Shown here: positions 1 to 64,000 of the stretch, piece after piece
Position numbering within the stretch: position 1 is the stretch's first letter
How the letters are laid out: the number at the start of each line of letters is the position of its first letter
NCBI RefSeq assembly: GCF_036347055.1
Contig: NZ_CP108882.1
Coordinates: 5,312,501 to 5,376,500, forward strand
Reading direction: 5' to 3'
Length of the DNA: 64,000 nucleotides
Origin: Streptomyces sp. NBC_00820
GTDB lineage: Bacteria; Actinomycetota; Actinomycetes; Streptomycetales; Streptomycetaceae
Made by a program: the position numbers and the translations under genes
The notes under the pieces: generated by a model
What the model saw: the letters and a program-made list of their open reading frames with translations, nothing else
What the model was told of the DNA's origin: nothing
The model's database searches: none

Positions 1-376
1 GCATCCGGCGTACGCGGAGAACGCCGACCAGCTGGTGACCTTCTCCGGCCCCTGGTCCGCGTACCGCTGGTCGCAGGTCGCCGAGTGGACCGCGGACTAT
101 CCCCCCGACCGCTTCTGCCACTTCGTGCACAGCGTGCCCCTCGGCCACCTGGAGGAGGCCCTGCGCATCGCCCGCTGGCAGGGCGCGGCGACGATCTACT
201 TCACCGACCGCACCGACCGCACCGACCGCACCGACCGCACCGACCGCACCGACCGCACCGACCGCACCGACCGCACCGATCGCGGCGGCCGGGCCGACCG
301 CACCGACCCCTGGGAGACCATGCCCGGCTACTGGGACGAGATCGTCTCGCGCATCGGAACGGGTGTCTCGGAATGA
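1..376 (+). CDS. Spherulin-4-like protein, 3' end only
   Basis: Partial gene: the frame is open from base 2 to the TGA at 374-376, so the true start lies outside the window. The visible 124 residues contain aromatic-rich stretches (WSAYRWSQVAEW, a late PGYWDEIV) that look like the C-terminus of spherulation-specific family 4 (glycoside-hydrolase-like) proteins, often encoded just upstream of moeZ in Streptomyces. That assignment is from memory and tentative. Nine consecutive Thr-Asp-Arg triplets, encoded by a 9-bp tandem repeat, interrupt the segment between IYF and the final PWETMPGYW. A GTG at 35 could start a shorter product, but the uninterrupted frame upstream argues for truncation by the window edge. 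Confidence 0.5.
   Translation, partial: HPAYAENADQLVTFSGPWSAYRWSQVAEWTADYPPDRFCHFVHSVPLGHLEEALRIARWQGAATIYFTDRTDRTDRTDRTDRTDRTDRTDRTDRGGRADRTDPWETMPGYWDEIVSRIGTGVSE
203..283. repeat. 9-bp tandem repeat (nine TDR codon triplets)
   Basis: Nine head-to-tail copies of ACCGACCGC. The first eight are identical and the ninth has one C-to-T change. The unit is in frame with the host gene and encodes Thr-Asp-Arg, so copy-number change would not shift the frame. A degenerate tail (GGRADRTD) follows. Confidence 0.95.
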
Positions 377-439
377 AGAAGGCCGTGGCAGTGTTACGAG
401 GAGAACATCTGTAGTGATCGACCGATCAACGGAGTCCCC

Positions 440-1618
440 GTGTCGCTGCCACCCCTGGTCGAGCCAGCCGCTGAGCTCACCGTAGACGAGGTCCGCCGGT
501 ACTCCCGCCACCTGATCATCCCGGACGTCGGGATGGACGGGCAGAAGCGGTTGAAGAACGCCAAGGTGCTCTGTGTGGGTGCGGGCGGCCTGGGCTCGCC
601 GGCGCTGATGTACCTGGCCGCCGCGGGCGTCGGCACCCTCGGCATCGTGGAGTTCGACGAGGTCGACGAGTCGAACCTGCAGCGTCAGATCATCCACAGC
701 CAGGCCGACATCGGCCGCTCCAAGGCCGAGTCCGCGCGCGACTCCGTCCTCGGCATCAACCCGTACGTGAACGTGATCCTTCACGAGGAACGGCTCGAGG
801 CCGAGAACGTGATGGACATCTTCGGCCAGTACGACCTGATCGTCGACGGCACGGACAACTTCGCGACCCGTTACCTGGTCAACGACGCGTGCGTGCTGCT
901 GAACAAGCCGTACGTCTGGGGCTCGATCTACCGCTTCGACGGCCAGGCCTCGGTCTTCTGGTCCGAGCACGGTCCCTGCTACCGCTGCCTCTACCCGGAG
1001 CCCCCGCCGCCGGGCATGGTCCCCTCCTGCGCCGAGGGCGGCGTCCTGGGCGTGCTGTGCGCGTCCATCGGCTCCATCCAGGTCACCGAGGCGATCAAGG
1101 TCCTTACCGGCATCGGCGACCCGCTGGTCGGCCGCCTGATGATCTACGACGCCCTGGAGATGCAGTACCGCCAGGTCAAGGTCCGCAAGGACCCCGACTG
1201 CGCGGTCTGCGGCGAGAACGCCACCGTCACCGAGCTCATCGACTACGAGGCCTTCTGCGGCGTCGTCTCCGAGGAGGCGCAGGCGGCGGTCGCCGGCTCC
1301 ACGATCACTCCCAAGCAGCTCAAGGAGTGGATCGACGACGGCGAGAACATCGAGATCATCGACGTCCGCGAGCCGAACGAGTACGAGATCGTCTCCATCC
1401 CCGGCGCCAAGCTGATCCCGAAGAACGAGTTCCTCATGGGCAACGCCCTGCAGGACCTGCCCCAGGACAGGAAGATCGTCCTGCACTGCAAGACGGGCGT
1501 CCGCAGCGCGGAGGTCCTCGCCGTCCTGAAGTCCGCGGGCTTCGCGGACGCCGTCCACGTCGGCGGCGGAGTCATCGGCTGGGTCAACCAGATCGAACCC
1601 GACAAGCCGGTCTACTGA
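440..1618 (+). CDS. moeZ: MoeZ: adenylyltransferase/sulfurtransferase (MoeB-ThiF plus rhodanese)
   Basis: This 392-residue protein activates the C-terminal Gly-Gly of ThiS/MoaD-like sulfur carriers by adenylation and transfers sulfur to make the thiocarboxylate. The N-terminal ThiF/E1 domain has the nucleotide loop GAGGLG (about residues 47-52), the DxDxVDxSNLxRQ pattern, and two CxxC zinc pairs (CYRC and CAVC). The C-terminal rhodanese domain ends with the active-site loop CKTGVRS (about 350-356). Actinobacterial MoeZ is known to serve several carriers, including MoaD and CysO; the moaE gene in this window encodes the partner of one of them. The start is GTG with GGAG seven bases upstream. 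Length and domain order are typical. A strong terminator follows directly. Confidence 0.95.
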   Translation: MSLPPLVEPAAELTVDEVRRYSRHLIIPDVGMDGQKRLKNAKVLCVGAGGLGSPALMYLAAAGVGTLGIVEFDEVDESNLQRQIIHSQADIGRSKAESARDSVLGINPYVNVILHEERLEAENVMDIFGQYDLIVDGTDNFATRYLVNDACVLLNKPYVWGSIYRFDGQASVFWSEHGPCYRCLYPEPPPPGMVPSCAEGGVLGVLCASIGSIQVTEAIKVLTGIGDPLVGRLMIYDALEMQYRQVKVRKDPDCAVCGENATVTELIDYEAFCGVVSEEAQAAVAGSTITPKQLKEWIDDGENIEIIDVREPNEYEIVSIPGAKLIPKNEFLMGNALQDLPQDRKIVLHCKTGVRSAEVLAVLKSAGFADAVHVGGGVIGWVNQIEPDKPVY

Positions 1619-1632
1619 GCAGCCGTCTCGCC

Positions 1633-1673
1633 CACGGAGGCGGCCCTGGCCTTCCGCCAGGGCCGCCTCCGTG
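1633..1673. terminator. Bidirectional terminator between moeZ and a DUF7144-type gene
   Basis: A perfect 18-bp inverted repeat (1633-1650 and 1656-1673) with a 5-base loop lies between two convergent genes. It has no long T tract, as is usual for GC-rich actinobacterial terminators. Confidence 0.8.
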
Positions 1674-1685
1674 TCGACGTCGGTG

Positions 1686-2132
1686 TCAGGCCGTCCGGCC
1701 GTCGCCGGCCTCTCTGTGCATTCCCATGCACAGCGCCCAGATGATGAAGATGTTGATGGCGATCAGCACCAGAGCCCACAAGGGGTAGTACGGCAGCCAC
1801 AGGAAGTTGGCGAACGCCCCCAGCCCTGCCATGGATACGCCGAAGAAGCGCGCCCACAGCGCTCCGGTGAGCACGGCGCACCCCGCAAGGACGAGGACGA
1901 AGCCCAGGAACAGATGGACCCAGCCCCAGCCCGTCAGGCTGAACTGGAACACGTAGCGACGTGTCGCGAGGAACAGGCCGTCCCCGGCGATGGCCGAGAT
2001 TCCCTCGAAGATCGCCATCGCTCCACCGAAGATCATCAGCGCTGCCGCCAACACGGTGGTACCGGACGTGGGCGCGTGCCACGGGCTCGGTTTGACGCCG
2101 GCCGATGTGGGTCGGGTCGCGTCACTGGACAT
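1686..2132 (-). CDS. Small four-helix membrane protein, DUF7144-like
   Basis: 148 residues. After a short polar N-terminus there are four hydrophobic segments: AALMIFGGAMAIFEGISAI, VHLFLGFVLVLAGCAVLTGA, a segment around GVSMAGLGAFANFLW and ALVLIAINIFIIWALCM. This layout matches a small membrane family common in actinobacteria (DUF7144) with no known biochemical role. The chosen start is ATG at 2132, because GAGGAG lies about six bases upstream. The frame stays open further upstream, but that part has repeat-derived low-complexity sequence. It is convergent with moeZ and monocistronic by appearance. Confidence 0.75.
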   Translation of the reverse strand: MSSDATRPTSAGVKPSPWHAPTSGTTVLAAALMIFGGAMAIFEGISAIAGDGLFLATRRYVFQFSLTGWGWVHLFLGFVLVLAGCAVLTGALWARFFGVSMAGLGAFANFLWLPYYPLWALVLIAINIFIIWALCMGMHREAGDGRTA

Positions 2133-2230
2133 GTCAGCCTCCTCGGGAGGGACCATCCGGTCGGCCGAGCCTCCCGGACCGGCTCGATGCCTCATCCCAG
2201 CCTGGCATGACGGCACTGCCTCGGCATTTC

Positions 2231-2305
2231 CGGAGCCGTGGCGACGGCGGCCGGCGGGCGGACACATGTCCGGAGCCGCGGCGACGGCAGCCGGCGGGCG
2301 GACAC
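2231..2305. repeat. Two 35-bp direct repeats, 40-bp period
   Basis: Copies at 2231-2265 and 2271-2305 differ at two positions. They are followed by short ACACCGA-type repeats (2301-2333) that run up to the stop of the peptidase gene. This lies in the spacer between two minus-strand genes. Confidence 0.85.
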
Positions 2306-2337
2306 CGAGACACCGATACACCGAGACACCGAAACGG

Positions 2338-3882
2338 TCATGAGCAGACCGTGTCGGCCTCCGGCACCTTTCCGTCCAGCAGATAGCCGTTCACCGCGTC
2401 CTGCACGCACTTGTTCTTGCTGTCGTACGCTCCGTGGCCCTGACCCTTGTACGTCAGCTCGACGGCGACGCCCTTGCCGAGTGCCTCCACCATCTTCCTG
2501 GCGCCCTCGTACGGCGTGGCCGGATCGCCGGTGTTGCCGACGACGAGGATCGGCGCCGACCCCGGCGCGCTGACGTCGGGGTGGTCGGCGGCGCCCGGCA
2601 CGGCCCAGTCGTGGCAGGACAGCATGCCCCAGGCGAGGAAGTCCCCGAACAGCGGGGAGGCGGCACGGAACTCGGGCAGCTTGCTCTCGACGTAGTCGGT
2701 CGTGTACCGGGGCTTCTCGTCGGAGCAGTTGATGGCGACGTTGGCCGAGGCGATGTTGCTGTACTCGCCGTTCTCGCTGCGCCCGTTCATCGAGTCGGAC
2801 AGCAGCATCAGGATCTTGCCGTCGCCGTCGTACGCCTGCTCCAGGCCCTCGGTGAGGTACTCCCAGAAGTCCTTGGAGTAGAGGGACTGCGCGATGCCGT
2901 TGGTCGCCGCGGTCTGGGTCAGCTCACGCGGGAAGATGCCCGGGATCGGCTTCTTCTCCAGGTCCCTCAGCAGCGTGGCGATGCGGTCCTTGACGTCCTG
3001 CGGGGTGTCGCCGATGGGGCAGTCGGTCTCCTTCGACGTGCAGTCCTCGGCGAAGTTGTCCAGCGCGAGCTGGAAGCCCTTGGCCTGGCCGAGCGCGCCC
3101 TGCTCCGGGTCCTGGGTGGGATCGACGACCGCGTCGAGCACGGCCCGGCCGACGTGCCCGGGGAACAGGTGGGCGTAGACGCCGCCGAGTTCGGTGCCGT
3201 AGGAGATGCCGAAGTAGTGCAGCTTGGCGTCGCCGAGGAGGTGGCGCATCAGGTCCATGTCGCGGGCGGCGTCGGTGGTGCGCACCTGCGGCAGGATCTT
3301 CGGCGAGTGCTTCTCGCAGTTGTCGTTGAACTGCCTGGTGCGGTCCAGCAGCTGGGCCTGTTCGGCCCGGGTGTCGGGCGTCGCGTCCTGCTGGAAGTAC
3401 TCGTCGAGCTGGGTGTCGCTCTCGCACTCCACCGGCGCGCTGCGGCCGACCCCGCGCGGGTCGAAGCTCACCAGGTCGTAGCGGGTGCGCAGGGCGGCGT
3501 AGTCCTCGCCGAACGCGGGCAGCGCGGTGACACCGCTGCCGCCGGGGCCGCCGAAGTTGAACACGAGCGAGCCGATCCGCCGGTCCGCCGGACCGCTGGC
3601 CTTGGCGCGGATCAGCGCGATGCCGATGGTGGCGCCCTTGGGCTTGTCCCAGTCCAGGGGTGCTCGCATGGTGGCGCACTGCCACCTGGCGCCGTTCGGC
3701 AGCGGGGACGGGGCGCTGCCGCCGCCCTCGGCCTCGGACGGTGCGGGACAGTCCTTCCAGTCCAGCTTCTGCGTCATCACGTCCCCGTCCCAGGAGCCGT
3801 TGCCGCATCCGGCCAGCAGGGCGGCCAGCAGCACGGCGCTGGTGGTCAGTGCGGCGGCACGCGGCCGGGAGGGGTTCACCAT
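2338..3882 (-). CDS. Secreted lipoprotein alpha/beta-hydrolase, tripeptidyl-aminopeptidase type
   Basis: A 514-residue exported serine peptidase, probably releasing N-terminal tripeptides outside the cell (family inference, SlpD/SlpE/Tap-like). The N-terminus has an Arg-rich start, a hydrophobic core and the lipobox LAGC at about residues 20-23, so it should be membrane-anchored. The alpha/beta-hydrolase core shows an oxyanion region FNFGGPGGSG, the nucleophile elbow GISYG, an acid residue in GNTGDPATPYE and the catalytic His in GQGHGAY. The last third is the TAP-like C-terminal domain. The start is ATG at 3882, preceded by AGGATGGG; a GTG codon follows at once. It is the second gene after the large UPF0104 gene on the same strand, with a 119-bp gap. 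Confidence 0.85.
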   Translation of the reverse strand: MVNPSRPRAAALTTSAVLLAALLAGCGNGSWDGDVMTQKLDWKDCPAPSEAEGGGSAPSPLPNGARWQCATMRAPLDWDKPKGATIGIALIRAKASGPADRRIGSLVFNFGGPGGSGVTALPAFGEDYAALRTRYDLVSFDPRGVGRSAPVECESDTQLDEYFQQDATPDTRAEQAQLLDRTRQFNDNCEKHSPKILPQVRTTDAARDMDLMRHLLGDAKLHYFGISYGTELGGVYAHLFPGHVGRAVLDAVVDPTQDPEQGALGQAKGFQLALDNFAEDCTSKETDCPIGDTPQDVKDRIATLLRDLEKKPIPGIFPRELTQTAATNGIAQSLYSKDFWEYLTEGLEQAYDGDGKILMLLSDSMNGRSENGEYSNIASANVAINCSDEKPRYTTDYVESKLPEFRAASPLFGDFLAWGMLSCHDWAVPGAADHPDVSAPGSAPILVVGNTGDPATPYEGARKMVEALGKGVAVELTYKGQGHGAYDSKNKCVQDAVNGYLLDGKVPEADTVCS

Positions 3883-4001
3883 GATCCCATCCTGCGTGCG
3901 CGCGCGCCGGGCCGCGCGGGGCACGGGCCGTACGAGGTACGCGTCCCACCGGCCCTGGCCGGACGCCGTTTTCCGCCCGGCCTGCGTGCGGCCGGCGCCC
4001 C

Positions 4002-6857
4002 CTAGAGGGCGCCCTTGCGGGTGAGGTGGTTGAAGGCCAGCCACCCCGGCAGCACCGGCAGCCACAGGGTCAGCAGCCGGTACAGCAGGACGGCCGGCGC
4101 GGCGACCTCCTTGGGCAGGCCCACGGCGAGCAGACCGACCGTGAGGGTCGCCTCGACCGCGCCGACACCGCCCGGGGTGGGCGCCGCGGAGCCGAGCGCG
4201 TTTCCGGCGAGGAAGACGACGGCGACGCTGGCGATGCTGAGCGAGGTCGACTCGTCGCCGAACGCCCTGATGGAGGCGTCCAGGCACATGACGAAGCAGC
4301 CCGTCAGCAGGAGCATGCCGCCGATGCCGGTGATGAGCTTCTGGGGCCGCTGCAGGACGTCGAGCATGCGCGGTACGACGCCGGCGAACAGCGACCTCAC
4401 GCGCGTGGAGACGAATTTCCGCAGCAACGGCACCGAGGTCACCACGAGCACCAGCACCGCCACGGTCAGCAGACCGGCGATGACCGTCCGGGACGGCGAC
4501 AGCGACGGCGTCTTCTCGGTACCGGTCAGGTAGCCGAAGGACAGCAGCATCAGGATGTGGCAGCCGAGCCCGAACAGCTGCGAGGCGCCGACACTGGCCA
4601 CCGCGAGCCCCGGGCGCACGCCCTGGCGCTGCAGGAACCGCGTGTTCAGGGCGACGCCGCCGACGGCCGCCGGCGCCACGATCTTCACGAAGGAGCCGGC
4701 CACCTGGGCCGCCACCGTCCGCGGGAAGGACACCCGCTCCGGTACGAACCCCAGCAGCGCCATGGCGGCGGCCACGTAGCTGAGCGCGGAGAACAGCACC
4801 GCGGCGATCAGCCAGCCCCACTGGGCCCGCGCGAACACCGTGCCGAACTCGGTGTGGGTGAGCTGCGTCAGCAGGTAGTAGCCGCCGATCGCACCGGCGA
4901 TGAAGCTGATCAGGGTGCGCGGCCGTACCCGCTCCAGCCGTACCGGCTCCACCGGGGCCTGGGGCCTGATCCGCAGCACCTCGTGCCGGATCTGGGTGAG
5001 CAGGTCCTCTTCGCGCGCCTCTTCGACGGCCTCGTCGATGGCGCGCTTCTCGGCCCGCTGCTCGGCGCGGACCGCCTTCTTGCCCGGTCTCTCGGGAGCG
5101 GCCCCGGCCGTCTCGGCGGCGTGCTCCAGGCGGGCCTGCTTGGCCAGCCGGGAGGACTCCAGCACCGCCTCGCGCTCCCGCTCGGCCCGCTCCCGGCCCA
5201 GCCGGCGCAGCGTCGCGCGCGTGGAGCGCGTCAGCGCGATGGGCTGGAGCATCGGCAGGCAGTCCGCGACCGCGTCCGGTCCCAGCACGCGGACCGCGGA
5301 GGCCACGGCGCGCTCGGCGCCCACCCGCAGGGCGAGCGTGGTGACCAGCTGGGCCACGTCCATGCGCAGCAGCAGCTCGCCGGCCGCGATCTCACCGGCG
5401 GCCAGCTCGGTGAGGATCACATTGCCGGAACGATCCACCAGAATCGCGTCGCCCGACAGCCTGCGGTGCGCGATGCGCCGCGACTGCAGCGTCTGCGCCT
5501 GGTGCCAGGCCTTGCGCAGCAGCTCGTCGGTGATCTCGTCGTCGGCCAGCGAGTCCAGCGTCCGGGCACCGGTGTGCTCGTAGACGAGCATCACCGCGTC
5601 CGGACCGAGTTCGGAGGTGGCGATCAGCCTGGGCGTGTCGGCGCCCGCCGCGGCCGCCGCGTACGACAGCAGCGCCTCCTGCTCCAGCGCCTGCCGCAGT
5701 GACTGCAGGCTGGAGCGGGTGGCGAAGCCGCGCAGGGTCAGGTTCCGCCACACGCGGTAGAAGAATCCCTGCGCCTGCTGCTCACGGTCGAGGACCGTGA
5801 CGTCCAGCGGAGGGCCGTCCTGAAGGGTGACGAAGTAGCGCCGCCCGCGGTCGCCGTTCTCCGCGTCCGGGACCTCCACGCGGGCCGCGCTCACGGGGTG
5901 GAAGCCGACGTGCCTGAGGCCGGCCATCAGGGTCCGCCCGGTGGGCCGGACGTTGGGCGAGCCGACCGCGTACAGCGTGCCGTAGGCGACGGTCCAGCCG
6001 ATCAGCACGGTCAGGACGATCGAGAACGGGGTCGTGTAGCCGGTGACCAGCATGGAGAAGGCGTCGAGCAGCAGCACGATCCACAGCACCGCGCGCCAGC
6101 GGGGTCTGCGGGACATGCCGACGGCCGTCATGTACGCGATGACGGGCGCGAGGTAGCCGTGCACCGGATCGGTCAGGGCGTGGATGTCGCCCGGTGACGG
6201 CTGGGTGAGCGCTTCCTGGATGGAGCCGGGGGCCGCCCGGGCGACCCACAGGTCGGTGGCGAGGGTCACGCCGTGCGCGAGGACGGCCGCCAGGACGCCG
6301 TCGGCGATCCGCAGCCCGTCCCGTTTGATCAGCCGTTCGATCGCGAAAGCGACCGGCACCAGGAGGATCGCGATGCTCGACGCGAGCCCCGCGAGCTTGA
6401 TCAGCAGGTCGGGGGCCTGGCCGGTGCCCTTGTTGATGTCCTGTTCCAGGCCCGAGGTGGTGCCGTGGGCGAACGCCGCGATGGCGAGCAGGACGGCGAT
6501 GGCGAGCACGCCCACCAGCAGCCGCATGAGGTCGGAGGGACGGTGCACGCGTGCGGGGAGCAGCGGCTCGTCACCCTCGACCTCCTCCGCACCGGGATCG
6601 TCGCCCCCGGCGCCCGACCCCTTGCCGGGGCGCGCCCCGCCGGGGACGTGCGCCCCTTCGCCGGTGCCGGACGCGTCCTCACGCGCGTGTGTGTCCGCGC
6701 CGGGCGCGTCCCCACGCGCGCGCGTGTCAGGCTCGCGCGAGCCCTTGTCCGGGCCCGGCGCACCGGTGTCGCCCGTGCCCGCGTGGGCGGCGTCGGGACG
6801 TGCGGACACGCCAGGGGTACCCTCCGCGTCCTCGGGATGCACGCCCTGCTGCTTCAT
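4002..6857 (-). CDS. UPF0104/LPG-synthetase-type membrane protein with kinase-like insert
   Basis: 951 residues. An acidic, Gly/Pro-rich cytoplasmic N-terminus (about 110 residues) is followed by several membrane helices. A soluble middle part carries degenerate protein-kinase-like motifs (HRRLSGDAILVDRSGNVILTE resembles the catalytic and DFG loops). A charged Arg/Glu-rich coiled segment then leads to a C-terminal multi-helix domain of the YbhN/UPF0104 family (RVRPRTLISFIAGAIGGYYLL onward, with GGVGAVE near the end). That domain is related to the flippase part of MprF, but the lysyl-transferase domain is absent. The function is unknown; a lipid transport role is inference. The start is ATG at 6857 with AAGAAGAG upstream; a GTG at 6881 is the alternative. 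Confidence 0.75.
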   Translation of the reverse strand: MKQQGVHPEDAEGTPGVSARPDAAHAGTGDTGAPGPDKGSREPDTRARGDAPGADTHAREDASGTGEGAHVPGGARPGKGSGAGGDDPGAEEVEGDEPLLPARVHRPSDLMRLLVGVLAIAVLLAIAAFAHGTTSGLEQDINKGTGQAPDLLIKLAGLASSIAILLVPVAFAIERLIKRDGLRIADGVLAAVLAHGVTLATDLWVARAAPGSIQEALTQPSPGDIHALTDPVHGYLAPVIAYMTAVGMSRRPRWRAVLWIVLLLDAFSMLVTGYTTPFSIVLTVLIGWTVAYGTLYAVGSPNVRPTGRTLMAGLRHVGFHPVSAARVEVPDAENGDRGRRYFVTLQDGPPLDVTVLDREQQAQGFFYRVWRNLTLRGFATRSSLQSLRQALEQEALLSYAAAAAGADTPRLIATSELGPDAVMLVYEHTGARTLDSLADDEITDELLRKAWHQAQTLQSRRIAHRRLSGDAILVDRSGNVILTELAAGEIAAGELLLRMDVAQLVTTLALRVGAERAVASAVRVLGPDAVADCLPMLQPIALTRSTRATLRRLGRERAEREREAVLESSRLAKQARLEHAAETAGAAPERPGKKAVRAEQRAEKRAIDEAVEEAREEDLLTQIRHEVLRIRPQAPVEPVRLERVRPRTLISFIAGAIGGYYLLTQLTHTEFGTVFARAQWGWLIAAVLFSALSYVAAAMALLGFVPERVSFPRTVAAQVAGSFVKIVAPAAVGGVALNTRFLQRQGVRPGLAVASVGASQLFGLGCHILMLLSFGYLTGTEKTPSLSPSRTVIAGLLTVAVLVLVVTSVPLLRKFVSTRVRSLFAGVVPRMLDVLQRPQKLITGIGGMLLLTGCFVMCLDASIRAFGDESTSLSIASVAVVFLAGNALGSAAPTPGGVGAVEATLTVGLLAVGLPKEVAAPAVLLYRLLTLWLPVLPGWLAFNHLTRKGAL

Positions 6858-7042
6858 GGTCTCTTCTTGATCTCGTATCACCAGTCACCGCCCGCACGAT
6901 GGTGGCATGCCCCACCGACACACGCGGGCATCAGGGTGCAGATGCGGGAGCGGACAGTCTGCCGGAAGGGCCGCCCGGGGGCGAGAGGCCCGGCCCCGCC
7001 GACCGCGCCGCGTTGTCGGCGGCGTGCGGCAGGATGGGACGA

Positions 7043-7459
7043 ATGAGCGAACGGATCCCCGCCGGGCACGTGGAGCACGCGAAGCGCGTCGAGTACGCGG
7101 AGCACACGGAGCGCGCGGACTCGCTTCCGGAGTACGCCGAGCGGGTGCTGGACGTCGCCGAGCGCATCCCGCCCGGCCGGGTCATGACGTACGGGGACGT
7201 CGCCGAGTGGCTGGAGGAGGGCGGGCCGCGTCAGGTGGGCCGGGTGATGTCCCTCTACGGCGGCGCGGTGCCGTGGTGGCGCGTGGTGCGCGCCGACGGG
7301 GCGCTGCTGCCCGGCCACGAGCTGGAGGCGCTCGGCCACTACCGCGCGGAGGGCACGCCGCTGAAGACGGCGGGCAGGAACAGCGAGAGCCATCTGCCGC
7401 GGCTCGACATGAGGCGGGCGCGATGGGACGGCGAGGCGGGCGCAGAGGGTCACACCTGA
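7043..7459 (+). CDS. Alkyltransferase-like (ATL) DNA repair protein, MGMT fold
   Basis: 138 residues. The C-terminal MGMT-type DNA-binding domain starts at PEYAERVLDVAERIPPGRVMTYGDVAEW. Where true O6-methylguanine methyltransferases have the acceptor motif PCHR, this protein has PWWR (GAVPWWRVVRADG). It should therefore bind O6-alkylguanine without removing the alkyl group and hand the lesion to nucleotide excision repair, as known for ATL proteins. The first 30 residues are a charged, Glu/His/Arg-rich extension (EHAKRVEYAEHTERA) with internal repetition. The start is ATG; a GGATGGGA stretch lies just upstream. It is divergent from the UPF0104 gene and lies upstream of adnAB. Confidence 0.85.
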   Translation: MSERIPAGHVEHAKRVEYAEHTERADSLPEYAERVLDVAERIPPGRVMTYGDVAEWLEEGGPRQVGRVMSLYGGAVPWWRVVRADGALLPGHELEALGHYRAEGTPLKTAGRNSESHLPRLDMRRARWDGEAGAEGHT

Positions 7460-7716
7460 CAGCTTCCGCCATCGGAGGCCACCGGGGGGAACCTGTGGCC
7501 CGTACGAGCGACACGGGGGACGTCCGTGGCATGCCGTACGTTCGTGGGACGAGGGTCCCGCGTGGCGCGAGTGCCGCGAGGGAAGAATCGGAAGCCCTGC
7601 TTCCGCCCGATGCGGCGGCGTAGCGTCGACTGCGCGCGTCCCCCTCACCCCGCGGCCACCGCCTCGTACGCACGGCCGCCTGCCCACCAGCACAACCACC
7701 AGGACCGGCGAACCAC

Positions 7717-10700
7717 GTGAGCTCCTCTTCCTCCACCAGGCCGCTGCCGCACCCCCAGGCGCGGCAGGGGAGCCGTGGCGCCTACCGACTGGTCCGTACG
7801 ACCCCGGCCGAGTCCGACCCCCCTCGTCTGGACGCCGCGCAGCGCGCCGTGGTTGACCACCGGGCCGGACCGCTGCTCGTCCTCGCGGGTCCCGGCACCG
7901 GCAAGACCACCACCCTGGTGGAGTCCGTGGGCGCGCGCATCGCACACGGCACGGATCCGGAACGGATCCTGGTGCTGACGTTCAGCCGCAAGGCCGCCGT
8001 CGACCTGCGCGACCGCATGGCCCGGCGCATCGGCGCGGCCCGCGCGCCCCGCGCGACCACCTTCCACTCGTACTGCTACGCCCTGGTCCGCGCCCACCAG
8101 GACAGCGGCCTGTACGCCGAGCCGCTGCGCCTGCTCTCCGGCCCCGAGCAGGACGTCACCGTCCGCGAGCTGCTGGCCGGCCAGCCCGAGCTGGAGCGGC
8201 TCGGGCTCAAGCACGTGCGCTGGCCGGACGAACTGCGCGCCTGCCTGACCACGCGCGGCTTCGCCGACGAGGTCCGCGCCGTCCTCGCCCGCAGCCGCGA
8301 GCTGGGTCTCGGCCCCGACGCCCTGGACGCCTTCGCCCGCCGCATCGGCCGCCCCGACTGGCGGGCGGCCGCCGCGTTCCTCGCCGACTACCTCGACGTC
8401 ATCGACCTTCAGGGCGTCATCGACTACGCCGAGCTCGTCCACCGCGCGGTGCTGCTCGCGAACCGTCCCGAGGTCGCGGCCCGGCTCGCCGCCCAGTACG
8501 ACGCCGTCTACGTCGACGAGTACCAGGACACCGACCCCTCCCAGGTACGGCTCCTGCACGCCCTGGCCGGCGGCGGCCGTACCCTGGTCGCCTTCGGCGA
8601 CCCCGACCAGTCGATCTACACGTTCCGGGGCGCCGACGTGAACGGCATCCTCGACTTCCCCGAGGTCTTCCCGCGCGTCGGCGGCCGCCCCGCCCCCGTC
8701 GAGGTGCTGCGCACCTCCCGCCGCTCCGGCGCCGACCTGCTCGCCGCGACCCGCCTGATCACCCAGCGCATGCCGCTGACCCGGCTGCCGTCCGACAAGG
8801 TGCGCGCGCACCGCACACCCGCGGCGGTACGGGACGGCGGCCGGGCCGAGGTCTACACCTACCCGACCACCGGCACGGAACAGGACAACATCGCCGACAT
8901 CCTCCGCCGCGCGCACCTGGAGGACGGCCTTCCCTGGAGCGACATGGCCGTCCTGGTCCGCGCCGGCTCGCACACCATCCCCGCCCTCCGCCGCGCCCTG
9001 ACCGCCGCAGGCGTCCCCCTGGACATCGACGGCGACGACCTGCCCCTGCGCCACGAGCCGTCGGTCGCCCCGCTGCTGACCGCGCTGAGGGTGGTGGCCA
9101 CGGCCGAGGCGGCACGGTGGCCCGAAGCGGAGGCGCGCGCGGACGCGGGGGAGCGTGTGTCCGCCGGACCGGGAGAGCCCCCGGCCGCCGACTCCCTGGC
9201 GCCGGGTGCCGCCGAAGGCCTGTCCGTATCGGCCGGGGGCGAGGAGCCGGTCGCCGACGAGGATCTTTCCGTGTCCGCCGGTTCGGAGGGGCCTGGTGTC
9301 GTCGACGGTCTTTCCGTGTCCGCTGGGCCGGAGGGGCCGGGTGCCGCCGAGGGTGGTCTCTCTGTGTCGGCCGGGGGCGAGGAGCCGGTCGCCGACGAGG
9401 ATCTCTCCGTGTCCGCCGGGCCGGAGGGCCTGGTTGCCGTCGACGGTGGCTTGCCCGTGTCCGCCTCGGCCGGCGAGCCGGTCGCCGAGACCGTTGCCGC
9501 CGACGGCGGTCTCCCCGCGTCCGACCTGGCCGACGAGCCGGCCGCCGCCCCCGGCGTGCACTGGCTCGACGCCGAGACCGCGCTCACTCTGCTCGCCTCC
9601 CCCCTCGCCGGCATGGACACCGCCGACCTGCGCCGGCTCGGGCGTGCCCTGCGCGAGGAGGAGCGGGCCGCCGGGAATCCGCTGCCGCCGCCCTCCGACG
9701 AGCTGCTCGCGCGGGCGCTCGCCGAGCCCGAGCGGCTGGTCACGCACGACCCCGCGTACGCGCGCGGCGCCCAGCGCCTCGGCGCGCTGCTCCGCAAGGC
9801 ACGGGAGCGCCTCGCCGGCGGCGGTACGGCCGAGGAGGCGCTGTGGGACCTGTGGGACGGCACGCCCTGGCCGAAGCGACTGGAGCGGGCGGCCCGGCGC
9901 GGCGGCGCGGCCGGCCGTAACGCCGACCGTGACCTGGACGCCGTCTGCGCGCTGTTCGCCACGGCCGCGCGCGCGGAGGAGCGCACCGGCGGCCGTGGTG
10001 CCCTGAACTTCCTGGAGGAGATCGGGGCCGAGGACATCGCCGCCGACACCCTCACCCGCCGCGCGGTACGGCCCGACGCCGTACGCCTGATGACCGCGCA
10101 CCGCTCCAAGGGCCTGGAGTGGCCGCTGGTCGTCGTCGCCGGCGTCCAGGAGGGCCTGTGGCCCGACCTGCGCCGCCGCGGGTCCCTGCTGGAGGCCGAC
10201 CGCATCGGCCGCGACGGACTTGCCGAACCCCTCACCCCCGGCGCCCTGCTCGCCGAGGAGCGCCGGCTGTTCTACGTGGCCGCCACGCGCGCGCGTGAGC
10301 GTCTCGTCGTCACCGCCGTGAAGGCACCGGCGGACGACGGCGACCAGCCCTCGCGCTTCCTGACCGAGCTGGGCGTCGAACCCCGCGACGTCACCGGCCG
10401 GCCGCGCCGCCCGCTGTCCGTGGCCGCGCTCGTCGCCGAGCTGCGCGCCACCACCGTCGACCCGCGCGTCTCCGCCACGCTGCGGGAGGCCGCCGCGCGC
10501 CGTCTGGCCAGGCTCGCCGCCCTCGCGGACGAGGACGGCCGCCCGCTGGTGCCGTCCGCGCACCCCTACCGCTGGTGGGGCATGTTCGGACCGACCGAGA
10601 GCAAGGTGCCGCTGCGCGACCGCGACCAGCCCGTCGTGCTGTCCGGCAGCGCCCTCGACCAGCTCGCCAACACGTGCGCCCTGCAGTGGTTCCTGGGCCG

Positions 10701-11433
10701 CGAGGTGAAGGCCGACGCGCCGGCCACCGCGGCCCAGGGCTTCGGCAACGTCGTCCACGTCCTGGCCGACGAGGTCGCCTCCGGCCGTACCCCCGCCGAC
10801 CTCGACGTGCTGATGGAACGCCTGGACTCGGTGTGGAACGCGCTCGCCTTCGACGCGCCCTGGAAGTCGGCCCAGGAGAAGGACAACGCGCGCGCGGCGC
10901 TCGAACGCTTCCTGAACTGGCATGTGCTGGACCGCGCCGGACGCACCACCGTGGCCAGCGAGCAGGACTTCGACGTCACCCTCGAAGCGGGCAGCTACGA
11001 GGTCCGCATCCGCGGTCAGATGGACCGCGTGGAGGAGGACAGCGAGGGCCGGGCCTACGTCGTGGACTTCAAGACCGGCAAGCAGGCGCCCAGCGCCGCC
11101 GACGTGGCCCGCCATCCCCAGCTCGCCGTCTACCAGCTCGCCGTGGCCGAGGGCGCCGTAGACACCGCCTTCGGGGACCGGCGCCCCGAACCCGGCGGCG
11201 CCGAGCTGGTGCATCTGCGGCAGGGCGCGGCGAAACGGGACGGCGGCGAGACCGTGCCCAAGGTGCAGGCTCAGGAGCCGCCGACGGGGGAGTGGGTCGG
11301 AGAGCTGCTCGCCAACGCCGCAGGGAAGGTCCTCGACGAGCGGTTCACGCCGACCACCGGCCAGCACTGCACGCACTGCGCGTTCCGCGCCTCGTGCAGC
11401 GCGCGGCCCGAGGGACGGCACATCGTCGAGTGA
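7717..11433 (+). CDS. adnA: AdnA: UvrD-family helicase with C-terminal RecB-like nuclease and Fe-S site
   Basis: 1238 residues, the first subunit of the AdnAB end-resection motor-nuclease, the actinobacterial counterpart of RecBCD/AddAB. Visible helicase motifs: Walker A GPGTGKTTT (58-66), DEYQDTDPSQ, GDPDQSIYTFRG, TAHRSKGLEWP and YVAATRARERL. The nuclease motif VVDFKTG...QLAVYQ is near residue 1115. Four cysteines fit an AddB-type iron-sulfur cluster: one near 987 (NTCALQW) and three near 1217-1227 (CTHCAFRASC). Residues 502-612 are a lineage-specific repeat insert. It is the positional homologue of M. tuberculosis Rv3202c. The start is GTG. adnB follows after 228 bp; the locus has been reported essential in Streptomyces. 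Confidence 0.9.
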   Translation: MSSSSSTRPLPHPQARQGSRGAYRLVRTTPAESDPPRLDAAQRAVVDHRAGPLLVLAGPGTGKTTTLVESVGARIAHGTDPERILVLTFSRKAAVDLRDRMARRIGAARAPRATTFHSYCYALVRAHQDSGLYAEPLRLLSGPEQDVTVRELLAGQPELERLGLKHVRWPDELRACLTTRGFADEVRAVLARSRELGLGPDALDAFARRIGRPDWRAAAAFLADYLDVIDLQGVIDYAELVHRAVLLANRPEVAARLAAQYDAVYVDEYQDTDPSQVRLLHALAGGGRTLVAFGDPDQSIYTFRGADVNGILDFPEVFPRVGGRPAPVEVLRTSRRSGADLLAATRLITQRMPLTRLPSDKVRAHRTPAAVRDGGRAEVYTYPTTGTEQDNIADILRRAHLEDGLPWSDMAVLVRAGSHTIPALRRALTAAGVPLDIDGDDLPLRHEPSVAPLLTALRVVATAEAARWPEAEARADAGERVSAGPGEPPAADSLAPGAAEGLSVSAGGEEPVADEDLSVSAGSEGPGVVDGLSVSAGPEGPGAAEGGLSVSAGGEEPVADEDLSVSAGPEGLVAVDGGLPVSASAGEPVAETVAADGGLPASDLADEPAAAPGVHWLDAETALTLLASPLAGMDTADLRRLGRALREEERAAGNPLPPPSDELLARALAEPERLVTHDPAYARGAQRLGALLRKARERLAGGGTAEEALWDLWDGTPWPKRLERAARRGGAAGRNADRDLDAVCALFATAARAEERTGGRGALNFLEEIGAEDIAADTLTRRAVRPDAVRLMTAHRSKGLEWPLVVVAGVQEGLWPDLRRRGSLLEADRIGRDGLAEPLTPGALLAEERRLFYVAATRARERLVVTAVKAPADDGDQPSRFLTELGVEPRDVTGRPRRPLSVAALVAELRATTVDPRVSATLREAAARRLARLAALADEDGRPLVPSAHPYRWWGMFGPTESKVPLRDRDQPVVLSGSALDQLANTCALQWFLGREVKADAPATAAQGFGNVVHVLADEVASGRTPADLDVLMERLDSVWNALAFDAPWKSAQEKDNARAALERFLNWHVLDRAGRTTVASEQDFDVTLEAGSYEVRIRGQMDRVEEDSEGRAYVVDFKTGKQAPSAADVARHPQLAVYQLAVAEGAVDTAFGDRRPEPGGAELVHLRQGAAKRDGGETVPKVQAQEPPTGEWVGELLANAAGKVLDERFTPTTGQHCTHCAFRASCSARPEGRHIVE
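9220..9555. repeat. Degenerate ~45-48 bp coding repeats inside adnA
   Basis: About seven in-frame units, each encoding a 15-16 residue block that starts L-S/P-V-S-A and continues with G/E/P/A/D residues. Units 1 and 4 are nearly identical (LSVSAGGEEPVADED). The array sits between helicase motifs, where homologues have a short loop. Confidence 0.9.
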
Positions 11434-11434
11434 C

Positions 11435-11507
11435 GCGCCGCGTGCGCCGCGTGCGCCGCGTGCGCCGCGTGCCACGCCGGACCGGCAGCACCGGCAGCAC
11501 CGGCAGC
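11435..11507. repeat. Two adjacent 9-bp tandem arrays between adnA and adnB
   Basis: Four exact copies of GCGCCGCGT (11435-11470), starting one base after the adnA stop, then three exact copies of ACCGGCAGC (11481-11507). The rest of the 228-bp gap shows no gene and no clear hairpin terminator. Confidence 0.9.
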
Positions 11508-11661
11508 ACCAGCACGCACCGGCAAGCCCCGGCCGCGCGCCCGCGGCGAAGCGGAGCCGGAGTGACGTACGGCACCACCGGCGGCGCTGACCTGCGCTTC
11601 TTCCTCTCCGGGCGGCCGATCCGTCCGCGAATGTCAGTGCCCGCCGCTAGCCTCTGACGAC

Positions 11662-14600
11662 ATGTCCGCACGCATCACCGACCCCGAGCAGCTCAAGGAG
11701 CTCCTCGGCATCCCGTTCACCCCGGAGCAGACGGCCTGCATCATCGCGCCGCCCGCCCCGCAGGTGATCGTGGCCGGAGCCGGGTCGGGCAAGACCACCG
11801 TGATGGCGGCCCGCGTGGTCTGGCTGGTCGGCACCGGACAGGTCGCCCCCGAGCAGGTCCTCGGCCTGACCTTCACCAACAAGGCCGCGGGCGAACTCGC
11901 CGAACGCGTCCGCAAGGCACTGATCAAGGCAGGCGTCACCGACCCGGACGCCATCGACCCGGACAATCCGCCGGGCGAGCCGGTCATCTCGACGTACCAC
12001 TCCTTCGCCGGCCGGCTGCTCACCGACCACGGCCTGCGCATCGGCCTCGAACCCAGCTCCCGGCTGCTGGCCGACGCCACCCGCTACCAGCTCGCCGCGC
12101 GTGTGCTGCGCGAGGCTCCCGGCCCCTACCCGGCGCTCACCCGTTCCTTCGCCGACCTCGTCAGCGACCTGCTCGCCCTCGACTCCGAACTCGCCGAACA
12201 CCTCGTGGACCCCGAGGAACTGCGCGCCTGGGACGCGGACCTGCTGCACACCCTCGAGGGCGCGAAGCTCTCCAACGCCGATCTGCGCAAGGTCCCCGAG
12301 ACCGCCGCCGCCCGCCGCGAACTGGCGCGACTCGTCCAGCGCTACCGGACCGCCAAGCGCGAGCGCGACCTGCTCGACTTCGGCGACCAGATCGCCCTGT
12401 CCGCCCGCCTCGCCCGGGTTCCCGAGGTGGGCCGCCTGCTGCGCGAGGAGTTCCGCGTGGTCCTCCTGGACGAGTACCAGGACACCTCCGTGGCCCAGCG
12501 TGTCCTGCTGGCGGGACTGTTCGGCACCGGCACCGGCCACCCCGTCACCGCGGTCGGCGACCCCTGCCAGGCCATCTACGGCTGGCGCGGCGCCTCCGTC
12601 GCCAACCTCGACGACTTCCCCGAGCACTTCGCGCGCGCCGACGGCCGCCCCGCCACCCGCCAGGCGCTGAGCGAGAACCGGCGCAGCGGCGGCCGCCTCC
12701 TCGACCTCGCCAACGGCCTCGCCGAGCCCCTGCGCGCCATGCACGCGGGCGTGGAGGCCCTGCGCCCGGCCCCCGGCGCCGAACGCGACGGCACGGTCCG
12801 CTGCGCCCTGCTGCCCACCCACGCCGAGGAGATCGGCTGGATCGCCGACTCGATCGCCCACCTGGTGCGCACCGGCACGGCACCCGCGGAGATCGCCGTC
12901 CTGTGCCGTACGGCCACCGACTTCGCCGAGATCCAGGGCGCCCTCGTCGCCCGGGAGGTCCCCGTGGAGGTCGTCGGCCTCTCCGGACTGCTGCACCTGC
13001 CCGAGATCGCCGACCTCGTCGCCGTCTGCGAGGTCCTGCAGGACCCCGGGGCCAACGCCTCCCTGGTCCGCCTGCTGACCGGGCCGCGCTGGCGGATCGG
13101 CCCCCGCGACCTCGCCCTCCTGGGCCGTCGCGCCCGCCTGCTCGTCGCCCACGCGCGCGTGGAAGCGACCGACGACCCCGACCGCAGGCTCGCCGAGGCC
13201 GTCGAGGGCGTCGACCCGTCCGAGGTGATATCGCTCGCGGACGCCCTGGACACCTTCCTGGACGCGCCCCTGGCGGAGAGCGGCCAGTCCGACGGACTGC
13301 CGTTCTCCGCGGACGCGCGCGTCCGCTTCGCCCGCCTCGCCGCCGAACTGCGTGATCTGCGCCGCTCCCTGTCCGACCCGCTCATGGACGTCCTGCACCG
13401 CGTCCTCGCGGTCACCGGCCTGGAGGTGGAGCTGTCGGCGTCCCCGCACGCCCTGGCCGCCCGCCGCCGCGAGACCCTGTCCAACTTCCTGGACGTCGCC
13501 GCCTCCTTCGCGGCCGGCGACGGCGAGGCCACCCTGCTCGCCTTCCTCGGCTTCCTGCGCACCGCGGCCCAGTACGAGAAGGGCCTCGACAACGCGCTGC
13601 CCGGCGGCGAGAACACCGTGAAGGTCCTCACCGCGCACAGGTCCAAGGGGCTGGAATGGGACGTCGTGGCCGTGCCCGGGCTGGTCAACGGCACCTTCCC
13701 CAGCGCCCAGGGCCGCGAGAAGTGGACCGCGCAGGCCAAGGTGCTCCCGCACGCCCTGCGCGGCGACACCGACACGCTGCCCGACGCCGGTTCCTGGGAC
13801 TCCCGGGGGATGAAGGCCTTCCACGAGGCCATGAAGGAGCACCAGCACACCGAGGAGCTGCGCCTCGGCTACGTCACCTTCACCCGCCCCCGCTCCCTCC
13901 TGCTCGGTTCCGGCCACTGGTGGGGCCCCAGCCAGAAGAAGCCGCGCGGCCCCTCCGACTTCCTCCGGGCCCTGTACGACCACTGCGCCGCGGGGTACGG
14001 CGAGATCGAGGCCTGGGCGGACGAGCCCGCCGAGGACGAGGAGAACCCGGCCCTGCACACGGCCACCGCCGACCAGGTGTGGCCGCTGCCCCTGGACGAG
14101 GCGGCCCTGACCCGTCGCCGTACGGCCGCCGACACCGTCCTCGCCCACCTGGCCGCGCTGTCCGCCCGGCAGGACGGCCCCCCGCCGGCCGGCCACGACC
14201 CCGACACGTTCGACGACCCCGACTGGCCCACACCCCAGCCCCCGCCCACGGACGACGGGCCGTACGACGACCCCTACGGCTCCGACCCGTACGCCGACGA
14301 TCCGTACGACGGGGCTCCCCACGACGAGGACCCGCTCGGCGGCGAGGACCCGTTCGGTGACGTGGACCCGTTCGGCGACACGGACCCGCTCTCCGGCGAG
14401 GACCCGCTCGGCGAGGAGTTCCCCCGGGACGCCGGCCTGCCCACCGTCCCCCACCAGGCGACGGCCCCCGGCACGGCCGCCGGCGGCCCCACGCGCCCGG
14501 CCGGACCGCGGCGCCCCGCGCCCGGCGCCTCCCTCACGCCCGAGGAGGCCCGCACCGTCGCCTCCTGGGACCGCGACCTCGACGCCCTCGCCGGAGAGCT

Positions 14601-15219
14601 GATGCGCGCCCGGCGGAGGGTCACGGACGTCCCCCTGCCCGTGACCCTCACCGCGACCCAGGTGATGCGGCTCGCCGAGGACCCGGACGGGCTCGCGCAG
14701 GAACTCGCGCGCCCCATGCCGCGCCCCCCACAACCCGCCGCACGCCGAGGCACCCGGTTCCACGCATGGGTGGAGGCCCGCTTCGAGGAACTGACCCTTC
14801 CGATGCTCGAACCGGACGAGCTGCCCGGCAGCGACGCCGAGATCGCCGACGAACGCGACCTCGACGCCCTCAAGGAGGCCTTCGAGCGCACCGAGTACGC
14901 CCACCGGACCCCGCACCGCGTCGAGGCGCCCTTCCAGCTCTCCCTCGCCGGCCGGGTCGTACGCGGCCGGATCGACGCCGTCTACAAGAACGGCGACGGT
15001 GACGAGGCCACGTACGAGATCGTCGACTGGAAGACCAGCCGCACCCGGACGGCCGACCCGCTCCAGCTCGCCATCTACCGGCTGGCCTGGGCGGAACAGC
15101 AGGGCATCTCGCCCGAGTCGGTCGCGACCGCCTTCCTGTACGTGCGCACCGGAGACGTCGTACGGCCCCGGGACCTGCCCGACCGGGCCGCCCTGGAGGG
15201 GTTGCTCAAAGGTGAATGA
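11662..15219 (+). CDS. adnB: AdnB: UvrD-family helicase-nuclease, partner of AdnA
   Basis: 1185 residues. Helicase motifs: Walker A GAGSGKTTV (39-47), LDEYQDTSVAQ, GDPCQAIYGWRG, TAHRSKGLEWD, and a motif VI region GYVTFTRPRSLL. The C-terminal RecB-type nuclease shows RFHAWVEARFEE and IVDWKTS...QLAIYRLAWAE (near residue 1122). It lacks the terminal cysteines seen in AdnA, so only AdnA should hold the iron-sulfur cluster. In mycobacterial AdnAB the B-subunit ATPase is the main motor. An acidic low-complexity linker (about 864-920) separates helicase and nuclease parts. The start is ATG. Order and strand match Rv3201c downstream of Rv3202c. Confidence 0.9.
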   Translation: MSARITDPEQLKELLGIPFTPEQTACIIAPPAPQVIVAGAGSGKTTVMAARVVWLVGTGQVAPEQVLGLTFTNKAAGELAERVRKALIKAGVTDPDAIDPDNPPGEPVISTYHSFAGRLLTDHGLRIGLEPSSRLLADATRYQLAARVLREAPGPYPALTRSFADLVSDLLALDSELAEHLVDPEELRAWDADLLHTLEGAKLSNADLRKVPETAAARRELARLVQRYRTAKRERDLLDFGDQIALSARLARVPEVGRLLREEFRVVLLDEYQDTSVAQRVLLAGLFGTGTGHPVTAVGDPCQAIYGWRGASVANLDDFPEHFARADGRPATRQALSENRRSGGRLLDLANGLAEPLRAMHAGVEALRPAPGAERDGTVRCALLPTHAEEIGWIADSIAHLVRTGTAPAEIAVLCRTATDFAEIQGALVAREVPVEVVGLSGLLHLPEIADLVAVCEVLQDPGANASLVRLLTGPRWRIGPRDLALLGRRARLLVAHARVEATDDPDRRLAEAVEGVDPSEVISLADALDTFLDAPLAESGQSDGLPFSADARVRFARLAAELRDLRRSLSDPLMDVLHRVLAVTGLEVELSASPHALAARRRETLSNFLDVAASFAAGDGEATLLAFLGFLRTAAQYEKGLDNALPGGENTVKVLTAHRSKGLEWDVVAVPGLVNGTFPSAQGREKWTAQAKVLPHALRGDTDTLPDAGSWDSRGMKAFHEAMKEHQHTEELRLGYVTFTRPRSLLLGSGHWWGPSQKKPRGPSDFLRALYDHCAAGYGEIEAWADEPAEDEENPALHTATADQVWPLPLDEAALTRRRTAADTVLAHLAALSARQDGPPPAGHDPDTFDDPDWPTPQPPPTDDGPYDDPYGSDPYADDPYDGAPHDEDPLGGEDPFGDVDPFGDTDPLSGEDPLGEEFPRDAGLPTVPHQATAPGTAAGGPTRPAGPRRPAPGASLTPEEARTVASWDRDLDALAGELMRARRRVTDVPLPVTLTATQVMRLAEDPDGLAQELARPMPRPPQPAARRGTRFHAWVEARFEELTLPMLEPDELPGSDAEIADERDLDALKEAFERTEYAHRTPHRVEAPFQLSLAGRVVRGRIDAVYKNGDGDEATYEIVDWKTSRTRTADPLQLAIYRLAWAEQQGISPESVATAFLYVRTGDVVRPRDLPDRAALEGLLKGE
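14251..14421. repeat. Acidic DP-rich coding repeats in the AdnB linker
   Basis: Repeated short units of the type DPY(G/A/D) and (G/E)DP(F/L)G(D/G/E) form a strongly acidic stretch that joins the helicase and nuclease halves. The DNA shows recurring GAGGACCCG and GACGTGGACCCG-type units. Confidence 0.85.
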
Positions 15220-15295
15220 AACGGCCGAAACCATGCGCCGGGGTGTGACGAACCGCCCGCCGAGGACGTCGCCGCGGGCCGATAGGCTCGTGAGC

Positions 15296-16699
15296 ATGAG
15301 CCAGACCCCGGACAGTGCCGTCCGTACGTACATCGAGCACCACCGCGCCGCCTTCCTGGACGACCTCGCCGCGTGGCTGCGCATCCCCTCCGTGTCGGCC
15401 CAGCCCGAGCACGCCCCCGATGTAAGGCGCAGCGCCGACTGGCTCGCCGCCAAGCTCAAGGAGACCGGCTTCCCGACCACCGAGGTCTGGCAGACCCCGG
15501 GCGCCCCGGCCGTCTTCGCCGAATGGCCCTCGGACGACCCCGAGGCGCCCACCGTCCTCGTCTACGGCCACCACGACGTCCAGCCCGCCGCCCGCGAGGA
15601 CGGCTGGGACAGCGACCCCTTCGAGCCCGTCGTCCGCGAGAACCGCCTCTACGCGCGCGGTGCCGCCGACGACAAGGGCCAGGTGTTCTTCCACACCCTC
15701 GGCGTCCGCTCCCACCTCGCCGCCACCGGCCGCGCCACCCCCGCCGTCAACCTCAAGCTGATCGTCGAGGGTGAGGAGGAGTCCGGCTCCCCGCACTTCC
15801 GCGCCCTCGTCGAGGAGCGCGCCGACCGGCTCGCCGCCGACGCCGTGATCGTCTCCGACACCGGCATGTGGGCCGAGGACACCCCCACCGTCTGCACCGG
15901 CATGCGCGGCCTCGCCGAGTGCGAGATCCGCTTCCACGGCCCCGACCAGGACATCCACTCCGGCTCCTTCGGCGGCGCCGTGCCCAACCCGGCCACCGCG
16001 GCCGCCCGCCTGGTGGCCGCCCTGCACGACGAGCACGCGCGCGTGGCCGTCCCCGGCTTCTACGACGGCATCGTCGAGCTGACCGACCGCGAGCGCGAGC
16101 TCTTCGCCGAGCTGCCCTTCGACGAGGAGCGGTGGCTGCGCACCGCCAGGTCGCACGCCACCCACGGTGAGGCCGGTCACACCACGCTGGAGCGCGTCTG
16201 GGCCCGGCCGACCGCCGAGGTCAACGGCATCGGCGGCGGCTACCAGGGCGCCGGCAGCAAGACGATCATCCCCTCCTCGGCCCTGGTGAAGCTGTCCTTC
16301 CGGCTCGTCGCGGGCCAGGACCCGGACCACGTCGAGAAGGCCGTCCGCGCCTGGGCCGCCCAGCAGGTGCCCGCCGGCATCCGCCTCGAGATCGACTTCG
16401 GTGCCGCCACGCGCCCGTGCCTGACGCCGCTGGACCATCCCGCGCTCCGGTCCGTGGCCCGCGCCATGGGCCGGGCCTTCCAGGGACCGGTCAGGTTCAC
16501 CCGCGAGGGCGGCTCGGGACCCGCCGCCGACCTCCAGGAGGTCCTCGGCGCCCCCGTCCTCTTTCTGGGCATATCCGTCCCCTCCGACGGCTGGCACGCC
16601 CCGAACGAGAAGGTCGAGCTGGACCTCCTCCTCAAGGGTGTCGAGACCAGCGCCTACCTGTGGAGCGACCTCGCCGAGAACTGGCGTCCCGCCCTCTGA
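15296..16699 (+). CDS. M20-family dipeptidase/zinc carboxypeptidase
   Basis: 467 residues, a cytosolic metallopeptidase of the M20 (CNDP/dapE-like) group. Metal-binding and catalytic motifs are in place: YGHHDVQP, RGAADDKGQV, the catalytic EGEEESGS and HSGSFGGAVPNP in the lid/dimerisation domain, ending with GGSGPAADLQ. Related enzymes split dipeptides or remove C-terminal residues; the substrate cannot be read here. The start is ATG at 15296; a GTG two codons earlier is possible and both lack a strong ribosome site. It lies 76 bp after adnB and 153 bp before nudC on the same strand, in a position not filled by a peptidase in mycobacteria, so it is probably a Streptomyces-side insertion in the block. 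Confidence 0.85.
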   Translation: MSQTPDSAVRTYIEHHRAAFLDDLAAWLRIPSVSAQPEHAPDVRRSADWLAAKLKETGFPTTEVWQTPGAPAVFAEWPSDDPEAPTVLVYGHHDVQPAAREDGWDSDPFEPVVRENRLYARGAADDKGQVFFHTLGVRSHLAATGRATPAVNLKLIVEGEEESGSPHFRALVEERADRLAADAVIVSDTGMWAEDTPTVCTGMRGLAECEIRFHGPDQDIHSGSFGGAVPNPATAAARLVAALHDEHARVAVPGFYDGIVELTDRERELFAELPFDEERWLRTARSHATHGEAGHTTLERVWARPTAEVNGIGGGYQGAGSKTIIPSSALVKLSFRLVAGQDPDHVEKAVRAWAAQQVPAGIRLEIDFGAATRPCLTPLDHPALRSVARAMGRAFQGPVRFTREGGSGPAADLQEVLGAPVLFLGISVPSDGWHAPNEKVELDLLLKGVETSAYLWSDLAENWRPAL

Positions 16700-16852
16700 C
16701 CGGCAGCGCCGTACGGAACCGCGTCGCACACGGGGCACACTGGAAGAACCGCCCTGTACGCCGCGAGCGCGCCCGAACCGGTGCCCCCGCCCTGTGCCCT
16801 GCCTCACCGTCCGCCGAAACGAACCGTTCCACTGGGGGAGTTGGAAGCACCC

Positions 16853-17797
16853 GTGACCACCTGGACCGACCACACCGCAGACCGACCCATCTCGCTGACC
16901 GCCCCGAGCGGCATCGACCGCGCCGCCCACCACCGGCTCGACGAGGCCTGGCTCGCGGCGGCGTGGAGCCACCCCACGACCCGCTGTTTCGTGGTCTCCG
17001 GCGGCCAGGTACTCATCGACGAGACGCCCGACGGCCGGACCGAGCTCGTCATGATCCCGTCCTTCGAGGCGCCGCTCACCGAGGCGCACCGCTACTTCCT
17101 CGGCAACGACGAGGACGGTGTCAGCTACTTCGCGCTCCAGAAGGACGCCCTCCCGGGCCGCATGGACCAGTCCGCCCGCCCCGCGGGGCTGCGGGAGGCG
17201 GGACTGCTGCTCTCCCCGCGTGACGCCGGTCTCATGGTGCACGCGGTCGGCCTGGAGAACTGGCAGCGCACCCACCGCTTCTGCTCCCGCTGCGGCGAGC
17301 GCACGGTCATCGCCGCCGCCGGCCACATCCGCCGCTGCCCCGCCTGCGGCGCCGAGCACTACCCGCGCACCGACCCCGCGGTGATCATGGCGGTCACCGA
17401 CGACGAGGACCGCATCCTGCTCGGCCGCCAGGTCCACTGGCCCGAGGGCCGCTTCTCCACGCTCGCCGGGTTCGTCGAGCCGGGCGAGTCCATCGAGCAG
17501 TCGGTGCGCCGCGAGGTCTTCGAGGAGGCGGGCATCACCGTCGGCCCTGTCGAGTACGTGGCCAGCCAGCCCTGGCCCTTCCCGTCCAGCCTCATGCTGG
17601 GCTTCATGGCCCGCGCCACCTCCACCGACATCGACGTCGACGGCGACGAGATCCACGAGGCCCGCTGGTTCTCCCGCGAGGATCTCCACGCCGCCTTCGA
17701 GTCCGGCGAGGTCATGCCGCCCTACGGCATCTCCATCGCCGCCCGTCTGATCGAGATGTGGTACGGCAAGCCGCTGCCGACGCGGAGCTTCGTCTAG
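16853..17797 (+). CDS. nudC: NudC: NAD(H) pyrophosphatase, Nudix family
   Basis: 314 residues. It has an N-terminal NudC-like domain, a four-cysteine zinc ribbon (CSRCGERT and CPACGAEHYPR, about residues 143-175), and the Nudix box G-x5-E-x7-REUxEE as GFVEPGESIEQSVRREVFEEAGI. The NudC signature SQPWPFPSS follows. The enzyme splits NADH to NMNH and AMP and can remove NAD caps from RNA (family knowledge). The start is GTG at 16853 with GGAAG six bases upstream. A perfect 23-bp hairpin terminator follows. It is the counterpart of M. tuberculosis Rv3199c in the same neighbourhood. Confidence 0.92.
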   Translation: MTTWTDHTADRPISLTAPSGIDRAAHHRLDEAWLAAAWSHPTTRCFVVSGGQVLIDETPDGRTELVMIPSFEAPLTEAHRYFLGNDEDGVSYFALQKDALPGRMDQSARPAGLREAGLLLSPRDAGLMVHAVGLENWQRTHRFCSRCGERTVIAAAGHIRRCPACGAEHYPRTDPAVIMAVTDDEDRILLGRQVHWPEGRFSTLAGFVEPGESIEQSVRREVFEEAGITVGPVEYVASQPWPFPSSLMLGFMARATSTDIDVDGDEIHEARWFSREDLHAAFESGEVMPPYGISIAARLIEMWYGKPLPTRSFV

Positions 17798-17833
17798 CGC
17801 GCCGGACGCCCGCACACCCGGGCGGGACGAGAA

Positions 17834-17886
17834 ACGAAAAGGGCGGCTCCCGAGGCTGTGAATGCCTCGGGAGCCGCCCTTTTCGT
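17834..17886. terminator. Bidirectional terminator between nudC and mrx
   Basis: A perfect 23-bp inverted repeat (17834-17856, 17864-17886) with a 7-base loop. It ends in CCCTTTTCG on the plus strand and the same on the minus strand, so it serves both convergent genes. Confidence 0.95.
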
Positions 17887-17934
17887 GCGCCCGGAACCCG
17901 GAACGGGACCGGCCACACAGGGACCTGCGCGGAC

Positions 17935-18177
17935 CTACGCGGCGAGCTTCTGCTTCACCTGGGCCAGCGACGGGTTCGTCAGCGTGGAGCCGTCCGCGAA
18001 GAGCACGGTCGGGACCGTCTGGTTTCCGCCATTCGCCTTCTCCACGAAAGCGGCGGAATCCGGGTCCTGCTCGATGTTGATCTCGGTGTAGGCGATCCCC
18101 TCGCGTTCCATCTGGCTCTTCAGCCGACGGCAGTAGCCGCACCAAGTCGTGCTGTACATCGTCACAGTGCCCTGCAT
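17935..18177 (-). CDS. mrx1: Mycoredoxin (glutaredoxin-like, mycothiol-dependent)
   Basis: 80 residues, a glutaredoxin fold with the active site WCGYC near residues 10-14 and the cis-proline motif TVPTV. It should reduce mycothiol mixed disulfides on proteins, as known for Mrx1 of actinobacteria, which use mycothiol rather than glutathione. The start is ATG at 18177, with GAGGAG about ten bases upstream. The promoter region carries a consensus SigR promoter (18225-18251), so expression should rise under thiol-oxidative stress. It is divergent from uvrD2, as Rv3198A lies next to uvrD2 (Rv3198c) in M. tuberculosis. Confidence 0.93.
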   Translation of the reverse strand: MQGTVTMYSTTWCGYCRRLKSQMEREGIAYTEINIEQDPDSAAFVEKANGGNQTVPTVLFADGSTLTNPSLAQVKQKLAA

Positions 18178-18224
18178 GTCTCTCGCGCTCCTCAGGCAGC
18201 CCGGTGAAAGTCGTGCAAAGGGCA

Positions 18225-18251
18225 AACGTAAGGGATGGGACCGGCATTCCC
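18225..18251 (-). promoter_or_regulatory. SigR-type promoter of mrx1
   Basis: Read on the minus strand: GGGAAT at 18251-18246, an 18-base spacer, and GTT at 18227-18225. This equals the Streptomyces SigR consensus GGGAAT-N18-GTT and points at the mycoredoxin start 48 bases downstream. The same spacing and elements occur at sigRp2 in this window. Confidence 0.85.
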
Positions 18252-18414
18252 GCCCGGGGTATCCGAACCCGGCGGCCGCACCGCCTCCGACCGCCCCCGG
18301 TGTGTGACGCCCGCCGCACGCGCCGCTGTGACACCTGCCGCATTAGTACGACCGCGACCGCCCGCCTGTGGACAACCGACGCGGCAGCCCCGTACGACCT
18401 GGCAGCATGGCAAT

Positions 18415-20610
18415 GTGACAGCAGCAACGCACTCCTCCCTCTTCCCGCAGGCACCGGACACGGCCGACGCGGTGCTCGAAGGGCTCGACCCCGAGCAGCG
18501 CGAGGTGGCCACCGCCCTGCACGGGCCGGTGTGCGTGCTCGCCGGAGCCGGCACCGGCAAGACCCGCGCCATCACCCACCGCATCGCCTACGGGGTGCGC
18601 GCGGGCATCCTCCCGCCGTCCAGCGTGCTCGCCGTCACCTTCACCGCCCGCGCCGCCGGCGAGATGCGCGGCCGGCTCCGCCAGCTCGGCGCCCAGGGCG
18701 TGCAGGCCCGCACCTTCCACTCCGCGGCGCTGCGCCAGCTCCAGTACTTCTGGCCGAAAGCCATCGGTGGCGGTATGCCCCGCCTCGTCGACCGCAAGAT
18801 CCAGCTCGTCGCCGACGCCGCCGTGGCCTGCAAGCTCCGCCTCGACCGGGGCGAGCTGCGGGACGTCACCGCCGAGATCGAATGGTCCAAGGTCACCCAG
18901 ACGATCCCCGCCGACTACCCGTACGCGGCCGTCAAGGCCGGTCGGGAGACCCCGCGCGACCCGGCCGAGATCGCCCACGTCTACGCCGCCTACGAAGACC
19001 TCAAGCGCGACCGCGCGGTCATCGACTTCGAGGACGTCCTGCTGCTGACCGTCGCCGTCCTCCAGGACCGGCACGACATCGCCGAGCAGGTCCGCGCCCA
19101 GTACCAGCACTTCGTCGTCGACGAGTACCAGGACGTCAGCCCCCTCCAGCAGCGGCTGCTGGAGCTGTGGCTCGGCGAACGCGACACCCTGTGCGTCGTC
19201 GGTGACGCCAGCCAGACCATCTACTCCTTCACGGGCGCGACCCCCGATCACCTCCTCGACTTCCGCGCCCGCCATCCCGGCGCCACCGTCGTCAAACTCG
19301 TCCGCGACTACCGCTCCACCCCCCAGGTCGTCCGCCTCGCCAACGGCCTGCTCGCCCAGGCCACCGGCCGCGCCGCCGACCACCGCCTGGAACTGGTCTC
19401 GCAGCGCGCCGCGGGCCCCGAACCCCGCTACACCGAGTACACCGACGAGCCCGCCGAGGCCGAGGGCGCCGCCCGCCGCATCCGCGAGCTGATCGACGCC
19501 GGCACCCCGGCCGCCGAGATCGCCGTCCTGTTCCGCACGAACTCCCAGTCCGAGACCTACGAGCAGGCCCTCGCCGACGCCGGGGTCCCCTACCAGCTGC
19601 GCGGCGCCGAGCGCTTCTTCGACCGGCCCGAGGTGCGCAAGGCGGGCGTCGCCCTGCGCGGCGCGGCCCGCTTCGGCGGCAACGACTCCCTGCTGGACGA
19701 CGTCGTCGATCTGCCCTCGCAGGTCCGTGCCGTCCTGTCCGGAGAGGGCTGGACCAGCGAGCCGCCCGCCGGCTCCGGAGCCGTCCGCGAGCGCTGGGAG
19801 TCGCTGGCCGCCCTGGTCAACCTCGCCCACGACCTGGCGGCGGCCCGCCCCCAGGCCACCCTCGGCGACTTCGTCGCGGAACTCGACGAGCGGGCCGGTG
19901 CCCAGCACGCCCCGACCGTCCAGGGCGTCACCCTCGCCTCCCTGCACGCCGCCAAGGGCCTGGAGTGGGACGTCGTCTTCCTGGTCGGCATCGCGGAAGG
20001 CATGGTGCCGATCACGTACGCCAAGACGGACGAGCAGATCGAGGAGGAACGCCGCCTGCTCTACGTCGGCGTCACCCGCGCCAGAGAACGGCTGCACCTG
20101 TCCTGGTCGCTGTCCCGCTCGCCCGGCGGCCGGGCCAACCGCAGGCCCAGCCGCTTCCTCGACGGGCTCCGCCCCGGCTCGACCGCCACCGTCGGCCGCG
20201 CCGGAGCCGGTACCGGCGGGGGCGTCGAGCGCGGCGTCCCGGGTGACGTCCGGTCAGTGCCGCGGCGCACTCAGCGCGCCCCCGCCCGCTGCCGGGTGTG
20301 CGGTCGCACCCTCACCGACGCGGGCGAGATGAAGCTGATGCGCTGCGAGGGCTGCCCCTCCGACATGGACGAGGGCATCTACGAACGGCTGCGGGAGTGG
20401 CGGGCCGTCCAGGCCGGGCAGAGCGGGCAGCCCGACTTCTGCGTCTTCACCGACCGGACCCTCATGGCCATCGCCGAGACCCGGCCGGACAACGCGGCCG
20501 AACTGTCCCGCATCCCCGGCGTCCTCGCCCGTAAGCTGCAGCGTTATGGAGCCGACGTTCTGGCCATCTGCGCAGGTCAGGAAGTTCAGGGAGGGGACGG
20601 GCAAGACTGA
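18415..20610 (+). CDS. uvrD2: UvrD2: ATP-dependent DNA helicase with tetracysteine and HRDC domains
   Basis: 731 residues. SF1A helicase motifs: GAGTGKTRA, DEYQDVSPLQQ, GDASQTIYSFTGA, LHAAKGLEWDVV and YVGVTRARERL. The C-terminal part has a tetracysteine motif, CRVC...CEGC (about 626-647), then an HRDC domain (FCVFTDRTLMAIAETRP to the end). This order is diagnostic of actinobacterial UvrD2, which is essential in mycobacteria and unwinds 3'-tailed duplexes. The start is GTG at 18415; no better-placed start in frame was found, and the open frame upstream runs through the mrx1 promoter. It is the homologue of Rv3198c and directly precedes the wblC promoter. Confidence 0.92.
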   Translation: MTAATHSSLFPQAPDTADAVLEGLDPEQREVATALHGPVCVLAGAGTGKTRAITHRIAYGVRAGILPPSSVLAVTFTARAAGEMRGRLRQLGAQGVQARTFHSAALRQLQYFWPKAIGGGMPRLVDRKIQLVADAAVACKLRLDRGELRDVTAEIEWSKVTQTIPADYPYAAVKAGRETPRDPAEIAHVYAAYEDLKRDRAVIDFEDVLLLTVAVLQDRHDIAEQVRAQYQHFVVDEYQDVSPLQQRLLELWLGERDTLCVVGDASQTIYSFTGATPDHLLDFRARHPGATVVKLVRDYRSTPQVVRLANGLLAQATGRAADHRLELVSQRAAGPEPRYTEYTDEPAEAEGAARRIRELIDAGTPAAEIAVLFRTNSQSETYEQALADAGVPYQLRGAERFFDRPEVRKAGVALRGAARFGGNDSLLDDVVDLPSQVRAVLSGEGWTSEPPAGSGAVRERWESLAALVNLAHDLAAARPQATLGDFVAELDERAGAQHAPTVQGVTLASLHAAKGLEWDVVFLVGIAEGMVPITYAKTDEQIEEERRLLYVGVTRARERLHLSWSLSRSPGGRANRRPSRFLDGLRPGSTATVGRAGAGTGGGVERGVPGDVRSVPRRTQRAPARCRVCGRTLTDAGEMKLMRCEGCPSDMDEGIYERLREWRAVQAGQSGQPDFCVFTDRTLMAIAETRPDNAAELSRIPGVLARKLQRYGADVLAICAGQEVQGGDGQD

Positions 20611-20623
20611 TGCGAACTCGTCG

Positions 20624-20663
20624 AAAAAATAGTTTGCGCATGCCCCGGCAATCCCCATAGGTT
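20624..20663 (+). promoter_or_regulatory. wblC promoter, WhiB7/WblC-type
   Basis: An A/T tract (AAAAAAT, 20624-20630) lies three bases before a -35 element TTGCGC (20634-20639). After an 18-base spacer comes the -10 TAGGTT (20658-20663). An A/T block directly upstream of -35 is the known WhiB7 recognition feature, bound by the WblC AT-hook while WblC contacts the housekeeping sigma factor. This implies autoregulation. In a 72% GC background the tract stands out clearly. Confidence 0.8.
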
Positions 20664-20775
20664 CTAGGCACGGGAACGGCGGCCTTCTCCAAGGCCCTGC
20701 TTCCGTGTTGTACTTGCATATCCGAACGGACTGGTTCACCCCAGTCCCCCAAGACGCCGAGAGGAGGCGAGTCCA

Positions 20776-21102
20776 GTGATCAGCATCAACATCTGCACCA
20801 CCAGCACGGCCAAACTGACCGATCGCTCGACCGTCTCCCTGTGCATGCTCGGCGCCTCCCTGCAGGGCACCGGTCTGTCCGGCATTCGTGCCGACCGTCC
20901 GGCCTCCGCCCTGTCCCTCGCGGATCTTCCCGTCCGTGAGCGCAATGAGCGACCGACCAAGGCACTGGAAGCGGTAGAGGCACAGGCACACGCCTATGCC
21001 TTTGCGGCGGCCGGTGCCGGATTCCGGAAGCAGACGACGCAGCACCACCAGATGTGGGCCTTCCGTGGGCCAGACCCTGGAGTCATCCAGCCTGACAGTT
21101 GA
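20776..21102 (+). CDS. Upstream ORF in the wblC leader (108 codons)
   Basis: Starts with GTG, preceded by a strong GAGGAGG eight bases upstream, and ends 18 bases before an intrinsic terminator. The 108-residue product (ISINICTTSTAKLTDRS... ending WAFRGPDPGVIQPDS) has no recognised domain. Codon third positions favour G/C, more weakly than in neighbouring genes, so it is probably translated. Its position between the WblC-type promoter and the terminator suggests a role in translation-dependent attenuation: slowed ribosomes would change leader folding and let polymerase read into wblC. Control of this kind through an upstream ORF is reported for whiB7/wblC; the exact mechanism here is inferred. 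Confidence 0.7.
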   Translation: MISINICTTSTAKLTDRSTVSLCMLGASLQGTGLSGIRADRPASALSLADLPVRERNERPTKALEAVEAQAHAYAFAAAGAGFRKQTTQHHQMWAFRGPDPGVIQPDS

Positions 21103-21120
21103 TCAGGCCAGGCGCCTTCA

Positions 21121-21161
21121 GGGCCGCGGAACCCCATCCGGGATCCGCGGCCCTTTTGTTT
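21121..21161 (+). terminator. Intrinsic terminator/attenuator in the wblC leader
   Basis: A 10-bp perfect stem (21121-21130 with 21144-21153), extended by internal CCC/GGG pairing, is followed by TTTTGTTTG. It lies after the upstream ORF and 111 bases before the wblC start, so default transcripts would stop before wblC. Confidence 0.85.
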
Positions 21162-21271
21162 GTCCGCCACACGTGGACGACAGGACGAAGGGGCCTCGGG
21201 GCAAGGGAAGAACCCGGTACCAGCCGACACCCGGTCCACCGGCCGGAACGACCAGACGAGGAAAACACCCC

Positions 21272-21640
21272 GTGCAACTCGAAGCGCACGCCCCGTCCGT
21301 ACCGCCTTCGCAAACGATCCCCCCGCCCGGTCTCACGGAGGACCCCACCTTGACTCCCCTCACCGCGCTCACCGCGCTCGACGACGCCATCGAGAACCTC
21401 GGCGTACCCGTCCCCTGCCGTTCCTACGACCCGGAGGTCTTCTTCGCCGAGTCGCCGGCGGACGTCGAGTACGCCAAGGCCCTCTGCCGTACCTGCCCGC
21501 TGGTCGAGGCCTGCCTCGCCGGCGCCAAGGAGCGGCGTGAGCCCTGGGGCGTCTGGGGTGGCGAGCTGTTCGTCCAGGGTGTCGTCGTCGCCCGGAAGCG
21601 GCCGCGTGGCCGCCCGCGCAAGAACCCGGTCACGGCATGA
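21272..21640 (+). CDS. wblC: WblC (WhiB7-type) transcription factor
   Basis: 122 residues. Four cysteines (C49, C72, C75, C81; pattern C-x22-CxxC-x5-C) bind a [4Fe-4S] cluster. The GVWGG turn follows, then the C-terminal AT-hook RKRPRGRPRKNP, which separates WhiB7/WblC from other WhiB-like proteins. The factor binds the housekeeping sigma factor and switches on intrinsic antibiotic resistance genes. The start is GTG at 21272 with GAGG about 12 bases upstream. The long leader (about 600 bases from the inferred start site) contains an upstream ORF and a terminator. The gene overlaps the next start by ATGA, so the two should be co-translated. Confidence 0.95.
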   Translation: MQLEAHAPSVPPSQTIPPPGLTEDPTLTPLTALTALDDAIENLGVPVPCRSYDPEVFFAESPADVEYAKALCRTCPLVEACLAGAKERREPWGVWGGELFVQGVVVARKRPRGRPRKNPVTA

Positions 21641-21963
21641 ACACCTCAGGAACGATCGACCGCCCCCTCACGCACGACCCCAAGAAGCAGGCCCCGATGA
21701 AGCCGTCCACCAGCGAGCCCGCCGGCTCCGCGACTCAAGACATCAGCACCAGCGGCGCGACCGGTTCGCGTCAGAAGAACAGGACCCGAGAGATGCAACT
21801 CATCCCAGAAGCCCTGGCCCGTGCGCATATGCACGAGCGCCTGCATGACGCCGAGCGGGAGCGCCGGGCCGTGCGCCTGGCCACCGCCCGGCGGATGCAG
21901 CGCCGTGCGGAGCGCGCCTCGCTGCGCGCCCGCCGTGCGCTCGCCATGGCCGTCATGCAGTAA
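21637..21963 (+). CDS. Small basic protein translationally coupled to wblC
   Basis: 108 residues; the ATG overlaps the wblC stop (ATGA). The first half is polar and low-complexity (Thr/Ser/Pro). The second half is a very basic, Arg/Ala-rich helix-forming segment (ALARAHMHERLHDAERERRAVRLATARRMQRRAERAS...). No known domain was recognised. An internal ATG before KPSTSE or before QLIPEALA could give a shorter product. Coupling to wblC suggests it belongs to the same antibiotic-responsive transcript; a nucleic-acid or ribosome-binding role would fit the charge but is a guess. Confidence 0.7.
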   Translation: MNTSGTIDRPLTHDPKKQAPMKPSTSEPAGSATQDISTSGATGSRQKNRTREMQLIPEALARAHMHERLHDAERERRAVRLATARRMQRRAERASLRARRALAMAVMQ

Positions 21964-22015
21964 CCGCTCACACCCGAAGCGGTGGCCTCCCCGAGCCGGG
22001 GAGGCGAATCCTTCC

Positions 22016-22055
22016 CCGCGGGGGCCGGTCCGGCCGAACGGACCGGCCCCCGCGG
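22016..22055. terminator. Bidirectional terminator after the wblC operon
   Basis: A perfect 17-bp stem (22016-22032, 22039-22055) with a 6-base loop sits between convergent transcripts. A smaller hairpin (CCTCCCCG/CGGGGAGG, near 21987-22005) precedes it. The remaining gap to 22212 holds no gene. Confidence 0.9.
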
Positions 22056-22212
22056 TGCGTTGTACGGGGCGATCGGCCGGCCGCGGAGTTGCCGGCGCGG
22101 GGCGACGAGTCCTCCCGGAGGAAGTGACCAGGGCGGCCCCGGCACGGAGGCCCCCCCGGGCGCGCGGGCGAGATGGCACCCGTTCCTCCAGGGGCCAGGG
22201 CGCCCGGCCGCC

Positions 22213-23583
22213 TCATGCCTCCGCCGCGGGAACCTCCTCCACCAGTTCCTCTTCGAGGACGAAGCCCGGCAGCCACTCCTCCAGTTCATCCCGCAGCCTG
22301 ACCGTGGCGCCCAGCTGGCACAGCACCCCGATCGTGCTCAGGGTCACGCGGTGTATCAACAGGTAGGCGGGCGGCAGGTTGAGCCGCTTGCCGAGCTGGT
22401 AGGCGGGGGAGCGGGGGTCGGCGACGCGAGCGGCCTGGTTGCGCATCCACGAGCGGGTGAAGGTGAACGTGTCGACCCGGGCCGGCTCGATGATCGGCAG
22501 CAGATAGTCCAGGACCGCGTCGGGGTCCAGCTCGATGGACTCCTTCACGAACCCTTCCGCGCACAGGAGTTCGTAGACCGTCTGGGCGTCGCCGTCCAGC
22601 GTCACGCGCAGCGATACGCCGATCGGCTCGGGCAGCCCACCGGAGAGCCGGTCGACGGTGCCGAAGTCCAGGACGCCCAGGCGCCAGTCCCGCTCGTCGT
22701 CCGGGGTGCCGGGGAGCAGCCGGAAGTTGCCCGGATGAGGGTCGGCGTGCAGCAGACCGGTGCGGGCGGGACCGGAGAAGAGGAAGCGGGCCAGGAGCTG
22801 ACCGGCCCGGTCACGCTGCTCCGGGGTGCCGTCCGAGATGACCTCCGACAGGGGGATCCCGTCGATCCACTCGGTCACCAGGATCTGGTCGCGCTGGTGC
22901 ACCACCGCCGGCACCACCACGTCCGGGTCGCCCGAGAACTCCGCCGCGTGCGCGGCCTGGGCCTGGGCCTCCAGCGCGTAGTCCAGCTCCTCGGAGACCC
23001 GGTCCTTGAGCTCGTTGATCAGCGGCTTGATGTCCATGCCGGGGATCAGTGGGCCCAACAGCCTCGCGAACCTGCTGAGTTGGGTCAGGTCGGACAGCAG
23101 TGCCTCGCCCGCGCCCGGGTACTGGACCTTGACCGCCACCTCGCGGCCGTCGTGCCACACCGCCCGGTGCACCTGCCCGATCGAGGCCGCCGCCGCCGGC
23201 TTGTCCTCGAACTCCAGGAACAGCTCCCGCCAGTCCGGCCCCAGCCGCTCCGCCAGCACCGTGTGCACCGTGCGGGTCGGCATCGGCGGGGCCGCCTCCT
23301 GGAGCTTGGTCAGCGCCGCGCGGTAGGGCCCGGCGACCTCCTCGGGCAGGGCGGACTCGAAGACGGACAGGGCTTGCCCGAACTTCATCGCCCCGCCCTT
23401 CAGTTCGCCGAGGACTTTGAACAGCTGCTCGGCGGTGCGCTGTTGCAGCTCCCGGCCGACGATCTCCGCGGACTCGCCCACGATCCGCTTGCCCAGCCCC
23501 CACGTCGCCCGGCCTGCGATGCCGAGCGGAAGCGCGGCGAGCTTGGCGGTACGGGTGACCGCCTTCCGGGGAAGATCAGACAT
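22213..23583 (-). CDS. ABC1/UbiB-family atypical kinase
   Basis: 456 residues of the ABC1/ADCK/UbiB family. Visible hallmarks: the KxGQ motif (AMKFGQALS, with A/S-rich loop AAASIGQVHRA), the nucleotide-site Lys in VAVKVQYPG, the catalytic loop HADPHPGNFRLL and the metal-binding LDFGTV. Members act on isoprenoid-lipid metabolism, often as ATPases rather than protein kinases. The M. tuberculosis counterpart Rv3197 lies beside whiB7, and the same adjacency to wblC here suggests a role in stress or drug response. The start is ATG at 23583. The upstream ThiF-like gene ends 8 bases inside it, so the two are translationally coupled. Confidence 0.88.
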   Translation of the reverse strand: MSDLPRKAVTRTAKLAALPLGIAGRATWGLGKRIVGESAEIVGRELQQRTAEQLFKVLGELKGGAMKFGQALSVFESALPEEVAGPYRAALTKLQEAAPPMPTRTVHTVLAERLGPDWRELFLEFEDKPAAAASIGQVHRAVWHDGREVAVKVQYPGAGEALLSDLTQLSRFARLLGPLIPGMDIKPLINELKDRVSEELDYALEAQAQAAHAAEFSGDPDVVVPAVVHQRDQILVTEWIDGIPLSEVISDGTPEQRDRAGQLLARFLFSGPARTGLLHADPHPGNFRLLPGTPDDERDWRLGVLDFGTVDRLSGGLPEPIGVSLRVTLDGDAQTVYELLCAEGFVKESIELDPDAVLDYLLPIIEPARVDTFTFTRSWMRNQAARVADPRSPAYQLGKRLNLPPAYLLIHRVTLSTIGVLCQLGATVRLRDELEEWLPGFVLEEELVEEVPAAEA

Positions 23584-24823
23584 GCGCCCTCCAGGTCCCA
23601 GTCGGCCGCGCCGCGCCTGCCTTACGTCGTAGCGCCGTCGACGGCCGTTGCACCGCCATTGTCGCGCGCGAGGCCCCATTGGTTGAGGAGTGCTCCCCCT
23701 TTCCTTTGTCCGTCGCACCGCAGCCGCATGCCGGGTGCGGTGCGATGGGACGGGAACGCCAGCTCAGAGCGGGTAGGGACGCCTCCCAGCGGGTTCCCGC
23801 GCCGGACGGCGACGCCCCGTCGAGGAAGGCGAGGGCGTGGGCGGCGGCCAGGCCGGCGACCGCCGTGGCCAGCGTGAGATCACATGAGCCCACCCGGCGG
23901 GCCCGGCCCGAACGCCACTGGGCGACCAGCCGGGGCCACGCCGGATCCCGGTCCGTGCGGTGTTCGTGCAGGCAGCGCGCGCAGCTCGTCTCCCCGGGCA
24001 GGACCAGCGGGCCGACACAGCCCGTCCCCTCCACGACCCCGGCGTAGAGGTGAGGCGTGCCGGAGGCCATCAGCGGCTCGGCGGTGAACGGGTCCGGCGC
24101 GTGCACGGCGACGTCGTCGCGCGGGGCCAGGATCACCAGGGACAGGCCGGGATCGGCCGTGCCGCCGGACGCCACCGAAGCGGCATCGGGCCCGGTCGGC
24201 CGGGAGGCGGGCCCCCGCCGCGGCGGACGGTCCGGGGCCGCGCGGCGGACGACCGCCCGTGCCGCCTCGTCCCGGCGCTCACCGACCGACTCCGCGGGCA
24301 GGCCGCCGGGCGCGACGTCCCACGGCTCCACGCGGCCCACGTCCCGCACGTCGACCTCTCCCACCCCCGCGCCGGACAGCACCGCGGCCAGCAGGACGCC
24401 GACCCGGCCGGCACCCCGTACCCGGACCCGCAGCGAGCGCCGGGCCGCCAGCCGGCCGAGCGCGCCGCCCGGCTCGGGCGTGGTGAGCGACAGGGAGGCG
24501 AGGTCGGGGCGCAGCCGCTCCAGCACACCCTTCTTCTCCCGCAGCGCGTCCGCGGCCGGTCCGCCGCCCCGCGTGTCGTCGAGCAGTCCCGCGTCGCTCA
24601 GCCGCTGGACGAGCGCGTCGACATCGCCGTCCCGGAGATCCATACGGCGGCCCTCCTCGCGCAGCAGCGACAGCCCGCGGGCGCCGTCGAGCAGCTCCAG
24701 GAAGCTGCCGGTCGCCGTGTCGACCGGTCCGAGCGTCATCGCGTGCGCCGGAGTCATTCCGAACTGCACGGTGTTGAGGTCGCGCCAGCCGCGCCGCAGC
24801 GCCGGCTTCACCATCGGATGCAT
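23576..24823 (-). CDS. ThiF/E1-like protein with RiPP-recognition-like N-terminus
   Basis: 415 residues. The first about 80 residues (PALRRGWRDLNTVQFGMTPA...LGPVDTATGSFLELLDGARG...LVQRLSDAGLLDD) resemble the PqqD-type leader-binding winged helix (RRE) of TOMM cyclodehydratase partners. The middle shows a ThiF-like Rossmann part (LRVRVRGAGRVGVLLAAVLSGAGVGEVDVRDVGRV). The C-terminal half has two cysteine pairs, CARC and CGCG, probably binding zinc. The Rossmann glycine loop is degenerate (GAGRVG) and no adenylation Arg/Lys signature was clear, so activity is uncertain. No RiPP precursor or YcaO gene is nearby. It overlaps the start of the ABC1 kinase gene; iteron-like repeats lie in its leader. 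Confidence 0.7.
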   Translation of the reverse strand: MHPMVKPALRRGWRDLNTVQFGMTPAHAMTLGPVDTATGSFLELLDGARGLSLLREEGRRMDLRDGDVDALVQRLSDAGLLDDTRGGGPAADALREKKGVLERLRPDLASLSLTTPEPGGALGRLAARRSLRVRVRGAGRVGVLLAAVLSGAGVGEVDVRDVGRVEPWDVAPGGLPAESVGERRDEAARAVVRRAAPDRPPRRGPASRPTGPDAASVASGGTADPGLSLVILAPRDDVAVHAPDPFTAEPLMASGTPHLYAGVVEGTGCVGPLVLPGETSCARCLHEHRTDRDPAWPRLVAQWRSGRARRVGSCDLTLATAVAGLAAAHALAFLDGASPSGAGTRWEASLPALSWRSRPIAPHPACGCGATDKGKGEHSSTNGASRATMAVQRPSTALRRKAGAARPTGTWRAHV

Positions 24824-24855
24824 GACAGGCCCCTTGTCCGTCGTAGGCGTCCAGC

Positions 24856-24958
24856 CGCAGATGTTCAGTCGCAGGTGTCGAATCGCAGGTGTCGAGTCGC
24901 AAATGTCGAGTCGTGGAGGTCCGGATGCACAGGTCCCGATGCGCAGGTCCGGACGCAC
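24856..24958. repeat. Two families of 14-bp direct repeats in a 446-bp gap
   Basis: Four copies of a 14-mer of the form CGCAGGTGTCGAGT (24856-24869 degenerate, 24870-24883, 24884-24897, 24898-24911) are followed by three copies of AGGTCCGGATGCAC (24917-24930, 24931-24944, 24945-24958). They lie 33-135 bp upstream of the ThiF-like start, in its presumed leader or promoter. No gene was found between 24824 and 25269. Confidence 0.88.
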
Positions 24959-25074
24959 AGGCCCGTTGGAGCCGGTCGTGCTCCTCCGGCGGATGCCAGG
25001 ATGCCCGGACGAGGACGACACGTGCCGAGCGTTGTCCACAGGCACGGGATGATCGTCGTACGAATCGGCCCGAC

Positions 25075-25128
25075 CGACCGGCTCGACCGGCCCGACCGGC
25101 CCGACGGGCCCGACCGGCCCGACGGGCC
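25075..25128. repeat. 9-bp tandem repeat, six units
   Basis: Six head-to-tail 9-mers of the form CGACCGGCC, with one-base variants (last base T in unit 1, CGACGGGCC in units 4 and 6). Located in the divergent intergenic region between the ThiF-like gene and the DUF45 peptidase gene. Confidence 0.9.
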
Positions 25129-25269
25129 TGACCAGACAGCCCAGTCCGACCAGCCCGGACGTACCAGTCGGGCATATCGGTCGTACGAATCCCGCGCACG
25201 GTGGGGCATCGGCAGAGAACCGTCCCGGAGCCGGGACTTCGGCCCCGCGCAGCGGGTAACGTCGGGGCC

Positions 25270-25866
25270 GTGCCCGCCGATCCACCGCACAGCGCCGGAA
25301 TGTCACAGCGCAGCACGACGAGTCCGCCGCCGAGCGGCTCGGGGGCGAGCGCGATCGAGGTTCGCAGGAGTGCCCGGCGCCGCCGGACGGTCTCCGCGTA
25401 CCGCGAGGGCGATCGCACCATCGTGCTGATCCCCGCCCGGATGTCCGCGGCGGAGGAGCAGCGCTGGGTGACCGTCATGCTCGACAAGCTCGCCGCCCAG
25501 GAGAGCAAGGGGGTGCTGGGCGACCGCGAGCTGACCGAGCGTGCCGAACGGCTGTCGGCGCAGCACTTCGGCGGCCGGGCCCGCCCCGCCTCCGTACGCT
25601 GGGTCACCAACCAGAACACCCGCTGGGGTTCGTGCACCCCGGCCGAGGGCAGCATCCGGCTCTCGCACCGGCTGCAGGGGATGCCGGAGTACGTCATCGA
25701 CTACGTGCTCTGCCATGAGCTGGCCCACCTGCTGGTGCCGGGACACGGCCCCGACTTCTGGCGGCTGCTGGAGTCCTACCCCCGCACCGAACGGGCCCGC
25801 GGCTACCTGGAGGGGGTGGTGGCCGCCGAGCGGCTGCCGCACCTGCCGGGCGCGCGCGGGGAGTGA
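25270..25866 (+). CDS. YgjP/DUF45-type metallopeptidase (HExxH)
   Basis: 198 residues if started at GTG 25270 (188 from ATG 25300; neither has a clear ribosome site, though GGGG precedes the GTG). The core carries the zinc motif CHELAHLLVPGHGPDFW: HELAH supplies two His ligands and the downstream H in GHGPDFW fits the third. NTRWGSCTPAEGSIRLS is the usual family signature before it. Members (M48-related, YgjP/WLM-like) are cytosolic and of unknown substrate. A basic EVRRSARRRRTVSAYREGD region precedes the domain. It is divergent from the ThiF-like gene. Confidence 0.82.
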   Translation: MPADPPHSAGMSQRSTTSPPPSGSGASAIEVRRSARRRRTVSAYREGDRTIVLIPARMSAAEEQRWVTVMLDKLAAQESKGVLGDRELTERAERLSAQHFGGRARPASVRWVTNQNTRWGSCTPAEGSIRLSHRLQGMPEYVIDYVLCHELAHLLVPGHGPDFWRLLESYPRTERARGYLEGVVAAERLPHLPGARGE

Positions 25867-26011
25867 ACCACCGGCGCCGCGGCCCCGGGTGAGCGTGCGC
25901 GGCCCCGGGCGAGGTTGTGTACCGGGTCTGTACCGACTACGCCCGTTGTCAGTATTTGCCGTTAGCCTGGCGCGACGCACTCACATTCGGGATGGGGGAC
26001 GGTCGTAGCGC

Positions 26012-27658
26012 ATGGCCAGGGAATTCCAACGAGGCCACAAGGCCAGGATCAGTGACCTGACGGCGGGCACGGATCTGTACGTGGGTGTGCAGATCTCCGC
26101 TCCCGGACTGTCCTTCGACATCAGCTGCTTCGGTCTGGACGGCGACGAGCGTCTCTCCGACGACCGCTACTTCGTCTTCTTCAACCAGCCGAAGTCGCCG
26201 GAGGAGTCCGTCCAACTGCTGGGCGCCCAGGCGGGCGACACGGAGTCGTTCCGGGTCACGCTGGACCGGATCCCGGCACACATCCGCAAGTTGTCCTTCA
26301 CGGCGACCATCGACGGCACCGGGCAGATGTCCCAGGCCGATCCCGGATACGTGCGCATCGTGGCCGGTGGTGAGGAGGTCGCGCGGTACTCCTTCGACGG
26401 CTCGGGGTTCTCCACCGAACGGGCCGTGATGCTCGCCGACTTCTACCTCAAGGACGAGTGGCGGTTCGCCGCCGTGGGTCAGGGTTTCGACGGCGGACTC
26501 GAGGCACTGCTGAGGAACTTCGGCGGTGAGGTGCAGGAGGAGGAGGCGCCCGCTGCCCCGCAGCAGCCGCAGACCGGCGCCGCCCCGGGCTTCGCCCCGC
26601 CCGCGTTCGGCGTCCCGGCCGCCCCCGCGCCGGCCCAGGTGCCCGCTCCGCAGGGCTTCGCCCCGCCCGGTGTCACCCAGCCCCAGGCTCCGGCGCCCGC
26701 GCCGGACGTGCACGCGGCGCAGACGGTCGTCGCCCCCATGACCCCGCCGGGCGCCGGAGCGGTCCCGCCGCCCGCCCCGGCGCCCGCGCCCTACGGGCAG
26801 CCGCAGCAGCCGTCGTACGGCGGTCAGTCGCCGGCACCGAGCGCGCCGATGCCCCCGGGGTACGGGCAGCAGTCCGCACCGGGCGGTCAGCCGGGCGCGC
26901 CGATGCCGCCCGGCTACGGCCAGCAGCCGCCCTACGGTCAGGTCCCCGGCCAGCAGACCGCCCCCTACGGTGTGCCGCAGGGCGCCCCGCAGGGCGGTGC
27001 CGGGGTGACGGCCGCGTTCCAGGTGTTCAAGGAGACCCCGACCGGGCAGCGCTGGACGCAGCAGAACCAGAAGCTCATCCGCGTCGACCTCGGCATCGGC
27101 GGGCAGCCCGTGCTGGCCAGGCAGGGCAGCATGGTGCTCTACCAGGGCAAGGTCGACTTCGCCTACAAGGGCGCCGGGTTCGCCGGACGCATCGCGGGCA
27201 ACGCCACCGGCCAGGAGATGCAGCTGATGCGCTGCACCGGCCAGGGCCAGGTGTTCCTCGCCGAGAACGCCACACATCTGCACCCCGTCGAACTCCAGGG
27301 CGACGCGATCTGCGTCTCCGCCGAGAACGTCCTCGCCTTCGACGAGAGCCTCCAGTACGAGGTCCGCCGGATCGAGGGCCACGGCATCCCCGGCGGTGCG
27401 CTGTTCACCATGCAGTTCCAGGGCACCGGCACGATCGTCGTCAAGACGCACGGCACGCCCGTCGTGCTGCCCGTGACGCCGACCACCTTCGCCGACTGCA
27501 ACGCGGTGGTCGCCTGGTCGGCCGCCTCCCAGGTGATCGTCTCCAGCCAGGTCCGGATGCGCCGCAACGCCTACCCGGGAGACACGGGGGAGAGCGTCAA
27601 CCTCCAGTTCCGGGGCGCTCCCGGCAACTTCATCGTCGTCCAGCCCTACGAGGTCTGA
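26012..27658 (+). CDS. TerD-AIM24 fusion protein
   Basis: 548 residues in three parts. Residues 1-170 form a TerD (tellurium/stress) beta-sandwich with the calcium-site-like DDRYFVFFNQPKSPEESVQL and DFYLKDEWRFAAVGQGFDGGLEALLRNFG. Residues about 175-330 are a Pro/Gln/Gly/Ala-rich linker with repeats of PPGYGQQ type. The last about 210 residues are an AIM24 (DUF124) double-psi-like domain starting at AAFQVFKETPTGQRWTQQNQKLIRVDLG. TerD proteins are linked to membrane-associated stress signalling in Streptomyces; AIM24 function in bacteria is unknown. It is the first of three same-strand genes, all with AIM24 domains, 11 and 18 bp apart. The start is ATG. Confidence 0.88.
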   Translation: MAREFQRGHKARISDLTAGTDLYVGVQISAPGLSFDISCFGLDGDERLSDDRYFVFFNQPKSPEESVQLLGAQAGDTESFRVTLDRIPAHIRKLSFTATIDGTGQMSQADPGYVRIVAGGEEVARYSFDGSGFSTERAVMLADFYLKDEWRFAAVGQGFDGGLEALLRNFGGEVQEEEAPAAPQQPQTGAAPGFAPPAFGVPAAPAPAQVPAPQGFAPPGVTQPQAPAPAPDVHAAQTVVAPMTPPGAGAVPPPAPAPAPYGQPQQPSYGGQSPAPSAPMPPGYGQQSAPGGQPGAPMPPGYGQQPPYGQVPGQQTAPYGVPQGAPQGGAGVTAAFQVFKETPTGQRWTQQNQKLIRVDLGIGGQPVLARQGSMVLYQGKVDFAYKGAGFAGRIAGNATGQEMQLMRCTGQGQVFLAENATHLHPVELQGDAICVSAENVLAFDESLQYEVRRIEGHGIPGGALFTMQFQGTGTIVVKTHGTPVVLPVTPTTFADCNAVVAWSAASQVIVSSQVRMRRNAYPGDTGESVNLQFRGAPGNFIVVQPYEV

Positions 27659-27669
27659 GGGAGCCCGTC

Positions 27670-28350
27670 ATGAACCAGCCACTCGCGGGCTTCGCCCCCG
27701 CACCCGTCACCGCCCGCATGGAGAACCACGGCAACCACATGCTGAAGGTCGCCATGCAGACCGGCAACGACCTCCTCGCGCGCGTGGGGTCGATGGTCGC
27801 CTACGAAGGCTTCATCCAGTACGAGCCGAATCCGCCGGCCGTCCGCCAGGTCGCCCGCGACTGGATCACCGGCGAGGGCGCCCCGCTGATGAAGTGCTCC
27901 GGCGACGGACTGCTCTACCTCGCCGACTACGGCGCCGACGTCGTGGTGATCAACCTCAACGGTGACGGCATCTCCGTCAACGCCACCAACCTGCTCGCCT
28001 TCGACGCCCAGCTGACGTGGGGCGTCGAGCGGGTGAAGGGGCTGGCGAAGTTCGCCGGACAGGGGCTGTGGAACACCAGGATCTCCGGGCATGGCTGGGT
28101 CGCGCTGACCTCCCGGGGCAAGCCGATCGTCGTCGACTGCGGCGGCGGCGAGGACGAGACGTACGTCGACCCCGACGCGCTCGTCGCCTGGTCCCCGAAC
28201 CTGAAGGTGAAGGGCAAGCGCAGCTTCAAGGCACAGTCACTGATCGGCCGGGGCAGCGGCGAGGCCTACCAGATGGCCTTCTCCGGCCAGGGCATCGTCG
28301 TCGTCCAGCCCAGCGAGGACAGCACCGACCGCCTCAGGGTCCGGGGCTGA
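27670..28350 (+). CDS. AIM24 family protein, second gene of the operon
   Basis: 226 residues, a single AIM24 (DUF124) domain: LKVAMQTGNDLLARVGSMVAYEGFIQYE near the start, a central GDGLLYLADYGADVVVINLNGDGISVNATNLLAFDAQL, and a C-terminal SGQGIVVVQPSE. The recurring arrangement (loss of charge traps, GxMVAYxG, LLAFD) is shared with the other two AIM24 proteins here, so the three arose by duplication. ATG start with GGGAG upstream, 11 bp after the TerD-AIM24 gene. No catalytic residues are known for the family. Confidence 0.9.
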   Translation: MNQPLAGFAPAPVTARMENHGNHMLKVAMQTGNDLLARVGSMVAYEGFIQYEPNPPAVRQVARDWITGEGAPLMKCSGDGLLYLADYGADVVVINLNGDGISVNATNLLAFDAQLTWGVERVKGLAKFAGQGLWNTRISGHGWVALTSRGKPIVVDCGGGEDETYVDPDALVAWSPNLKVKGKRSFKAQSLIGRGSGEAYQMAFSGQGIVVVQPSEDSTDRLRVRG

Positions 28351-28368
28351 GGGGGAGCCGGAAACACC

Positions 28369-29124
28369 ATGCAGAGTCCGCTTTTCGCACACAACGACCT
28401 CCAGACACAGGAGCGCTGGAGCCTGCAGAACAAGCAGATGCTCCGCGTCACCCTGGAGGGCCACGACGACATCCTCGCCCGCAAGGGCACCATGGTCGCC
28501 TACCAGGGCCTGGTCGAGTTCGACGCCGAGTACCGAAGCCACGGCCAGGCACGCGCGCGTGCGCGCACCGGCGAGGGTCTGGACCTGATGCGCTGCCACG
28601 GGCAGGGCACCGTCTACTTCGCCAACCTCGGCCAGCACGTGCACGTCATGGACGTGGAACAGGACGGCCTGACGGTCGACAGCAGCTACGTCCTCGCCAT
28701 GGACTCCTCGCTGCACCACGAGGTCATCGCCGTCGACAGCCTCTACGGCATCTCCGGCTCGGGGAAGTACCAGCTCAACATCACCGGACGCGGCAAGGTC
28801 GCCCTGACGACCTCGGGCGCGCCACTGCTGATGCGGGTCACGCCGGACCGGTACGTCAACTGCGACGCCGACGCCATCGTCGCCTGGTCCACCGGGCTGC
28901 GGGTGCAGATGCAGGCCCAGACCCACTCCTCCGGGGTGTGGCGCCGGCGCGGCAGCACCGGAGAGGGCTGGGAGCTGAGCTTCATGGGCTCGGGATTCGC
29001 GCTCGTCCAGCCCAGTGAGCTGCTGCCGCCGCAGAACGCGGTGATCGGCCAGGGCGTCGCCGCCCAGTTCGGCATGGGGCAGCAGGGGGCGCGCGGACAG
29101 AACCAGGGCAACGTCTGGGGCTGA
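28369..29124 (+). CDS. AIM24 family protein, third gene of the operon
   Basis: 251 residues. AIM24 domain with KQMLRVTLEGHDDILARKGTMVAYQGLVEFD, GQGTVYFANLGQHVHVMDVEQDGLTVDSSYVLAMDSSL and a final MGSGFALVQPSELLP. A Gly/Gln-rich tail follows (AQFGMGQQGARGQNQGNVWG). It starts 18 bp after the previous gene with GGGGGAG as ribosome site. The operon ends here: a hairpin terminator lies about 70 bp downstream. In TerD-linked gene sets these proteins are thought to act at the membrane, but that is inference. Confidence 0.9.
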   Translation: MQSPLFAHNDLQTQERWSLQNKQMLRVTLEGHDDILARKGTMVAYQGLVEFDAEYRSHGQARARARTGEGLDLMRCHGQGTVYFANLGQHVHVMDVEQDGLTVDSSYVLAMDSSLHHEVIAVDSLYGISGSGKYQLNITGRGKVALTTSGAPLLMRVTPDRYVNCDADAIVAWSTGLRVQMQAQTHSSGVWRRRGSTGEGWELSFMGSGFALVQPSELLPPQNAVIGQGVAAQFGMGQQGARGQNQGNVWG

Positions 29125-29192
29125 TCGTCCGGAGGACACCGGCACACCGGAACACCGGGGCTGACCGTCCGGAGAACACCGGGAAAGCAGAC

Positions 29193-29226
29193 GCGAGGGG
29201 CGACCTCCGCAGTGGTCGCCCCTCGC
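29193..29226. terminator. Bidirectional terminator after the AIM24 operon
   Basis: A 13-bp perfect stem (29193-29205, 29214-29226) with an 8-base loop. It lies between the AIM24 operon and the convergent Nudix gene. Two near-copies of a 20-base segment (CGTCCGGAG-ACACCGG, near 29125 and 29166) lie just before it. Confidence 0.85.
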
Positions 29227-29292
29227 ACGTTCGTCCGTCGCCTCACCCGCCCGCCGCGGGCGTGCCGGGCGCGCCGGGCGTGCCGCGCCCGT

Positions 29293-29820
29293 TCAGAGCC
29301 GGGCGCGGGTCGCTTCCAGCAGTCGTACGACCGACTCGTCGGCCACGTCCGGCACCTCGTCGTAGGGGAACCAGCGCAGGTCCAGCGACTCGTCGCTGAT
29401 CGCGTGCTCGGCGCCGCGCGGGGCCAGGACCGCGTACTGGACGTCGTAGTGCCAGTTGCACGGGGCGGGGATCGGGTGCCGGTCCAGACGCACCGGTCCG
29501 CCGGGCAGCAGGGTCAGACCGGTGATCCCGGACTCCTCGGCCGCCTCCCGCAGGGCCGCCGCCGCCAGGGTCGTGTCGCCCGGCTCGCAGTGGCCGCCCA
29601 TCTGCAGCCACATCCGCAGCTTCTTGTGCAGCGTGAGCAGCACCCGGCCGTGCTCGGGGTCGATCACCAGCGCGCTCGCCGTCACATGGCCGGCCTCGCA
29701 GGCCTTCCACATGCCGTCCTGGTGGGCCGCCAGATGGTCGAGGTAGGCCTGGCGCAGCTCGTCCTGGCCCCGGCCCTCGTACGTCTTCAGCACGAGGACC
29801 GCGTCGTCGTAAAGGTTCAC
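29293..29820 (-). CDS. Nudix hydrolase
   Basis: 175 residues with a canonical Nudix box, GGHCEPGDTTLAAAALREAAEESGI, near the middle. It should hydrolyse a nucleoside diphosphate linked to another moiety; the substrate is unknown. The start is GTG at 29820, which overlaps the stop of the upstream zincin gene (GTGA), with GAGGAA as ribosome site inside that gene. The pair is therefore one transcript and probably coupled in translation. The N-terminal 45 residues (YDDAVLVLKTYEGRGQDELRQAYLDHLAAHQDGMWKACEAGH) are an extension typical of this actinobacterial subgroup. Confidence 0.88.
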   Translation of the reverse strand: MNLYDDAVLVLKTYEGRGQDELRQAYLDHLAAHQDGMWKACEAGHVTASALVIDPEHGRVLLTLHKKLRMWLQMGGHCEPGDTTLAAAALREAAEESGITGLTLLPGGPVRLDRHPIPAPCNWHYDVQYAVLAPRGAEHAISDESLDLRWFPYDEVPDVADESVVRLLEATRARL

Positions 29821-31259
29821 TCGGTTTCCTCGTCCTTGCCCCGGCCGGTCTCGCCGTCGGTCTTCTTGTGCAGGTCGGGCTTGTCGGCGGCCTCGCCGAG
29901 CATCTTGTCGAGCTCGGAGAAGTCCATGTGCTCGCGGTGCACGAAGCCGTCCGGGTCGTCCAGGTCGGTGGCCGTCGGCAGCATGTCCGGGTGGGCCCAC
30001 AGGCCGTCCCGGCCGTCGACACCGCGCGCGTCCGTGAGCGACGCCCACAGACGGGAGGCGTCGCGCAGCCGGCGCGGGCGCAGCTCGAGGCCGATCAGCG
30101 TGGCGAACGTCTGCTCGGCCGGGCCGCCGGACGCACGGCGCCGGCGCAGCGTCTCACGCAGGGCGTCTGCGGACGTCAGACGCGGCTTCGCGGCCGCGTG
30201 GACCACCGCGTCCACCCAGCCCTCGACGAGCGCCAGAGCCGTCTCCAGACGGGCCAGAGCGGCCTTCTGCTGCGGCGTGTCCTCCGGCTGGAACATGCCC
30301 TGCTGGAGCGCGTCCTGCAGCTGCTCGGGGTTCTGCGGGTCGAACTGGCCGACCACGTCCTCCAGCTTGGCCGTGTCGACCTTGATCCCGCGCGCGTAGC
30401 CGTCGACCGCGCCGAACAGGTGCGAGCGCAGCCACGGCACGTGCGCGAAGAGACGCTGGTGGGCGGCCTCGCGCAGGGCCAGGTAGAGCCGCACCTCCTC
30501 CTTCGGCACGCCGAGGTCCTTGCCGAAGGCCTCCACGTTGGCCGGCAGCAGCGCGGCCTTCCCGGCCGGACCCAGCGGCAGGCCGATGTCGGTGGAGCCG
30601 ACGACCTCGCCCGCGAGCACGCCGACGGCCTGCCCGATCTGGGTGCCGAACATGGCACCGCCCATCGAGCGCATCATGCCGATCAGCGGGCCCGCCATGG
30701 CCTGCATCTCCTCCGGCAGGACGTCGCCCATGGCGGCGCCGACCCGCTCGGCCACCGGGTCGACCAGTTCCTTCCACGCGGGCAGGGTCGCCTCGACCCA
30801 CTCCGCGCGGGACCATGCGAGGGCGGAGCCGGAGCCCGAGGGCAGGGAGGTGGCGTCGTCCAGCCACAGGTCGGCGAGGCGGACGGCCTCCTCGACCGCC
30901 GAGCGCTCGGCGGGGCCGACGCTCGCGTCCTTGACGCCGTCAGGGGTGCCCTGGGCGACCGTCTGGCGGGCGATCTGCTTGGCCATGTCCCAGTTCACCG
31001 GGCCGCCCTCGAAGGAGAGCATCTGGCCCAGCTGCTGGAACGCGGCGCCCAGGTCGGTGGGGTTCAGGGACCCGAACATGGCTGCGAGCGGATTGTCGGC
31101 GCCGCCGGCGCCGAAGCCTCCGGCGCCGGGCAGGCCACCGAAACCGAACGGATTGGCCGGTCCCTGCCCACCACCGCTCTGCTGGTCCTTCTGCTTGCCC
31201 TCGTCGCCGTCGTCCGGCTCCTCCGGCGGAAGGCCGAATCCGAATGGGGTGTCACTCAC
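29817..31259 (-). CDS. DUF2342 zincin-like protein (putative metalloprotease)
   Basis: 480 residues. A Gly/Phe/Pro-rich N-terminus (PFGFGLPPEE, NPFGFGGLPGAGGFG) is followed by an all-helical Zincin_2 (DUF2342) domain. The motif region reads LREAAHQRLFAHVPWL, with the first His of HExxH replaced (REAAH); whether these proteins cleave anything is unproven. The C-terminus is charged (DKPDLHKKTDGETGRGKDEE). The start is GTG at 31259. It overlaps the Nudix gene by four bases. It is the homologue of M. tuberculosis Rv3195, which lies in the same extended neighbourhood next to the PDZ-Lon and UPF0182 genes. Confidence 0.85.
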   Translation of the reverse strand: MSDTPFGFGLPPEEPDDGDEGKQKDQQSGGGQGPANPFGFGGLPGAGGFGAGGADNPLAAMFGSLNPTDLGAAFQQLGQMLSFEGGPVNWDMAKQIARQTVAQGTPDGVKDASVGPAERSAVEEAVRLADLWLDDATSLPSGSGSALAWSRAEWVEATLPAWKELVDPVAERVGAAMGDVLPEEMQAMAGPLIGMMRSMGGAMFGTQIGQAVGVLAGEVVGSTDIGLPLGPAGKAALLPANVEAFGKDLGVPKEEVRLYLALREAAHQRLFAHVPWLRSHLFGAVDGYARGIKVDTAKLEDVVGQFDPQNPEQLQDALQQGMFQPEDTPQQKAALARLETALALVEGWVDAVVHAAAKPRLTSADALRETLRRRRASGGPAEQTFATLIGLELRPRRLRDASRLWASLTDARGVDGRDGLWAHPDMLPTATDLDDPDGFVHREHMDFSELDKMLGEAADKPDLHKKTDGETGRGKDEETE

Positions 31260-31451
31260 GGGATTCCTCGGCTGGTAAGGCCACCGGCTTCTCTCCGGCG
31301 GCGCGGCTGCCCGATTTCACCCCCCAGCGTAGACACCCTGACCCGATCGGGCCTCGGTGCTTCGCCCACGGAAGGCCTGCGGCAGGATGGATGCACCTGG
31401 TACGTACGCGTCACGCGCGCCCGTACTGAAGACAACCGCTGGAGACGCCCG

Positions 31452-32564
31452 GTGAGTTCCCCAGATCCACAGGTTCGCGCAGCGCGAAACCCCTCAACCG
31501 CCTCCGCAGTGCGCGGGCCCGTCGTCGCGGTGACCGGTGCGGCCACCGGGATCGGGGCGCTGCTCACCGAGCGGCTCGCCGCCTGCGAGGAGATCAAGCG
31601 GGTCGTCGCGATCGACGAGCGACGCGGGGAGTGCGCGAGCGCGCAGTGGCACATCCTCGACGTGCGGGACCCCGCGATCGCGGAGCGGCTGCGGGGCGCG
31701 GACGTCGTCGTCCACCTCGCGCTCGACCTGGATCTCGGCAGTGAGGCGGCGGCCCGGACCGCTTACAACGTCCGGGGGACCCAGACCGTGCTGACCGCCG
31801 CCGCGGCGGCCGGGGTGCACCGGGTCGTGCTGTGCACGTCCGCGATGGTGTACGGCGCGCTGCCGGACAACGAGCTGCCGCTGTCGGAGGACGCCGAGCT
31901 GCGGGCGACGGCCGAGGCGACCGGGGTCGGGGACCTGCTGGAGATCGAGCGGCTGGCCCGGCGGGCGCCGCGGGCGCATCCCGGGCTGAACGTCACCGTC
32001 GTACGGCCCGCCGTACTGGTGGGAGGCACGGACACGGCGCTGACCCGGTACTTCGAGTCGCCCCGGCTGCTGGTGGTCGCCGGATCGCGGCCCGCGTGGC
32101 AGTTCTGCCATGTCGAGGACCTGTGCGCTGCCCTGGAGTACGCCGTTCTGGAGAAGGTCGACGGGGAGCTGGCCGTCGGCTGTGACGGGTGGCTGGAGCA
32201 GGAGGAGGTCGAGGAGCTGAGCGGCATCCGGCGGATGGAGCTGCCGTCCGCGGTCGCGCTCGGCGCGGCGGCCCGGCTGCACCGGATCGGGCTCACCCCG
32301 TCCCCGGCCGGGGACCTGGCGTACACGATGTACCCGTGGGTGGTCAGCGGGAGCCGGCTGCATGACGCCGGGTGGCGGCCCCGGTGGACCAACGAGGAGG
32401 TGCTGGCGGAGCTGCTGGAGGAGGTGTCCGGGCGGCACACGGTCGCCGGGCGGCGGCTGGGCCGGAAGGACGCGACGGCGGCGGGGGCCGCGGGGGCGAC
32501 GGTGGCTCTGCTGGGTGCCGCCGCCGTGGTGCGGCGGGCCCGCAAGGCGCGGCGGATGCTGTAG
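31452..32564 (+). CDS. Atypical extended SDR (NAD-dependent epimerase-like), C-terminal anchor
   Basis: 370 residues. It has the Rossmann motif VTGAATGIGALL, DVRD and the VVHLALDLD strand, and a late GxW substrate-side region, as in extended short-chain dehydrogenases. The catalytic YxxxK is missing: after CTSAMVYGALPDNE the expected Tyr-x3-Lys position reads VGDLLEIERLAR. A hydrophobic Ala/Gly/Val helix followed by RRARKARRML closes the protein, so it may be held at the membrane. GTG start with GGAG six bases before. Divergent from the zincin gene. A binding rather than catalytic role is possible. Confidence 0.82.
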   Translation: MSSPDPQVRAARNPSTASAVRGPVVAVTGAATGIGALLTERLAACEEIKRVVAIDERRGECASAQWHILDVRDPAIAERLRGADVVVHLALDLDLGSEAAARTAYNVRGTQTVLTAAAAAGVHRVVLCTSAMVYGALPDNELPLSEDAELRATAEATGVGDLLEIERLARRAPRAHPGLNVTVVRPAVLVGGTDTALTRYFESPRLLVVAGSRPAWQFCHVEDLCAALEYAVLEKVDGELAVGCDGWLEQEEVEELSGIRRMELPSAVALGAAARLHRIGLTPSPAGDLAYTMYPWVVSGSRLHDAGWRPRWTNEEVLAELLEEVSGRHTVAGRRLGRKDATAAGAAGATVALLGAAAVVRRARKARRML

Positions 32565-32661
32565 GAACACGATCACCACTCGGCCCGGCCGGCCGAGGAG
32601 CCTCTCCGCCCCCGGCTCCGGCGGTCGGGAAGCGGGGCCGGGCATGCGGCACCATGGGGGT

Positions 32662-33123
32662 ATGGCACCCACGAACGATCACCCCGGCGAGCAGGCGGCG
32701 CAGCATCCCATCAAGCTGATCGGCGTCCGGGACACGCCGCTCTCCCTGGACGAGGTGTTCCGTGCCGTCGGGGACGACGCCGCCGGCGGTGTCGCGCTGT
32801 TCGTGGGGACCGTGCGGAACCACGACGGGGGCGCCGACGTCGACCGGCTCGGGTACTCCTGCCACCCCAGCGCCGAGGCGGAGATGCGGCGGATCGCCGA
32901 GAAGGTCGTCGCCGGCCATCCGGTGCGGGCGCTGGCGGCCGTGCACCGGGTGGGGGAGCTGGCGGTCGGGGATCTCGCGATCGTCGTCGGCGTGTCCTGT
33001 CCCCACCGGGCCGACGCCTTCGACGCGTGCCGGAAGCTGGTCGACGACATCAAGCACGAGGTGCCCATCTGGAAGCACCAGCAGTTCTCCGACGGCACGG
33101 AGGAGTGGGTCGGCGCCTGCTGA
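32662..33123 (+). CDS. moaE: MoaE: molybdopterin synthase large subunit
   Basis: 153 residues. It converts precursor Z (cPMP) to molybdopterin, using sulfur carried as a thiocarboxylate on MoaD. Key motifs: FVGTVRNHDGG, the cPMP-binding HRVGELAVGDLAIVVGVSCPHRADAF and the catalytic Lys in VPIWKHQ. The sulfur is loaded on MoaD by the MoeZ type encoded at 440-1618. No moaD was found in this window. ATG start; GGGGGT just upstream is the only ribosome-site candidate. Length is typical for the family. Confidence 0.93.
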   Translation: MAPTNDHPGEQAAQHPIKLIGVRDTPLSLDEVFRAVGDDAAGGVALFVGTVRNHDGGADVDRLGYSCHPSAEAEMRRIAEKVVAGHPVRALAAVHRVGELAVGDLAIVVGVSCPHRADAFDACRKLVDDIKHEVPIWKHQQFSDGTEEWVGAC

Positions 33124-33245
33124 CCACGTTCGGCTCATCCGGTACTCCGGTTGCGTAACCGACCCCCTCGCGTGAGCGTTGTCAGTGCGGATGGTTAATC
33201 TGCTGATCAGTCCGTTGCGGACGCTCATGGGGTTGGGAGGTCGGC

Positions 33246-33419
33246 ATGGCGGCGCTCGCCTGGTTGCTGATTCCGCTTGTTGCCGCCGTCGCGGCCGGGC
33301 TCTGGGGAAGCTGGGTCAACCGGACCCGCAGTGTGCGCGGGGACGGTCCCGAACTGGACGGATACGCGCGATTCCGCGAGGCGATGGAGAAGTCCCCGCC
33401 GGATGCGCGCGGCGCCTGA
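33246..33419 (+). CDS. Small single-helix membrane protein (57 aa)
   Basis: A short gene. The product starts AALAWLLIPLVAAVAAGLWGSWVNRTRS, a membrane helix with a positively charged exit, followed by a cytosolic tail DGYARFREAMEK. The ribosome site GGGAGG sits five bases before the ATG, and codon third positions are mostly G/C, so it is probably real. It lies 50 bp before the PDZ-Lon gene on the same strand and may be co-transcribed with it. No family name is recognised. Confidence 0.8.
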   Translation: MAALAWLLIPLVAAVAAGLWGSWVNRTRSVRGDGPELDGYARFREAMEKSPPDARGA

Positions 33420-33469
33420 CGGGGGTGCCCTGACGGTCCTCCGACAGTGGCGTCCCGTACTGTCGAGGC

Positions 33470-34567
33470 ATGCCACGCCGCACCGCGACGATGCTCGCCT
33501 CCACCCTGATGCTGATCGCGCTCCTGTGTGCGGGAGTCCTCATCCGCGTGCCGTACGCGGAGATGTCCCCGGGTCCGACGGTGAACACGCTCGCGGACCA
33601 CGACGGCGAGCCGGTGCTGCAGATCTCGGGACACCGCACCTATCCGGCGGACGGCCACCTGAACATGACCACCGTCCGGGTCACCAGCGCCGACTTCCGG
33701 ATGAACCTGGTGGAGGCCGTCTACGGCTGGCTGGCGCGCGACAGCAAGGTCGTGCCGCACGACACCCTCTACCCGGACGGCAAGACGGAGGAGCAGTCCA
33801 CCCAGGAGAACGCCGAGGAGTTCAGCCAGTCCCAGGAGAGCGCCAAGGTCGCCGCCCTGAAGGAACTGGGCATCCCGGTGAAGTCCTGGGTGATCGTCTC
33901 CACCGTCGTCAAGAGCTCCCCGGCCGAGGGCAGGCTGCACGCCGGTGACGTGATCAAGACCGTGGACGGCACCGCGGTCAAGCAGCCCTCGGACGTGGCC
34001 AAGCTGGTGACCAGGCACAAGCCCGGTCAGGCCGTCGTCTTCACGGTCGTCCCGGCCAAGGACCAGGCCGCCGCCGAGAAGGAGCACAAGACGGCGACCA
34101 CGACGCGGAAGGTCGCGATCACCACCCGCGCCTCCGACGACAGCGGGGCCAAGCGGGCCATCGTCGGGATCTCCGCCGGGACCGACCACACCTTCCCGTT
34201 CGGCATCGACATCAAGCTCGCCGACGTGGGCGGACCCAGCGCCGGTCTGATGTTCTCGCTCGGCATCTACGACAAGCTCACCCCGGGCGACCTCACCGGC
34301 GGCAAGTTCGTCGCCGGCACCGGCACCATCGACGACGACGGCACCGTCGGCCCGATCGGCGGCATCGACATGAAGACCGTCGGCGCGCGGGACAAGGGCG
34401 CCCAGTACTTCCTGACGCCCGCCGAGAACTGCGCGGCCGCCGCCAAGGACACGCCGGGCGGGCTCACCCTGGTCAAGGTCAAGACCATCGGCGACGCGCT
34501 CGACGCCCTCAAGGACATCCGTACCGGCCACACGGCCGACCTGCCGAGGTGCACGTCCAAGAGCTGA
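33470..34567 (+). CDS. Lon-like (S16) PDZ-domain membrane protease, YlbL family
   Basis: 365 residues. One N-terminal membrane helix (ASTLMLIALLCAGVLI) is followed by an external region, a PDZ domain (about residues 130-200, AGDVIKTVDGTAV) and a Lon-type protease domain with the Ser of GGPSAGLMFSL and the Lys of MKTVGARDKGA, the Ser-Lys dyad of family S16. The enzyme should act on the outside of the membrane. It corresponds to Rv3194c of M. tuberculosis. ATG start with GAGG very close upstream. A strong terminator follows. Confidence 0.9.
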   Translation: MPRRTATMLASTLMLIALLCAGVLIRVPYAEMSPGPTVNTLADHDGEPVLQISGHRTYPADGHLNMTTVRVTSADFRMNLVEAVYGWLARDSKVVPHDTLYPDGKTEEQSTQENAEEFSQSQESAKVAALKELGIPVKSWVIVSTVVKSSPAEGRLHAGDVIKTVDGTAVKQPSDVAKLVTRHKPGQAVVFTVVPAKDQAAAEKEHKTATTTRKVAITTRASDDSGAKRAIVGISAGTDHTFPFGIDIKLADVGGPSAGLMFSLGIYDKLTPGDLTGGKFVAGTGTIDDDGTVGPIGGIDMKTVGARDKGAQYFLTPAENCAAAAKDTPGGLTLVKVKTIGDALDALKDIRTGHTADLPRCTSKS

Positions 34568-34574
34568 CGCTTCC

Positions 34575-34629
34575 GGTACGGCGACGGGGGCGGCCTCTTT
34601 GAGCGAGGGGCCGCCCCCGTCGCCGTACC
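34575..34629. terminator. Bidirectional terminator
   Basis: A perfect 21-bp stem (34575-34595, 34609-34629) with a 13-base loop lies between the PDZ-Lon gene and the convergent PPA1309-type gene. Confidence 0.92.
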
Positions 34630-34695
34630 CGTACGCCGGCGCGGCCGGCCGGCCGCGCGGGCCGGCCGGTACCCGAGGGGCGGACGGGCCGGCCG

Positions 34696-35238
34696 TCAGT
34701 CCTCGAACGTCGTGGCCAGGGCCTCCGCCAGACCCGGCACCAGGTCCGGGCCGGTCAGGACCTCCGTCGAGGAGTCCTTCTCGCGCAGCCGGAGAGCGGC
34801 CTCGCGCTTGCCGTCGCGCAGCACCGCGACCGTCATGCGGACCTCCTGGCGCTCGGGGTGGCTCGCCACCCACTTGGCCAGCTTGGCGCCGCTCAGGCCC
34901 TGCGGGACCTGCGCCTCGACCGACGGGGGCAGCATCAGACGCTCCACCGTCAGAGCGCAGCCGACCACCGCGTCCGGCCAGGCGATGGTGCCGAGGAAAT
35001 CGTCGAGCGCCTTGTCCGAGGGGATCTCGTCCTGCTCGATGGGGGTGAGACCGGTGGTCTCGGGCTCGTCCGTCAGGCCGAGCTGCGCGGCGAGCGAGGG
35101 TTCCTGGGTCCGCAGCCGTGCGGTGTCTACGAGGGCGAAGAGGCGAGCGGGCTGGTCCCAGCCGAGGCCGGAGGCGTACTCGTCGATCTCGAGTACGGCC
35201 CGGGTGAGCGGGTTCGCTGCCATGGGAGTGTTGGACAT
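34696..35238 (-). CDS. PPA1309-family conserved protein
   Basis: 180 residues, cytosolic. Recognisable family features: NPLTRAVLEIDEYASGLGWDQPARLFALVDTA at the N-terminus and IAWPDAVVGCALTVERLMLPP in the middle, ending with a KxWVASHPERQEVRMTVAVLRDG strand. These proteins are conserved in actinobacteria next to the UPF0182 gene and have no known function. ATG start at 35238. Divergent from UPF0182, with a 152-bp shared control region. Confidence 0.82.
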   Translation of the reverse strand: MSNTPMAANPLTRAVLEIDEYASGLGWDQPARLFALVDTARLRTQEPSLAAQLGLTDEPETTGLTPIEQDEIPSDKALDDFLGTIAWPDAVVGCALTVERLMLPPSVEAQVPQGLSGAKLAKWVASHPERQEVRMTVAVLRDGKREAALRLREKDSSTEVLTGPDLVPGLAEALATTFED

Positions 35239-35271
35239 GGTCACAATCCTGCCTCGTTCCCGGCCGGAATC

Positions 35272-35298
35272 GGGAACCGAGCAAACCGTGAGTAAGTT
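35272..35298 (+). promoter_or_regulatory. Possible SigR-like promoter of the UPF0182 gene
   Basis: GGGAAC (35272-35277), an 18-base spacer and GTT (35296-35298). This matches the SigR pattern except for C instead of T at the end of the -35 box. The gene starts 93 bp downstream. The one-base deviation makes the call uncertain. Confidence 0.35.
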
Positions 35299-35390
35299 GC
35301 ATAGGTGTGGGCCTGCGATCACGGGGGGCCACCAGGGGCCCGCGAACACGGGGTCCTGACGGATCGACAGCGAACTTCGAGGTGCGCACC

Positions 35391-38321
35391 TTGGCTTTCC
35401 AGATGCCGGACCGCGGCGGAGGCCCGACGGGGCCACGGACCAGAGCGGGCCGCCCGTCCCGGCGTGCCCGGACCCTGATCGTGACCCTGGGCGTCCTCGC
35501 CGTGCTGGGCATGGCCTTCACCATGTTCGCCGGGTTCTGGACGGACTGGCTGTGGTACCGGTCGGTGCACTACTCCTCCGTGTTCACCACCACACTGTCG
35601 ACCAAGATCGGGCTGTTCTTCGTCTTCGGCCTGCTGATGGCCCTCGCGGTGGGCGTCAACGTCTGGCTCGCGCACCGGCTGCGGCCCCCGCTGAGCGCCA
35701 TGTCCATGGAGCAGCAGAGCCTGGACCGCTACCGGATGGCGATAGCGCCGTACAAGAGGTGGCTGCTGCTCTCGGGCACCTCCCTCGTCGGCCTGATCGC
35801 CGGAGCCTCGGCGGCGGGCCAGTGGCGGACCTGGCTGATGTGGGTCAACGGCGTGCCCTTCGGCCAGAAGGACCCGCAGTTCCACCTCGACGTCTCCTTC
35901 TACGCCTTCGACCTGCCCTGGTACCGGTTCCTGCTCGGCTTCGGCTTCGCCACCACGATCCTGTGCCTGATCGCCGCCGCGCTCACCCACTACCTGTACG
36001 GCGGACTGCGCGTCACCAGCCCCGGCGCGCGCGCCACCGCCGCCGCGACCGGGCACCTGTCGGTGCTCCTCGGCGTCTTCGTGACCCTGAAGGCGGTCGC
36101 CTACTGGCTCGACCGTTACGGCCTGGCCGTCAAGTCCAGCGACTTCAAGACCACCGGCAACTGGACGGGCCTGCGCTACGTCGACGCCAACGCCTATCTG
36201 CCGGCCAAGACCATCCTGTTCTGCATCGCCGTCATCTGCGCGCTGCTGTTCTTCGCCACCCTGTGGCGGCGCACCTGGCAGCTGCCCGTCATCGGCTTCG
36301 GGCTCATGGTCCTGTCCGCGATCCTGATCGGCGGGCTGTACCCGGCCATCGTGCAGAAGTTCCAGGTACAGCCCAACGAACAGGCCAAGGAAGCCCCGTA
36401 CGTCCAGAAGAACCTCACGGCGACCCGCGAGGCGTACGGCATCGACGACACCCAGGTCAGCAGGTACCCCGGCAAGTCCACCGCCAAGGACACCGGCAAG
36501 CTGCGCGACCGGGTCGACGAGACGGCGAGCATCCGCATCATGGACCCGAACGTCGTCTCGCCGACGTTCCGGCTGCAGCAGCAGATCAAGGGCTACTACG
36601 GGTTCCCGGCCAACCTCGACGTCGACCGCTACGCCACCAAGGGCGGCCAGGAACAGGACACCGTCATCGGTCTGCGCGAGCTGGACCTGGGCGGCATCCC
36701 GAAGAACAACTGGATCAACGACCACTTCCGCTACACGCACGGCTACGGCGCCGTAGCCGCCAAGGGCACCGCGGTCGCCGCCGAGGGCCTGCCGATGTTC
36801 ACCGAGAAGAACCTGCCGTCCACGGGCGACCTGGGCGAGTACCGGCAGCAGGTCTACTACGGCGAGAAGACCACCACGTACTCGATCGTCGGCGGCCCCC
36901 AGAAGGAGGTCGACTACTCCGACAACGCGGGCGAGAAGAACACCAGCTACCAGGGCAGGAGCGGGGTCGACCTCGACAGCACGCTCAACCGGGCGGCCTA
37001 CGCGGTGGCGTTCAACGAGCCGCAGATCCTCTACTCCGGAGCGATCGGCAAGGGCTCGCGGATCCTGTACAACCGCACACCCAAGGACCGCGTCGAGGCG
37101 GTCGCCCCGTGGCTGACCATCGACGGCGACGCCTACCCGGCCGTGGTGAACCACCGCATCCAGTGGATCGTGGACGCGTACACGACGACGAACGGATACC
37201 CGTACGCCTCGCGTACGACCCTCGGCGACACGACGGCCGACTCGCAGACCGCCGCCAACAACTCGCGTGCGGTGGTGGCCCAGCAGAACCAGGTCAACTA
37301 CATCCGCAACTCGGTGAAGGCGACCGTCGACGCATACACCGGCGACGTGAAGCTGTACCAGTGGGACACCAAGGACCCGGTGCTGAAGACGTGGATGAAG
37401 GCTTTCCCCGGCACGGTGAAGCCCCGCGCGGACATCTCCACGGATCTGATGGCCCATCTGCGCTATCCGCAGGACCTGTTCAAGGTCCAGCGTGAGCTGC
37501 TCACCCGCTACCACGTGACGAACGCGCAGACCTTCCTCAGCGGCAGCGAGGTGTGGACGGTTCCGGTCGACCCGACCAACGACTCCGGCAGTGCGGTGCC
37601 GCCGTACTACCTGAGCATGCGCATGCCGGACCAGAGTGCCCAGGCGTTCTCGCTGACCACGACGTTCACGCCCAATGGCCAGGCCAACCTCAGCGCGTTC
37701 ATGGCCGTGGACTCCGACCCGCGCACCAGCGACTACGGCAAGATCAGAATCCTGAAGCTGCCGACGAGCACGACGGTCGACGGACCCAAGCAGGTCCAGA
37801 GCCAGTTCAACTCCGAGTCGGACATCGCCGAGACGATCAGTCTGCTGAGCAGAGGCCACTCCAAGGTCGAGTACGGCAATCTGCTGACCGTGCCGCTGGA
37901 CGGCGGACTGCTGTACGCGGAGCCCGTCTACGTCCGCGGCGGCTCGCTGCAGTACCCGCTGCTGCGCAAGGTTCTGGTCACCTACGGCGGCAGGACCGCC
38001 TTCGAGGACACCCTGGACGAGGCGCTCGACAAGGTCTTCGGAGTGCAGGGCTCGGCCCCACCGACCGGCAACGGCACCGGCAAGCCGGCCGGTCCGACCG
38101 ACCCGACGGTCCAGCGGGCGCTGGAAGACGCGCAGAAGGCCTTCGACGCCGGCCAGCTCGCCATGAAGGAGAAGGACGGGCCGGACTGGGGTGCGTACGC
38201 CAAGGCGCAGCGCGACCTCCAGGAGGCGCTGAAGAGCGCCCAGGACGCGCAAACCAAGGCCGACAAAAACGACAAGACAGACAATAAAAGCGACAAGACG
38301 GACAATAAGGCGAAGGATTGA
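35391..38321 (+). CDS. UPF0182 (COG1615) multi-helix membrane protein
   Basis: 976 residues. A basic N-terminus, then about seven membrane helices (for example [37 protein letters not shown]), then a large extracytoplasmic domain with [15 protein letters not shown], typical of the family. The chosen start is TTG at 35391, because GAGG lies eight bases upstream; ATG 35403 has no ribosome site. The extreme C-terminus is a Lys/Asp/Asn/Thr repeat tail ([19 protein letters not shown]) of clearly lower GC than the rest. Function unknown; homologue of Rv3193c in the conserved block. Confidence 0.88.
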
Positions 38322-38362
38322 TCAAGCCCCTCCGCGCCGTGTTATGGTTGCAAAGCAAACGG

Positions 38363-38436
38363 CGCGGGGTGGAGCAGCTCGGTAGCTCGCTGGGCTCATA
38401 ACCCAGAGGTCGCAGGTTCAAATCCTGTCCCCGCTA
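38363..38436 (+). tRNA. Initiator tRNA-fMet (CAT), copy 1
   Basis: 74 nt, anticodon CAT, no encoded CCA. The first base pair is mismatched (C1 opposite T72), and three consecutive G-C pairs (GGG/CCC) close the anticodon stem. Both are initiator hallmarks. Identical to the copy at 40521. Confidence 0.95.
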
Positions 38437-38443
38437 CTCAATC

Positions 38444-38476
38444 GAAGGCCCGGATCCTTAAGGGATCCGGGCCTTC
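38444..38476 (+). terminator. Terminator after tRNA-fMet copy 1
   Basis: A perfect 14-bp stem (38444-38457, 38463-38476) with a 5-base loop, starting eight bases after the tRNA. Confidence 0.9.
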
Positions 38477-38640
38477 GTGGTGTGCGAACTCATGTGCAGG
38501 GAGGAGTGACGGCCGCGCCGCCGTGGGGAGTTGGGGGAACTGTGTTTGACTTGTCTCTCTGTGGGCATGTCGACAAAACGCTGTAGTGACCTCACGGGCT
38601 GCGGTACACCGGGTGTACCCAGGTTGCAGGTGGTGCGACG

Positions 38641-40452
38641 ATGGACGTTATGGGGGACAAGGCAACTCTGTTCGAGACGGGGCGATTTGAGCAGCCTGCC
38701 GGCGAGGACCCGTCCCGCGACGAGACGGGGGAAGCCGCCGAGGACGTACGACTGCGGTTCGCGGCCGAGACCGGCGACGCGGGGGCGTCGAGCGTCCTCG
38801 GCGCCAGACTGCTGCGCCGCGGCGACCTCGACGGTGCCGAACCCCTCCTGAGAGCCGCCACCGCGGCCGGTGACCGGGCCGCCGCCAACAATCTGGGCGT
38901 CCTGCTGCACCAGCGCGGCTATCCCGAGGAGGCCGCCGGCTGGTGGCGGATCGCCGCCGTCGCCGGCTCCGCCGCCGCGGCACACGCGCTCGGCCGCCAC
39001 CACCGCGAGCGCGGCGACGAACCCGCCGCCGAGTACTGGCTGCGCCAGTCCGCCGAACAGGGACACGTCCTCGGCGCCTACGCCCTCGCCGACCTGCTGG
39101 AGCACCGCGGGGACGCCGCCGGCGAGCACTGGATGCGAGCCGCCGCCGAACGCGGGCACCGCGAGGCCTCCTACCGGCTGGCCCGCGCGCTCGACCGCAA
39201 GGGCACGCACGAGGACGGGAGCGGGCCCGACAACGCTGTCGAGGAAGCCGAGCAGTGGTACCGGCAGGCCGCCGCGCGGGGCCACCAGCGGGCCGCGCTG
39301 CACCTCGGCGCGATCCTGGAGAAGCGCGGCGAGCTGAAGGAGGCCGGACGCTGGTACCTGATCTCCGCCAAGGACGGCGAACCGCGGGCCGCCTGCGCCC
39401 TCGGCTTCCTGCTGCGCGACGCCGGTGACACCGAGAGCGCCGCCGTGTGGTGGCTGCGTGCCGCCCAGGACGGCGACGGCAACGCCGCCAACGCGCTCGG
39501 CGCGCTGCACGCCGAGCGCGGCGAGACGCAGACCGCGGAGCGCTGGTACCGGGCGGCGCTGGACGCCGGCGACGACAACGGGGCGTACAACCTCGGGCTG
39601 CTCTGCGCCGAGCAGGGCAGGACCGCGCAGGCCGAGCAGTGGTACCGGCGCGCCGCGTACGCCGGGCACCGGGAGGCGGCGAACGCGCTGGCCATCCTGC
39701 TGCTCCAGGGCGGCGACACGAGCGGTGCCGAGCCGTGGTTCTCCAAGGCCGCCGAGGCCGGCAGCGTGGACGCCGCGTTCAACCTCGGCATCCTGCACGC
39801 CGGCAAGGGCACCCTGGCGGACACCCGGATCGGTCTGCGCTGGTACGAGCGCGCGGCCGCCGCCGGGCACACCGAGGCGGCGCTCCAGGTCGGCATCGCC
39901 CGGCTGCGCGAGGGCGACGAGCAGGAGGCCGAGCGGCATCTGCGCTGCGCGGCGGGCGGCGGCAGCTCGGAGGCGGCGTACCGGCTGGCCACCGTGCTGG
40001 ACGCGCGCAGGCCGCCGGAGCCCGCGCACGAGCTGGGCGAGAGCGTGCACGAGAAGACCGAGTGCGAGGAGTGGTACGAGCGCGCCGCCACCCAGGGGCA
40101 CCGGCGCGCCCAGGTGCGGGTGGGCATGCTCGCGGCGGCCCGGGGTGACGTGGTCGAGGCCGCGCGGTGGTACCGCACGGCGGCGGAGGCCGGCTCGCGC
40201 AACGGGGCGTTCAACCTGGGGCTGCTGCTGGCCCGCGAGGGGAGCGAGCCCGAGGCGGCGGTGTGGTGGACGCGGGCCGCCGACGCGGGGCACGGGCGGG
40301 CGGCGCTCCGGCTGGCCCTCGTCTACGCGCGTCGCGGCGAGCTGACCGAAGGGCAGAAGTGGGCCGCCCGGGCGGTCGGGCTCGGACCCGCGGAGGTCGC
40401 CGAACGGGCCGGAAGGCTGCGCGACGCGCTGCGCGAGGAGCTCTCGGCGTGA
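38641..40452 (+). CDS. Sel1/TPR-repeat protein
   Basis: 603 residues, almost entirely Sel1-like helical repeats of about 35 residues (units ending in the pattern A-x3-WYRxAAxxGHxxAAxxLGxLxxxRG). At least 14 units can be followed. The N-terminal 45 residues are acidic and non-repetitive. Sel1 proteins are scaffolds for protein complexes; the partner is unknown. The start is ATG at 38641 (AGGTGG upstream) or the ATG three codons later. It sits between two identical initiator tRNA genes, all on the plus strand. No signal peptide is visible, so it is probably cytosolic. Confidence 0.88.
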   Translation: MDVMGDKATLFETGRFEQPAGEDPSRDETGEAAEDVRLRFAAETGDAGASSVLGARLLRRGDLDGAEPLLRAATAAGDRAAANNLGVLLHQRGYPEEAAGWWRIAAVAGSAAAAHALGRHHRERGDEPAAEYWLRQSAEQGHVLGAYALADLLEHRGDAAGEHWMRAAAERGHREASYRLARALDRKGTHEDGSGPDNAVEEAEQWYRQAAARGHQRAALHLGAILEKRGELKEAGRWYLISAKDGEPRAACALGFLLRDAGDTESAAVWWLRAAQDGDGNAANALGALHAERGETQTAERWYRAALDAGDDNGAYNLGLLCAEQGRTAQAEQWYRRAAYAGHREAANALAILLLQGGDTSGAEPWFSKAAEAGSVDAAFNLGILHAGKGTLADTRIGLRWYERAAAAGHTEAALQVGIARLREGDEQEAERHLRCAAGGGSSEAAYRLATVLDARRPPEPAHELGESVHEKTECEEWYERAATQGHRRAQVRVGMLAAARGDVVEAARWYRTAAEAGSRNGAFNLGLLLAREGSEPEAAVWWTRAADAGHGRAALRLALVYARRGELTEGQKWAARAVGLGPAEVAERAGRLRDALREELSA

Positions 40453-40520
40453 CCGCGCTCACGTGGGCCCCAGGCGATTTGCTTTCGCCGGATTCCCTCA
40501 CGTAGAGTCGTGTTTACCGA

Positions 40521-40594
40521 CGCGGGGTGGAGCAGCTCGGTAGCTCGCTGGGCTCATAACCCAGAGGTCGCAGGTTCAAATCCTGTCCCCGCTA
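40521..40594 (+). tRNA. Initiator tRNA-fMet (CAT), copy 2
   Basis: 74 nt, identical to copy 1 at 38363, with the same C1-T72 mismatch and GGG/CCC anticodon stem. It begins 68 bp after the Sel1 gene. The short flanks (CTACT after the gene) are also alike. Confidence 0.95.
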
Positions 40595-40603
40595 CTGAAG
40601 GCC

Positions 40604-40637
40604 GAGGGCCGGAATCCAGAAATGGGTTCCGGCCCTC
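40604..40637 (+). terminator. Terminator after tRNA-fMet copy 2
   Basis: A stem of GAGGGCCGGAA with TTCCGGCCCTC (40604-40614 and 40627-40637) plus a bulged extension near the loop. A GGGTTCC segment and a set of CTTCCGGG-type short repeats (40627-40720) follow. Confidence 0.8.
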
Positions 40638-40734
40638 AGCCGTTTCCGGGAACAGCCGCTTCCGGGAGGTGGCTGGTTCCGGGAGGCGCTTCCGGCGGCG
40701 GCCGCTTCCGGGGCGGTGGAGGGGCGGGCAAAGC

Positions 40735-40760
40735 AAAAGAGGGGGCTCAGGGCCCCCTCT
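40735..40760 (-). terminator. Terminator of the Fur-family gene
   Basis: On the minus strand, a 9-bp stem (AGAGGGGGC/GCCCCCTCT, 40738-40760) is followed by TTTTGCTTT. It ends the catR transcript. A 14-bp direct duplication (GATGCGCGCTGCGC, 40771-40784 and 40785-40798) lies between it and the stop codon. Confidence 0.85.
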
Positions 40761-40807
40761 GTCACGCTCCGATGCGCGCTGCGCGATGCGCGCTGCGCGA
40801 TGCCCCG

Positions 40808-41224
40808 CTACGCGCCCGCGCAGTCCGGGCACAGGCCGCGGTAGGTCACCTCGACGTCCGAGACCGTGAAGCCGAAGCGCTCCGCGTCGGGCAGGTCGGC
40901 GAGCGGGTTGCCGGTCGGGTGCACGTCACGGATCGCGCCGCACCGGGCGCAGACCAGGTGGTGGTGCGGCCGGTGCGCGTTCGGGTCGTACCGCTTGGCG
41001 CGCCTGTCCGTGCTGACCTCGAGCACCTCGCCGAGCGAGACCAGCTCGCCCAGCGTGTTGTAGACGGTCGCCCGGGAGATCTCCGGCAGCTTCACCACCG
41101 CGCGCGAGTGCACCTCGTCGGCCGTCAGGTGGACGTGCTCACCGTCGAGAACCTCGGCCACGACGCGTCGCTGCGCGGTCATCCGCCATCCGCGTCCACG
41201 CAGCCGTTCCAAAAGGTCGCTCAT
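40808..41224 (-). CDS. catR: Fur-family regulator, CatR/PerR-like
   Basis: 138 residues. A winged-helix N-terminus (MTAQRRVVAEVLDGEHVHLTADEVHSRA, then ISRATVYNTLGELVSLGEV) is followed by a metal-binding C-terminal half: HRPHHHLVCARC, a regulatory His-rich site, and CPDC near the end. The two CxxC pairs form the structural zinc site of Fur proteins. Divergence from a catalase gene and the intervening palindrome suggest a peroxide-sensing repressor, as CatR of S. coelicolor; metal specificity cannot be read. ATG start at 41224. Confidence 0.85.
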   Translation of the reverse strand: MSDLLERLRGRGWRMTAQRRVVAEVLDGEHVHLTADEVHSRAVVKLPEISRATVYNTLGELVSLGEVLEVSTDRRAKRYDPNAHRPHHHLVCARCGAIRDVHPTGNPLADLPDAERFGFTVSDVEVTYRGLCPDCAGA

Positions 41225-41284
41225 AGCTACCAGCGTAACAGCAGGAGGGCCAGGTTCCGAACGAGTGTGACTTTGGATGGCAAG

Positions 41285-41312
41285 TTGACTTGGATTGAGT
41301 CCAATGTAGGAT
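41285..41312 (+). promoter_or_regulatory. Catalase promoter with Fur-type palindrome in the spacer
   Basis: -35 TTGACT (41285-41290), a 16-base spacer, -10 TAGGAT (41307-41312). The spacer contains TTGGATTGAGTCCAA (41290-41304), an inverted repeat with TTGGA/TCCAA arms. A repressor bound there would block polymerase. The nearest candidate is the divergent Fur-family protein. Confidence 0.65.
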
Positions 41313-41377
41313 CGGATTCGGCTTTGGCCAAGGATCAGGACTAGCGGGGCTAGTCGGCAATGACGCAGGAGGCGCAC

Positions 41378-42832
41378 GTGACGCAGGGACCGCTCACCAC
41401 GGAGGCCGGTGCTCCGGTGGCCGACAACCAGAACAGCGAGACCGCGGGCGTGGGCGGCCCGGTGCTCGTGCAGGACCAGCTGCTGCTGGAGAAGCTGGCC
41501 CGCTTCAACCGCGAGCGCATCCCCGAGCGCGTGGTGCACGCCCGCGGCGCCGGCGCCTACGGCACCTTCACGGTGACCGCCGACGTGACGCCGTACACCA
41601 GGGCGGCCTTCCTCTCCGAGGTCGGCAAGCAGACGGAGACGTTCCTGCGGTTCTCGACCGTGGCGGGCAACCTGGGCTCGGCGGACGCGGTGCGCGACCC
41701 GCGCGGCTGGGCGCTGAAGTTCTACACCGAGGAGGGCAACTACGACCTCGTCGGCAACAACACCCCCGTGTTCTTCATCAAGGACGCCATCAAGTTCCCC
41801 GACTTCATCCACACCCAGAAGCGCGACCCGTACACGGGCAGCCAGGAGGCGGACAACGTCTGGGACTTCTGGGGCCTGTCTCCCGAGTCCACCCACCAGG
41901 TGACCTGGCTCTTCGGCGACCGGGGCATCCCCGCCTCCTACCGCCACATGAACGGGTACGGCTCGCACACGTACCAGTGGAACAACGAGGCCGGCGAGGT
42001 CTTCTGGGTCAAGTACCACTTCAAGACCGACCAGGGGATCAGGAACCTCACCCAGGCCGAGGCCGACCGGATCGCCGGTGAGGACCCCGACTCCCACCAG
42101 CGCGACCTGCGCCAGGCCATCGAGCGCGGCGAGTTCCCGAGCTGGACCGTGCAGGTGCAGATCATGCCCGCGGCGGACGCGGCGGCGTACCGCTTCAACC
42201 CGTTCGACCTCACCAAGGTGTGGCCGCACGCGGACTACCCGCCGATCGAGATCGGCAGGCTGGAGCTCAACCGCAACCCGGAGAACGTCTTCGCCGAGGT
42301 CGAGCAGTCGGCCTTCAGTCCCGCCCACTTCGTGCCGGGCATCGGCCCGTCGCCGGACAAGATGCTCCAGGGGCGCCTGTTCGCGTACGGCGACGCCCAC
42401 CGCTACCGCGTCGGCGTCAACGCCGACCAGCTGTACGTGAACCGTCCGCACGCCACCGAGGCGCGCACCCACTCCCGTGACGGCTTCCTGTACGACGGCC
42501 GGCACAAGGGCGCGAAGAACTACGAGCCGAACAGCTTCGGCGGCCCGCACCAGACGGGCAGGCCGCTGTGGCAGCCGGCCCCCGACCTCACCGGCGGCAC
42601 GGGAGGCCACCCGGCCCCGGTCCACGCCGAGGACGACGACTTCACGCAGGCCGGCGACCTCTACCGCCTGATGTCCGAGGACGAGCGGAGCCGTCTGATC
42701 GACAACCTGGCGGGCTTCATCGCCAAGGTGTCGCGCGACGACATCGCCGAGCGCGCGATCGGCAACTTCCGTGCCGCGGACGCCGGTTTCGGCAAGCGGC
42801 TGGAGGAGGCCGTACGGGCGCTGCGCGGCTGA
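41378..42832 (+). CDS. catA: Monofunctional haem catalase (clade 3 type)
   Basis: 484 residues. It breaks H2O2 into water and O2 in the cytosol. Active-site His in [12 protein letters not shown], Asn in VGNNTPVFF and the proximal haem Tyr in [14 protein letters not shown] are present. NADPH-type features match small-subunit catalases. The start is GTG at 41378, because AGGAGG lies five bases upstream; the ATG at 41360 would place that site inside the gene. Expression is probably controlled by the divergent Fur-family gene through the palindrome at 41290-41304. A hairpin terminator follows. Confidence 0.93.
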
Positions 42833-42848
42833 GCCGCACCACCGGGCC

Positions 42849-42889
42849 GCGGGCCGGGGCCCCTCCGAGCGGCAGGGGTCCCGGCCCGC
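42849..42889. terminator. Terminator between catA and the CBS-protein gene
   Basis: A 16-bp stem with one mismatch (42849-42864, 42874-42889) and a 9-base loop, between convergent genes. Confidence 0.85.
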
Positions 42890-42945
42890 TTCCGTGCACC
42901 GCGTACCGCGTCGGGCGTTCCGGGTGTTCCGTCTGTTCCGTGTGC

Positions 42946-43341
42946 TCAGAGTGCCGCCGCCGGCTCCCGGGCCGGCACCCAGCAGCGGATGATGTCGCGG
43001 ACCGAGACGATGCCGGCGGGTTCGCCGCGGTCGAGGACGACCAGGTGACGGAAGCCGCCGTGGGTCATGGCGTGGGCCGCCTCCTCCAGGGTCCAGGTCG
43101 GGGCGGCGAAGACGACGTCGGTGGTGGTGTGGCCGTGCGTGGTCTCCGTGTCCGGGTTCTGGCCGAGGCCCACGGAGTTGAGGATGTCGCGTTCGGTGAG
43201 GATGCCGATGCCGCCGGCGTCCGGGTCCAGGACCACTGCGGCGCCGACGCGACGGGCGGACATCAGGGCGGCTGCCTGGCGGAGGGTGTGGGCGGGGCCG
43301 ACGGTGAGGATCACCGTGCTCATGGCGTCACGGACGAGCAT
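42946..43341 (-). CDS. Two-CBS-domain protein
   Basis: 131 residues from ATG 43341. Two CBS motifs form one Bateman pair: VRDAMSTVILTVGPAHTLRQAAALMSARRVGAAVVLD...GILTERDIL and WTLEEAAHAMTHGGFRHLVVLDRGEPAGIVSVRDIIRCW. Such stand-alone proteins bind adenosyl ligands and act as energy sensors or partners of other proteins. GGAGG lies about 12 bases before the ATG; a longer form from GTG 43422 is possible but its extra part looks non-coding. Convergent with catA. Confidence 0.85.
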   Translation of the reverse strand: MLVRDAMSTVILTVGPAHTLRQAAALMSARRVGAAVVLDPDAGGIGILTERDILNSVGLGQNPDTETTHGHTTTDVVFAAPTWTLEEAAHAMTHGGFRHLVVLDRGEPAGIVSVRDIIRCWVPAREPAAAL

Positions 43342-43528
43342 GGAAGGGGGCCACCTCCTCGGGAATGCGTGAACGTGCGCGTCCGGTGCCGTCCTGCCGG
43401 GCGGCAGGGCACCTGTGGACACCGCACAAGTTCACAAGCGGGGGTAGGCCTCAGAGTGACAGGTAAAGGGAGAGTCAACAAGAGGGCGCGCGACGCCAGT
43501 TGAGGGCGCGCGCGGTGCCTCCGGCGAC

Positions 43529-44329
43529 TCAGTCGCGCTGGTTGAGATACCCCAGCAACTCGTCGTGCAGCAGGCCGTTGGACGCGGCCGCGTTGCCGCT
43601 GTGGGGGCCCGGCCGGCCGTCGAGGCCGGTGAAGGTGCCGCCCGCCTCGGTGACGACGACCGCGGTCGCCGCCATGTCCCACAGCGACAGCTCCGGCTCC
43701 GCGCAGATGTCCACGGCGCCCTCGGCGACCAGCATGTAGGGCCAGAAGTCGCCGTACGCGCGCGTGCGCCACACCTCACGGGTCAGGTCCAGGAAACCGT
43801 TCAGACGGCCCTGCTCCTCCCAGCCGGAGAGCGAGGAGTACGCGAAGGAGGCGTCCGCGAGCCTGCCGACACCGGAGACGTGCATACGGGACGCGGAGGT
43901 CAGGCTGCGGCCGGTGAAGGCGCCGTGGCCCTTCGCGGCCCACCAGCGGCGGCCGAGCGCGGGCGCGGAGACGAGACCGACGACGGGCTGGAAGCCGCCC
44001 TCGCCCGCCTCCGTCAGGGCGATCAGGGTCGCCCAGACGGGGACGCCGCGGACGTAGTTCTTGGTGCCGTCGATCGGGTCGATCACCCAGCGGCGCGGGC
44101 CGGTGCCCTCGACGCCGTACTCCTCGCCCAGGACAGCGTCGCGCGGGCGGGCGCGCTGGAGCTGGCCGCGGATCAGTTCCTCCGCCGCCTTGTCCGCCTC
44201 ACTCACCGGCGTCATGTCCGGCTTCGTCTCGACCTCGAGGTCGAGGGCCTTGAAACGGGCCATGGTCGCGGCGTCGGCCGCGTCCGCGAGGACGTGGGCG
44301 AGGCGGAGGTCGTCAAGGTAGTCCGGCAT
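43529..44329 (-). CDS. hisN: HisN: histidinol-phosphatase (inositol-monophosphatase family)
   Basis: 266 residues. IMPase-fold Mg2+ phosphatase. Metal-binding motifs: [20 protein letters not shown] (DPIDGT), and [18 protein letters not shown] near the C-terminus. In S. coelicolor the enzyme at this position (SCO5208) was shown to be the missing histidinol-phosphatase, which removes phosphate from L-histidinol phosphate in histidine synthesis. It is not in a his cluster. ATG start at 44329. The gene is divergent from the TetR gene, with a 152-bp gap. Confidence 0.9.
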
Positions 44330-44481
44330 GTAAGGAACCGTATCTGCCGGGGCCGGTACGGGGCCACAAGGGGCCCGGGCGTCGGAGGACCCCAAAGGGG
44401 GGTGTTCGTGCGCGGACCCTTGACACCGCATGTGTGCGCGTCAAATCTGGGCGAAGTGTCGCTCACCCCAGGGAGGCGATG

Positions 44482-45090
44482 ATGCCCCCAGCCCGGGAAT
44501 CGCTACTGGACGCCGCCCGTACGGCACTCGCGCGCCTGCCGTGGTCCGCGGTGCGGATGGTGGACGTGGCCGCGGCGGCCGGGGTGTCCCGGCAGACGCT
44601 GTACAACGAGTTCGGCAGCAAGGACGGGCTGGCGCGGGCGCTGGTGCGGCGGGAGGCCGACGGGTATCTCGCCGGGGTGGAGCGGGCCCTGGCCGCGCAC
44701 ACCGAAGCGCGCGACCGGCTCACCGCCACTGCCGAGTGGATGGCCTCGGCCGCCCGCGACAACGCGCTGGTACGGGCCATGGTCACCGGCTGCTGGAGCG
44801 AGCGCCTGCCCGCGCCCGCCCTCTCCGGAGTGCCGTCCTCCTCCGCCGTGGTCCCGGCGCAGCGGCGGGCGGACGGGCCACTGCCGTCACCCGGCGACTT
44901 CGTGCGGATCGCGCGGGACCGGGCCGTCGTCGCGCTGACCGGCCCCGGCGCCGCCCCCGGTGACGCCGCCGGACTGGCCGTCTCCTGCGAGCTGGTCGTC
45001 CGCCTCGCCGTCTCCTGCGTCGCGGCGCCACCGGGGGAGGGCGGCATGGCGGCCCTGGTGCGCGACGCACTCCAACACCAACGGATATGA
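44482..45090 (+). CDS. TetR-family transcriptional regulator
   Basis: 202 residues. The N-terminal helix-turn-helix is typical (LLDAARTALARLPWSAVRMVDVAAAAGVSRQTLYNEFGSKDGLARALV). The C-terminal ligand part is unassigned. ATG at 44482 is five bases after GGGAGG; an adjacent ATG at 44479 is too close to it. It is convergent with the SugE-type exporter gene, whose leader has a 9-bp inverted repeat that could be its operator (inference). Confidence 0.9.
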   Translation: MPPARESLLDAARTALARLPWSAVRMVDVAAAAGVSRQTLYNEFGSKDGLARALVRREADGYLAGVERALAAHTEARDRLTATAEWMASAARDNALVRAMVTGCWSERLPAPALSGVPSSSAVVPAQRRADGPLPSPGDFVRIARDRAVVALTGPGAAPGDAAGLAVSCELVVRLAVSCVAAPPGEGGMAALVRDALQHQRI

Positions 45091-45109
45091 CCGCCCGCCC
45101 TCCGGGCGG
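45091..45109. terminator. Short hairpin between convergent tetR and sugE genes
   Basis: A 7-bp perfect stem CCGCCCG/CGGGCGG (45091-45097, 45103-45109) directly after the tetR stop. Weak for a terminator, but well placed. Confidence 0.5.
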
Positions 45110-45133
45110 ACGCCGCTACTTTGCGGACACGAC

Positions 45134-45457
45134 CTAGTGGGACGAGCCCGAGAGCTGGAGGCCGATGACTCCGACGATGACCAGGGTGATGGAGACGATC
45201 TTCAGGGTGGACACCAGGTCGTCGAGGAAGACCATGCCGTAGATCGCGGTGCCCGCCGCGCCGATGCCCGTCCACACGGCGTAGGCCGGGCCCACGTCGA
45301 GCTTCTTCAGGGCCAGCGTCAGCAGGCCGAAGCTGCCCAGCGCGAAGCAGGCGAACGCGATGGTCGGCCACAGCCGGGTGAATCCGTGGGAGAGCTTCAG
45401 GCACACGGCGAAGCCGGTCTCCAGAACCCCGGCCACGATGACCAGCAGCCACGCCAT
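45134..45457 (-). CDS. sugE: SMR-family exporter, SugE/Gdx type
   Basis: 107 residues, four membrane helices. The membrane-embedded Glu is in AGVLETGFAVCLKLSHGFTRLWP, and GPAYAVWTGIGAAGTAIYGM is the SugE/Gdx signature rather than that of EmrE. Members of this branch export guanidinium or quaternary ammonium ions by proton exchange as dual-topology dimers. Only one SMR gene is present here, so a homodimer is likely. ATG start at 45457 with GGGAGGA. It is downstream of rsgA on the same strand with an 84-bp gap containing an inverted repeat; no typical guanidine riboswitch was recognised. Confidence 0.88.
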   Translation of the reverse strand: MAWLLVIVAGVLETGFAVCLKLSHGFTRLWPTIAFACFALGSFGLLTLALKKLDVGPAYAVWTGIGAAGTAIYGMVFLDDLVSTLKIVSITLVIVGVIGLQLSGSSH

Positions 45458-45491
45458 GCGCTGTCCTCCCGTAGGTCCGGAATCCCGGCTC

Positions 45492-45522
45492 GGTGCGAGT
45501 ATGCCCTTACCTGACTCGCACC
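45492..45522. promoter_or_regulatory. Inverted repeat in the sugE leader
   Basis: Perfect 9-bp arms (GGTGCGAGT at 45492-45500, ACTCGCACC at 45514-45522) flank 13 bases. Located 35 bases before the sugE start and 19 bases after the rsgA stop. It has no T tract, so an operator or RNA hairpin is as likely as a terminator. Confidence 0.5.
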
Positions 45523-45541
45523 CCGGCAAACCACGCGACGG

Positions 45542-46558
45542 TCAGTCGCCTTCCCGGCGCTCCCGGGTGGCCAGCAGCCGACGCAGGGAATACAGCCGGG
45601 CCGGGTCGGCGTGGCCCGCCTCGACCCACGCGTCCAGCGCGCAGTCCTGCTCGTCGTGGCTGCACGCGCGCGGACAGCCCTCGGTGCCCGGAACCAGGTC
45701 CGGGAAGGCGTTGATCACGCGGGAGGGGTCGATGTGCGCGAGCCCGAAGGAACGGACGCCCGGGGTGTCGATGACCCAGCCATCCCCCTCCCCGTCGCCC
45801 AGCGGCAGCGCGAGCGCCGAGGTGGTGGTGTGCCGGCCGCGGCCCGTCACCGCGTTCACGTGTCCCGTCGTACGCCGCCGGTCCTCCGGTACGAGCGCGT
45901 TGACCAGGGTCGTCTTGCCGACACCCGAGTGCCCCACGAACGCGGTGACCTTGCCGCGCAGATGCTCCAGCACCCGGTCCGCCGCGCCCCCGTTCTCCAG
46001 CTCCTCGCGGCTGGTCACCACGTACGGGATGTCCAGGTGGCCGTACAGCTCCAGCAGTTTGTCCGGTGAGGCCAGATCGGACTTGGTCATCACCAGCAAC
46101 GGCTCCAGGCCGGCGTCGAAGGCCGCGACCAGGCAGCGGTCGATCAGCCGCGGGCGCGGCTCGGGGTCGGCGAGGGCGGTGACGATCGCGAGCTGGTCGG
46201 CGTTGGCCACGACGACCCGCTCGTAGGGGTCGTCGTCGTCGGCCGTGCGACGCAGTACCGAGGCCCGCTCCTCGATCCGCACGATCCGCGCGAGCGTGTC
46301 CTTCTTGCCCGAGAGGTCGCCGACGAGCGCCACCCGGTCACCGACCACGGCGGCCTTGCGGCCCAGCTCGCGGGCCTTCATCGCCAGCACCGTGCGGTCG
46401 TCGACCAGGCAGGTCAGCCGGCCCCGGTCGACGGTGAGGACCAGGCCCTCGGCCGCGTCCTCGTGCTTGGGCCGGATATGGGTCCGCGGCCGGTTGCCCT
46501 TGCGGTTGGGACGGGACCGGATGTCGTCCTCGTCGGTGTGCTTGCCGTAGCGGCGCAT
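45542..46558 (-). CDS. rsgA: RsgA: small ribosomal subunit maturation GTPase
   Basis: 338 residues. An OB-fold N-terminus is followed by a circularly permuted GTPase (order G4 TKSD, G1 GHSGVGKTT, G3 DTPG) and a C-terminal zinc finger (CPRACSHDEQDC). It assists late 30S subunit assembly. The N-terminal 20 residues are basic and polar (RRYGKHTDEDDIRSRPNRKG). ATG start. Only 16 bp separate it from the upstream aroA, so the two are probably one transcript. Confidence 0.93.
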   Translation of the reverse strand: MRRYGKHTDEDDIRSRPNRKGNRPRTHIRPKHEDAAEGLVLTVDRGRLTCLVDDRTVLAMKARELGRKAAVVGDRVALVGDLSGKKDTLARIVRIEERASVLRRTADDDDPYERVVVANADQLAIVTALADPEPRPRLIDRCLVAAFDAGLEPLLVMTKSDLASPDKLLELYGHLDIPYVVTSREELENGGAADRVLEHLRGKVTAFVGHSGVGKTTLVNALVPEDRRRTTGHVNAVTGRGRHTTTSALALPLGDGEGDGWVIDTPGVRSFGLAHIDPSRVINAFPDLVPGTEGCPRACSHDEQDCALDAWVEAGHADPARLYSLRRLLATRERREGD

Positions 46559-46574
46559 GGTTCCAGTCCGCCCG

Positions 46575-47906
46575 TCAGTTCCCGAGCATTCCGGCCCACA
46601 ACTCGGGGAAGTCGGGCAGGGTCTTCGCCGTGGTCCCCACGTTCTCGATCTGCACGCCCTTGACCGCGAGGCCGATGACCGCGCCGGCCGTCGCCATGCG
46701 GTGGTCCTCGTAGGTGTGGAAGACGCCGCCGTGCAGCGCGCGCGGGCGGATGTGCAGGCCGTCGGCCGTCTCGGTGACGTCGCCGCCCAGCTCGTTGATC
46801 TCCTTGGTGAGCGCGGCCAGCCGGTCCGTCTCGTGCAGCCGCAGATGGGCCACGCCCCGCAGGGTCGAGGGGGAGTCGGCGAGCGCGGCGACCGCCGCGA
46901 TGCCGGGGGTCAGCTCGCCGACGTCGCTCAGATCCACGTCGATGCCGTGGATCGCGCCCGAGCCGGTGAACACCAGCCCGAACTCGGTCAGTTCGCAGGA
47001 ACCGCCCATCTCGGTGAAGATCTCCCGCAGCCGGTCACCCGGCTGGGTGGTCCGCTCCGGCCAGTCCGGGATCAGCACCTTGCCACCGGTGACCAGGGCG
47101 GCCGCCAGGAACGGCTGCGCGTTGGACAGGTCCGGCTCGATGGTGAGGTCGCGGCCGAGCAGCGCGCCCGGCGTCACCCGCCACACGTTCGGCTCGCCGC
47201 CCGACTCCGGGGTGTCCACCTGGGCGCCGACCGCGCGCAGCATGTCCACCGTCATGCGGATGTGCGGCATGGAGGGCAGGGTCGCGCCCGTGTGCCGGAC
47301 CTCGACGCCCTGGTTGAAGCGCGGGGCGGACAGCAGCAGCGCCGAGACGAACTGCGAGGACGAGGAGGCGTCGATCGACACCGTTCCGCCGTCCAGGGCC
47401 CCGCTGCCGTGCACGGTCAGCGGCAGCGCGCCGCGGCCGTCGTCGTCGATCCGGGCGCCGAGCACGCGCAGCGCGTCGATCACACCGTGCAGGGGACGTT
47501 CGTACGACCGCGGGTCGCCGTCGAACCGGATCGGACCGTCGGCCAGCGCGGCCACCGGCGGCAGGAAGCGCATCACGGTGCCGGCGTTGCCGACGTCGAC
47601 CGTGGCCGGACCGCGCAGGCCCGTCGGCAGCACCCGCCAGGCCTCGCCGGCGCCCTCGGGGCCGCCCGCGACGGAGGAGCTGGACGACACGGTCTCCTCG
47701 ATCTCCACACCCATCGCGCGCAGCGCGCCCGCCATCAGCAGCGTGTCGCGGGAGCGCAGCGGGCGGCGCAGCCAGCCGGGCTCGGAGGCGAGGGCGGCCA
47801 GCACGAGAGCACGGTTGGTGACCGACTTGGAGCCGGGCACGTGGACCGTCGCGTCGACGGCCGCGGTCGCGTACGGGGCGGGCCAGAGGGCGGGGGATTC
47901 GGGCAT
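46575..47906 (-). CDS. aroA: AroA: 5-enolpyruvylshikimate-3-phosphate synthase
   Basis: 443 residues. It joins shikimate-3-phosphate and phosphoenolpyruvate in the shikimate pathway. Motifs: [17 protein letters not shown] near the N-terminus (S3P/PEP-binding Lys and Ser), [15 protein letters not shown] (the NAGTxxR loop), and the late [11 protein letters not shown] and [16 protein letters not shown]. Both halves of the two-domain fold are complete. ATG start. First of an aroA-rsgA(-sugE) set on the minus strand; the pairing aroA-rsgA is common in actinobacteria. Confidence 0.95.
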
Positions 47907-48162
47907 GGCCCCACTCTATAAGGAGGGGCCGGTACGGGGCCTTCCGCACGTGCGGGCAGAGGGCCGCTCGGCGGCGTCGGAGCCGTGGGGCCGCAGCCGC
48001 GCACCGGCACGGCACGCACAGCACGCCCGGCACGCACAGTGACCACAGCGAGCCCGGCTGCCACAGCCCGGACGAGCCCGCCCGGCAGCCGAGGCCCGCG
48101 CCGCGCCGCCCGCCCGGCACGCTCGGTCCGCGCCGCCCGCCCGGCGGGCACGGCCCGCCCGC

Positions 48163-48876
48163 TCACGACTCCAGCAGCCAGCGCCCCCCGCCGATCAGCG
48201 AGCACAGCGACACCGCGTGGAACAGGAACAGCCACAGCCCCGCCGGTACGTGCGTCAGACGGGACAACTGGTCCGCGTCCGAGTCGCCCGCGTTTCCCCG
48301 GGACCGCTTGGCCTGGAGCTCGAAGGGCGGGCGCACCCCGCCGACGAGCAGGAACCACACCACCGCGTAGGCGAACGCCGCCTGCACCTGGGGGCCCGCC
48401 AGCCAGGAAACGAGCAGGAAGGCGCCGCCCGCCAGCACCACGGTCAGGACGCCGTAGGCGTTGCGGATCATCACCAGCATCGCCGCCAGCAGGGCCGTGG
48501 CCGCCCACAGCAGCACGGTGATGCGGCCGGCGGCCAGCAGCGCGGCGCCGCCGAGGCCCAGCAGCGAGGGGGCGGTGTAGCCCGCGGCCGCGGTGAGGAT
48601 CATGCCCAGGCCGTACGGCTTGCCCCGGCTGACGGTGAGGCCGCTGGTGTCGGAGTGCAGGCGGATGCCGGTGAGCCGCCGTCCGGTGAGCAGGGCCACC
48701 AGACCGTGGCCGCCCTCGTGCGCGATCGTCACGGCGTTGCGGGATATGCGCCACACCGTGGGCGGTGCCACCACGGCGAGCGCGGCGCCCAGCGTGGCCA
48801 GGACCACCCACAGGTCGGGGTCGGGCTGGAGGCCGGTGAGCCGGTCCCACAGATCGGCGGCGGTGCTGCTGTCCAT
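48163..48876 (-). CDS. M50B-type membrane metallopeptidase
   Basis: 237 residues, an integral membrane protein with about six helices. The zinc motif HEGGH in SRNAVTIAHEGGHGLVALLTGRRLTGIRL lies in the first half. The usual second motif region of M50 peptidases (a late Asp) is not obvious. Such proteins are common in actinobacteria and their substrates are unknown. ATG start at 48876; GGGAG is about 12 bases upstream. The 256-bp region between it and aroA (47907-48162) is GC-rich with many short repeats of GCACGGCACGC and CCCGCCCGGC type and holds no evident gene. Confidence 0.85.
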   Translation of the reverse strand: MDSSTAADLWDRLTGLQPDPDLWVVLATLGAALAVVAPPTVWRISRNAVTIAHEGGHGLVALLTGRRLTGIRLHSDTSGLTVSRGKPYGLGMILTAAAGYTAPSLLGLGGAALLAAGRITVLLWAATALLAAMLVMIRNAYGVLTVVLAGGAFLLVSWLAGPQVQAAFAYAVVWFLLVGGVRPPFELQAKRSRGNAGDSDADQLSRLTHVPAGLWLFLFHAVSLCSLIGGGRWLLES

Positions 48877-48926
48877 CTCGGTCGTCGGCTCCCTCAGGTG
48901 GTTCGGAATCTGGCACTGTGGCACAT

Positions 48927-49742
48927 ATGTGCGGACGGTATGCATCCAGTCGTAGGCCCGAGGATCTCGCAGGAGTCTTTGAAGTCGAGATGAGGGATCC
49001 CGAGGAGACCCTCGCGCCGGACTACAACGTGGCGCCGACCAAGGAGGTCTACGCCGTTCTGGACCGTCCCCTGAAGGACGCGGAAGACCGTCGTCCGGTT
49101 CGGCAGCTGCGCAAGCTGAAGTGGGGTCTGGTGCCTTCCTGGGCCAAGACGCCCGAGGGCGCCGCCCGGATGATCAACGCCCGCGCCGAGACCGTGCACG
49201 AGAAGCCCTCCTACCGCCGCGCCTTCGCCGCCCGGCGCTGCGTCATCCCCGCCGACGGCTACTACGAGTGGGTCACCGGCACGCAGGAGCGGGAGCTGGA
49301 GGTCGAGGGGAAGAAGAAGCGGCCGCGCAAGCAGCCGTACTTCGTGCTCCCGGCCGACGGCTCGGTCTTCGCGATGGCCGGGCTGTACGAGTTCTGGCGC
49401 GACCGGACCCTGCCCGAGGACCACCCGGGGGCCTGGTGGGCGACCTGCTCGGTGATCACCACCGAGGCGGAGCGGACCCCGCTGGCCGTGGCCCCCGCCG
49501 AGGGCCCGCACTCCCTCGCCGAGATCCACCCCCGCATGCCGCTGATGCTCACCCCGGACCGCTGGGACGCCTGGCTCGACCCCGCCCGCACGGACCCGGA
49601 CGACCTGCGCGGGCTGCTGGTCCCGCCGCCCGAGGGCCTGATGCGCGCCTACCCGGTCTCCACGGCCGTCAGCAACGTCCGCAACAACGGCCCGGAGCTG
49701 CTGAAGGAGCTGGAGGCTCCGGAGGAGAGCACACTCTTCTGA
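48927..49742 (+). CDS. HMCES/YedK-type abasic-site-binding protein
   Basis: 271 residues of the SRAP family. Start at ATG 48927 gives MCGRYASS, so Cys2 becomes the N-terminus after Met removal; this Cys links to abasic sites in single-stranded DNA. Other active-site parts are present: NVAPTKEV, NARAETVHEKPSYRRAF, CVIPADGYYEW and HPRMPLML. The protein shields abasic sites during replication. It is divergent from the M50 gene with a 50-bp gap, and a perfect 12-bp palindrome covers its start codon. A Lys/Arg-rich loop (GKKKRPRKQ) lies in the middle. Confidence 0.92.
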   Translation: MCGRYASSRRPEDLAGVFEVEMRDPEETLAPDYNVAPTKEVYAVLDRPLKDAEDRRPVRQLRKLKWGLVPSWAKTPEGAARMINARAETVHEKPSYRRAFAARRCVIPADGYYEWVTGTQERELEVEGKKKRPRKQPYFVLPADGSVFAMAGLYEFWRDRTLPEDHPGAWWATCSVITTEAERTPLAVAPAEGPHSLAEIHPRMPLMLTPDRWDAWLDPARTDPDDLRGLLVPPPEGLMRAYPVSTAVSNVRNNGPELLKELEAPEESTLF

Positions 49743-49797
49743 CGCCCTCCTGCGGGCGGTCCGGCCTCCGCACCCGATCCGGATCTACCCTTCTGCC

Positions 49798-50424
49798 GTG
49801 ATCGAGACCATCGAGACCGACGCCGGGACCGCCCGCGTCACCTGGCACGAGGCGGACCGGGCGCGACGGGTGCTGGCCCTGAGCCACGGCGCGGGCGGTG
49901 GCATCGAGGCGCGCGACCTCCAGGCCCTCGCCCGCGTCCTGCCCGCCCACGGCGTGAGCGTCGCCCTGGTGGAGCAGCCCTGGCGCGTCGCGGGCAAGAA
50001 GGTCGCGCCCGCGCCCAGGACCCTGGACACCGGCTGGCGCGGGATCTGGCCGGCGCTGGCCGCGCCCGGGCTGCCGGTGATCTCCGGGGGGCGCAGCGCC
50101 GGCGCCCGCGTCGCCTGCCGTACCGCCGCCGAGCTGGGCGCCCGTGCCGTGCTCGCGCTGAGCTTCCCGCTGCACCCCCCGGGCCGGCCGGAGAAGTCCC
50201 GGGCGGCGGAACTGCTCGGAACCGGGGTGCCCACCCTGGTCGTGCAGGGCGGCAACGATCCCTTCGGCAGGCCGGAGGAGTTCCCCGAGGGGCCGTACGA
50301 CCTGGTCGAGGTGGCGTACGGCGATCACGGCTTCGCCGTGCCCAAGCGGGCCCCGATCACCCAGGAACAGGCGCTGGAGATCCTCACCGACGGTGTCGCG
50401 CGGTGGGTCGCCTCACTCGGCTGA
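49798..50424 (+). CDS. Small alpha/beta-hydrolase (KANL3/Tex30-like)
   Basis: 208 residues. The fold is visible as [16 protein letters not shown] (oxyanion loop), the nucleophile [25 protein letters not shown] (acid) and YGDHGFAV (His). This is the short hydrolase type annotated as KANL3/Tex30-like; the substrate is unknown. GTG start at 49798, 55 bp after the SRAP-family gene. It ends just before the SigR-dependent promoter; -35 starts five bases after its stop. Confidence 0.85.
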
Positions 50425-50428
50425 CCCG

Positions 50429-50455
50429 GGGAATGTTGCGCGACGGGCCACTGTT
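50429..50455 (+). promoter_or_regulatory. sigRp2, SigR-dependent promoter
   Basis: GGGAAT (50429-50434), an 18-base spacer, GTT (50453-50455). Perfect SigR consensus. Transcripts from it cover the upstream start codon ATG 50517 and so encode the long, unstable SigR' form known from S. coelicolor. It gives positive autoregulation. Confidence 0.95.
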
Positions 50456-50516
50456 GTGGCGGACAGGAGTGCTGGAGCGCCGGCACCGCGCCGTCGTAGG
50501 AGAGGAAGTCCGCCGC

Positions 50517-51365
50517 ATGGGTTCGACCGCTTGCCCGAGCCGCAGCTGCCGCACTGACCTGGACTGGACGGTGCTGCGCGCACCCAAGGCCGCGCCTATT
50601 CGAGCGGCGGCGGGTACGGGTCGTGTTCTATCCTCCGAAACGAGTGGGATCGGTATCGGTTCCACCCGGGATCTTGAGGAGGTGGGTCCGGTCACCGGTA
50701 CCGACGCAGGGACCGACAACGGTCAGGCGGAGCAGCCCGAGGGCCGGGGCACGGGCACGGAGTCGTCCGCCGAGCGCAGCGCGCGCTTCGAGCGGGACGC
50801 GCTCGAGTACCTCGACCAGATGTACTCGGCGGGCCTGCGCATGACGCGCAACCCGGCCGACGCCGAGGACCTGGTGCAGGAGACCTACGCCAAGGCGTAC
50901 GCGTCCTTCCACCAGTTCCGCGAGGGCACCAACCTCAAGGCATGGCTGTACCGCATCCTCACCAACACGTTCATCAACTCGTACCGCAAGAAGCAGCGCG
51001 AACCCCAGCGCAGCGCGGCCGAGGAGATCGAGGACTGGCAGCTGGCCCGCGCCGAGTCGCACATGTCGACCGGTCTGCGCTCCGCCGAGTCGCAGGCGCT
51101 CGACCACCTGCCCGACTCGGACGTGAAGGCCGCGCTGCAGGCGATCCCCGAGGAGTTCCGCATCGCCGTCTATCTCGCGGACGTAGAGGGCTTTGCGTAC
51201 AAGGAGATCGCGGACATCATGGGGACACCCATCGGTACGGTGATGTCCCGGCTGCACCGGGGCCGCCGCCAGCTGCGCGGAATGCTGGAGGACTACGCCC
51301 GTGAGCGGGGCCTGGTCCCGGCCGGCGCCGGGGAGTCGAACGAAGCGAAAGGCTCGGGCTCATGA
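50517..51365 (+). CDS. sigR: SigR: thiol-stress sigma factor (long SigR' form; short form from GTG 50682)
   Basis: ECF sigma factor for the disulfide-stress response. Two starts are supported. GTG 50682 gives the stable 227-residue SigR ([13 protein letters not shown]...). ATG 50517, with AGGAGAGGAAG upstream and 55 codons earlier, gives the 282-residue SigR'; in S. coelicolor a 55-residue extension is known to make the induced form prone to ClpP degradation. Region 2 is at [43 protein letters not shown]. Region 4 is at [41 protein letters not shown]. It overlaps rsrA by ATGA. Confidence 0.96.
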
Positions 51366-51664
51366 GCTGCGGAGAGCCGCACGAGACGGACTGCAGTGAG
51401 GTCCTCGACCACCTGTACGAGTTCCTTGACAGTGAGATGCCGGACGTCGACCGCGACAAGTTCCAGCACCACTTCGAGGAATGCTCGCCGTGCCTGGAGA
51501 AGTACGGTCTGGAGCAGGCCGTGAAGAAGCTGGTCAAGCGGTGCTGCGGCCATGACGACGTGCCCGCCGACCTCCGTGCCAAGGTCATGGGGCGGATCGA
51601 CCTGATCCGGTCCGGACAGACCGTCCCCGAGCACGACGTGACCGCCGCCGCCCAGGAGAGCTGA
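51362..51664 (+). CDS. rsrA: RsrA: zinc anti-sigma factor of SigR
   Basis: 100 residues. A ZAS-family redox switch: reduced, zinc-bound RsrA holds SigR; oxidation forms a disulfide, zinc leaves and SigR is freed. The zinc and trigger residues fall at the S. coelicolor positions: Cys11, His37, Cys41 and Cys44 (HHFEECSPC), with further Cys3, Cys61 and Cys62. ATG overlaps the sigR stop (ATGA), so the two are translationally coupled. The last codons and the stop are part of a 37-bp tandem duplication. Confidence 0.96.
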
Positions 51665-51709
51665 GCACCAGCACGTGACCGCCTCCGCCCACGAGGGCTG
51701 AGCACCAGC
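51636..51709. repeat. 37-bp tandem duplication over the rsrA stop codon
   Basis: Copies 51636-51672 and 51673-51709 are directly adjacent and differ at three positions. Copy 1 contains the last nine rsrA codons and the TGA. Copy 2 is non-coding (37 bp is not a multiple of three). Confidence 0.9.
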
Positions 51710-51809
51710 CGTCACCCGAACGTGCTAATCCTCGGGTCATAAGCTCCCCCGCCCCCGATCGCCGCCCTAGGCTCCGTGCCTGGACGGGGATGGTCGGGGG
51801 AGGGGTGTG

Positions 51810-53117
51810 ATGGAGGCCGTTCCGGCGAGGGCACGGGGTTATGTGGCCGCGGTCGCCCTGCTCGCCGCGCTCTGCGTCCTGCGCCTGCCGGCCACGCACA
51901 CCCCGTGGTGGGTCGTGGCCCTCCTGGCCGCGCTCTACGCCGTCTGCGAGTACGTCGTACGGCGCCGTTTCGGCGCCGGCTTCTATCCCGTCCTGCTCGC
52001 CGGGGCGTTCCTGCTGCCCCCGCCCGCCGCCGCGCTCGTCCCGCTGCCCGCGGCCCTGCTCACTTTCGTCGAGCACCCGCCCGTGCTGCTCCGGCGGCTC
52101 TGGCGGGTGGCGCAGCCCTCCCTCGCCGCGTGGGGCGCCGCCCAGGTGCACTGGGCGCTCGGCGGCCGCGACGCCATCGTCACCGCCGACTTCCCCCGCG
52201 TCCTGGTGCCCGCCGGAGCGGGCGTGCTGGCGTTCTGCCTGGTGCTCACGCTCCTCGACGGCGGCATCCTCGCCACGGCAGTGGGGGTGCCGGCGCGGCG
52301 GGCCTGGCGCGGCCTGTTCTGCCGCTCCCTCGCGCCCGTCGCCGTCCACGGACTCGCCGGGCTGATGATGGCCGTGCTGTGGCGCAGCCCGTACGGTCCC
52401 GTCGCAGCCCTGCTCGTCCTGCTGCCGATGGGCGTCTCCGGCTGGGTGTTCGCGCAGTACCACCGTGAGCGCGCCGCCCACCAGGCCACCATCCGCGCGC
52501 TGGTGCAGGCCGTCGACATCAAGGACGGCTACACCCGCGGCCACAGCGAGCGGGTCGGACGGGCCTCCGTGCTGATCGCCCGCGAACTCGGCATGGACGA
52601 CGAACGCGTCGAGGTGCTGCGCTTCGCCGGCATCCTGCACGACGTCGGCAAACTCGGCGTCCCCACCCGGCTGCTGCGCAAGGACGGCCCCCTCACCCCC
52701 GAGGAACGGCGGATCATCGAGCTGCACCCCGAGTACGGCCACGAGATGGTCCGCGGGATCTCCTTCCTCGGCGAGGCCCGCGCCGCGATCCTGCACCACC
52801 ACGAACGGCTCGACGGCAGCGGCTACCCCTACGGCCTGGCCGGCGACCGGATTCCCGAGTCCGCGCGCGTGGTCGCCGTCGCCGACGCCTTCGACGCGAT
52901 GACCTCCACCCGCTCCTACAGCAGGGGCCGCCCCGTCGAGGTGGCCCTCACCGAGCTGGAGCGGTGCGCCGGCGCCCAGTTCGACCCCCGCATGGTCACG
53001 GCACTCGTCCGGGCCCTGCGCCGCTGCGGCTGGCACCCGGCGGTCACCGCCGACGAGCCGGCGCCCGGCGTGCCCGCCCCGGCACCCGCCGCCGGCCGGA
53101 CGGAGGCCCGCCGGTGA
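51810..53117 (+). CDS. Membrane HD-GYP-type protein (putative phosphodiesterase)
   Basis: 435 residues. The N-terminal half has about six membrane segments without a recognised sensor name. The C-terminal half is an HD domain of HD-GYP type: HSERVGRASVLIARELG, RFAGILHDVGKLGVP (HD), a His-rich ILHHHERLDGSGYPYGLAGDRIP (GYP) and VADAFDAMTSTRSY. HD-GYP proteins degrade cyclic di-nucleotides; c-di-GMP is a developmental signal in Streptomyces. GGGAGGGG precedes the ATG at 51810 (GTG 51807 directly before is possible). The next gene overlaps by GTGA. Confidence 0.85.
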   Translation: MEAVPARARGYVAAVALLAALCVLRLPATHTPWWVVALLAALYAVCEYVVRRRFGAGFYPVLLAGAFLLPPPAAALVPLPAALLTFVEHPPVLLRRLWRVAQPSLAAWGAAQVHWALGGRDAIVTADFPRVLVPAGAGVLAFCLVLTLLDGGILATAVGVPARRAWRGLFCRSLAPVAVHGLAGLMMAVLWRSPYGPVAALLVLLPMGVSGWVFAQYHRERAAHQATIRALVQAVDIKDGYTRGHSERVGRASVLIARELGMDDERVEVLRFAGILHDVGKLGVPTRLLRKDGPLTPEERRIIELHPEYGHEMVRGISFLGEARAAILHHHERLDGSGYPYGLAGDRIPESARVVAVADAFDAMTSTRSYSRGRPVEVALTELERCAGAQFDPRMVTALVRALRRCGWHPAVTADEPAPGVPAPAPAAGRTEARR

Positions 53118-54388
53118 GCGTGCGGGGACGGGCCGTCCACCGGCGCCCCGGTCCGCCGATGACCGCCCAGCGGCTCATCCACGGCTCCGCGGCGCTCGCC
53201 GCGGCCGGCTCGCTCGCCGTCACCCTGTGGACCGGACTCGACGACCGGGGCGTGGCGCTCGCCTTCGGCGTGCTCATCGCCGTCGGCGAGCTGGGCCGCT
53301 GGAGCGAGGCCCGGGTACGGCAGGCCGCACCGCTCGGCACCGCCGGCGCGCTGTCGTACGCGCTGCTCGGCGCTGACGCGGGCCGGCCCACCCACCACGA
53401 CGCCGCCCAGGTCGTCACCGTCGTGCTCGCCGCCTCGCTGCTCGGCGGCGTCCCGCACATCTGGAGCGGCCGCACCCCGACCCTCGACCACCTGGCCCGG
53501 CGCGTCCTCGCCGTCGGATTCGCCGCCGTCTGCTTCCAACCCCTCTACAACCGGGGCGTCTTCACCCCCTGGGACGGTTCCGCGTACGCCCTGCTGCTCC
53601 TGGCCCTGCTCGTCCTCACCGCCCTGTGCGACGCCGTACTCGCCGCCGCCCTCGCCCACTCCCGCACCCGCTGGCCCTTCGGCCCGCTCCTGCGCGACGA
53701 ACTGCGCGGACTGCTCGGCATCGGCTCCGCCGTGTGCGCGACCGGCGCGGTGATGGCGCTCGCGGTCGCCGTCGCCGGGATGTGGGCGCTGCCGGTGTTC
53801 TGCCTGCCCCTGCTCCTCACCCAGCTGTCCCTGCGCCGTTACGCGGCGGTCCGCGCCACCTACCGGCAGACCATCGCCTCCCTCGCCCGGGCCACCGAGA
53901 TCGCCGGCTGCACCCCCTCCGGGCACGCCCACCGCGTGGCCGCCCTCAGCAAGGCCGTCGGCCGGGACCTGGGCCTGTCCGGGCCCGAGCTGACCGTCCT
54001 GGAGTACGCCGCCCTGATGCACGACATCGGCCAGCTCAGCCTGGTCGATCCGGTACCGGCCGGGGCCACCGCCGGCCTGCCCGCGGCGGACCAGCGGCGC
54101 ATCGCGCTGCTCGGCGGGGCCGTCGTACGGCAGACCGGTGTGGACGGGACGGTCGCCGTGGTCGTGGAGCGGCTGGCGGACCCCTACCGGGAGCAGCCGG
54201 TCGCCGCCAGGATCGTCCGGGCCGTGAACGCGTACGAGGAGAAGACCCGCGACGCCGGCCCCGAAGGACCGCTGCGGGCACTGGAGGAACTGCGCCTCGC
54301 CACCGCCGCGGACTACGCGCCCGAGGTCGTGGAGGCACTCGCCCGGGTACTGAACCGGGACTGCCTTACCCTGCCCATGGCTGGGTAA
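53114..54388 (+). CDS. Membrane protein with degenerate HD domain
   Basis: 424 residues. GTG at 53114 overlaps the stop of the HD-GYP gene. About six or seven membrane segments (for example AYALLLLALLVLTALCDAVLAAAL) are followed by an HD-like domain: SLARATEIAGCTPSGHAHRVAALSKAVGRDLGL and YAALMHDIGQLSLVDP. The GYP loop (HHHERLDGSGYP in the neighbour) is absent; this position reads VVVERLADPYREQPV. It therefore looks like a diverged duplicate that may sense or regulate rather than hydrolyse. ATG 53159 could be the start if the GTG is unused. Confidence 0.8.
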   Translation: MSVRGRAVHRRPGPPMTAQRLIHGSAALAAAGSLAVTLWTGLDDRGVALAFGVLIAVGELGRWSEARVRQAAPLGTAGALSYALLGADAGRPTHHDAAQVVTVVLAASLLGGVPHIWSGRTPTLDHLARRVLAVGFAAVCFQPLYNRGVFTPWDGSAYALLLLALLVLTALCDAVLAAALAHSRTRWPFGPLLRDELRGLLGIGSAVCATGAVMALAVAVAGMWALPVFCLPLLLTQLSLRRYAAVRATYRQTIASLARATEIAGCTPSGHAHRVAALSKAVGRDLGLSGPELTVLEYAALMHDIGQLSLVDPVPAGATAGLPAADQRRIALLGGAVVRQTGVDGTVAVVVERLADPYREQPVAARIVRAVNAYEEKTRDAGPEGPLRALEELRLATAADYAPEVVEALARVLNRDCLTLPMAG

Positions 54389-54499
54389 CCCATGGGTAAT
54401 GAGCGGCCCTCCCGGCGTACGTGGTTGGATGCGAGGGAGAGAGTGTCCGGGGGCATCGGCCAGCCCACTGAGCGGAACTGGAACTGGCAGGCGGGAATC

Positions 54500-55480
54500 G
54501 TGAGGATCTTCGGCAAGGGACGGCACCGGCCCTCCGCCTCCTGGCGGCAGGCCACGGACCGCGCGTTCACGCTCATCGGCGACGGACGCTACGAGGACGC
54601 GGGCGAGCTGCTGACGCGGGCCGCCGATCTGGAACCCTGGCTGTCGGAGTCCTGGTTCAACCTCGCCCTGCTGCACAAGTTCCGGCACGACTGGGAACAG
54701 GCCCGCGCCGCCGGACTGCGCGCGGTGGCCCTGCTCGACCGGGAGACCGGCGCGCCCGACTGGTGGAACGTCGGCATCGCCGCCACCGCCCTCCAGGACT
54801 GGCCGCTGGCCCGCCGCGCCTGGCAGGCCTACGGGCTGCGGGTGCCGGGCGGCACCACCGTCGCCGAGGAGCCGCGCGGCATGGAGCTGGGCAGCGCGGC
54901 CGTACGGCTCTCCCCGGAGGGCGAGGCCGAGGTGGTGTGGGGGCGCCGCCTGGACCCGGCCCGCATCGAGGTGCTGTCCATCCCGCTTCCCTCGTCCGGG
55001 CGGCGCTGGGGCGAGGTCGTCCTGCACGACGGTGTCCCGCACGGCGAGCGCACCACCTCCGCCGGGCACTCCTACCCGGTCTTCGACGAGATCGAGCTGT
55101 GGGCGCCCTCGCCCGTCCCCACCTGGGTGGTCCTGCTGGAGGCGGCCACCGAGGCGGACCGGGACGCCCTGGAGCAGCTGGCCGCGGACGCCGGCTTCGC
55201 CGCGGAGGACTGGTCCTCCTCGGTACGGCTGCTGTGCCGGATGTGCTCGGAGTCACGGATGCCGTCCGACGAGGGCGAGGGGGTACACCTCGATCCACAT
55301 GATCACAGTGAGCCCGGACACCCGGGGCCGCTGGGACACCGGACGGACGGGCAGCTGTGGGTGCCGGAGCGGGAGTGCGGGGTGGCGGCGCCGGCTGCGC
55401 TGGTGAGGGGGTTGCTGGACGGGTGGGTCGCCGACAGTCCGGACTCGCGGGACTGGCGGGACCTCGAAGAGGTCTGCTGA
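54500..55480 (+). CDS. TPR-containing cytosolic protein
   Basis: 326 residues from GTG 54500 (GCGGGA upstream). The first about 110 residues contain two or three tetratricopeptide-like helical pairs (ATDRAFTLIGDGRYEDAGELLTRAADLEPWLSESWFNLALLHKFRHDWEQARAAGLRA). The remaining part is beta-rich with WVVLLEAATEADRDALEQLAADAGF and no named domain. The frame is open from ATG 54392, but that region has no ribosome site. It follows the HD pair by 111 bp and may share their transcript. Function unknown. Confidence 0.75.
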   Translation: MRIFGKGRHRPSASWRQATDRAFTLIGDGRYEDAGELLTRAADLEPWLSESWFNLALLHKFRHDWEQARAAGLRAVALLDRETGAPDWWNVGIAATALQDWPLARRAWQAYGLRVPGGTTVAEEPRGMELGSAAVRLSPEGEAEVVWGRRLDPARIEVLSIPLPSSGRRWGEVVLHDGVPHGERTTSAGHSYPVFDEIELWAPSPVPTWVVLLEAATEADRDALEQLAADAGFAAEDWSSSVRLLCRMCSESRMPSDEGEGVHLDPHDHSEPGHPGPLGHRTDGQLWVPERECGVAAPAALVRGLLDGWVADSPDSRDWRDLEEVC

Positions 55481-55601
55481 GGCATTCGGCGGGGCGTCTT
55501 TGGCTGGGGTGGGCTGAGGCCGAGGGGCGGTGCGGGTCGGCCGTGACTGGGTGGGCCGAGGCCGTCGGTCGGGTGCGGGTCGTGTGTGGCTGGTCGCGCA
55601 G

Positions 55602-55716
55602 TTCCCCGCGCCCCTGAATGGCTGCGCTTGTTTTCCCGCGCCCCTGGACGGTCGCCCTCGCTTTCCCGCGACCCTGAGGGGTCGCCCTCGCTTTCCCGCG
55701 ACCCTGAGGGGTCGCT
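55602..55716. repeat. 30-bp tandem repeats and Streptomyces interspersed repeat
   Basis: Four tandem 30-bp units (55602-55631, 55632-55661, 55662-55691, 55692-55716 partial). The first starts TTCCCCGCGCCCCTG; units 3 and 4 are nearly identical. The sequence leading into it, CTGGTCGCGCAGTTCCCCG, resembles an interspersed intergenic repeat seen in many Streptomyces genomes (from memory). It fills most of the 295-bp gap before def; no gene is seen there. Confidence 0.85.
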
Positions 55717-55775
55717 CCACGTACCCTGTATCAGCATTCACTCCGAGTTTCAGTGCAGGAAGGCGTACGTCGGTC

Positions 55776-56426
55776 ATGGCTCAGCAGGACACCGATCAGC
55801 AGCACACGGGCGTGCTCCCCGTCGACGACGAGGGCTATGTCGTCGACACGCAGGACTGCGAGGAGCGCGAGAACGCCTGGCGTGAGCGCGGGACCTCGCG
55901 GCCGATCACGGTCGTCGGCAACCCGGTCCTGCACAAGGAGTGCCAGGACGTCACCGAGTTCGGCGAGGAGCTGGACCAGCTGGTGGCGGACATGTTCGCC
56001 AGCCAGCGCACCGCCGAGGGCGTGGGCCTGGCCGCCAACCAGATCGGTGTGGACCGGAAGGTCTTCGTCTACGACTGCATGGACGACGAGGGCGTCCGGC
56101 ACGTCGGTGTGGTCTGCAACCCCAAGCTCGTCGACCTGCCCGCCGAGCGGCGCAGCCTGGACGACAGCAACGAGGGCTGCCTCTCCGTACCGACGGCGTA
56201 CGCCACGCTCGCGCGTCCAGACTACGCCGAGGTCACCGGCCAGGACGAGAAGGGCAACCCGGTCAAGGTCCGCGGCACCGGCTACTTCGCACGGTGTTTG
56301 CAGCACGAGACGGACCACCTGTACGGCTACCTGTACATCGACCGGCTGTCCAAGCGCGACCGCAAGGACGCGCTGCGGCAGATGGCCGAGAACGAGCCGC
56401 GCTACCCCGTGGTCGCCAACGACTGA
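55776..56426 (+). CDS. def: Peptide deformylase
   Basis: 216 residues. It removes the formyl group from nascent protein N-termini, using a metal bound by Cys and two His. Motifs: [10 protein letters not shown] (motif 1), EGCLSVP (motif 2) and QHETDH (motif 3). An N-terminal extension of about 45 residues is acidic ([11 protein letters not shown] before the domain). ATG at 55776; AGGAAGG is about 13 bases upstream. A terminator follows. No SigR promoter was found in its repeat-filled upstream region. Confidence 0.93.
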
Positions 56427-56466
56427 GACGGCCGCCGGCACCCCCGGCGACCGCACGAGAGCAGCC

Positions 56467-56505
56467 ACGACGCCCGGCCGGGATCCTTCCCCGGCCGGGC
56501 GTCGT
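56467..56505. terminator. Terminator after def
   Basis: A perfect 16-bp stem (56467-56482, 56490-56505) with a 7-base loop, followed by TCGTTTG. Confidence 0.92.
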
Positions 56506-56564
56506 TCGTTTGTTCGCCACACGATTTCCGGCATCTTGGGGTGGTGAATGAAGCAAATCCGTTC

Positions 56565-56583
56565 CCACAACGGTCAGTTGTGG
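56565..56583. promoter_or_regulatory. Inverted repeat upstream of the terpene synthase gene
   Basis: CCACAAC (56565-56571) and GTTGTGG (56577-56583) with a 5-base spacer, about 90 bases before the terpene synthase start. It could be an operator for the terpene operon; no regulator gene is adjacent. Confidence 0.5.
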
Positions 56584-56674
56584 TGCTGAATGGGCAGTGC
56601 GGGGATACGCAACGGCGCACGCCCGGTACGGCACGGAGGGGTGTGCGCTCCTGGCGGCTGAGAGGGGACTGCTC

Positions 56675-57757
56675 GTGCACGCTTTCGCACACGGCACCAC
56701 ATCGTCGACAACGGTGGCAGTACCGCCGTCTCTCGCCCTCCCTGTGATCGAGGACGTGTTTCCCCGGCAACTCCACCCGTATTGGCCCAAGCTCCAGGAG
56801 AACACCCGCCGGTGGCTGCTGGAAAAACGGCTCATGCCTGCGGACAAGGTGCACGAATACGCCGATGACCTGCGCTACACGGACCTCATGGCGGGGTACT
56901 ACGTCGGCGCCCCCGACGACGTCCTGCAGGCCATCGCGGACTACAGCGCGTGGTTCTTCGTCTGGGACGACCGCCACGACCGTGACATCGTCCACGGCCG
57001 GACCGAGGACTGGGCGCGCCTGCGGCGCCACCTGCACACGGCTCTCGACTCACCCGGGCAGCACCTGCACCACCCGGACCCCCTGGTAGCAGGGTTCGCC
57101 GACAGCGTGCTGCGGCTGTACGCGTTCCTTCCGCCCACCTGGAACCACCGGTTTGCCCGGCACTTCCACACGGTGATCGACGCCTACGACCGCGAGTTCC
57201 GCAACCGCACCGAGGGACGGGTGCCCGGCGTCGAGGAGTACCTGGCCCTCAGGCGGCTCACCTTCGCCCACTGGATCTGGACGGACCTGCTGGAGCCGAG
57301 CGCCGGCCTCGAACTCCCGGACGACGTGAGGAAAAACCCCGCCTATCGCCGTCCGGCCCTGCTGAGCCAGGAATTCGCCGCCTGGTACAACGACCTGTGC
57401 TCATTGCCCAAGGAAATAGCGGGCGACGAGGTCCACAATCTCGGCATCAGCCTCATCACACATGAGCGGATGACGCTCGAAGAAGCGGTGGAAGAACTGA
57501 GGCGACGCATCGAGGAATGCGTCAGCGAATTCCTCGAAGCCGAGCGGGAGGCCCTGCGGTTCGCCGACCGACTCGCCGACGGAACCGTCTCCGGAAAGGA
57601 ACTCGGAGCGGCCGTGCGTGCCTGCGTCGGCAATATGCGGAACTGGTTCAGCACCGTCTACTGGTTCCACCACGAGTCCGGCAGGTACATGGTCGACAGC
57701 TGGGACGACCGCTCCACACCCCCGTACGTCAACAACGAAGCGGCAGGTGAGAAATGA
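56675..57757 (+). CDS. cyc1: Epi-isozizaene synthase (sesquiterpene cyclase)
   Basis: 360 residues, class I terpene synthase. It cyclises farnesyl diphosphate to (+)-epi-isozizaene, the first step to albaflavenone. The metal-binding DDRHD motif ([14 protein letters not shown]) lies near residue 100 and the NSE triad NDLCSLPKE near 240; [24 protein letters not shown] closes the protein. The sequence is close to S. coelicolor SCO5222 throughout, as remembered. The start is GTG at 56675, after GAGAGGGG. It overlaps the P450 gene by ATGA, so the two are translationally coupled. Confidence 0.95.
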
Positions 57758-59124
57758 CCGTCGACTCCGTGCGGCCCGAGACGCGTGAGGCGTCCGAGCT
57801 GCGTGAACCGCCCCTCGCCGGGGGCGCCGTCCCGGGCCTCGGGCACGGCCTCAAACTCGTGCGCGACCCGCTCGCGTTCATGTCCCAGCTGCGCGACCAC
57901 GGCGACGTCGTACGCCTCAAACTGGGCCCCAAGACGGTGTACGCCGTCACCACGCCGGAGCTCACCGGCGCACTCGCGCTCAGCCCGGACTACCACATCG
58001 CGGGGCCGCTGTGGGAGTCCCTCGAAGGCCTGCTCGGCAAGGAGGGCGTAGCGACGGCCAACGGCCCCCTGCACCGCCGCCAGCGGCGCACCATCCAGCC
58101 CGCTTTCCGTCTGGACGCCATTCCGGACTACGGCCCCGTCATGGAGGAGGAGGCGCACGCGCTCACGACGCGGTGGCGGCCCGGCGAGACCGTCGACTGC
58201 ACCTCCGAGTCGTTCCGGACCGCCGTGCGCATCGCCGCCCGCTGTCTGCTGCGCGGCCAATACATGGACGAGCGGGCGGAACGGCTGAGCATGGATCTCA
58301 CCACCGTCTTCCGCGGCATGTACCGGCGTATGGTGATCCCGCTCGGGCCGCTGTACCGGCTGCCGTTTCCGGCCAACCGTGAATTCAACCGGGCCCTGGC
58401 CGATTTGCATCTGCTGGTCGACGAGATCGTCACCGAGCGGAGGGCGTCCGGTCAAAAGCCGGACGATTTGCTGACGGCCTTGCTGGAGGCAAAGGACGAC
58501 AATGGCGACCCCATCGGAGAACAGGAGATCCACGATCAGGTCGTCGCGATACTGACCCCCGGCAGCGAAACCATCGCCTCCACGATCATGTGGCTGCTCC
58601 AGCTCCTCGCGGACCATCCCGAACACGCCGAGAAGGTGCGCGCCGAGGTCGAATCCGTCACCGGCGGCCGCCCGGTCGCATTCGAGCACGTCCGCCGGCT
58701 CACCCACACCAACAACGTCGTCGTCGAGGCCATGCGCCTCAGGCCCGCCGTCTGGATACTGACGCGGCGCGCGATGGCCGACAGCGAGCTGGGCGGCTAT
58801 CGCATCCCGGCCGGGGCGGACATCATCTACAGCCCCTACGCCATCCAGCGCGACGCCCGCTCCCACGACCGCCACCTCGACTTCGACCCCGACCGGTGGC
58901 TGCCGGAGCGGGCCAAGGAGGTGCCCAAGTACGCGATGAACCCGTTCAGCGTCGGCAACCGCAAGTGCCCCAGCGACCACTTCTCCATGGCCCAGCTGAG
59001 CCTGATCGTCGCCGCGGTCTCGGCGAAGTACCGCTTCGAGCAGGTCGGCGGGTCCGACGCCACCACCCGCGTGGGCATCACCCTGCGCCCGCACCGGCTG
59101 CTGGTGAAGCCCGTGGAGTGGTGA
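57754..59124 (+). CDS. cyp170A: Cytochrome P450, CYP170A type (albaflavenone synthase)
   Basis: 456 residues. It oxidises epi-isozizaene in two steps through albaflavenol to albaflavenone. Signatures: I-helix [12 protein letters not shown] (lacking the usual acid-Thr spacing AGxxT), ExxR in EAMRLRPA, and the haem-binding Cys in [15 protein letters not shown]170A1 is known for a second, terpene-synthase active site producing farnesene; whether this copy keeps it cannot be read with certainty. It overlaps cyc1 by four bases; both form the complete pathway. A hairpin follows. Confidence 0.95.
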
Positions 59125-59150
59125 GGAACCCCTCCTGAACACCTCCTGAT

Positions 59151-59197
59151 ACCGGCGCGCGCTCAGGTGGCCCGAGGGCCCCGGAACGCGCGCCGGT
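59151..59197 (+). terminator. Hairpin after the albaflavenone genes
   Basis: Perfect 11-bp arms ACCGGCGCGCG (59151-59161) and CGCGCGCCGGT (59187-59197) enclose a smaller GGCCC/GGGCC hairpin. Confidence 0.7.
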
Positions 59198-59283
59198 AGG
59201 CGTTCGGCCGACCGGCCGCCTCCCGCGTGGAACCGTCCGAGGGCTGTGTACCCTCTCCTCTCACATCACAGAGGGAGGGACAG

Positions 59284-60069
59284 ATGAGAGGCACAACTGG
59301 CCGAAGAGCCTGGGTCCTTGCGGGTGGGGCCGCCGCTCTGACACTGCTGGCGGCGACCGGGGCCCACGCGGAGGGGCGGGGCGACATCCGGGTCACCAAG
59401 ACCGTGGTCGACAACGGGACCGACGTCGTCGTCGGCACGACGAAGACCGTGACGTTCCCGATCGCCATCACCGTCAAGGACAACTCGGGCGTGAAGGGCC
59501 TGACGCACGTCAGCGCCTTCAACTCGTCCAACGGGTACGGCTTCTTCGACTGGACCGGGTCGTCGTGCGCCAAGAAGTCGTCCACCACGTCGGTGTGCAC
59601 GGCCACGATGAAGGTCGACCCGGCCTGGATCCCGGACAGCGACGACATCGACAGCAACAAGATCGCCGGTGTCTGGCAGGTCAACGCCACCGTCAAGGCG
59701 AACGACGGCGACTACTGGATCTCCGACCGCATCGCCCAGTTCAAGGTGAAGCGCGCCGCGAAGCTCACGACCGACGCGACTCCCGAGCCGGTCGCCAAGG
59801 GAGCCCGGCTCACCGTCACGGGCAAGCTGTCCCGGGCGAACTGGGAGGACCTGAAGTACCACGGGTTCACCGGGCAGCAGGTCAGGCTCCAGTACAGAGC
59901 GGCCGGCGCCGCCCACTACCAGACGGTCAAGACCGTGACGACGGGCGACGACGGAAAGCTGAGCACCAAGGTGACCGCCACGTCGGCGGGCAGCTGGCGC
60001 TGGTACTTCCCTGGCACGACGACGACCTCGCGGATCGTGTCGGCCGGGGACGCGGTGAAGCTGAAGTAG
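59284..60069 (+). CDS. Secreted protein of unknown function
   Basis: 261 residues. The N-terminus is a Sec or Tat-like signal (RGTTGRRAWVLAGGAAALTLLAATGAHAEG), cleaved probably after AHA. The mature part has two beta-rich domains: one with two cysteines (SSCAKKSSTTSVCTATM) likely disulfide-linked, and a C-terminal LTVTGKLSRANWEDLKYHGFTGQQVRLQYRAAG...WRWYFPGTTTTS repeat type frequent in Streptomyces secreted proteins. Some relatives are annotated as calcium-binding, which is not supported by a motif here. ATG with GGGAGGG upstream. Convergent with nrdB. Confidence 0.82.
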   Translation: MRGTTGRRAWVLAGGAAALTLLAATGAHAEGRGDIRVTKTVVDNGTDVVVGTTKTVTFPIAITVKDNSGVKGLTHVSAFNSSNGYGFFDWTGSSCAKKSSTTSVCTATMKVDPAWIPDSDDIDSNKIAGVWQVNATVKANDGDYWISDRIAQFKVKRAAKLTTDATPEPVAKGARLTVTGKLSRANWEDLKYHGFTGQQVRLQYRAAGAAHYQTVKTVTTGDDGKLSTKVTATSAGSWRWYFPGTTTTSRIVSAGDAVKLK

Positions 60070-60073
60070 CCCT

Positions 60074-60236
60074 AGGGGGTGTCGTTTGGATCAGCTCGGG
60101 TCGCGACGCCCGGCACGGCACCTCGCCGCGTTGTCGGATCAGCCGAGTACGTCCGGTACGCGGCAGATCCTCCGCCTTGCGAGGCACCGCACCGGACGCC
60201 GCGGCCTGATCCGGCCTGATCCAAACGACACCCCCT
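60074..60236. mobile_element. MITE-like element with 21-bp terminal inverted repeats
   Basis: 163 bp with perfect 21-bp ends (60074-60094 and 60216-60236, starting AGGGGGTGTCGTTTGGATC). There is no internal ORF of note. Similar GGGGGTGTCGTTTGGATC ends are recalled from intergenic elements in many Streptomyces. No clear target-site duplication was seen. It begins four bases after the stop of the secreted-protein gene and ends three bases before the nrdB stop, so it may also act as terminator. Confidence 0.75.
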
Positions 60237-60239
60237 GGC

Positions 60240-61253
60240 TCAGAAGTCCTCGTCCAGGTCGACCGTGCCCTCCACGGCGACCTGGTACGCCGACGCGCGG
60301 CGCTCGAAGAAGTTCGTCAGCTCCTGGACACCCTGCAGCTCCATGAAGGAGAACGGGTTCTCCGAGCCGTACACCGGGGCGAAGCCCAGGCGCGTCAGAC
60401 GCTGGTCGGCGACGCACTCCAGGTACTGCCGCATGGACTCCGTGTTCATGCCCGGCAGGCCCTCACCGCACAGGTCACGGGCGAACTGCAGCTCGGCCTC
60501 GACGGCCTCCGCCAGCATGTCGGTGACCTCCTGCTGGAGCTGGTCGTCGAACAGCTCCGGCTCCTCCTTGCGGACGGTGTCGACCACGTCGAAGGCGAAG
60601 GACATGTGCATCGTCTCGTCACGGAACACCCAGTTGGTGCCCGTGGCGAGGCCGTGCAGCAGACCACGGCTGCGGAACCAGTAGACGTACGCGAAGGCGC
60701 CGTAGAAGAACAGGCCCTCGATGCACGCGGCGAAGCAGATCAGGTTCAGCAGGAAGCGGCGGCGGTCCGCCTTGGACTCCAGACGGTCCAGCTTCTCGAC
60801 CTCGTTGATCCACTTGAAGCAGAAACCGGCCTTCTCGCGGATGGAGGGGATGTTCTCCACCGCGTCGAAGGCGGCCGCCCTGTCCGCCGGATCGGGGAGG
60901 TAGGTGTCCAGGAGCGTCAGGTAGAACTGGACGTGCACGGCCTCCTCGAACAGCTGACGGCTCAGGTAGAGCCGCGCCTCGGGGGAGTTGATGTGCTTGT
61001 ACAGCGTCAGCACCAGGTTGTTCGCGACGATCGAGTCGCCCGTCGCGAAGAAGGCCACCAGACGGCCGATCAGGTGCTGCTCCTCAGGGGACAGCTTCGC
61101 GAGGTCGGCCACGTCCGAGTGGAGGTCGACCTCCTCCACGGTCCAGGTGTTCTTGATGGCGTCCCGGTAGCGCTCGTAGAAGTCCGGGTAGCGCATGGGA
61201 CGCAGGGTCAGCTCGAAGCCCGGGTCGAGAAGGTTGGTGTTACGGCTGGACAT
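60240..61253 (-). CDS. nrdB: NrdB: class I ribonucleotide reductase, small (radical) subunit
   Basis: 337 residues. It houses the di-iron site and tyrosyl radical needed by NrdA. Metal ligands can be followed in FATGDS, RQLFEEAVHVQFY (ExxH), IEGLFFYGAFA and RDETMHMSFAFDVV (ExxH). The C-terminal tail EGTVDLDEDF is acidic and should bind NrdA. ATG overlaps the nrdA stop (TAATG), so translation is coupled. Part of the B12-repressed class I system; Streptomyces also have a B12-dependent class II enzyme elsewhere. Confidence 0.95.
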   Translation of the reverse strand: MSSRNTNLLDPGFELTLRPMRYPDFYERYRDAIKNTWTVEEVDLHSDVADLAKLSPEEQHLIGRLVAFFATGDSIVANNLVLTLYKHINSPEARLYLSRQLFEEAVHVQFYLTLLDTYLPDPADRAAAFDAVENIPSIREKAGFCFKWINEVEKLDRLESKADRRRFLLNLICFAACIEGLFFYGAFAYVYWFRSRGLLHGLATGTNWVFRDETMHMSFAFDVVDTVRKEEPELFDDQLQQEVTDMLAEAVEAELQFARDLCGEGLPGMNTESMRQYLECVADQRLTRLGFAPVYGSENPFSFMELQGVQELTNFFERRASAYQVAVEGTVDLDEDF

Positions 61254-63625
61254 TACTGGCAGGCCTCGCAGGACTCGGGGTTCTCAAGGGAGCAGGCGAC
61301 GGCGTCGGGGTCGGCGGCCTGCTGGACGGGAATGGTGGCCTGCGCCTTGGCGGCGCGGGCGATGCGGGTCGCCGGGCGCGAGCGCAGGTAGTACGTCGTC
61401 TTCAGGCCCTGCTTCCAGGCGTACGAGTACATCGAGGAGAGCTTGCCGATGGTCGGCGTCTCCAGGAACAGGTTCAGCGACTGCGCCTGGTCCAGGAACG
61501 GGGTACGGGCCGCCGCCATGTCGATCAGGCCGCGCTGCGGGATCTCCCACGCCGTGCGGTACAGCCGCCGTACGTCCTCGGGGATCCAGACGAAGTCCTG
61601 CACCGAGCCGCTGGCGTCGCGCAGCGCCTCACGGGTGCGCGCGTCCCACACGCCCAGCTCCTTGAGCTCGCGCACCAGGTACGAGTTGACCTGGAGGAAC
61701 TCGCCGGACAGCGTCTCGCGCTTGAACAGGTTGGACACCTGCGGCTCGATGCACTCGTACACGCCCGCGATGGACGCGATGGTGGCCGTCGGCGCGATGG
61801 CGAGCAGCAGGGAGTTGCGCATGCCGACCGAGGCGATCCGCTCCCGCAGGGCCGCCCAGCGCTCGGGCCAGTTCAGCTCGACGTCGAAGTGGTCGGGGTG
61901 CAGCACACCCCGGGCCGTACGGGTCTTCTCCCAGGCCGGCAGCGGGCCGCTGCGCTCGGCCAGGTCGGCGGAGGCCTCGTACGCGGCGAGCATGATGCGC
62001 TCGGCGATGCGCGAGGACAGGGCCTTCGCCTCGGCGGAGTCGAAGGGCAGACGCAGCTTGAAGAAGACGTCCTGCAGACCCATGGCACCCAGGCCCACCG
62101 GACGCCACTTGGCGTTGGAGCGGCCCGCCTGCTCGGTCGGGTAGAAGTTGATGTCCACGACGCGGTCGAGGAAGGTCACCGCGGTGCGGACCGTCTCGTC
62201 CAGCCGCTTCCAGTCGATGTCCCCGTCGACGACGAAGGCGCCCAGGTTCACCGAACCGAGGTTGCAGACCGCCGTCTCGCCGTCGTCCGTGACCTCCAGG
62301 ATCTCCGTGCAGAGGTTGGAGGAGTGGACGACGTTGCCCGGCTCGGCCGTCTGGTTGGCGGTGCGGTTGGCGGCGTCCTTGAAGGTCATCCAGCCGTTGC
62401 CGGTCTGCGCGAGGGTGCGCATCATGCGGCCGTACAGCTCACGGGCCGGCATGGCCTTCTTCGCGAGCCCCGCGGCCTCGGCCTTGCGGTAGGCGGCGTC
62501 GAACTCCGCGCCCCACAGGTCGACCAGCTCGGGCACGTCCGCCGGGGAGAACAGCGACCACTGCTCGTCGGCGTTGACCCGGCGCATGAACTCGTCCGGG
62601 ATCCAGTGCGCGAGGTTCAGGTTGTGCGTACGGCGCGCGTCCTCACCGGTGTTGTCGCGCAGCTCCAGGAACTCCTCGATGTCGGAGTGCCAGGTCTCCA
62701 GGTACACCGCGGCCGCGCCCTTGCGCCGGCCGCCCTGGTTCACCGCGGCGACCGAGGCGTCGAGGGTCTTCAGGAACGGCACGATGCCGTTGGAGTGCCC
62801 GTTGGTGCCGCGGATCAGCGAACCGCGGCTGCGGATACGGGAGTACGACAGACCGATGCCGCCGGCGTGCTTGGAGAGGCGGGCCACCTGGTGGTAGCGG
62901 TCGTAGATGGAGTCCAGCTCGTCCAGCGGGGAGTCGAGCAGGTAGCAGGACGACATCTGGGGATGCCGCGTGCCGGAGTTGAAGAGCGTGGGGGAGGACG
63001 GGAGGTAGTCCAGGCGGCTCATCAGGCCGTAGAGCGCGGTGACCTCGTCCACGGAGCGGGCGCTGTCGTCCTCGGCCAGACCGCACGCGACGCGCAGCAT
63101 GAAGTGCTGGGGGGTCTCGATCACGTGCCGGGTGATCGGGTGGCGCAGCAGGTAGCGGCTGTGCAGCGTGCGCAGGCCGAAGTAGCCGAAGCGGTCGTCG
63201 GCGCCCGTGTCGATCAGCGCGTCCAGCCGCTCGGCGTGCAGCCGCACGAACTCGGCGGTGCGGTCGGCGACGAGCCCTTCCCGGTGCCCGACCACGACGG
63301 ACTCCGTGAAGGAGGTCACCCCCTGCGAGGCGGCCTCGGCGCGGATGGAGAGGGTCAACAGGCGGGCGGCCAGGCGCGAGTACGCGGGGTCCTCGGAGAT
63401 CAGGCCGGCGGCCGCCTCCGTGGCCAGTTCGCGCAGCTCCGCCTCGTCGGCCCGGGCCGAGCGGCCGCGCAGCGCGGCGGCGGCGACCCGGCCGGGGTCG
63501 GCGTCGGGGAGGTCGGCGGTCAGCTCGGTCAGGGTCCGCAGCAGCGCGGCACCCGGACCGTCGGTCTCCACCGGGGCCTCGGTCGCCAAGGTGGCTGAAG
63601 CCGGATCGGCAGGCGCGATGGTCAC
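61253..63625 (-). CDS. nrdA: NrdA: class I ribonucleotide reductase, large (catalytic) subunit
   Basis: 790 residues. It reduces ribonucleoside diphosphates. The N-terminal about 100 residues include an ATP-cone-like remnant. Catalytic parts: SSPTLFNSGTRHPQMSSCYLLD (substrate-site Cys), NLCTEILE (Asn-x-Cys-x-Glu radical site), IAPTATIASI (phosphate loop) and the redox-active C-terminal CEAC. The start is GTG at 63625 with GAGGGAGAG upstream; the frame is open for 89 more codons, but that part is the riboswitch leader. Coupled to nrdB by TAATG. Confidence 0.95.
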   Translation of the reverse strand: MTIAPADPASATLATEAPVETDGPGAALLRTLTELTADLPDADPGRVAAAALRGRSARADEAELRELATEAAAGLISEDPAYSRLAARLLTLSIRAEAASQGVTSFTESVVVGHREGLVADRTAEFVRLHAERLDALIDTGADDRFGYFGLRTLHSRYLLRHPITRHVIETPQHFMLRVACGLAEDDSARSVDEVTALYGLMSRLDYLPSSPTLFNSGTRHPQMSSCYLLDSPLDELDSIYDRYHQVARLSKHAGGIGLSYSRIRSRGSLIRGTNGHSNGIVPFLKTLDASVAAVNQGGRRKGAAAVYLETWHSDIEEFLELRDNTGEDARRTHNLNLAHWIPDEFMRRVNADEQWSLFSPADVPELVDLWGAEFDAAYRKAEAAGLAKKAMPARELYGRMMRTLAQTGNGWMTFKDAANRTANQTAEPGNVVHSSNLCTEILEVTDDGETAVCNLGSVNLGAFVVDGDIDWKRLDETVRTAVTFLDRVVDINFYPTEQAGRSNAKWRPVGLGAMGLQDVFFKLRLPFDSAEAKALSSRIAERIMLAAYEASADLAERSGPLPAWEKTRTARGVLHPDHFDVELNWPERWAALRERIASVGMRNSLLLAIAPTATIASIAGVYECIEPQVSNLFKRETLSGEFLQVNSYLVRELKELGVWDARTREALRDASGSVQDFVWIPEDVRRLYRTAWEIPQRGLIDMAAARTPFLDQAQSLNLFLETPTIGKLSSMYSYAWKQGLKTTYYLRSRPATRIARAAKAQATIPVQQAADPDAVACSLENPESCEACQ

Positions 63626-63761
63626 GTGGGGGCTCTCCCTCGCTCGGCACGGGGGCCTGGCGGAGGGCATTGGCAGCACGAGCGCACACGGCGTCGCGTC
63701 CACCGGCCCACTCCACGAGGCCCGGACGTCTTGGGGCACCCGGACCGGACGGCCGGGCGCG

Positions 63762-63876
63762 GCTGTCGACAGGTCCTCGGACTGACCGAGCACACGCCGC
63801 CTCAGGGACGGACACGTACAAGTACACCGTTGCGGGACAGTTCCGGATTCGCACCGGATTCCCCTGCGGCGACAGC
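63762..63876 (-). ncRNA. Cobalamin (B12) riboswitch in the nrdA leader
   Basis: Minus-strand aptamer. P1 pairs GCTGTCG (63876-63870) with CGACAGC (63768-63762). The conserved core reads GGGGAATCCGGTGCGAATCC, then GGAACTGTCCCGCAACGGTG (63864-63826). The B12 box AGTCCGAGGACCTG is at 63783-63770. B12 repression of the Streptomyces class Ia nrd operon by a riboswitch is established. The 136 bases between aptamer and GTG form the expression platform; I could not assign a single terminator or anti-ribosome-site helix. Confidence 0.95.
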
Positions 63877-63883
63877 GATGACG

Positions 63884-63930
63884 AGCATACATCTAGTGCT
63901 GGGCTGCCGTGGCACCACCAGATGTTGTGT
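63884..63930 (-). promoter_or_regulatory. Pair of NrdR boxes upstream of nrdA
   Basis: On the minus strand, box 1 ACACAACATCTGGTGG (63930-63915) and box 2 GCACTAGATGTATGCT (63899-63884) both fit the NrdR consensus acaCwAtATaTwGtgt in most positions. The gap is 15 bases, so starts are 31 bases apart (three helical turns), the usual NrdR arrangement. Box 2 overlaps a possible -10 (TATGCT, 63889-63884), which would put the transcript start near the aptamer's first base. Confidence 0.8.
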
Positions 63931-64000
63931 CTGCTGTGTGTCGTGCTGGATTCAGAGCGTCAACACGCACGGCAGCGGGCCGCCGTGGGACATGCTCCAC
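63931..64000. other. Window edge upstream of the nrd promoter
   Basis: Seventy bases without a supported gene. A TTGACG hexamer on the minus strand (63963-63958) could be a -35 box, but no matching -10 at 17-18 bases was convincing. Confidence 0.4.

Follow-up and report, generated by a model that had tools for sequence, protein, structure and literature searches.

The window, a stretch of 64,000 nucleotides from an 8.1-Mb Streptomyces chromosome, contains a regulatory leader flanked at one end by a UvrD/HRDC helicase gene that ends at 20610 and at the other by a WhiB-domain gene (Pfam accession PF02467, 53.5 bits). The latter gene, at 21272..21640 on the + strand, begins with GTG and encodes 122 amino acids. 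We take it to be wblC (whiB7), and the RGRPRK sequence present in the C-terminal part of its translation is presumably the AT-hook motif of WblC. The genome contains eight Whib matches in total, wblC among them, and the best match to the WblC query in each of 12 other Streptomyces genomes is 76-96% identical. In Streptomyces and mycobacteria, intrinsic resistance to antibiotics that target the ribosome is under the control of WblC/WhiB7.

All leader elements lie on the + strand. A promoter region at 20623..20663 consists of an A/T tract (20623-20630, with AAAAAT at 20625-20630, 3 nt from the -35 element), a -35 element TTGCGC (20634-20639) and, after an 18-nt spacer, a -10 element TAGGTT (20658-20663). 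About 110 nt of 5' leader precede a Shine-Dalgarno sequence, GAGGAGG (20761-20767), which serves an upstream ORF (uORF) of 108 codons (20776-21102) that starts with GTG at 20776 and stops with TGA at 21100-21102. An intrinsic terminator follows at 21120..21162, with 11-bp arms AGGGCCGCGGA (21120-21130) and TCCGCGGCCCT (21144-21154), a T-rich tail that reaches 21162 and a hairpin energy of -29.7 kcal/mol. Promoter, GAGGAGG, ORF and terminator hairpin had all been named in the original prediction, and each was found where it had been placed.

At the Rfam gathering score, the leader has no match, and the window yields just two tRNAs and a cobalamin riboswitch (RF00174, 63751-63888 on the - strand, 35.8 bits, above the gathering score of 31.5). 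The two tRNA genes (38363-38436 and 40521-40594, both on the + strand) have identical Rfam scores of 61.7 bits and are possibly duplicates. Downstream of wblC, an ORF of 108 amino acids at 21637-21963, which has no Pfam match, begins with an ATG that overlaps the wblC stop codon (ATGA) and may be translationally coupled to wblC.

The comparison covered 127 distinct Streptomyces leaders, the window's own among them, a set that was reached after dropping L096, L097 and three repeat copies. L096 and L097 come from genomes (G132 and G113, respectively) with WhiB matches at paralogue level only (E about 1e-10), and wblC may have been lost from these genomes or be absent from their assemblies. The uORF was recovered in 123 of the 127. 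Tblastn gave none for L088, L089, L092 and L095, though the same antiterminator/terminator sequence is present in the last three and a GGCCGCGG site was noted in L088. A further 137 leaders come from outside Streptomyces: 97 from other families of the class, drawn down the match list from 135 non-Streptomyces genomes of the class sample, and 40 from other genera of the family, drawn from 51 genomes of the family sample.

The promoter pattern is present in 121 of 123 Streptomyces leaders, and the spacer is 18 nt long in 120 of these 121. A WblC motif located 3 nt 5' of the -35 element is described in the available part of PMC7157823, and the promoter here has the features of a predicted WblC-type, autoregulated promoter.

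The uORF is similarly widespread. At E<=1e-3, 1,252 of 1,257 candidate proteins are homologous to its peptide, and 288 of 295 Streptomyces genomes, counting that of the window, contain a match to the peptide. The peptide belongs to no Pfam family, and the names given among the 120 of the 1,252 matches that were listed are hypothetical or uncharacterized protein. The original prediction's statement that the peptide has no known match is thus contradicted by its 1,252 homologues. Across the 123 Streptomyces leaders, the uORF is 88-127 codons long and its frame is conserved. Among 600 pairs of leaders that are at least 78% identical, the indel length is a multiple of three in 1338 of 1980 cases within the uORF, compared to 278 of 3742 outside it, and the frame is therefore under selection. 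The distance from stop codon to terminator is likewise confined; it measures 20 nt in the window and 24-30 nt in the other 122 Streptomyces leaders.

Similar arrangements extend beyond the genus. An uORF that ends before a terminator-like hairpin was found in 134 of the 137 non-Streptomyces leaders, with L214, L235 and L237 lacking an acceptable terminator or uORF. Hairpins in this set were identified by a second finder that replaced a first one (82/137), and most have a GGCCGCGG or GGCCACGG arm. These uORFs span 42-245 codons (median 98.5), which are upper estimates since the farthest start with a Shine-Dalgarno-like motif was taken. They end 17-43 nt (median 26) before the hairpin, a range limited by the search for stops, which covered the 60 nt ahead of the hairpin start and the 14 nt following it. 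Against this background, the suggestion that the window's uORF is unusually long finds no support. A covariance model built from 52 Streptomyces leaders (alignment A2) assigns the window 122 bits, with the next match in its genome at E 3.7. At E<=0.01, it matches 62 of the 97 loci from other families and has no match at 35. All 62 matches lie on the leader strand, over the independently found terminator.

We next consider what is conserved within the uORF. Over 7,026 pairs of 122 leaders, a sample that excludes the window (L009), the uORF has a dN/dS of 0.84 and wblC one of 0.25. By region, the ratio is 1.92 for codons 1-20, 1.26 for 21-36, 0.60 for 37-56, 0.75 for 57-67, 0.47 for 68-82, 2.14 for 83-92 and 0.40 for the last 16 codons. 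Silent divergence is low at both ends (pS 0.146 in codons 1-20 and 0.163 in the last 16, where pN is 0.070) compared with wblC (pS 0.294), and silent sites are therefore constrained there. Third codon positions are conserved to the same extent as first and second positions (mean major-base frequencies of 0.83, 0.81 and 0.82 for positions 1, 2 and 3).

Codon choice provides another view of this constraint. Mean GC3 is 0.76 in the uORFs and 0.90 in wblC, and A/T-ending rare codons are retained in the uORF. Arg59 is CGA in 122 of 122 Arg codons, while CGA accounts for 6 of 133 Arg codons (5%) in the two neighbouring genes. By the same comparison, Lys13 is AAA in 118/120 (11% of Lys in the neighbouring genes), Asp16 is GAT in 104/108 (5% of Asp), Tyr74 is TAT in 103/109 (8% of Tyr) and Glu100 is GAA in 107/107 (23%, with GAG making up 69 of 90 Glu codons). 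These fixed rare codons show selection at the level of nucleotides. Selection for rare codons per se was considered and rejected: Arg59 is never CGT, which is also uncommon, CGA being the only Arg codon used, and the other codon seen at Ala63, GCG, is a common one and covaries with its partner in the column pair 20964-21015.

The same data bear on the idea that the 108-residue ORF encodes an ordinary small protein that acts in trans. Such a protein would account for the 1,252 homologues, the good ribosome-binding site and the kept frame. A dN/dS of 0.84, the lack of a Pfam family, third positions as conserved as first and second ones and a length that varies from 88 to 127 codons in Streptomyces and from 42 to 245 elsewhere all argue against it, and we consider it extremely improbable. 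No match to a known protein family was found in Pfam. The best reading of these sequence comparisons is that the peptide is weakly constrained and largely dispensable or incidental. We propose that selection retains the RNA pairings, an open frame and a stop codon placed 20-30 nt ahead of the terminator; the last 16 codons, with their dN/dS of 0.40, may also be under selection for the peptide.

A block rich in His, Gln, Thr and Lys near the uORF end had been put forward as a possible stalling or amino-acid-sensing segment (KQTTQHHQMW). In the window, this block corresponds to an A/C-rich linker at 21025..21051 (codons 84-92) that encodes K/Q/T/H. Among relatives, its residues change faster than its silent sites (pN 0.361 and pS 0.198 for codons 83-92), and A or C occupies both first positions in 875 of 1107 block codons, as against 1292 of 6632 in the mid-uORF. 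The block thus keeps A/C-rich nucleotides and not residues, and it looks like an unstructured spacer; the stalling or sensing role is unsupported. A related alternative is an attenuator that senses amino acids through these codons. The block's richness in Q, H, T and K and the response of whiB7/wblC to amino-acid shortage, described in the available parts of PMC12121999 and PMC11550727, are in its favour. In the Streptomyces leaders the residues nevertheless interchange freely, none of them dominates (Q 269, H 229, T 224, K 134) and a run of one regulated amino acid is absent. We rejected the block as a sensor and regard such an attenuator as very improbable.

RNA structure was compared as well. 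The Streptomyces leaders share 27 conserved helices of at least 6 bp, which overlap as alternatives and do not represent a count within one fold; 30 column shuffles gave 0.37 on average and never more than 2. One is a 5' leader hairpin at 20669..20707, in which CACGGG (20669-20674) pairs with UCCGUG (20702-20707), with 27 two-sided cells and 56 of 738 cells broken. The uORF's GGAGGC (20763-20768), within the Shine-Dalgarno region, is complementary to GCCUUC at 21058-21063; 24 of 738 cells are broken, there is no two-sided change and the pairing might affect uORF initiation.

The leader also has a predicted antiterminator. In the minimum free energy fold, its 5' strands (21055..21082) are UGGG (21055-21058), UUCCGUGG (21061-21068) and CCCUGGAG (21075-21082), and its 3' strands (21116..21136) are CUUCAGGG (21116-21123), CCGCGGAA (21124-21131) and CCCA (21133-21136). 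An apical helix at 21090..21108 (GCCUGA at 21090-21095 with UCAGGC at 21103-21108) surrounds the stop codons; helix 3, which contains it, has 98.8% of cells paired and two-sided changes in 4 of 9 pairs. The 3' strands overlap the 5' arm of the terminator. In an alignment of 72 of the 123 Streptomyces leaders (A1), 98.4% of antiterminator cells are paired, as against at most 53.5% in slid controls. Two-sided changes occur in 5 of 28 pairs, compared to 1.8 in shuffles, a level reached in 0 of 500. Most pairs are invariant or change on one side, so that covariation rests on these 5 of 28, and the shuffles leave relatedness in.

Folding-energy comparisons point in the same direction. In all 121 Streptomyces leaders of this test, which leaves L123 and L151 aside, the segment is more stable than its shuffled versions, with a folding z below -2, and the same holds for 115 of 134 others. 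A single-helix shuffle test of low power reaches p<=0.05 in 56/121 leaders from Streptomyces and 47/134 from elsewhere. Two further analyses count against the antiterminator: RNAalifold on the segment predicts the terminator and local hairpins with the antiterminator absent, and mutual information, which is dominated by clade, has 7 of its top 60 column pairs canonical in more than 85% of leaders, no enrichment over the 12% among all pairs. Among 12 leaders with A/T-arm terminators, the antiterminator strand has plain T in 4, is mixed or other in 3 and lacks the motif in 5, which is consistent with three-way covariation of the terminator arms and the antiterminator strand, if thinly so. Sequence comparison shows the terminator and antiterminator to be mutually exclusive as predicted structures.

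A candidate helix inside the uORF, helix H, pairs GGCACUGG (20961-20968) with CCGGUGCC (21011-21018) across 20961..21018. Pairing in helix H extends to 91.8% of cells, as against no more than 51.9% in slid controls, and 17 cells are two-sided, compared to 3.8 in shuffles, though one slid control (-3) has 19. None of 500 shuffles equals its cell count or its covariation score. Two of the five measures do not clearly stand out, since 34 of the shuffles have as many pairs with a two-sided change and 284 have as many pair types. Helix H contains the top-ranked column pair, 20964-21015 (AT 112, GC 11), and RNAalifold predicts 5 of its 8 pairs; the final two pairs are disrupted in 22 and 18 of the 72 leaders, respectively. 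With controls that are mixed, we consider helix H likely. Another helix, 21013-21020 with 21108-21116, is conserved in position, but its covariation is no greater than in shuffles and we make no claim for it.

Taken as a whole, the leader is best explained as a uORF-controlled transcription attenuator of wblC, a reading to which we assign a probability of about 0.85. Conserved frame, stop spacing and a predicted antiterminator that competes with the terminator strongly support the complete attenuation device of the original prediction, which thus held for its elements and their joint function and failed on the lack of a known match and the His/Gln segment, with no support for an unusual length. 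The mechanism itself is already published for wblC/whiB7, and this leader is a case of a known kind. A switch in which a stalled ribosome leads to an antiterminator formed from overlapping uORF and terminator sequences is described in the available part of PMC10727445, the same uORF/terminator/antiterminator switch in that of PMC11550727 and ribosome-mediated attenuation of WblC in that of PMC12421871. The wblC/whiB7 attenuators of Streptomyces and mycobacteria (Lee, Lee and Roe 2022; Burian and Thompson 2018), as described in papers that cite these works, have the gene in common with the window and also the promoter, the uORF, a Rho-independent terminator and an antiterminator that draws on both uORF and terminator. 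The window correspondingly contains the gene, the promoter, an uORF with ribosome-binding site and conserved frame, the terminator and a predicted antiterminator that overlaps it.

The proposed sequence of events is as follows. RNA polymerase would initiate at the WblC-type promoter and transcribe the leader, and a ribosome would load at GAGGAGG/GTG and translate the 108-codon uORF. A ribosome close behind the polymerase would cover, or have just unwound, 21055-21095 as 21116-21136 emerges; with 21055-21095 occupied, the terminator at 21120-21154 would form and transcription would end. Failed initiation, or slowing at any one of roughly 88 initial codons out of the 108 under inhibitors or amino-acid shortage, would free 21055-21095 to pair with 21103-21136, giving an antiterminator that holds the terminator's 5' arm. 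Polymerase would then read into wblC, and WblC would activate its own promoter. Assuming 16 nt between the P-site codon and the 3' edge of the ribosome, the antiterminator 5' strands stay free for as long as the ribosome is within the first 88 of 108 codons. We infer that the folds form in cells, that the lag of the ribosome behind RNA polymerase is the signal, that delay is integrated over the length of the uORF and that helix H has a role as a further layer.

Comparisons with other systems, drawn from the available parts of the sources cited, highlight both parallels and differences. The ARE-ABCF attenuators are5sc and tiaA of S. coelicolor also combine an antibiotic-responsive uORF with a terminator/antiterminator switch, whereas their uORFs have 3 and 9 residues and stall at the start codon (PMC12421871), compared to 108 codons here. 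Amino-acid attenuators of Streptomyces lividans such as trpL and leuL likewise let ribosome position decide between terminator and antiterminator; unlike the wblC uORF, leader peptides of this species have 12-29 residues and many are enriched in the regulated amino acid (PMC8079986). The E. coli toiL uORF, which controls topAI-yjhQ and not a wblC gene, senses several antibiotic classes and resembles the wblC leader, by description and not by sequence, in that a single uORF reacts, by way of translation stress, to many inhibitors of the ribosome (PMC12121999, 2025). The same source states that stalling within the wblC uORF has not yet been tested. In a dasR mutant, the wblC-flanking genes SCO5189 and SCO5191 are up-regulated together with wblC, according to the available part of PMC4398421.

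An arrest peptide would provide a different route to the same switch, with the C terminus MWAFRG.EPW.DPA stalling the ribosome on a drug or amino acid and thereby freeing downstream RNA. In Streptomyces, 122 of the 123 uORFs end in EPW.DPA or something close to it, the C-terminal dN/dS is 0.40 with low pN and W-x-P-P ends recur across other families, all of which would fit. The same codons are nonetheless the antiterminator strands, and the codons of the common W-x-P-P-V end lie within the pairing strands of the inspected leaders outside Streptomyces. Glu100 is fixed as GAA despite the preference for GAG in the neighbouring genes, and some families have quite different C termini (SARDPLPD, PRRIPA, SVDRSFI). 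The uORF end is also frame-shifted in the window and shifted in two other leaders, as described below. We regard an arrest peptide as quite unlikely.

The window is the exception among the 123, its uORF ending in PDPGVIQPDS. A 1-nt deletion specific to this strain at 21073..21075 (GACCC compared to GAACCC in relatives) shifts codons 100-108 and falls in an unpaired stretch between two antiterminator helices. The window thus departs from the known wblC/whiB7 attenuator in having its last nine uORF codons frame-shifted while the RNA pairing is kept, a feature that is seen only by comparison with the other 122 Streptomyces uORFs and not from the window alone. Relative to L258, the closest displayed relative in this stretch, one A is lost, one A is gained after the apical helix and there are two substitutions, a G to C between two inner helices and a C to T that creates the TGA at 21100-21102. 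The ancestral stop would lie at 21093-21095, and the new stop is 7 nt 3' of it; in L258, the corresponding frame contains no stop as far as it was read, past the terminator.

This pattern could also stem from an error in sequencing or assembly, with a canonical true leader. The 20-base pattern that includes the deletion occurs in one of 392 Streptomyces genomes searched, the window's own, and its absence from all the others would fit an error, although a leader with the deletion plus other changes would escape the search. A contig search returned 17 matches, from which very near relatives may be excluded. None of the eight inspected (seven of them actinobacterial) is a wblC leader, which would again fit an error, and the other nine are not Actinomycetes by title. 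Set against this, four nearby differences from L258 occur together, one of which makes the new stop, and an identical protein comes from two contigs of unstated origin, the longest of 22,441 bases and hence not the 8.1-Mb chromosome. We thus consider an error unlikely.

A comparable shift is found in two leaders from one other genus of the same family. L319 and L321 read GPDPGIERT where L309 reads GPGPWKERT, with the shift at the spot of the window's deletion and the frame restored by ERT. This shift apparently arose independently of the window's. We read these natural frameshifts as evidence that the peptide end can be lost while the pairing and stop position are kept, as far as sequences can indicate. 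The window's antiterminator, at -40.3 kcal/mol, is the weakest of 121 Streptomyces leaders (strongest -52.5), and its z of -2.82 is the second weakest; the frame-shifted strain may thus have partly lost switching. The titles and abstract openings listed in the literature searches make no mention of the frameshift or of helix H, with Lee, Lee and Roe (2022) represented through citing papers.

These observations could be joined in a more ambitious reading, in which the entire leader of about 500 nt acts as one translated, structured RNA that measures the distance between ribosome and polymerase. Codons would be chosen for pairing, helix H would be a second layer and uORF length would integrate delay, such that slowing at about four fifths of the codons trips the gene. 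Such an element would be widespread in the class Actinomycetes and lack an Rfam family, and the window would separate peptide from RNA. We hold this reading tentatively and consider it possible but doubtful; the mixed controls for helix H and the rank of the window's antiterminator as weakest of 121 lowered its probability.

The natural frameshift offers a ready comparison of peptide and RNA, and an RNA family could be defined from the leader. Should selection bear on frame and RNA pairing and not on the peptide, as the comparison suggests, the wblC leader would sense many unrelated inhibitors broadly, without a drug-specific stall.
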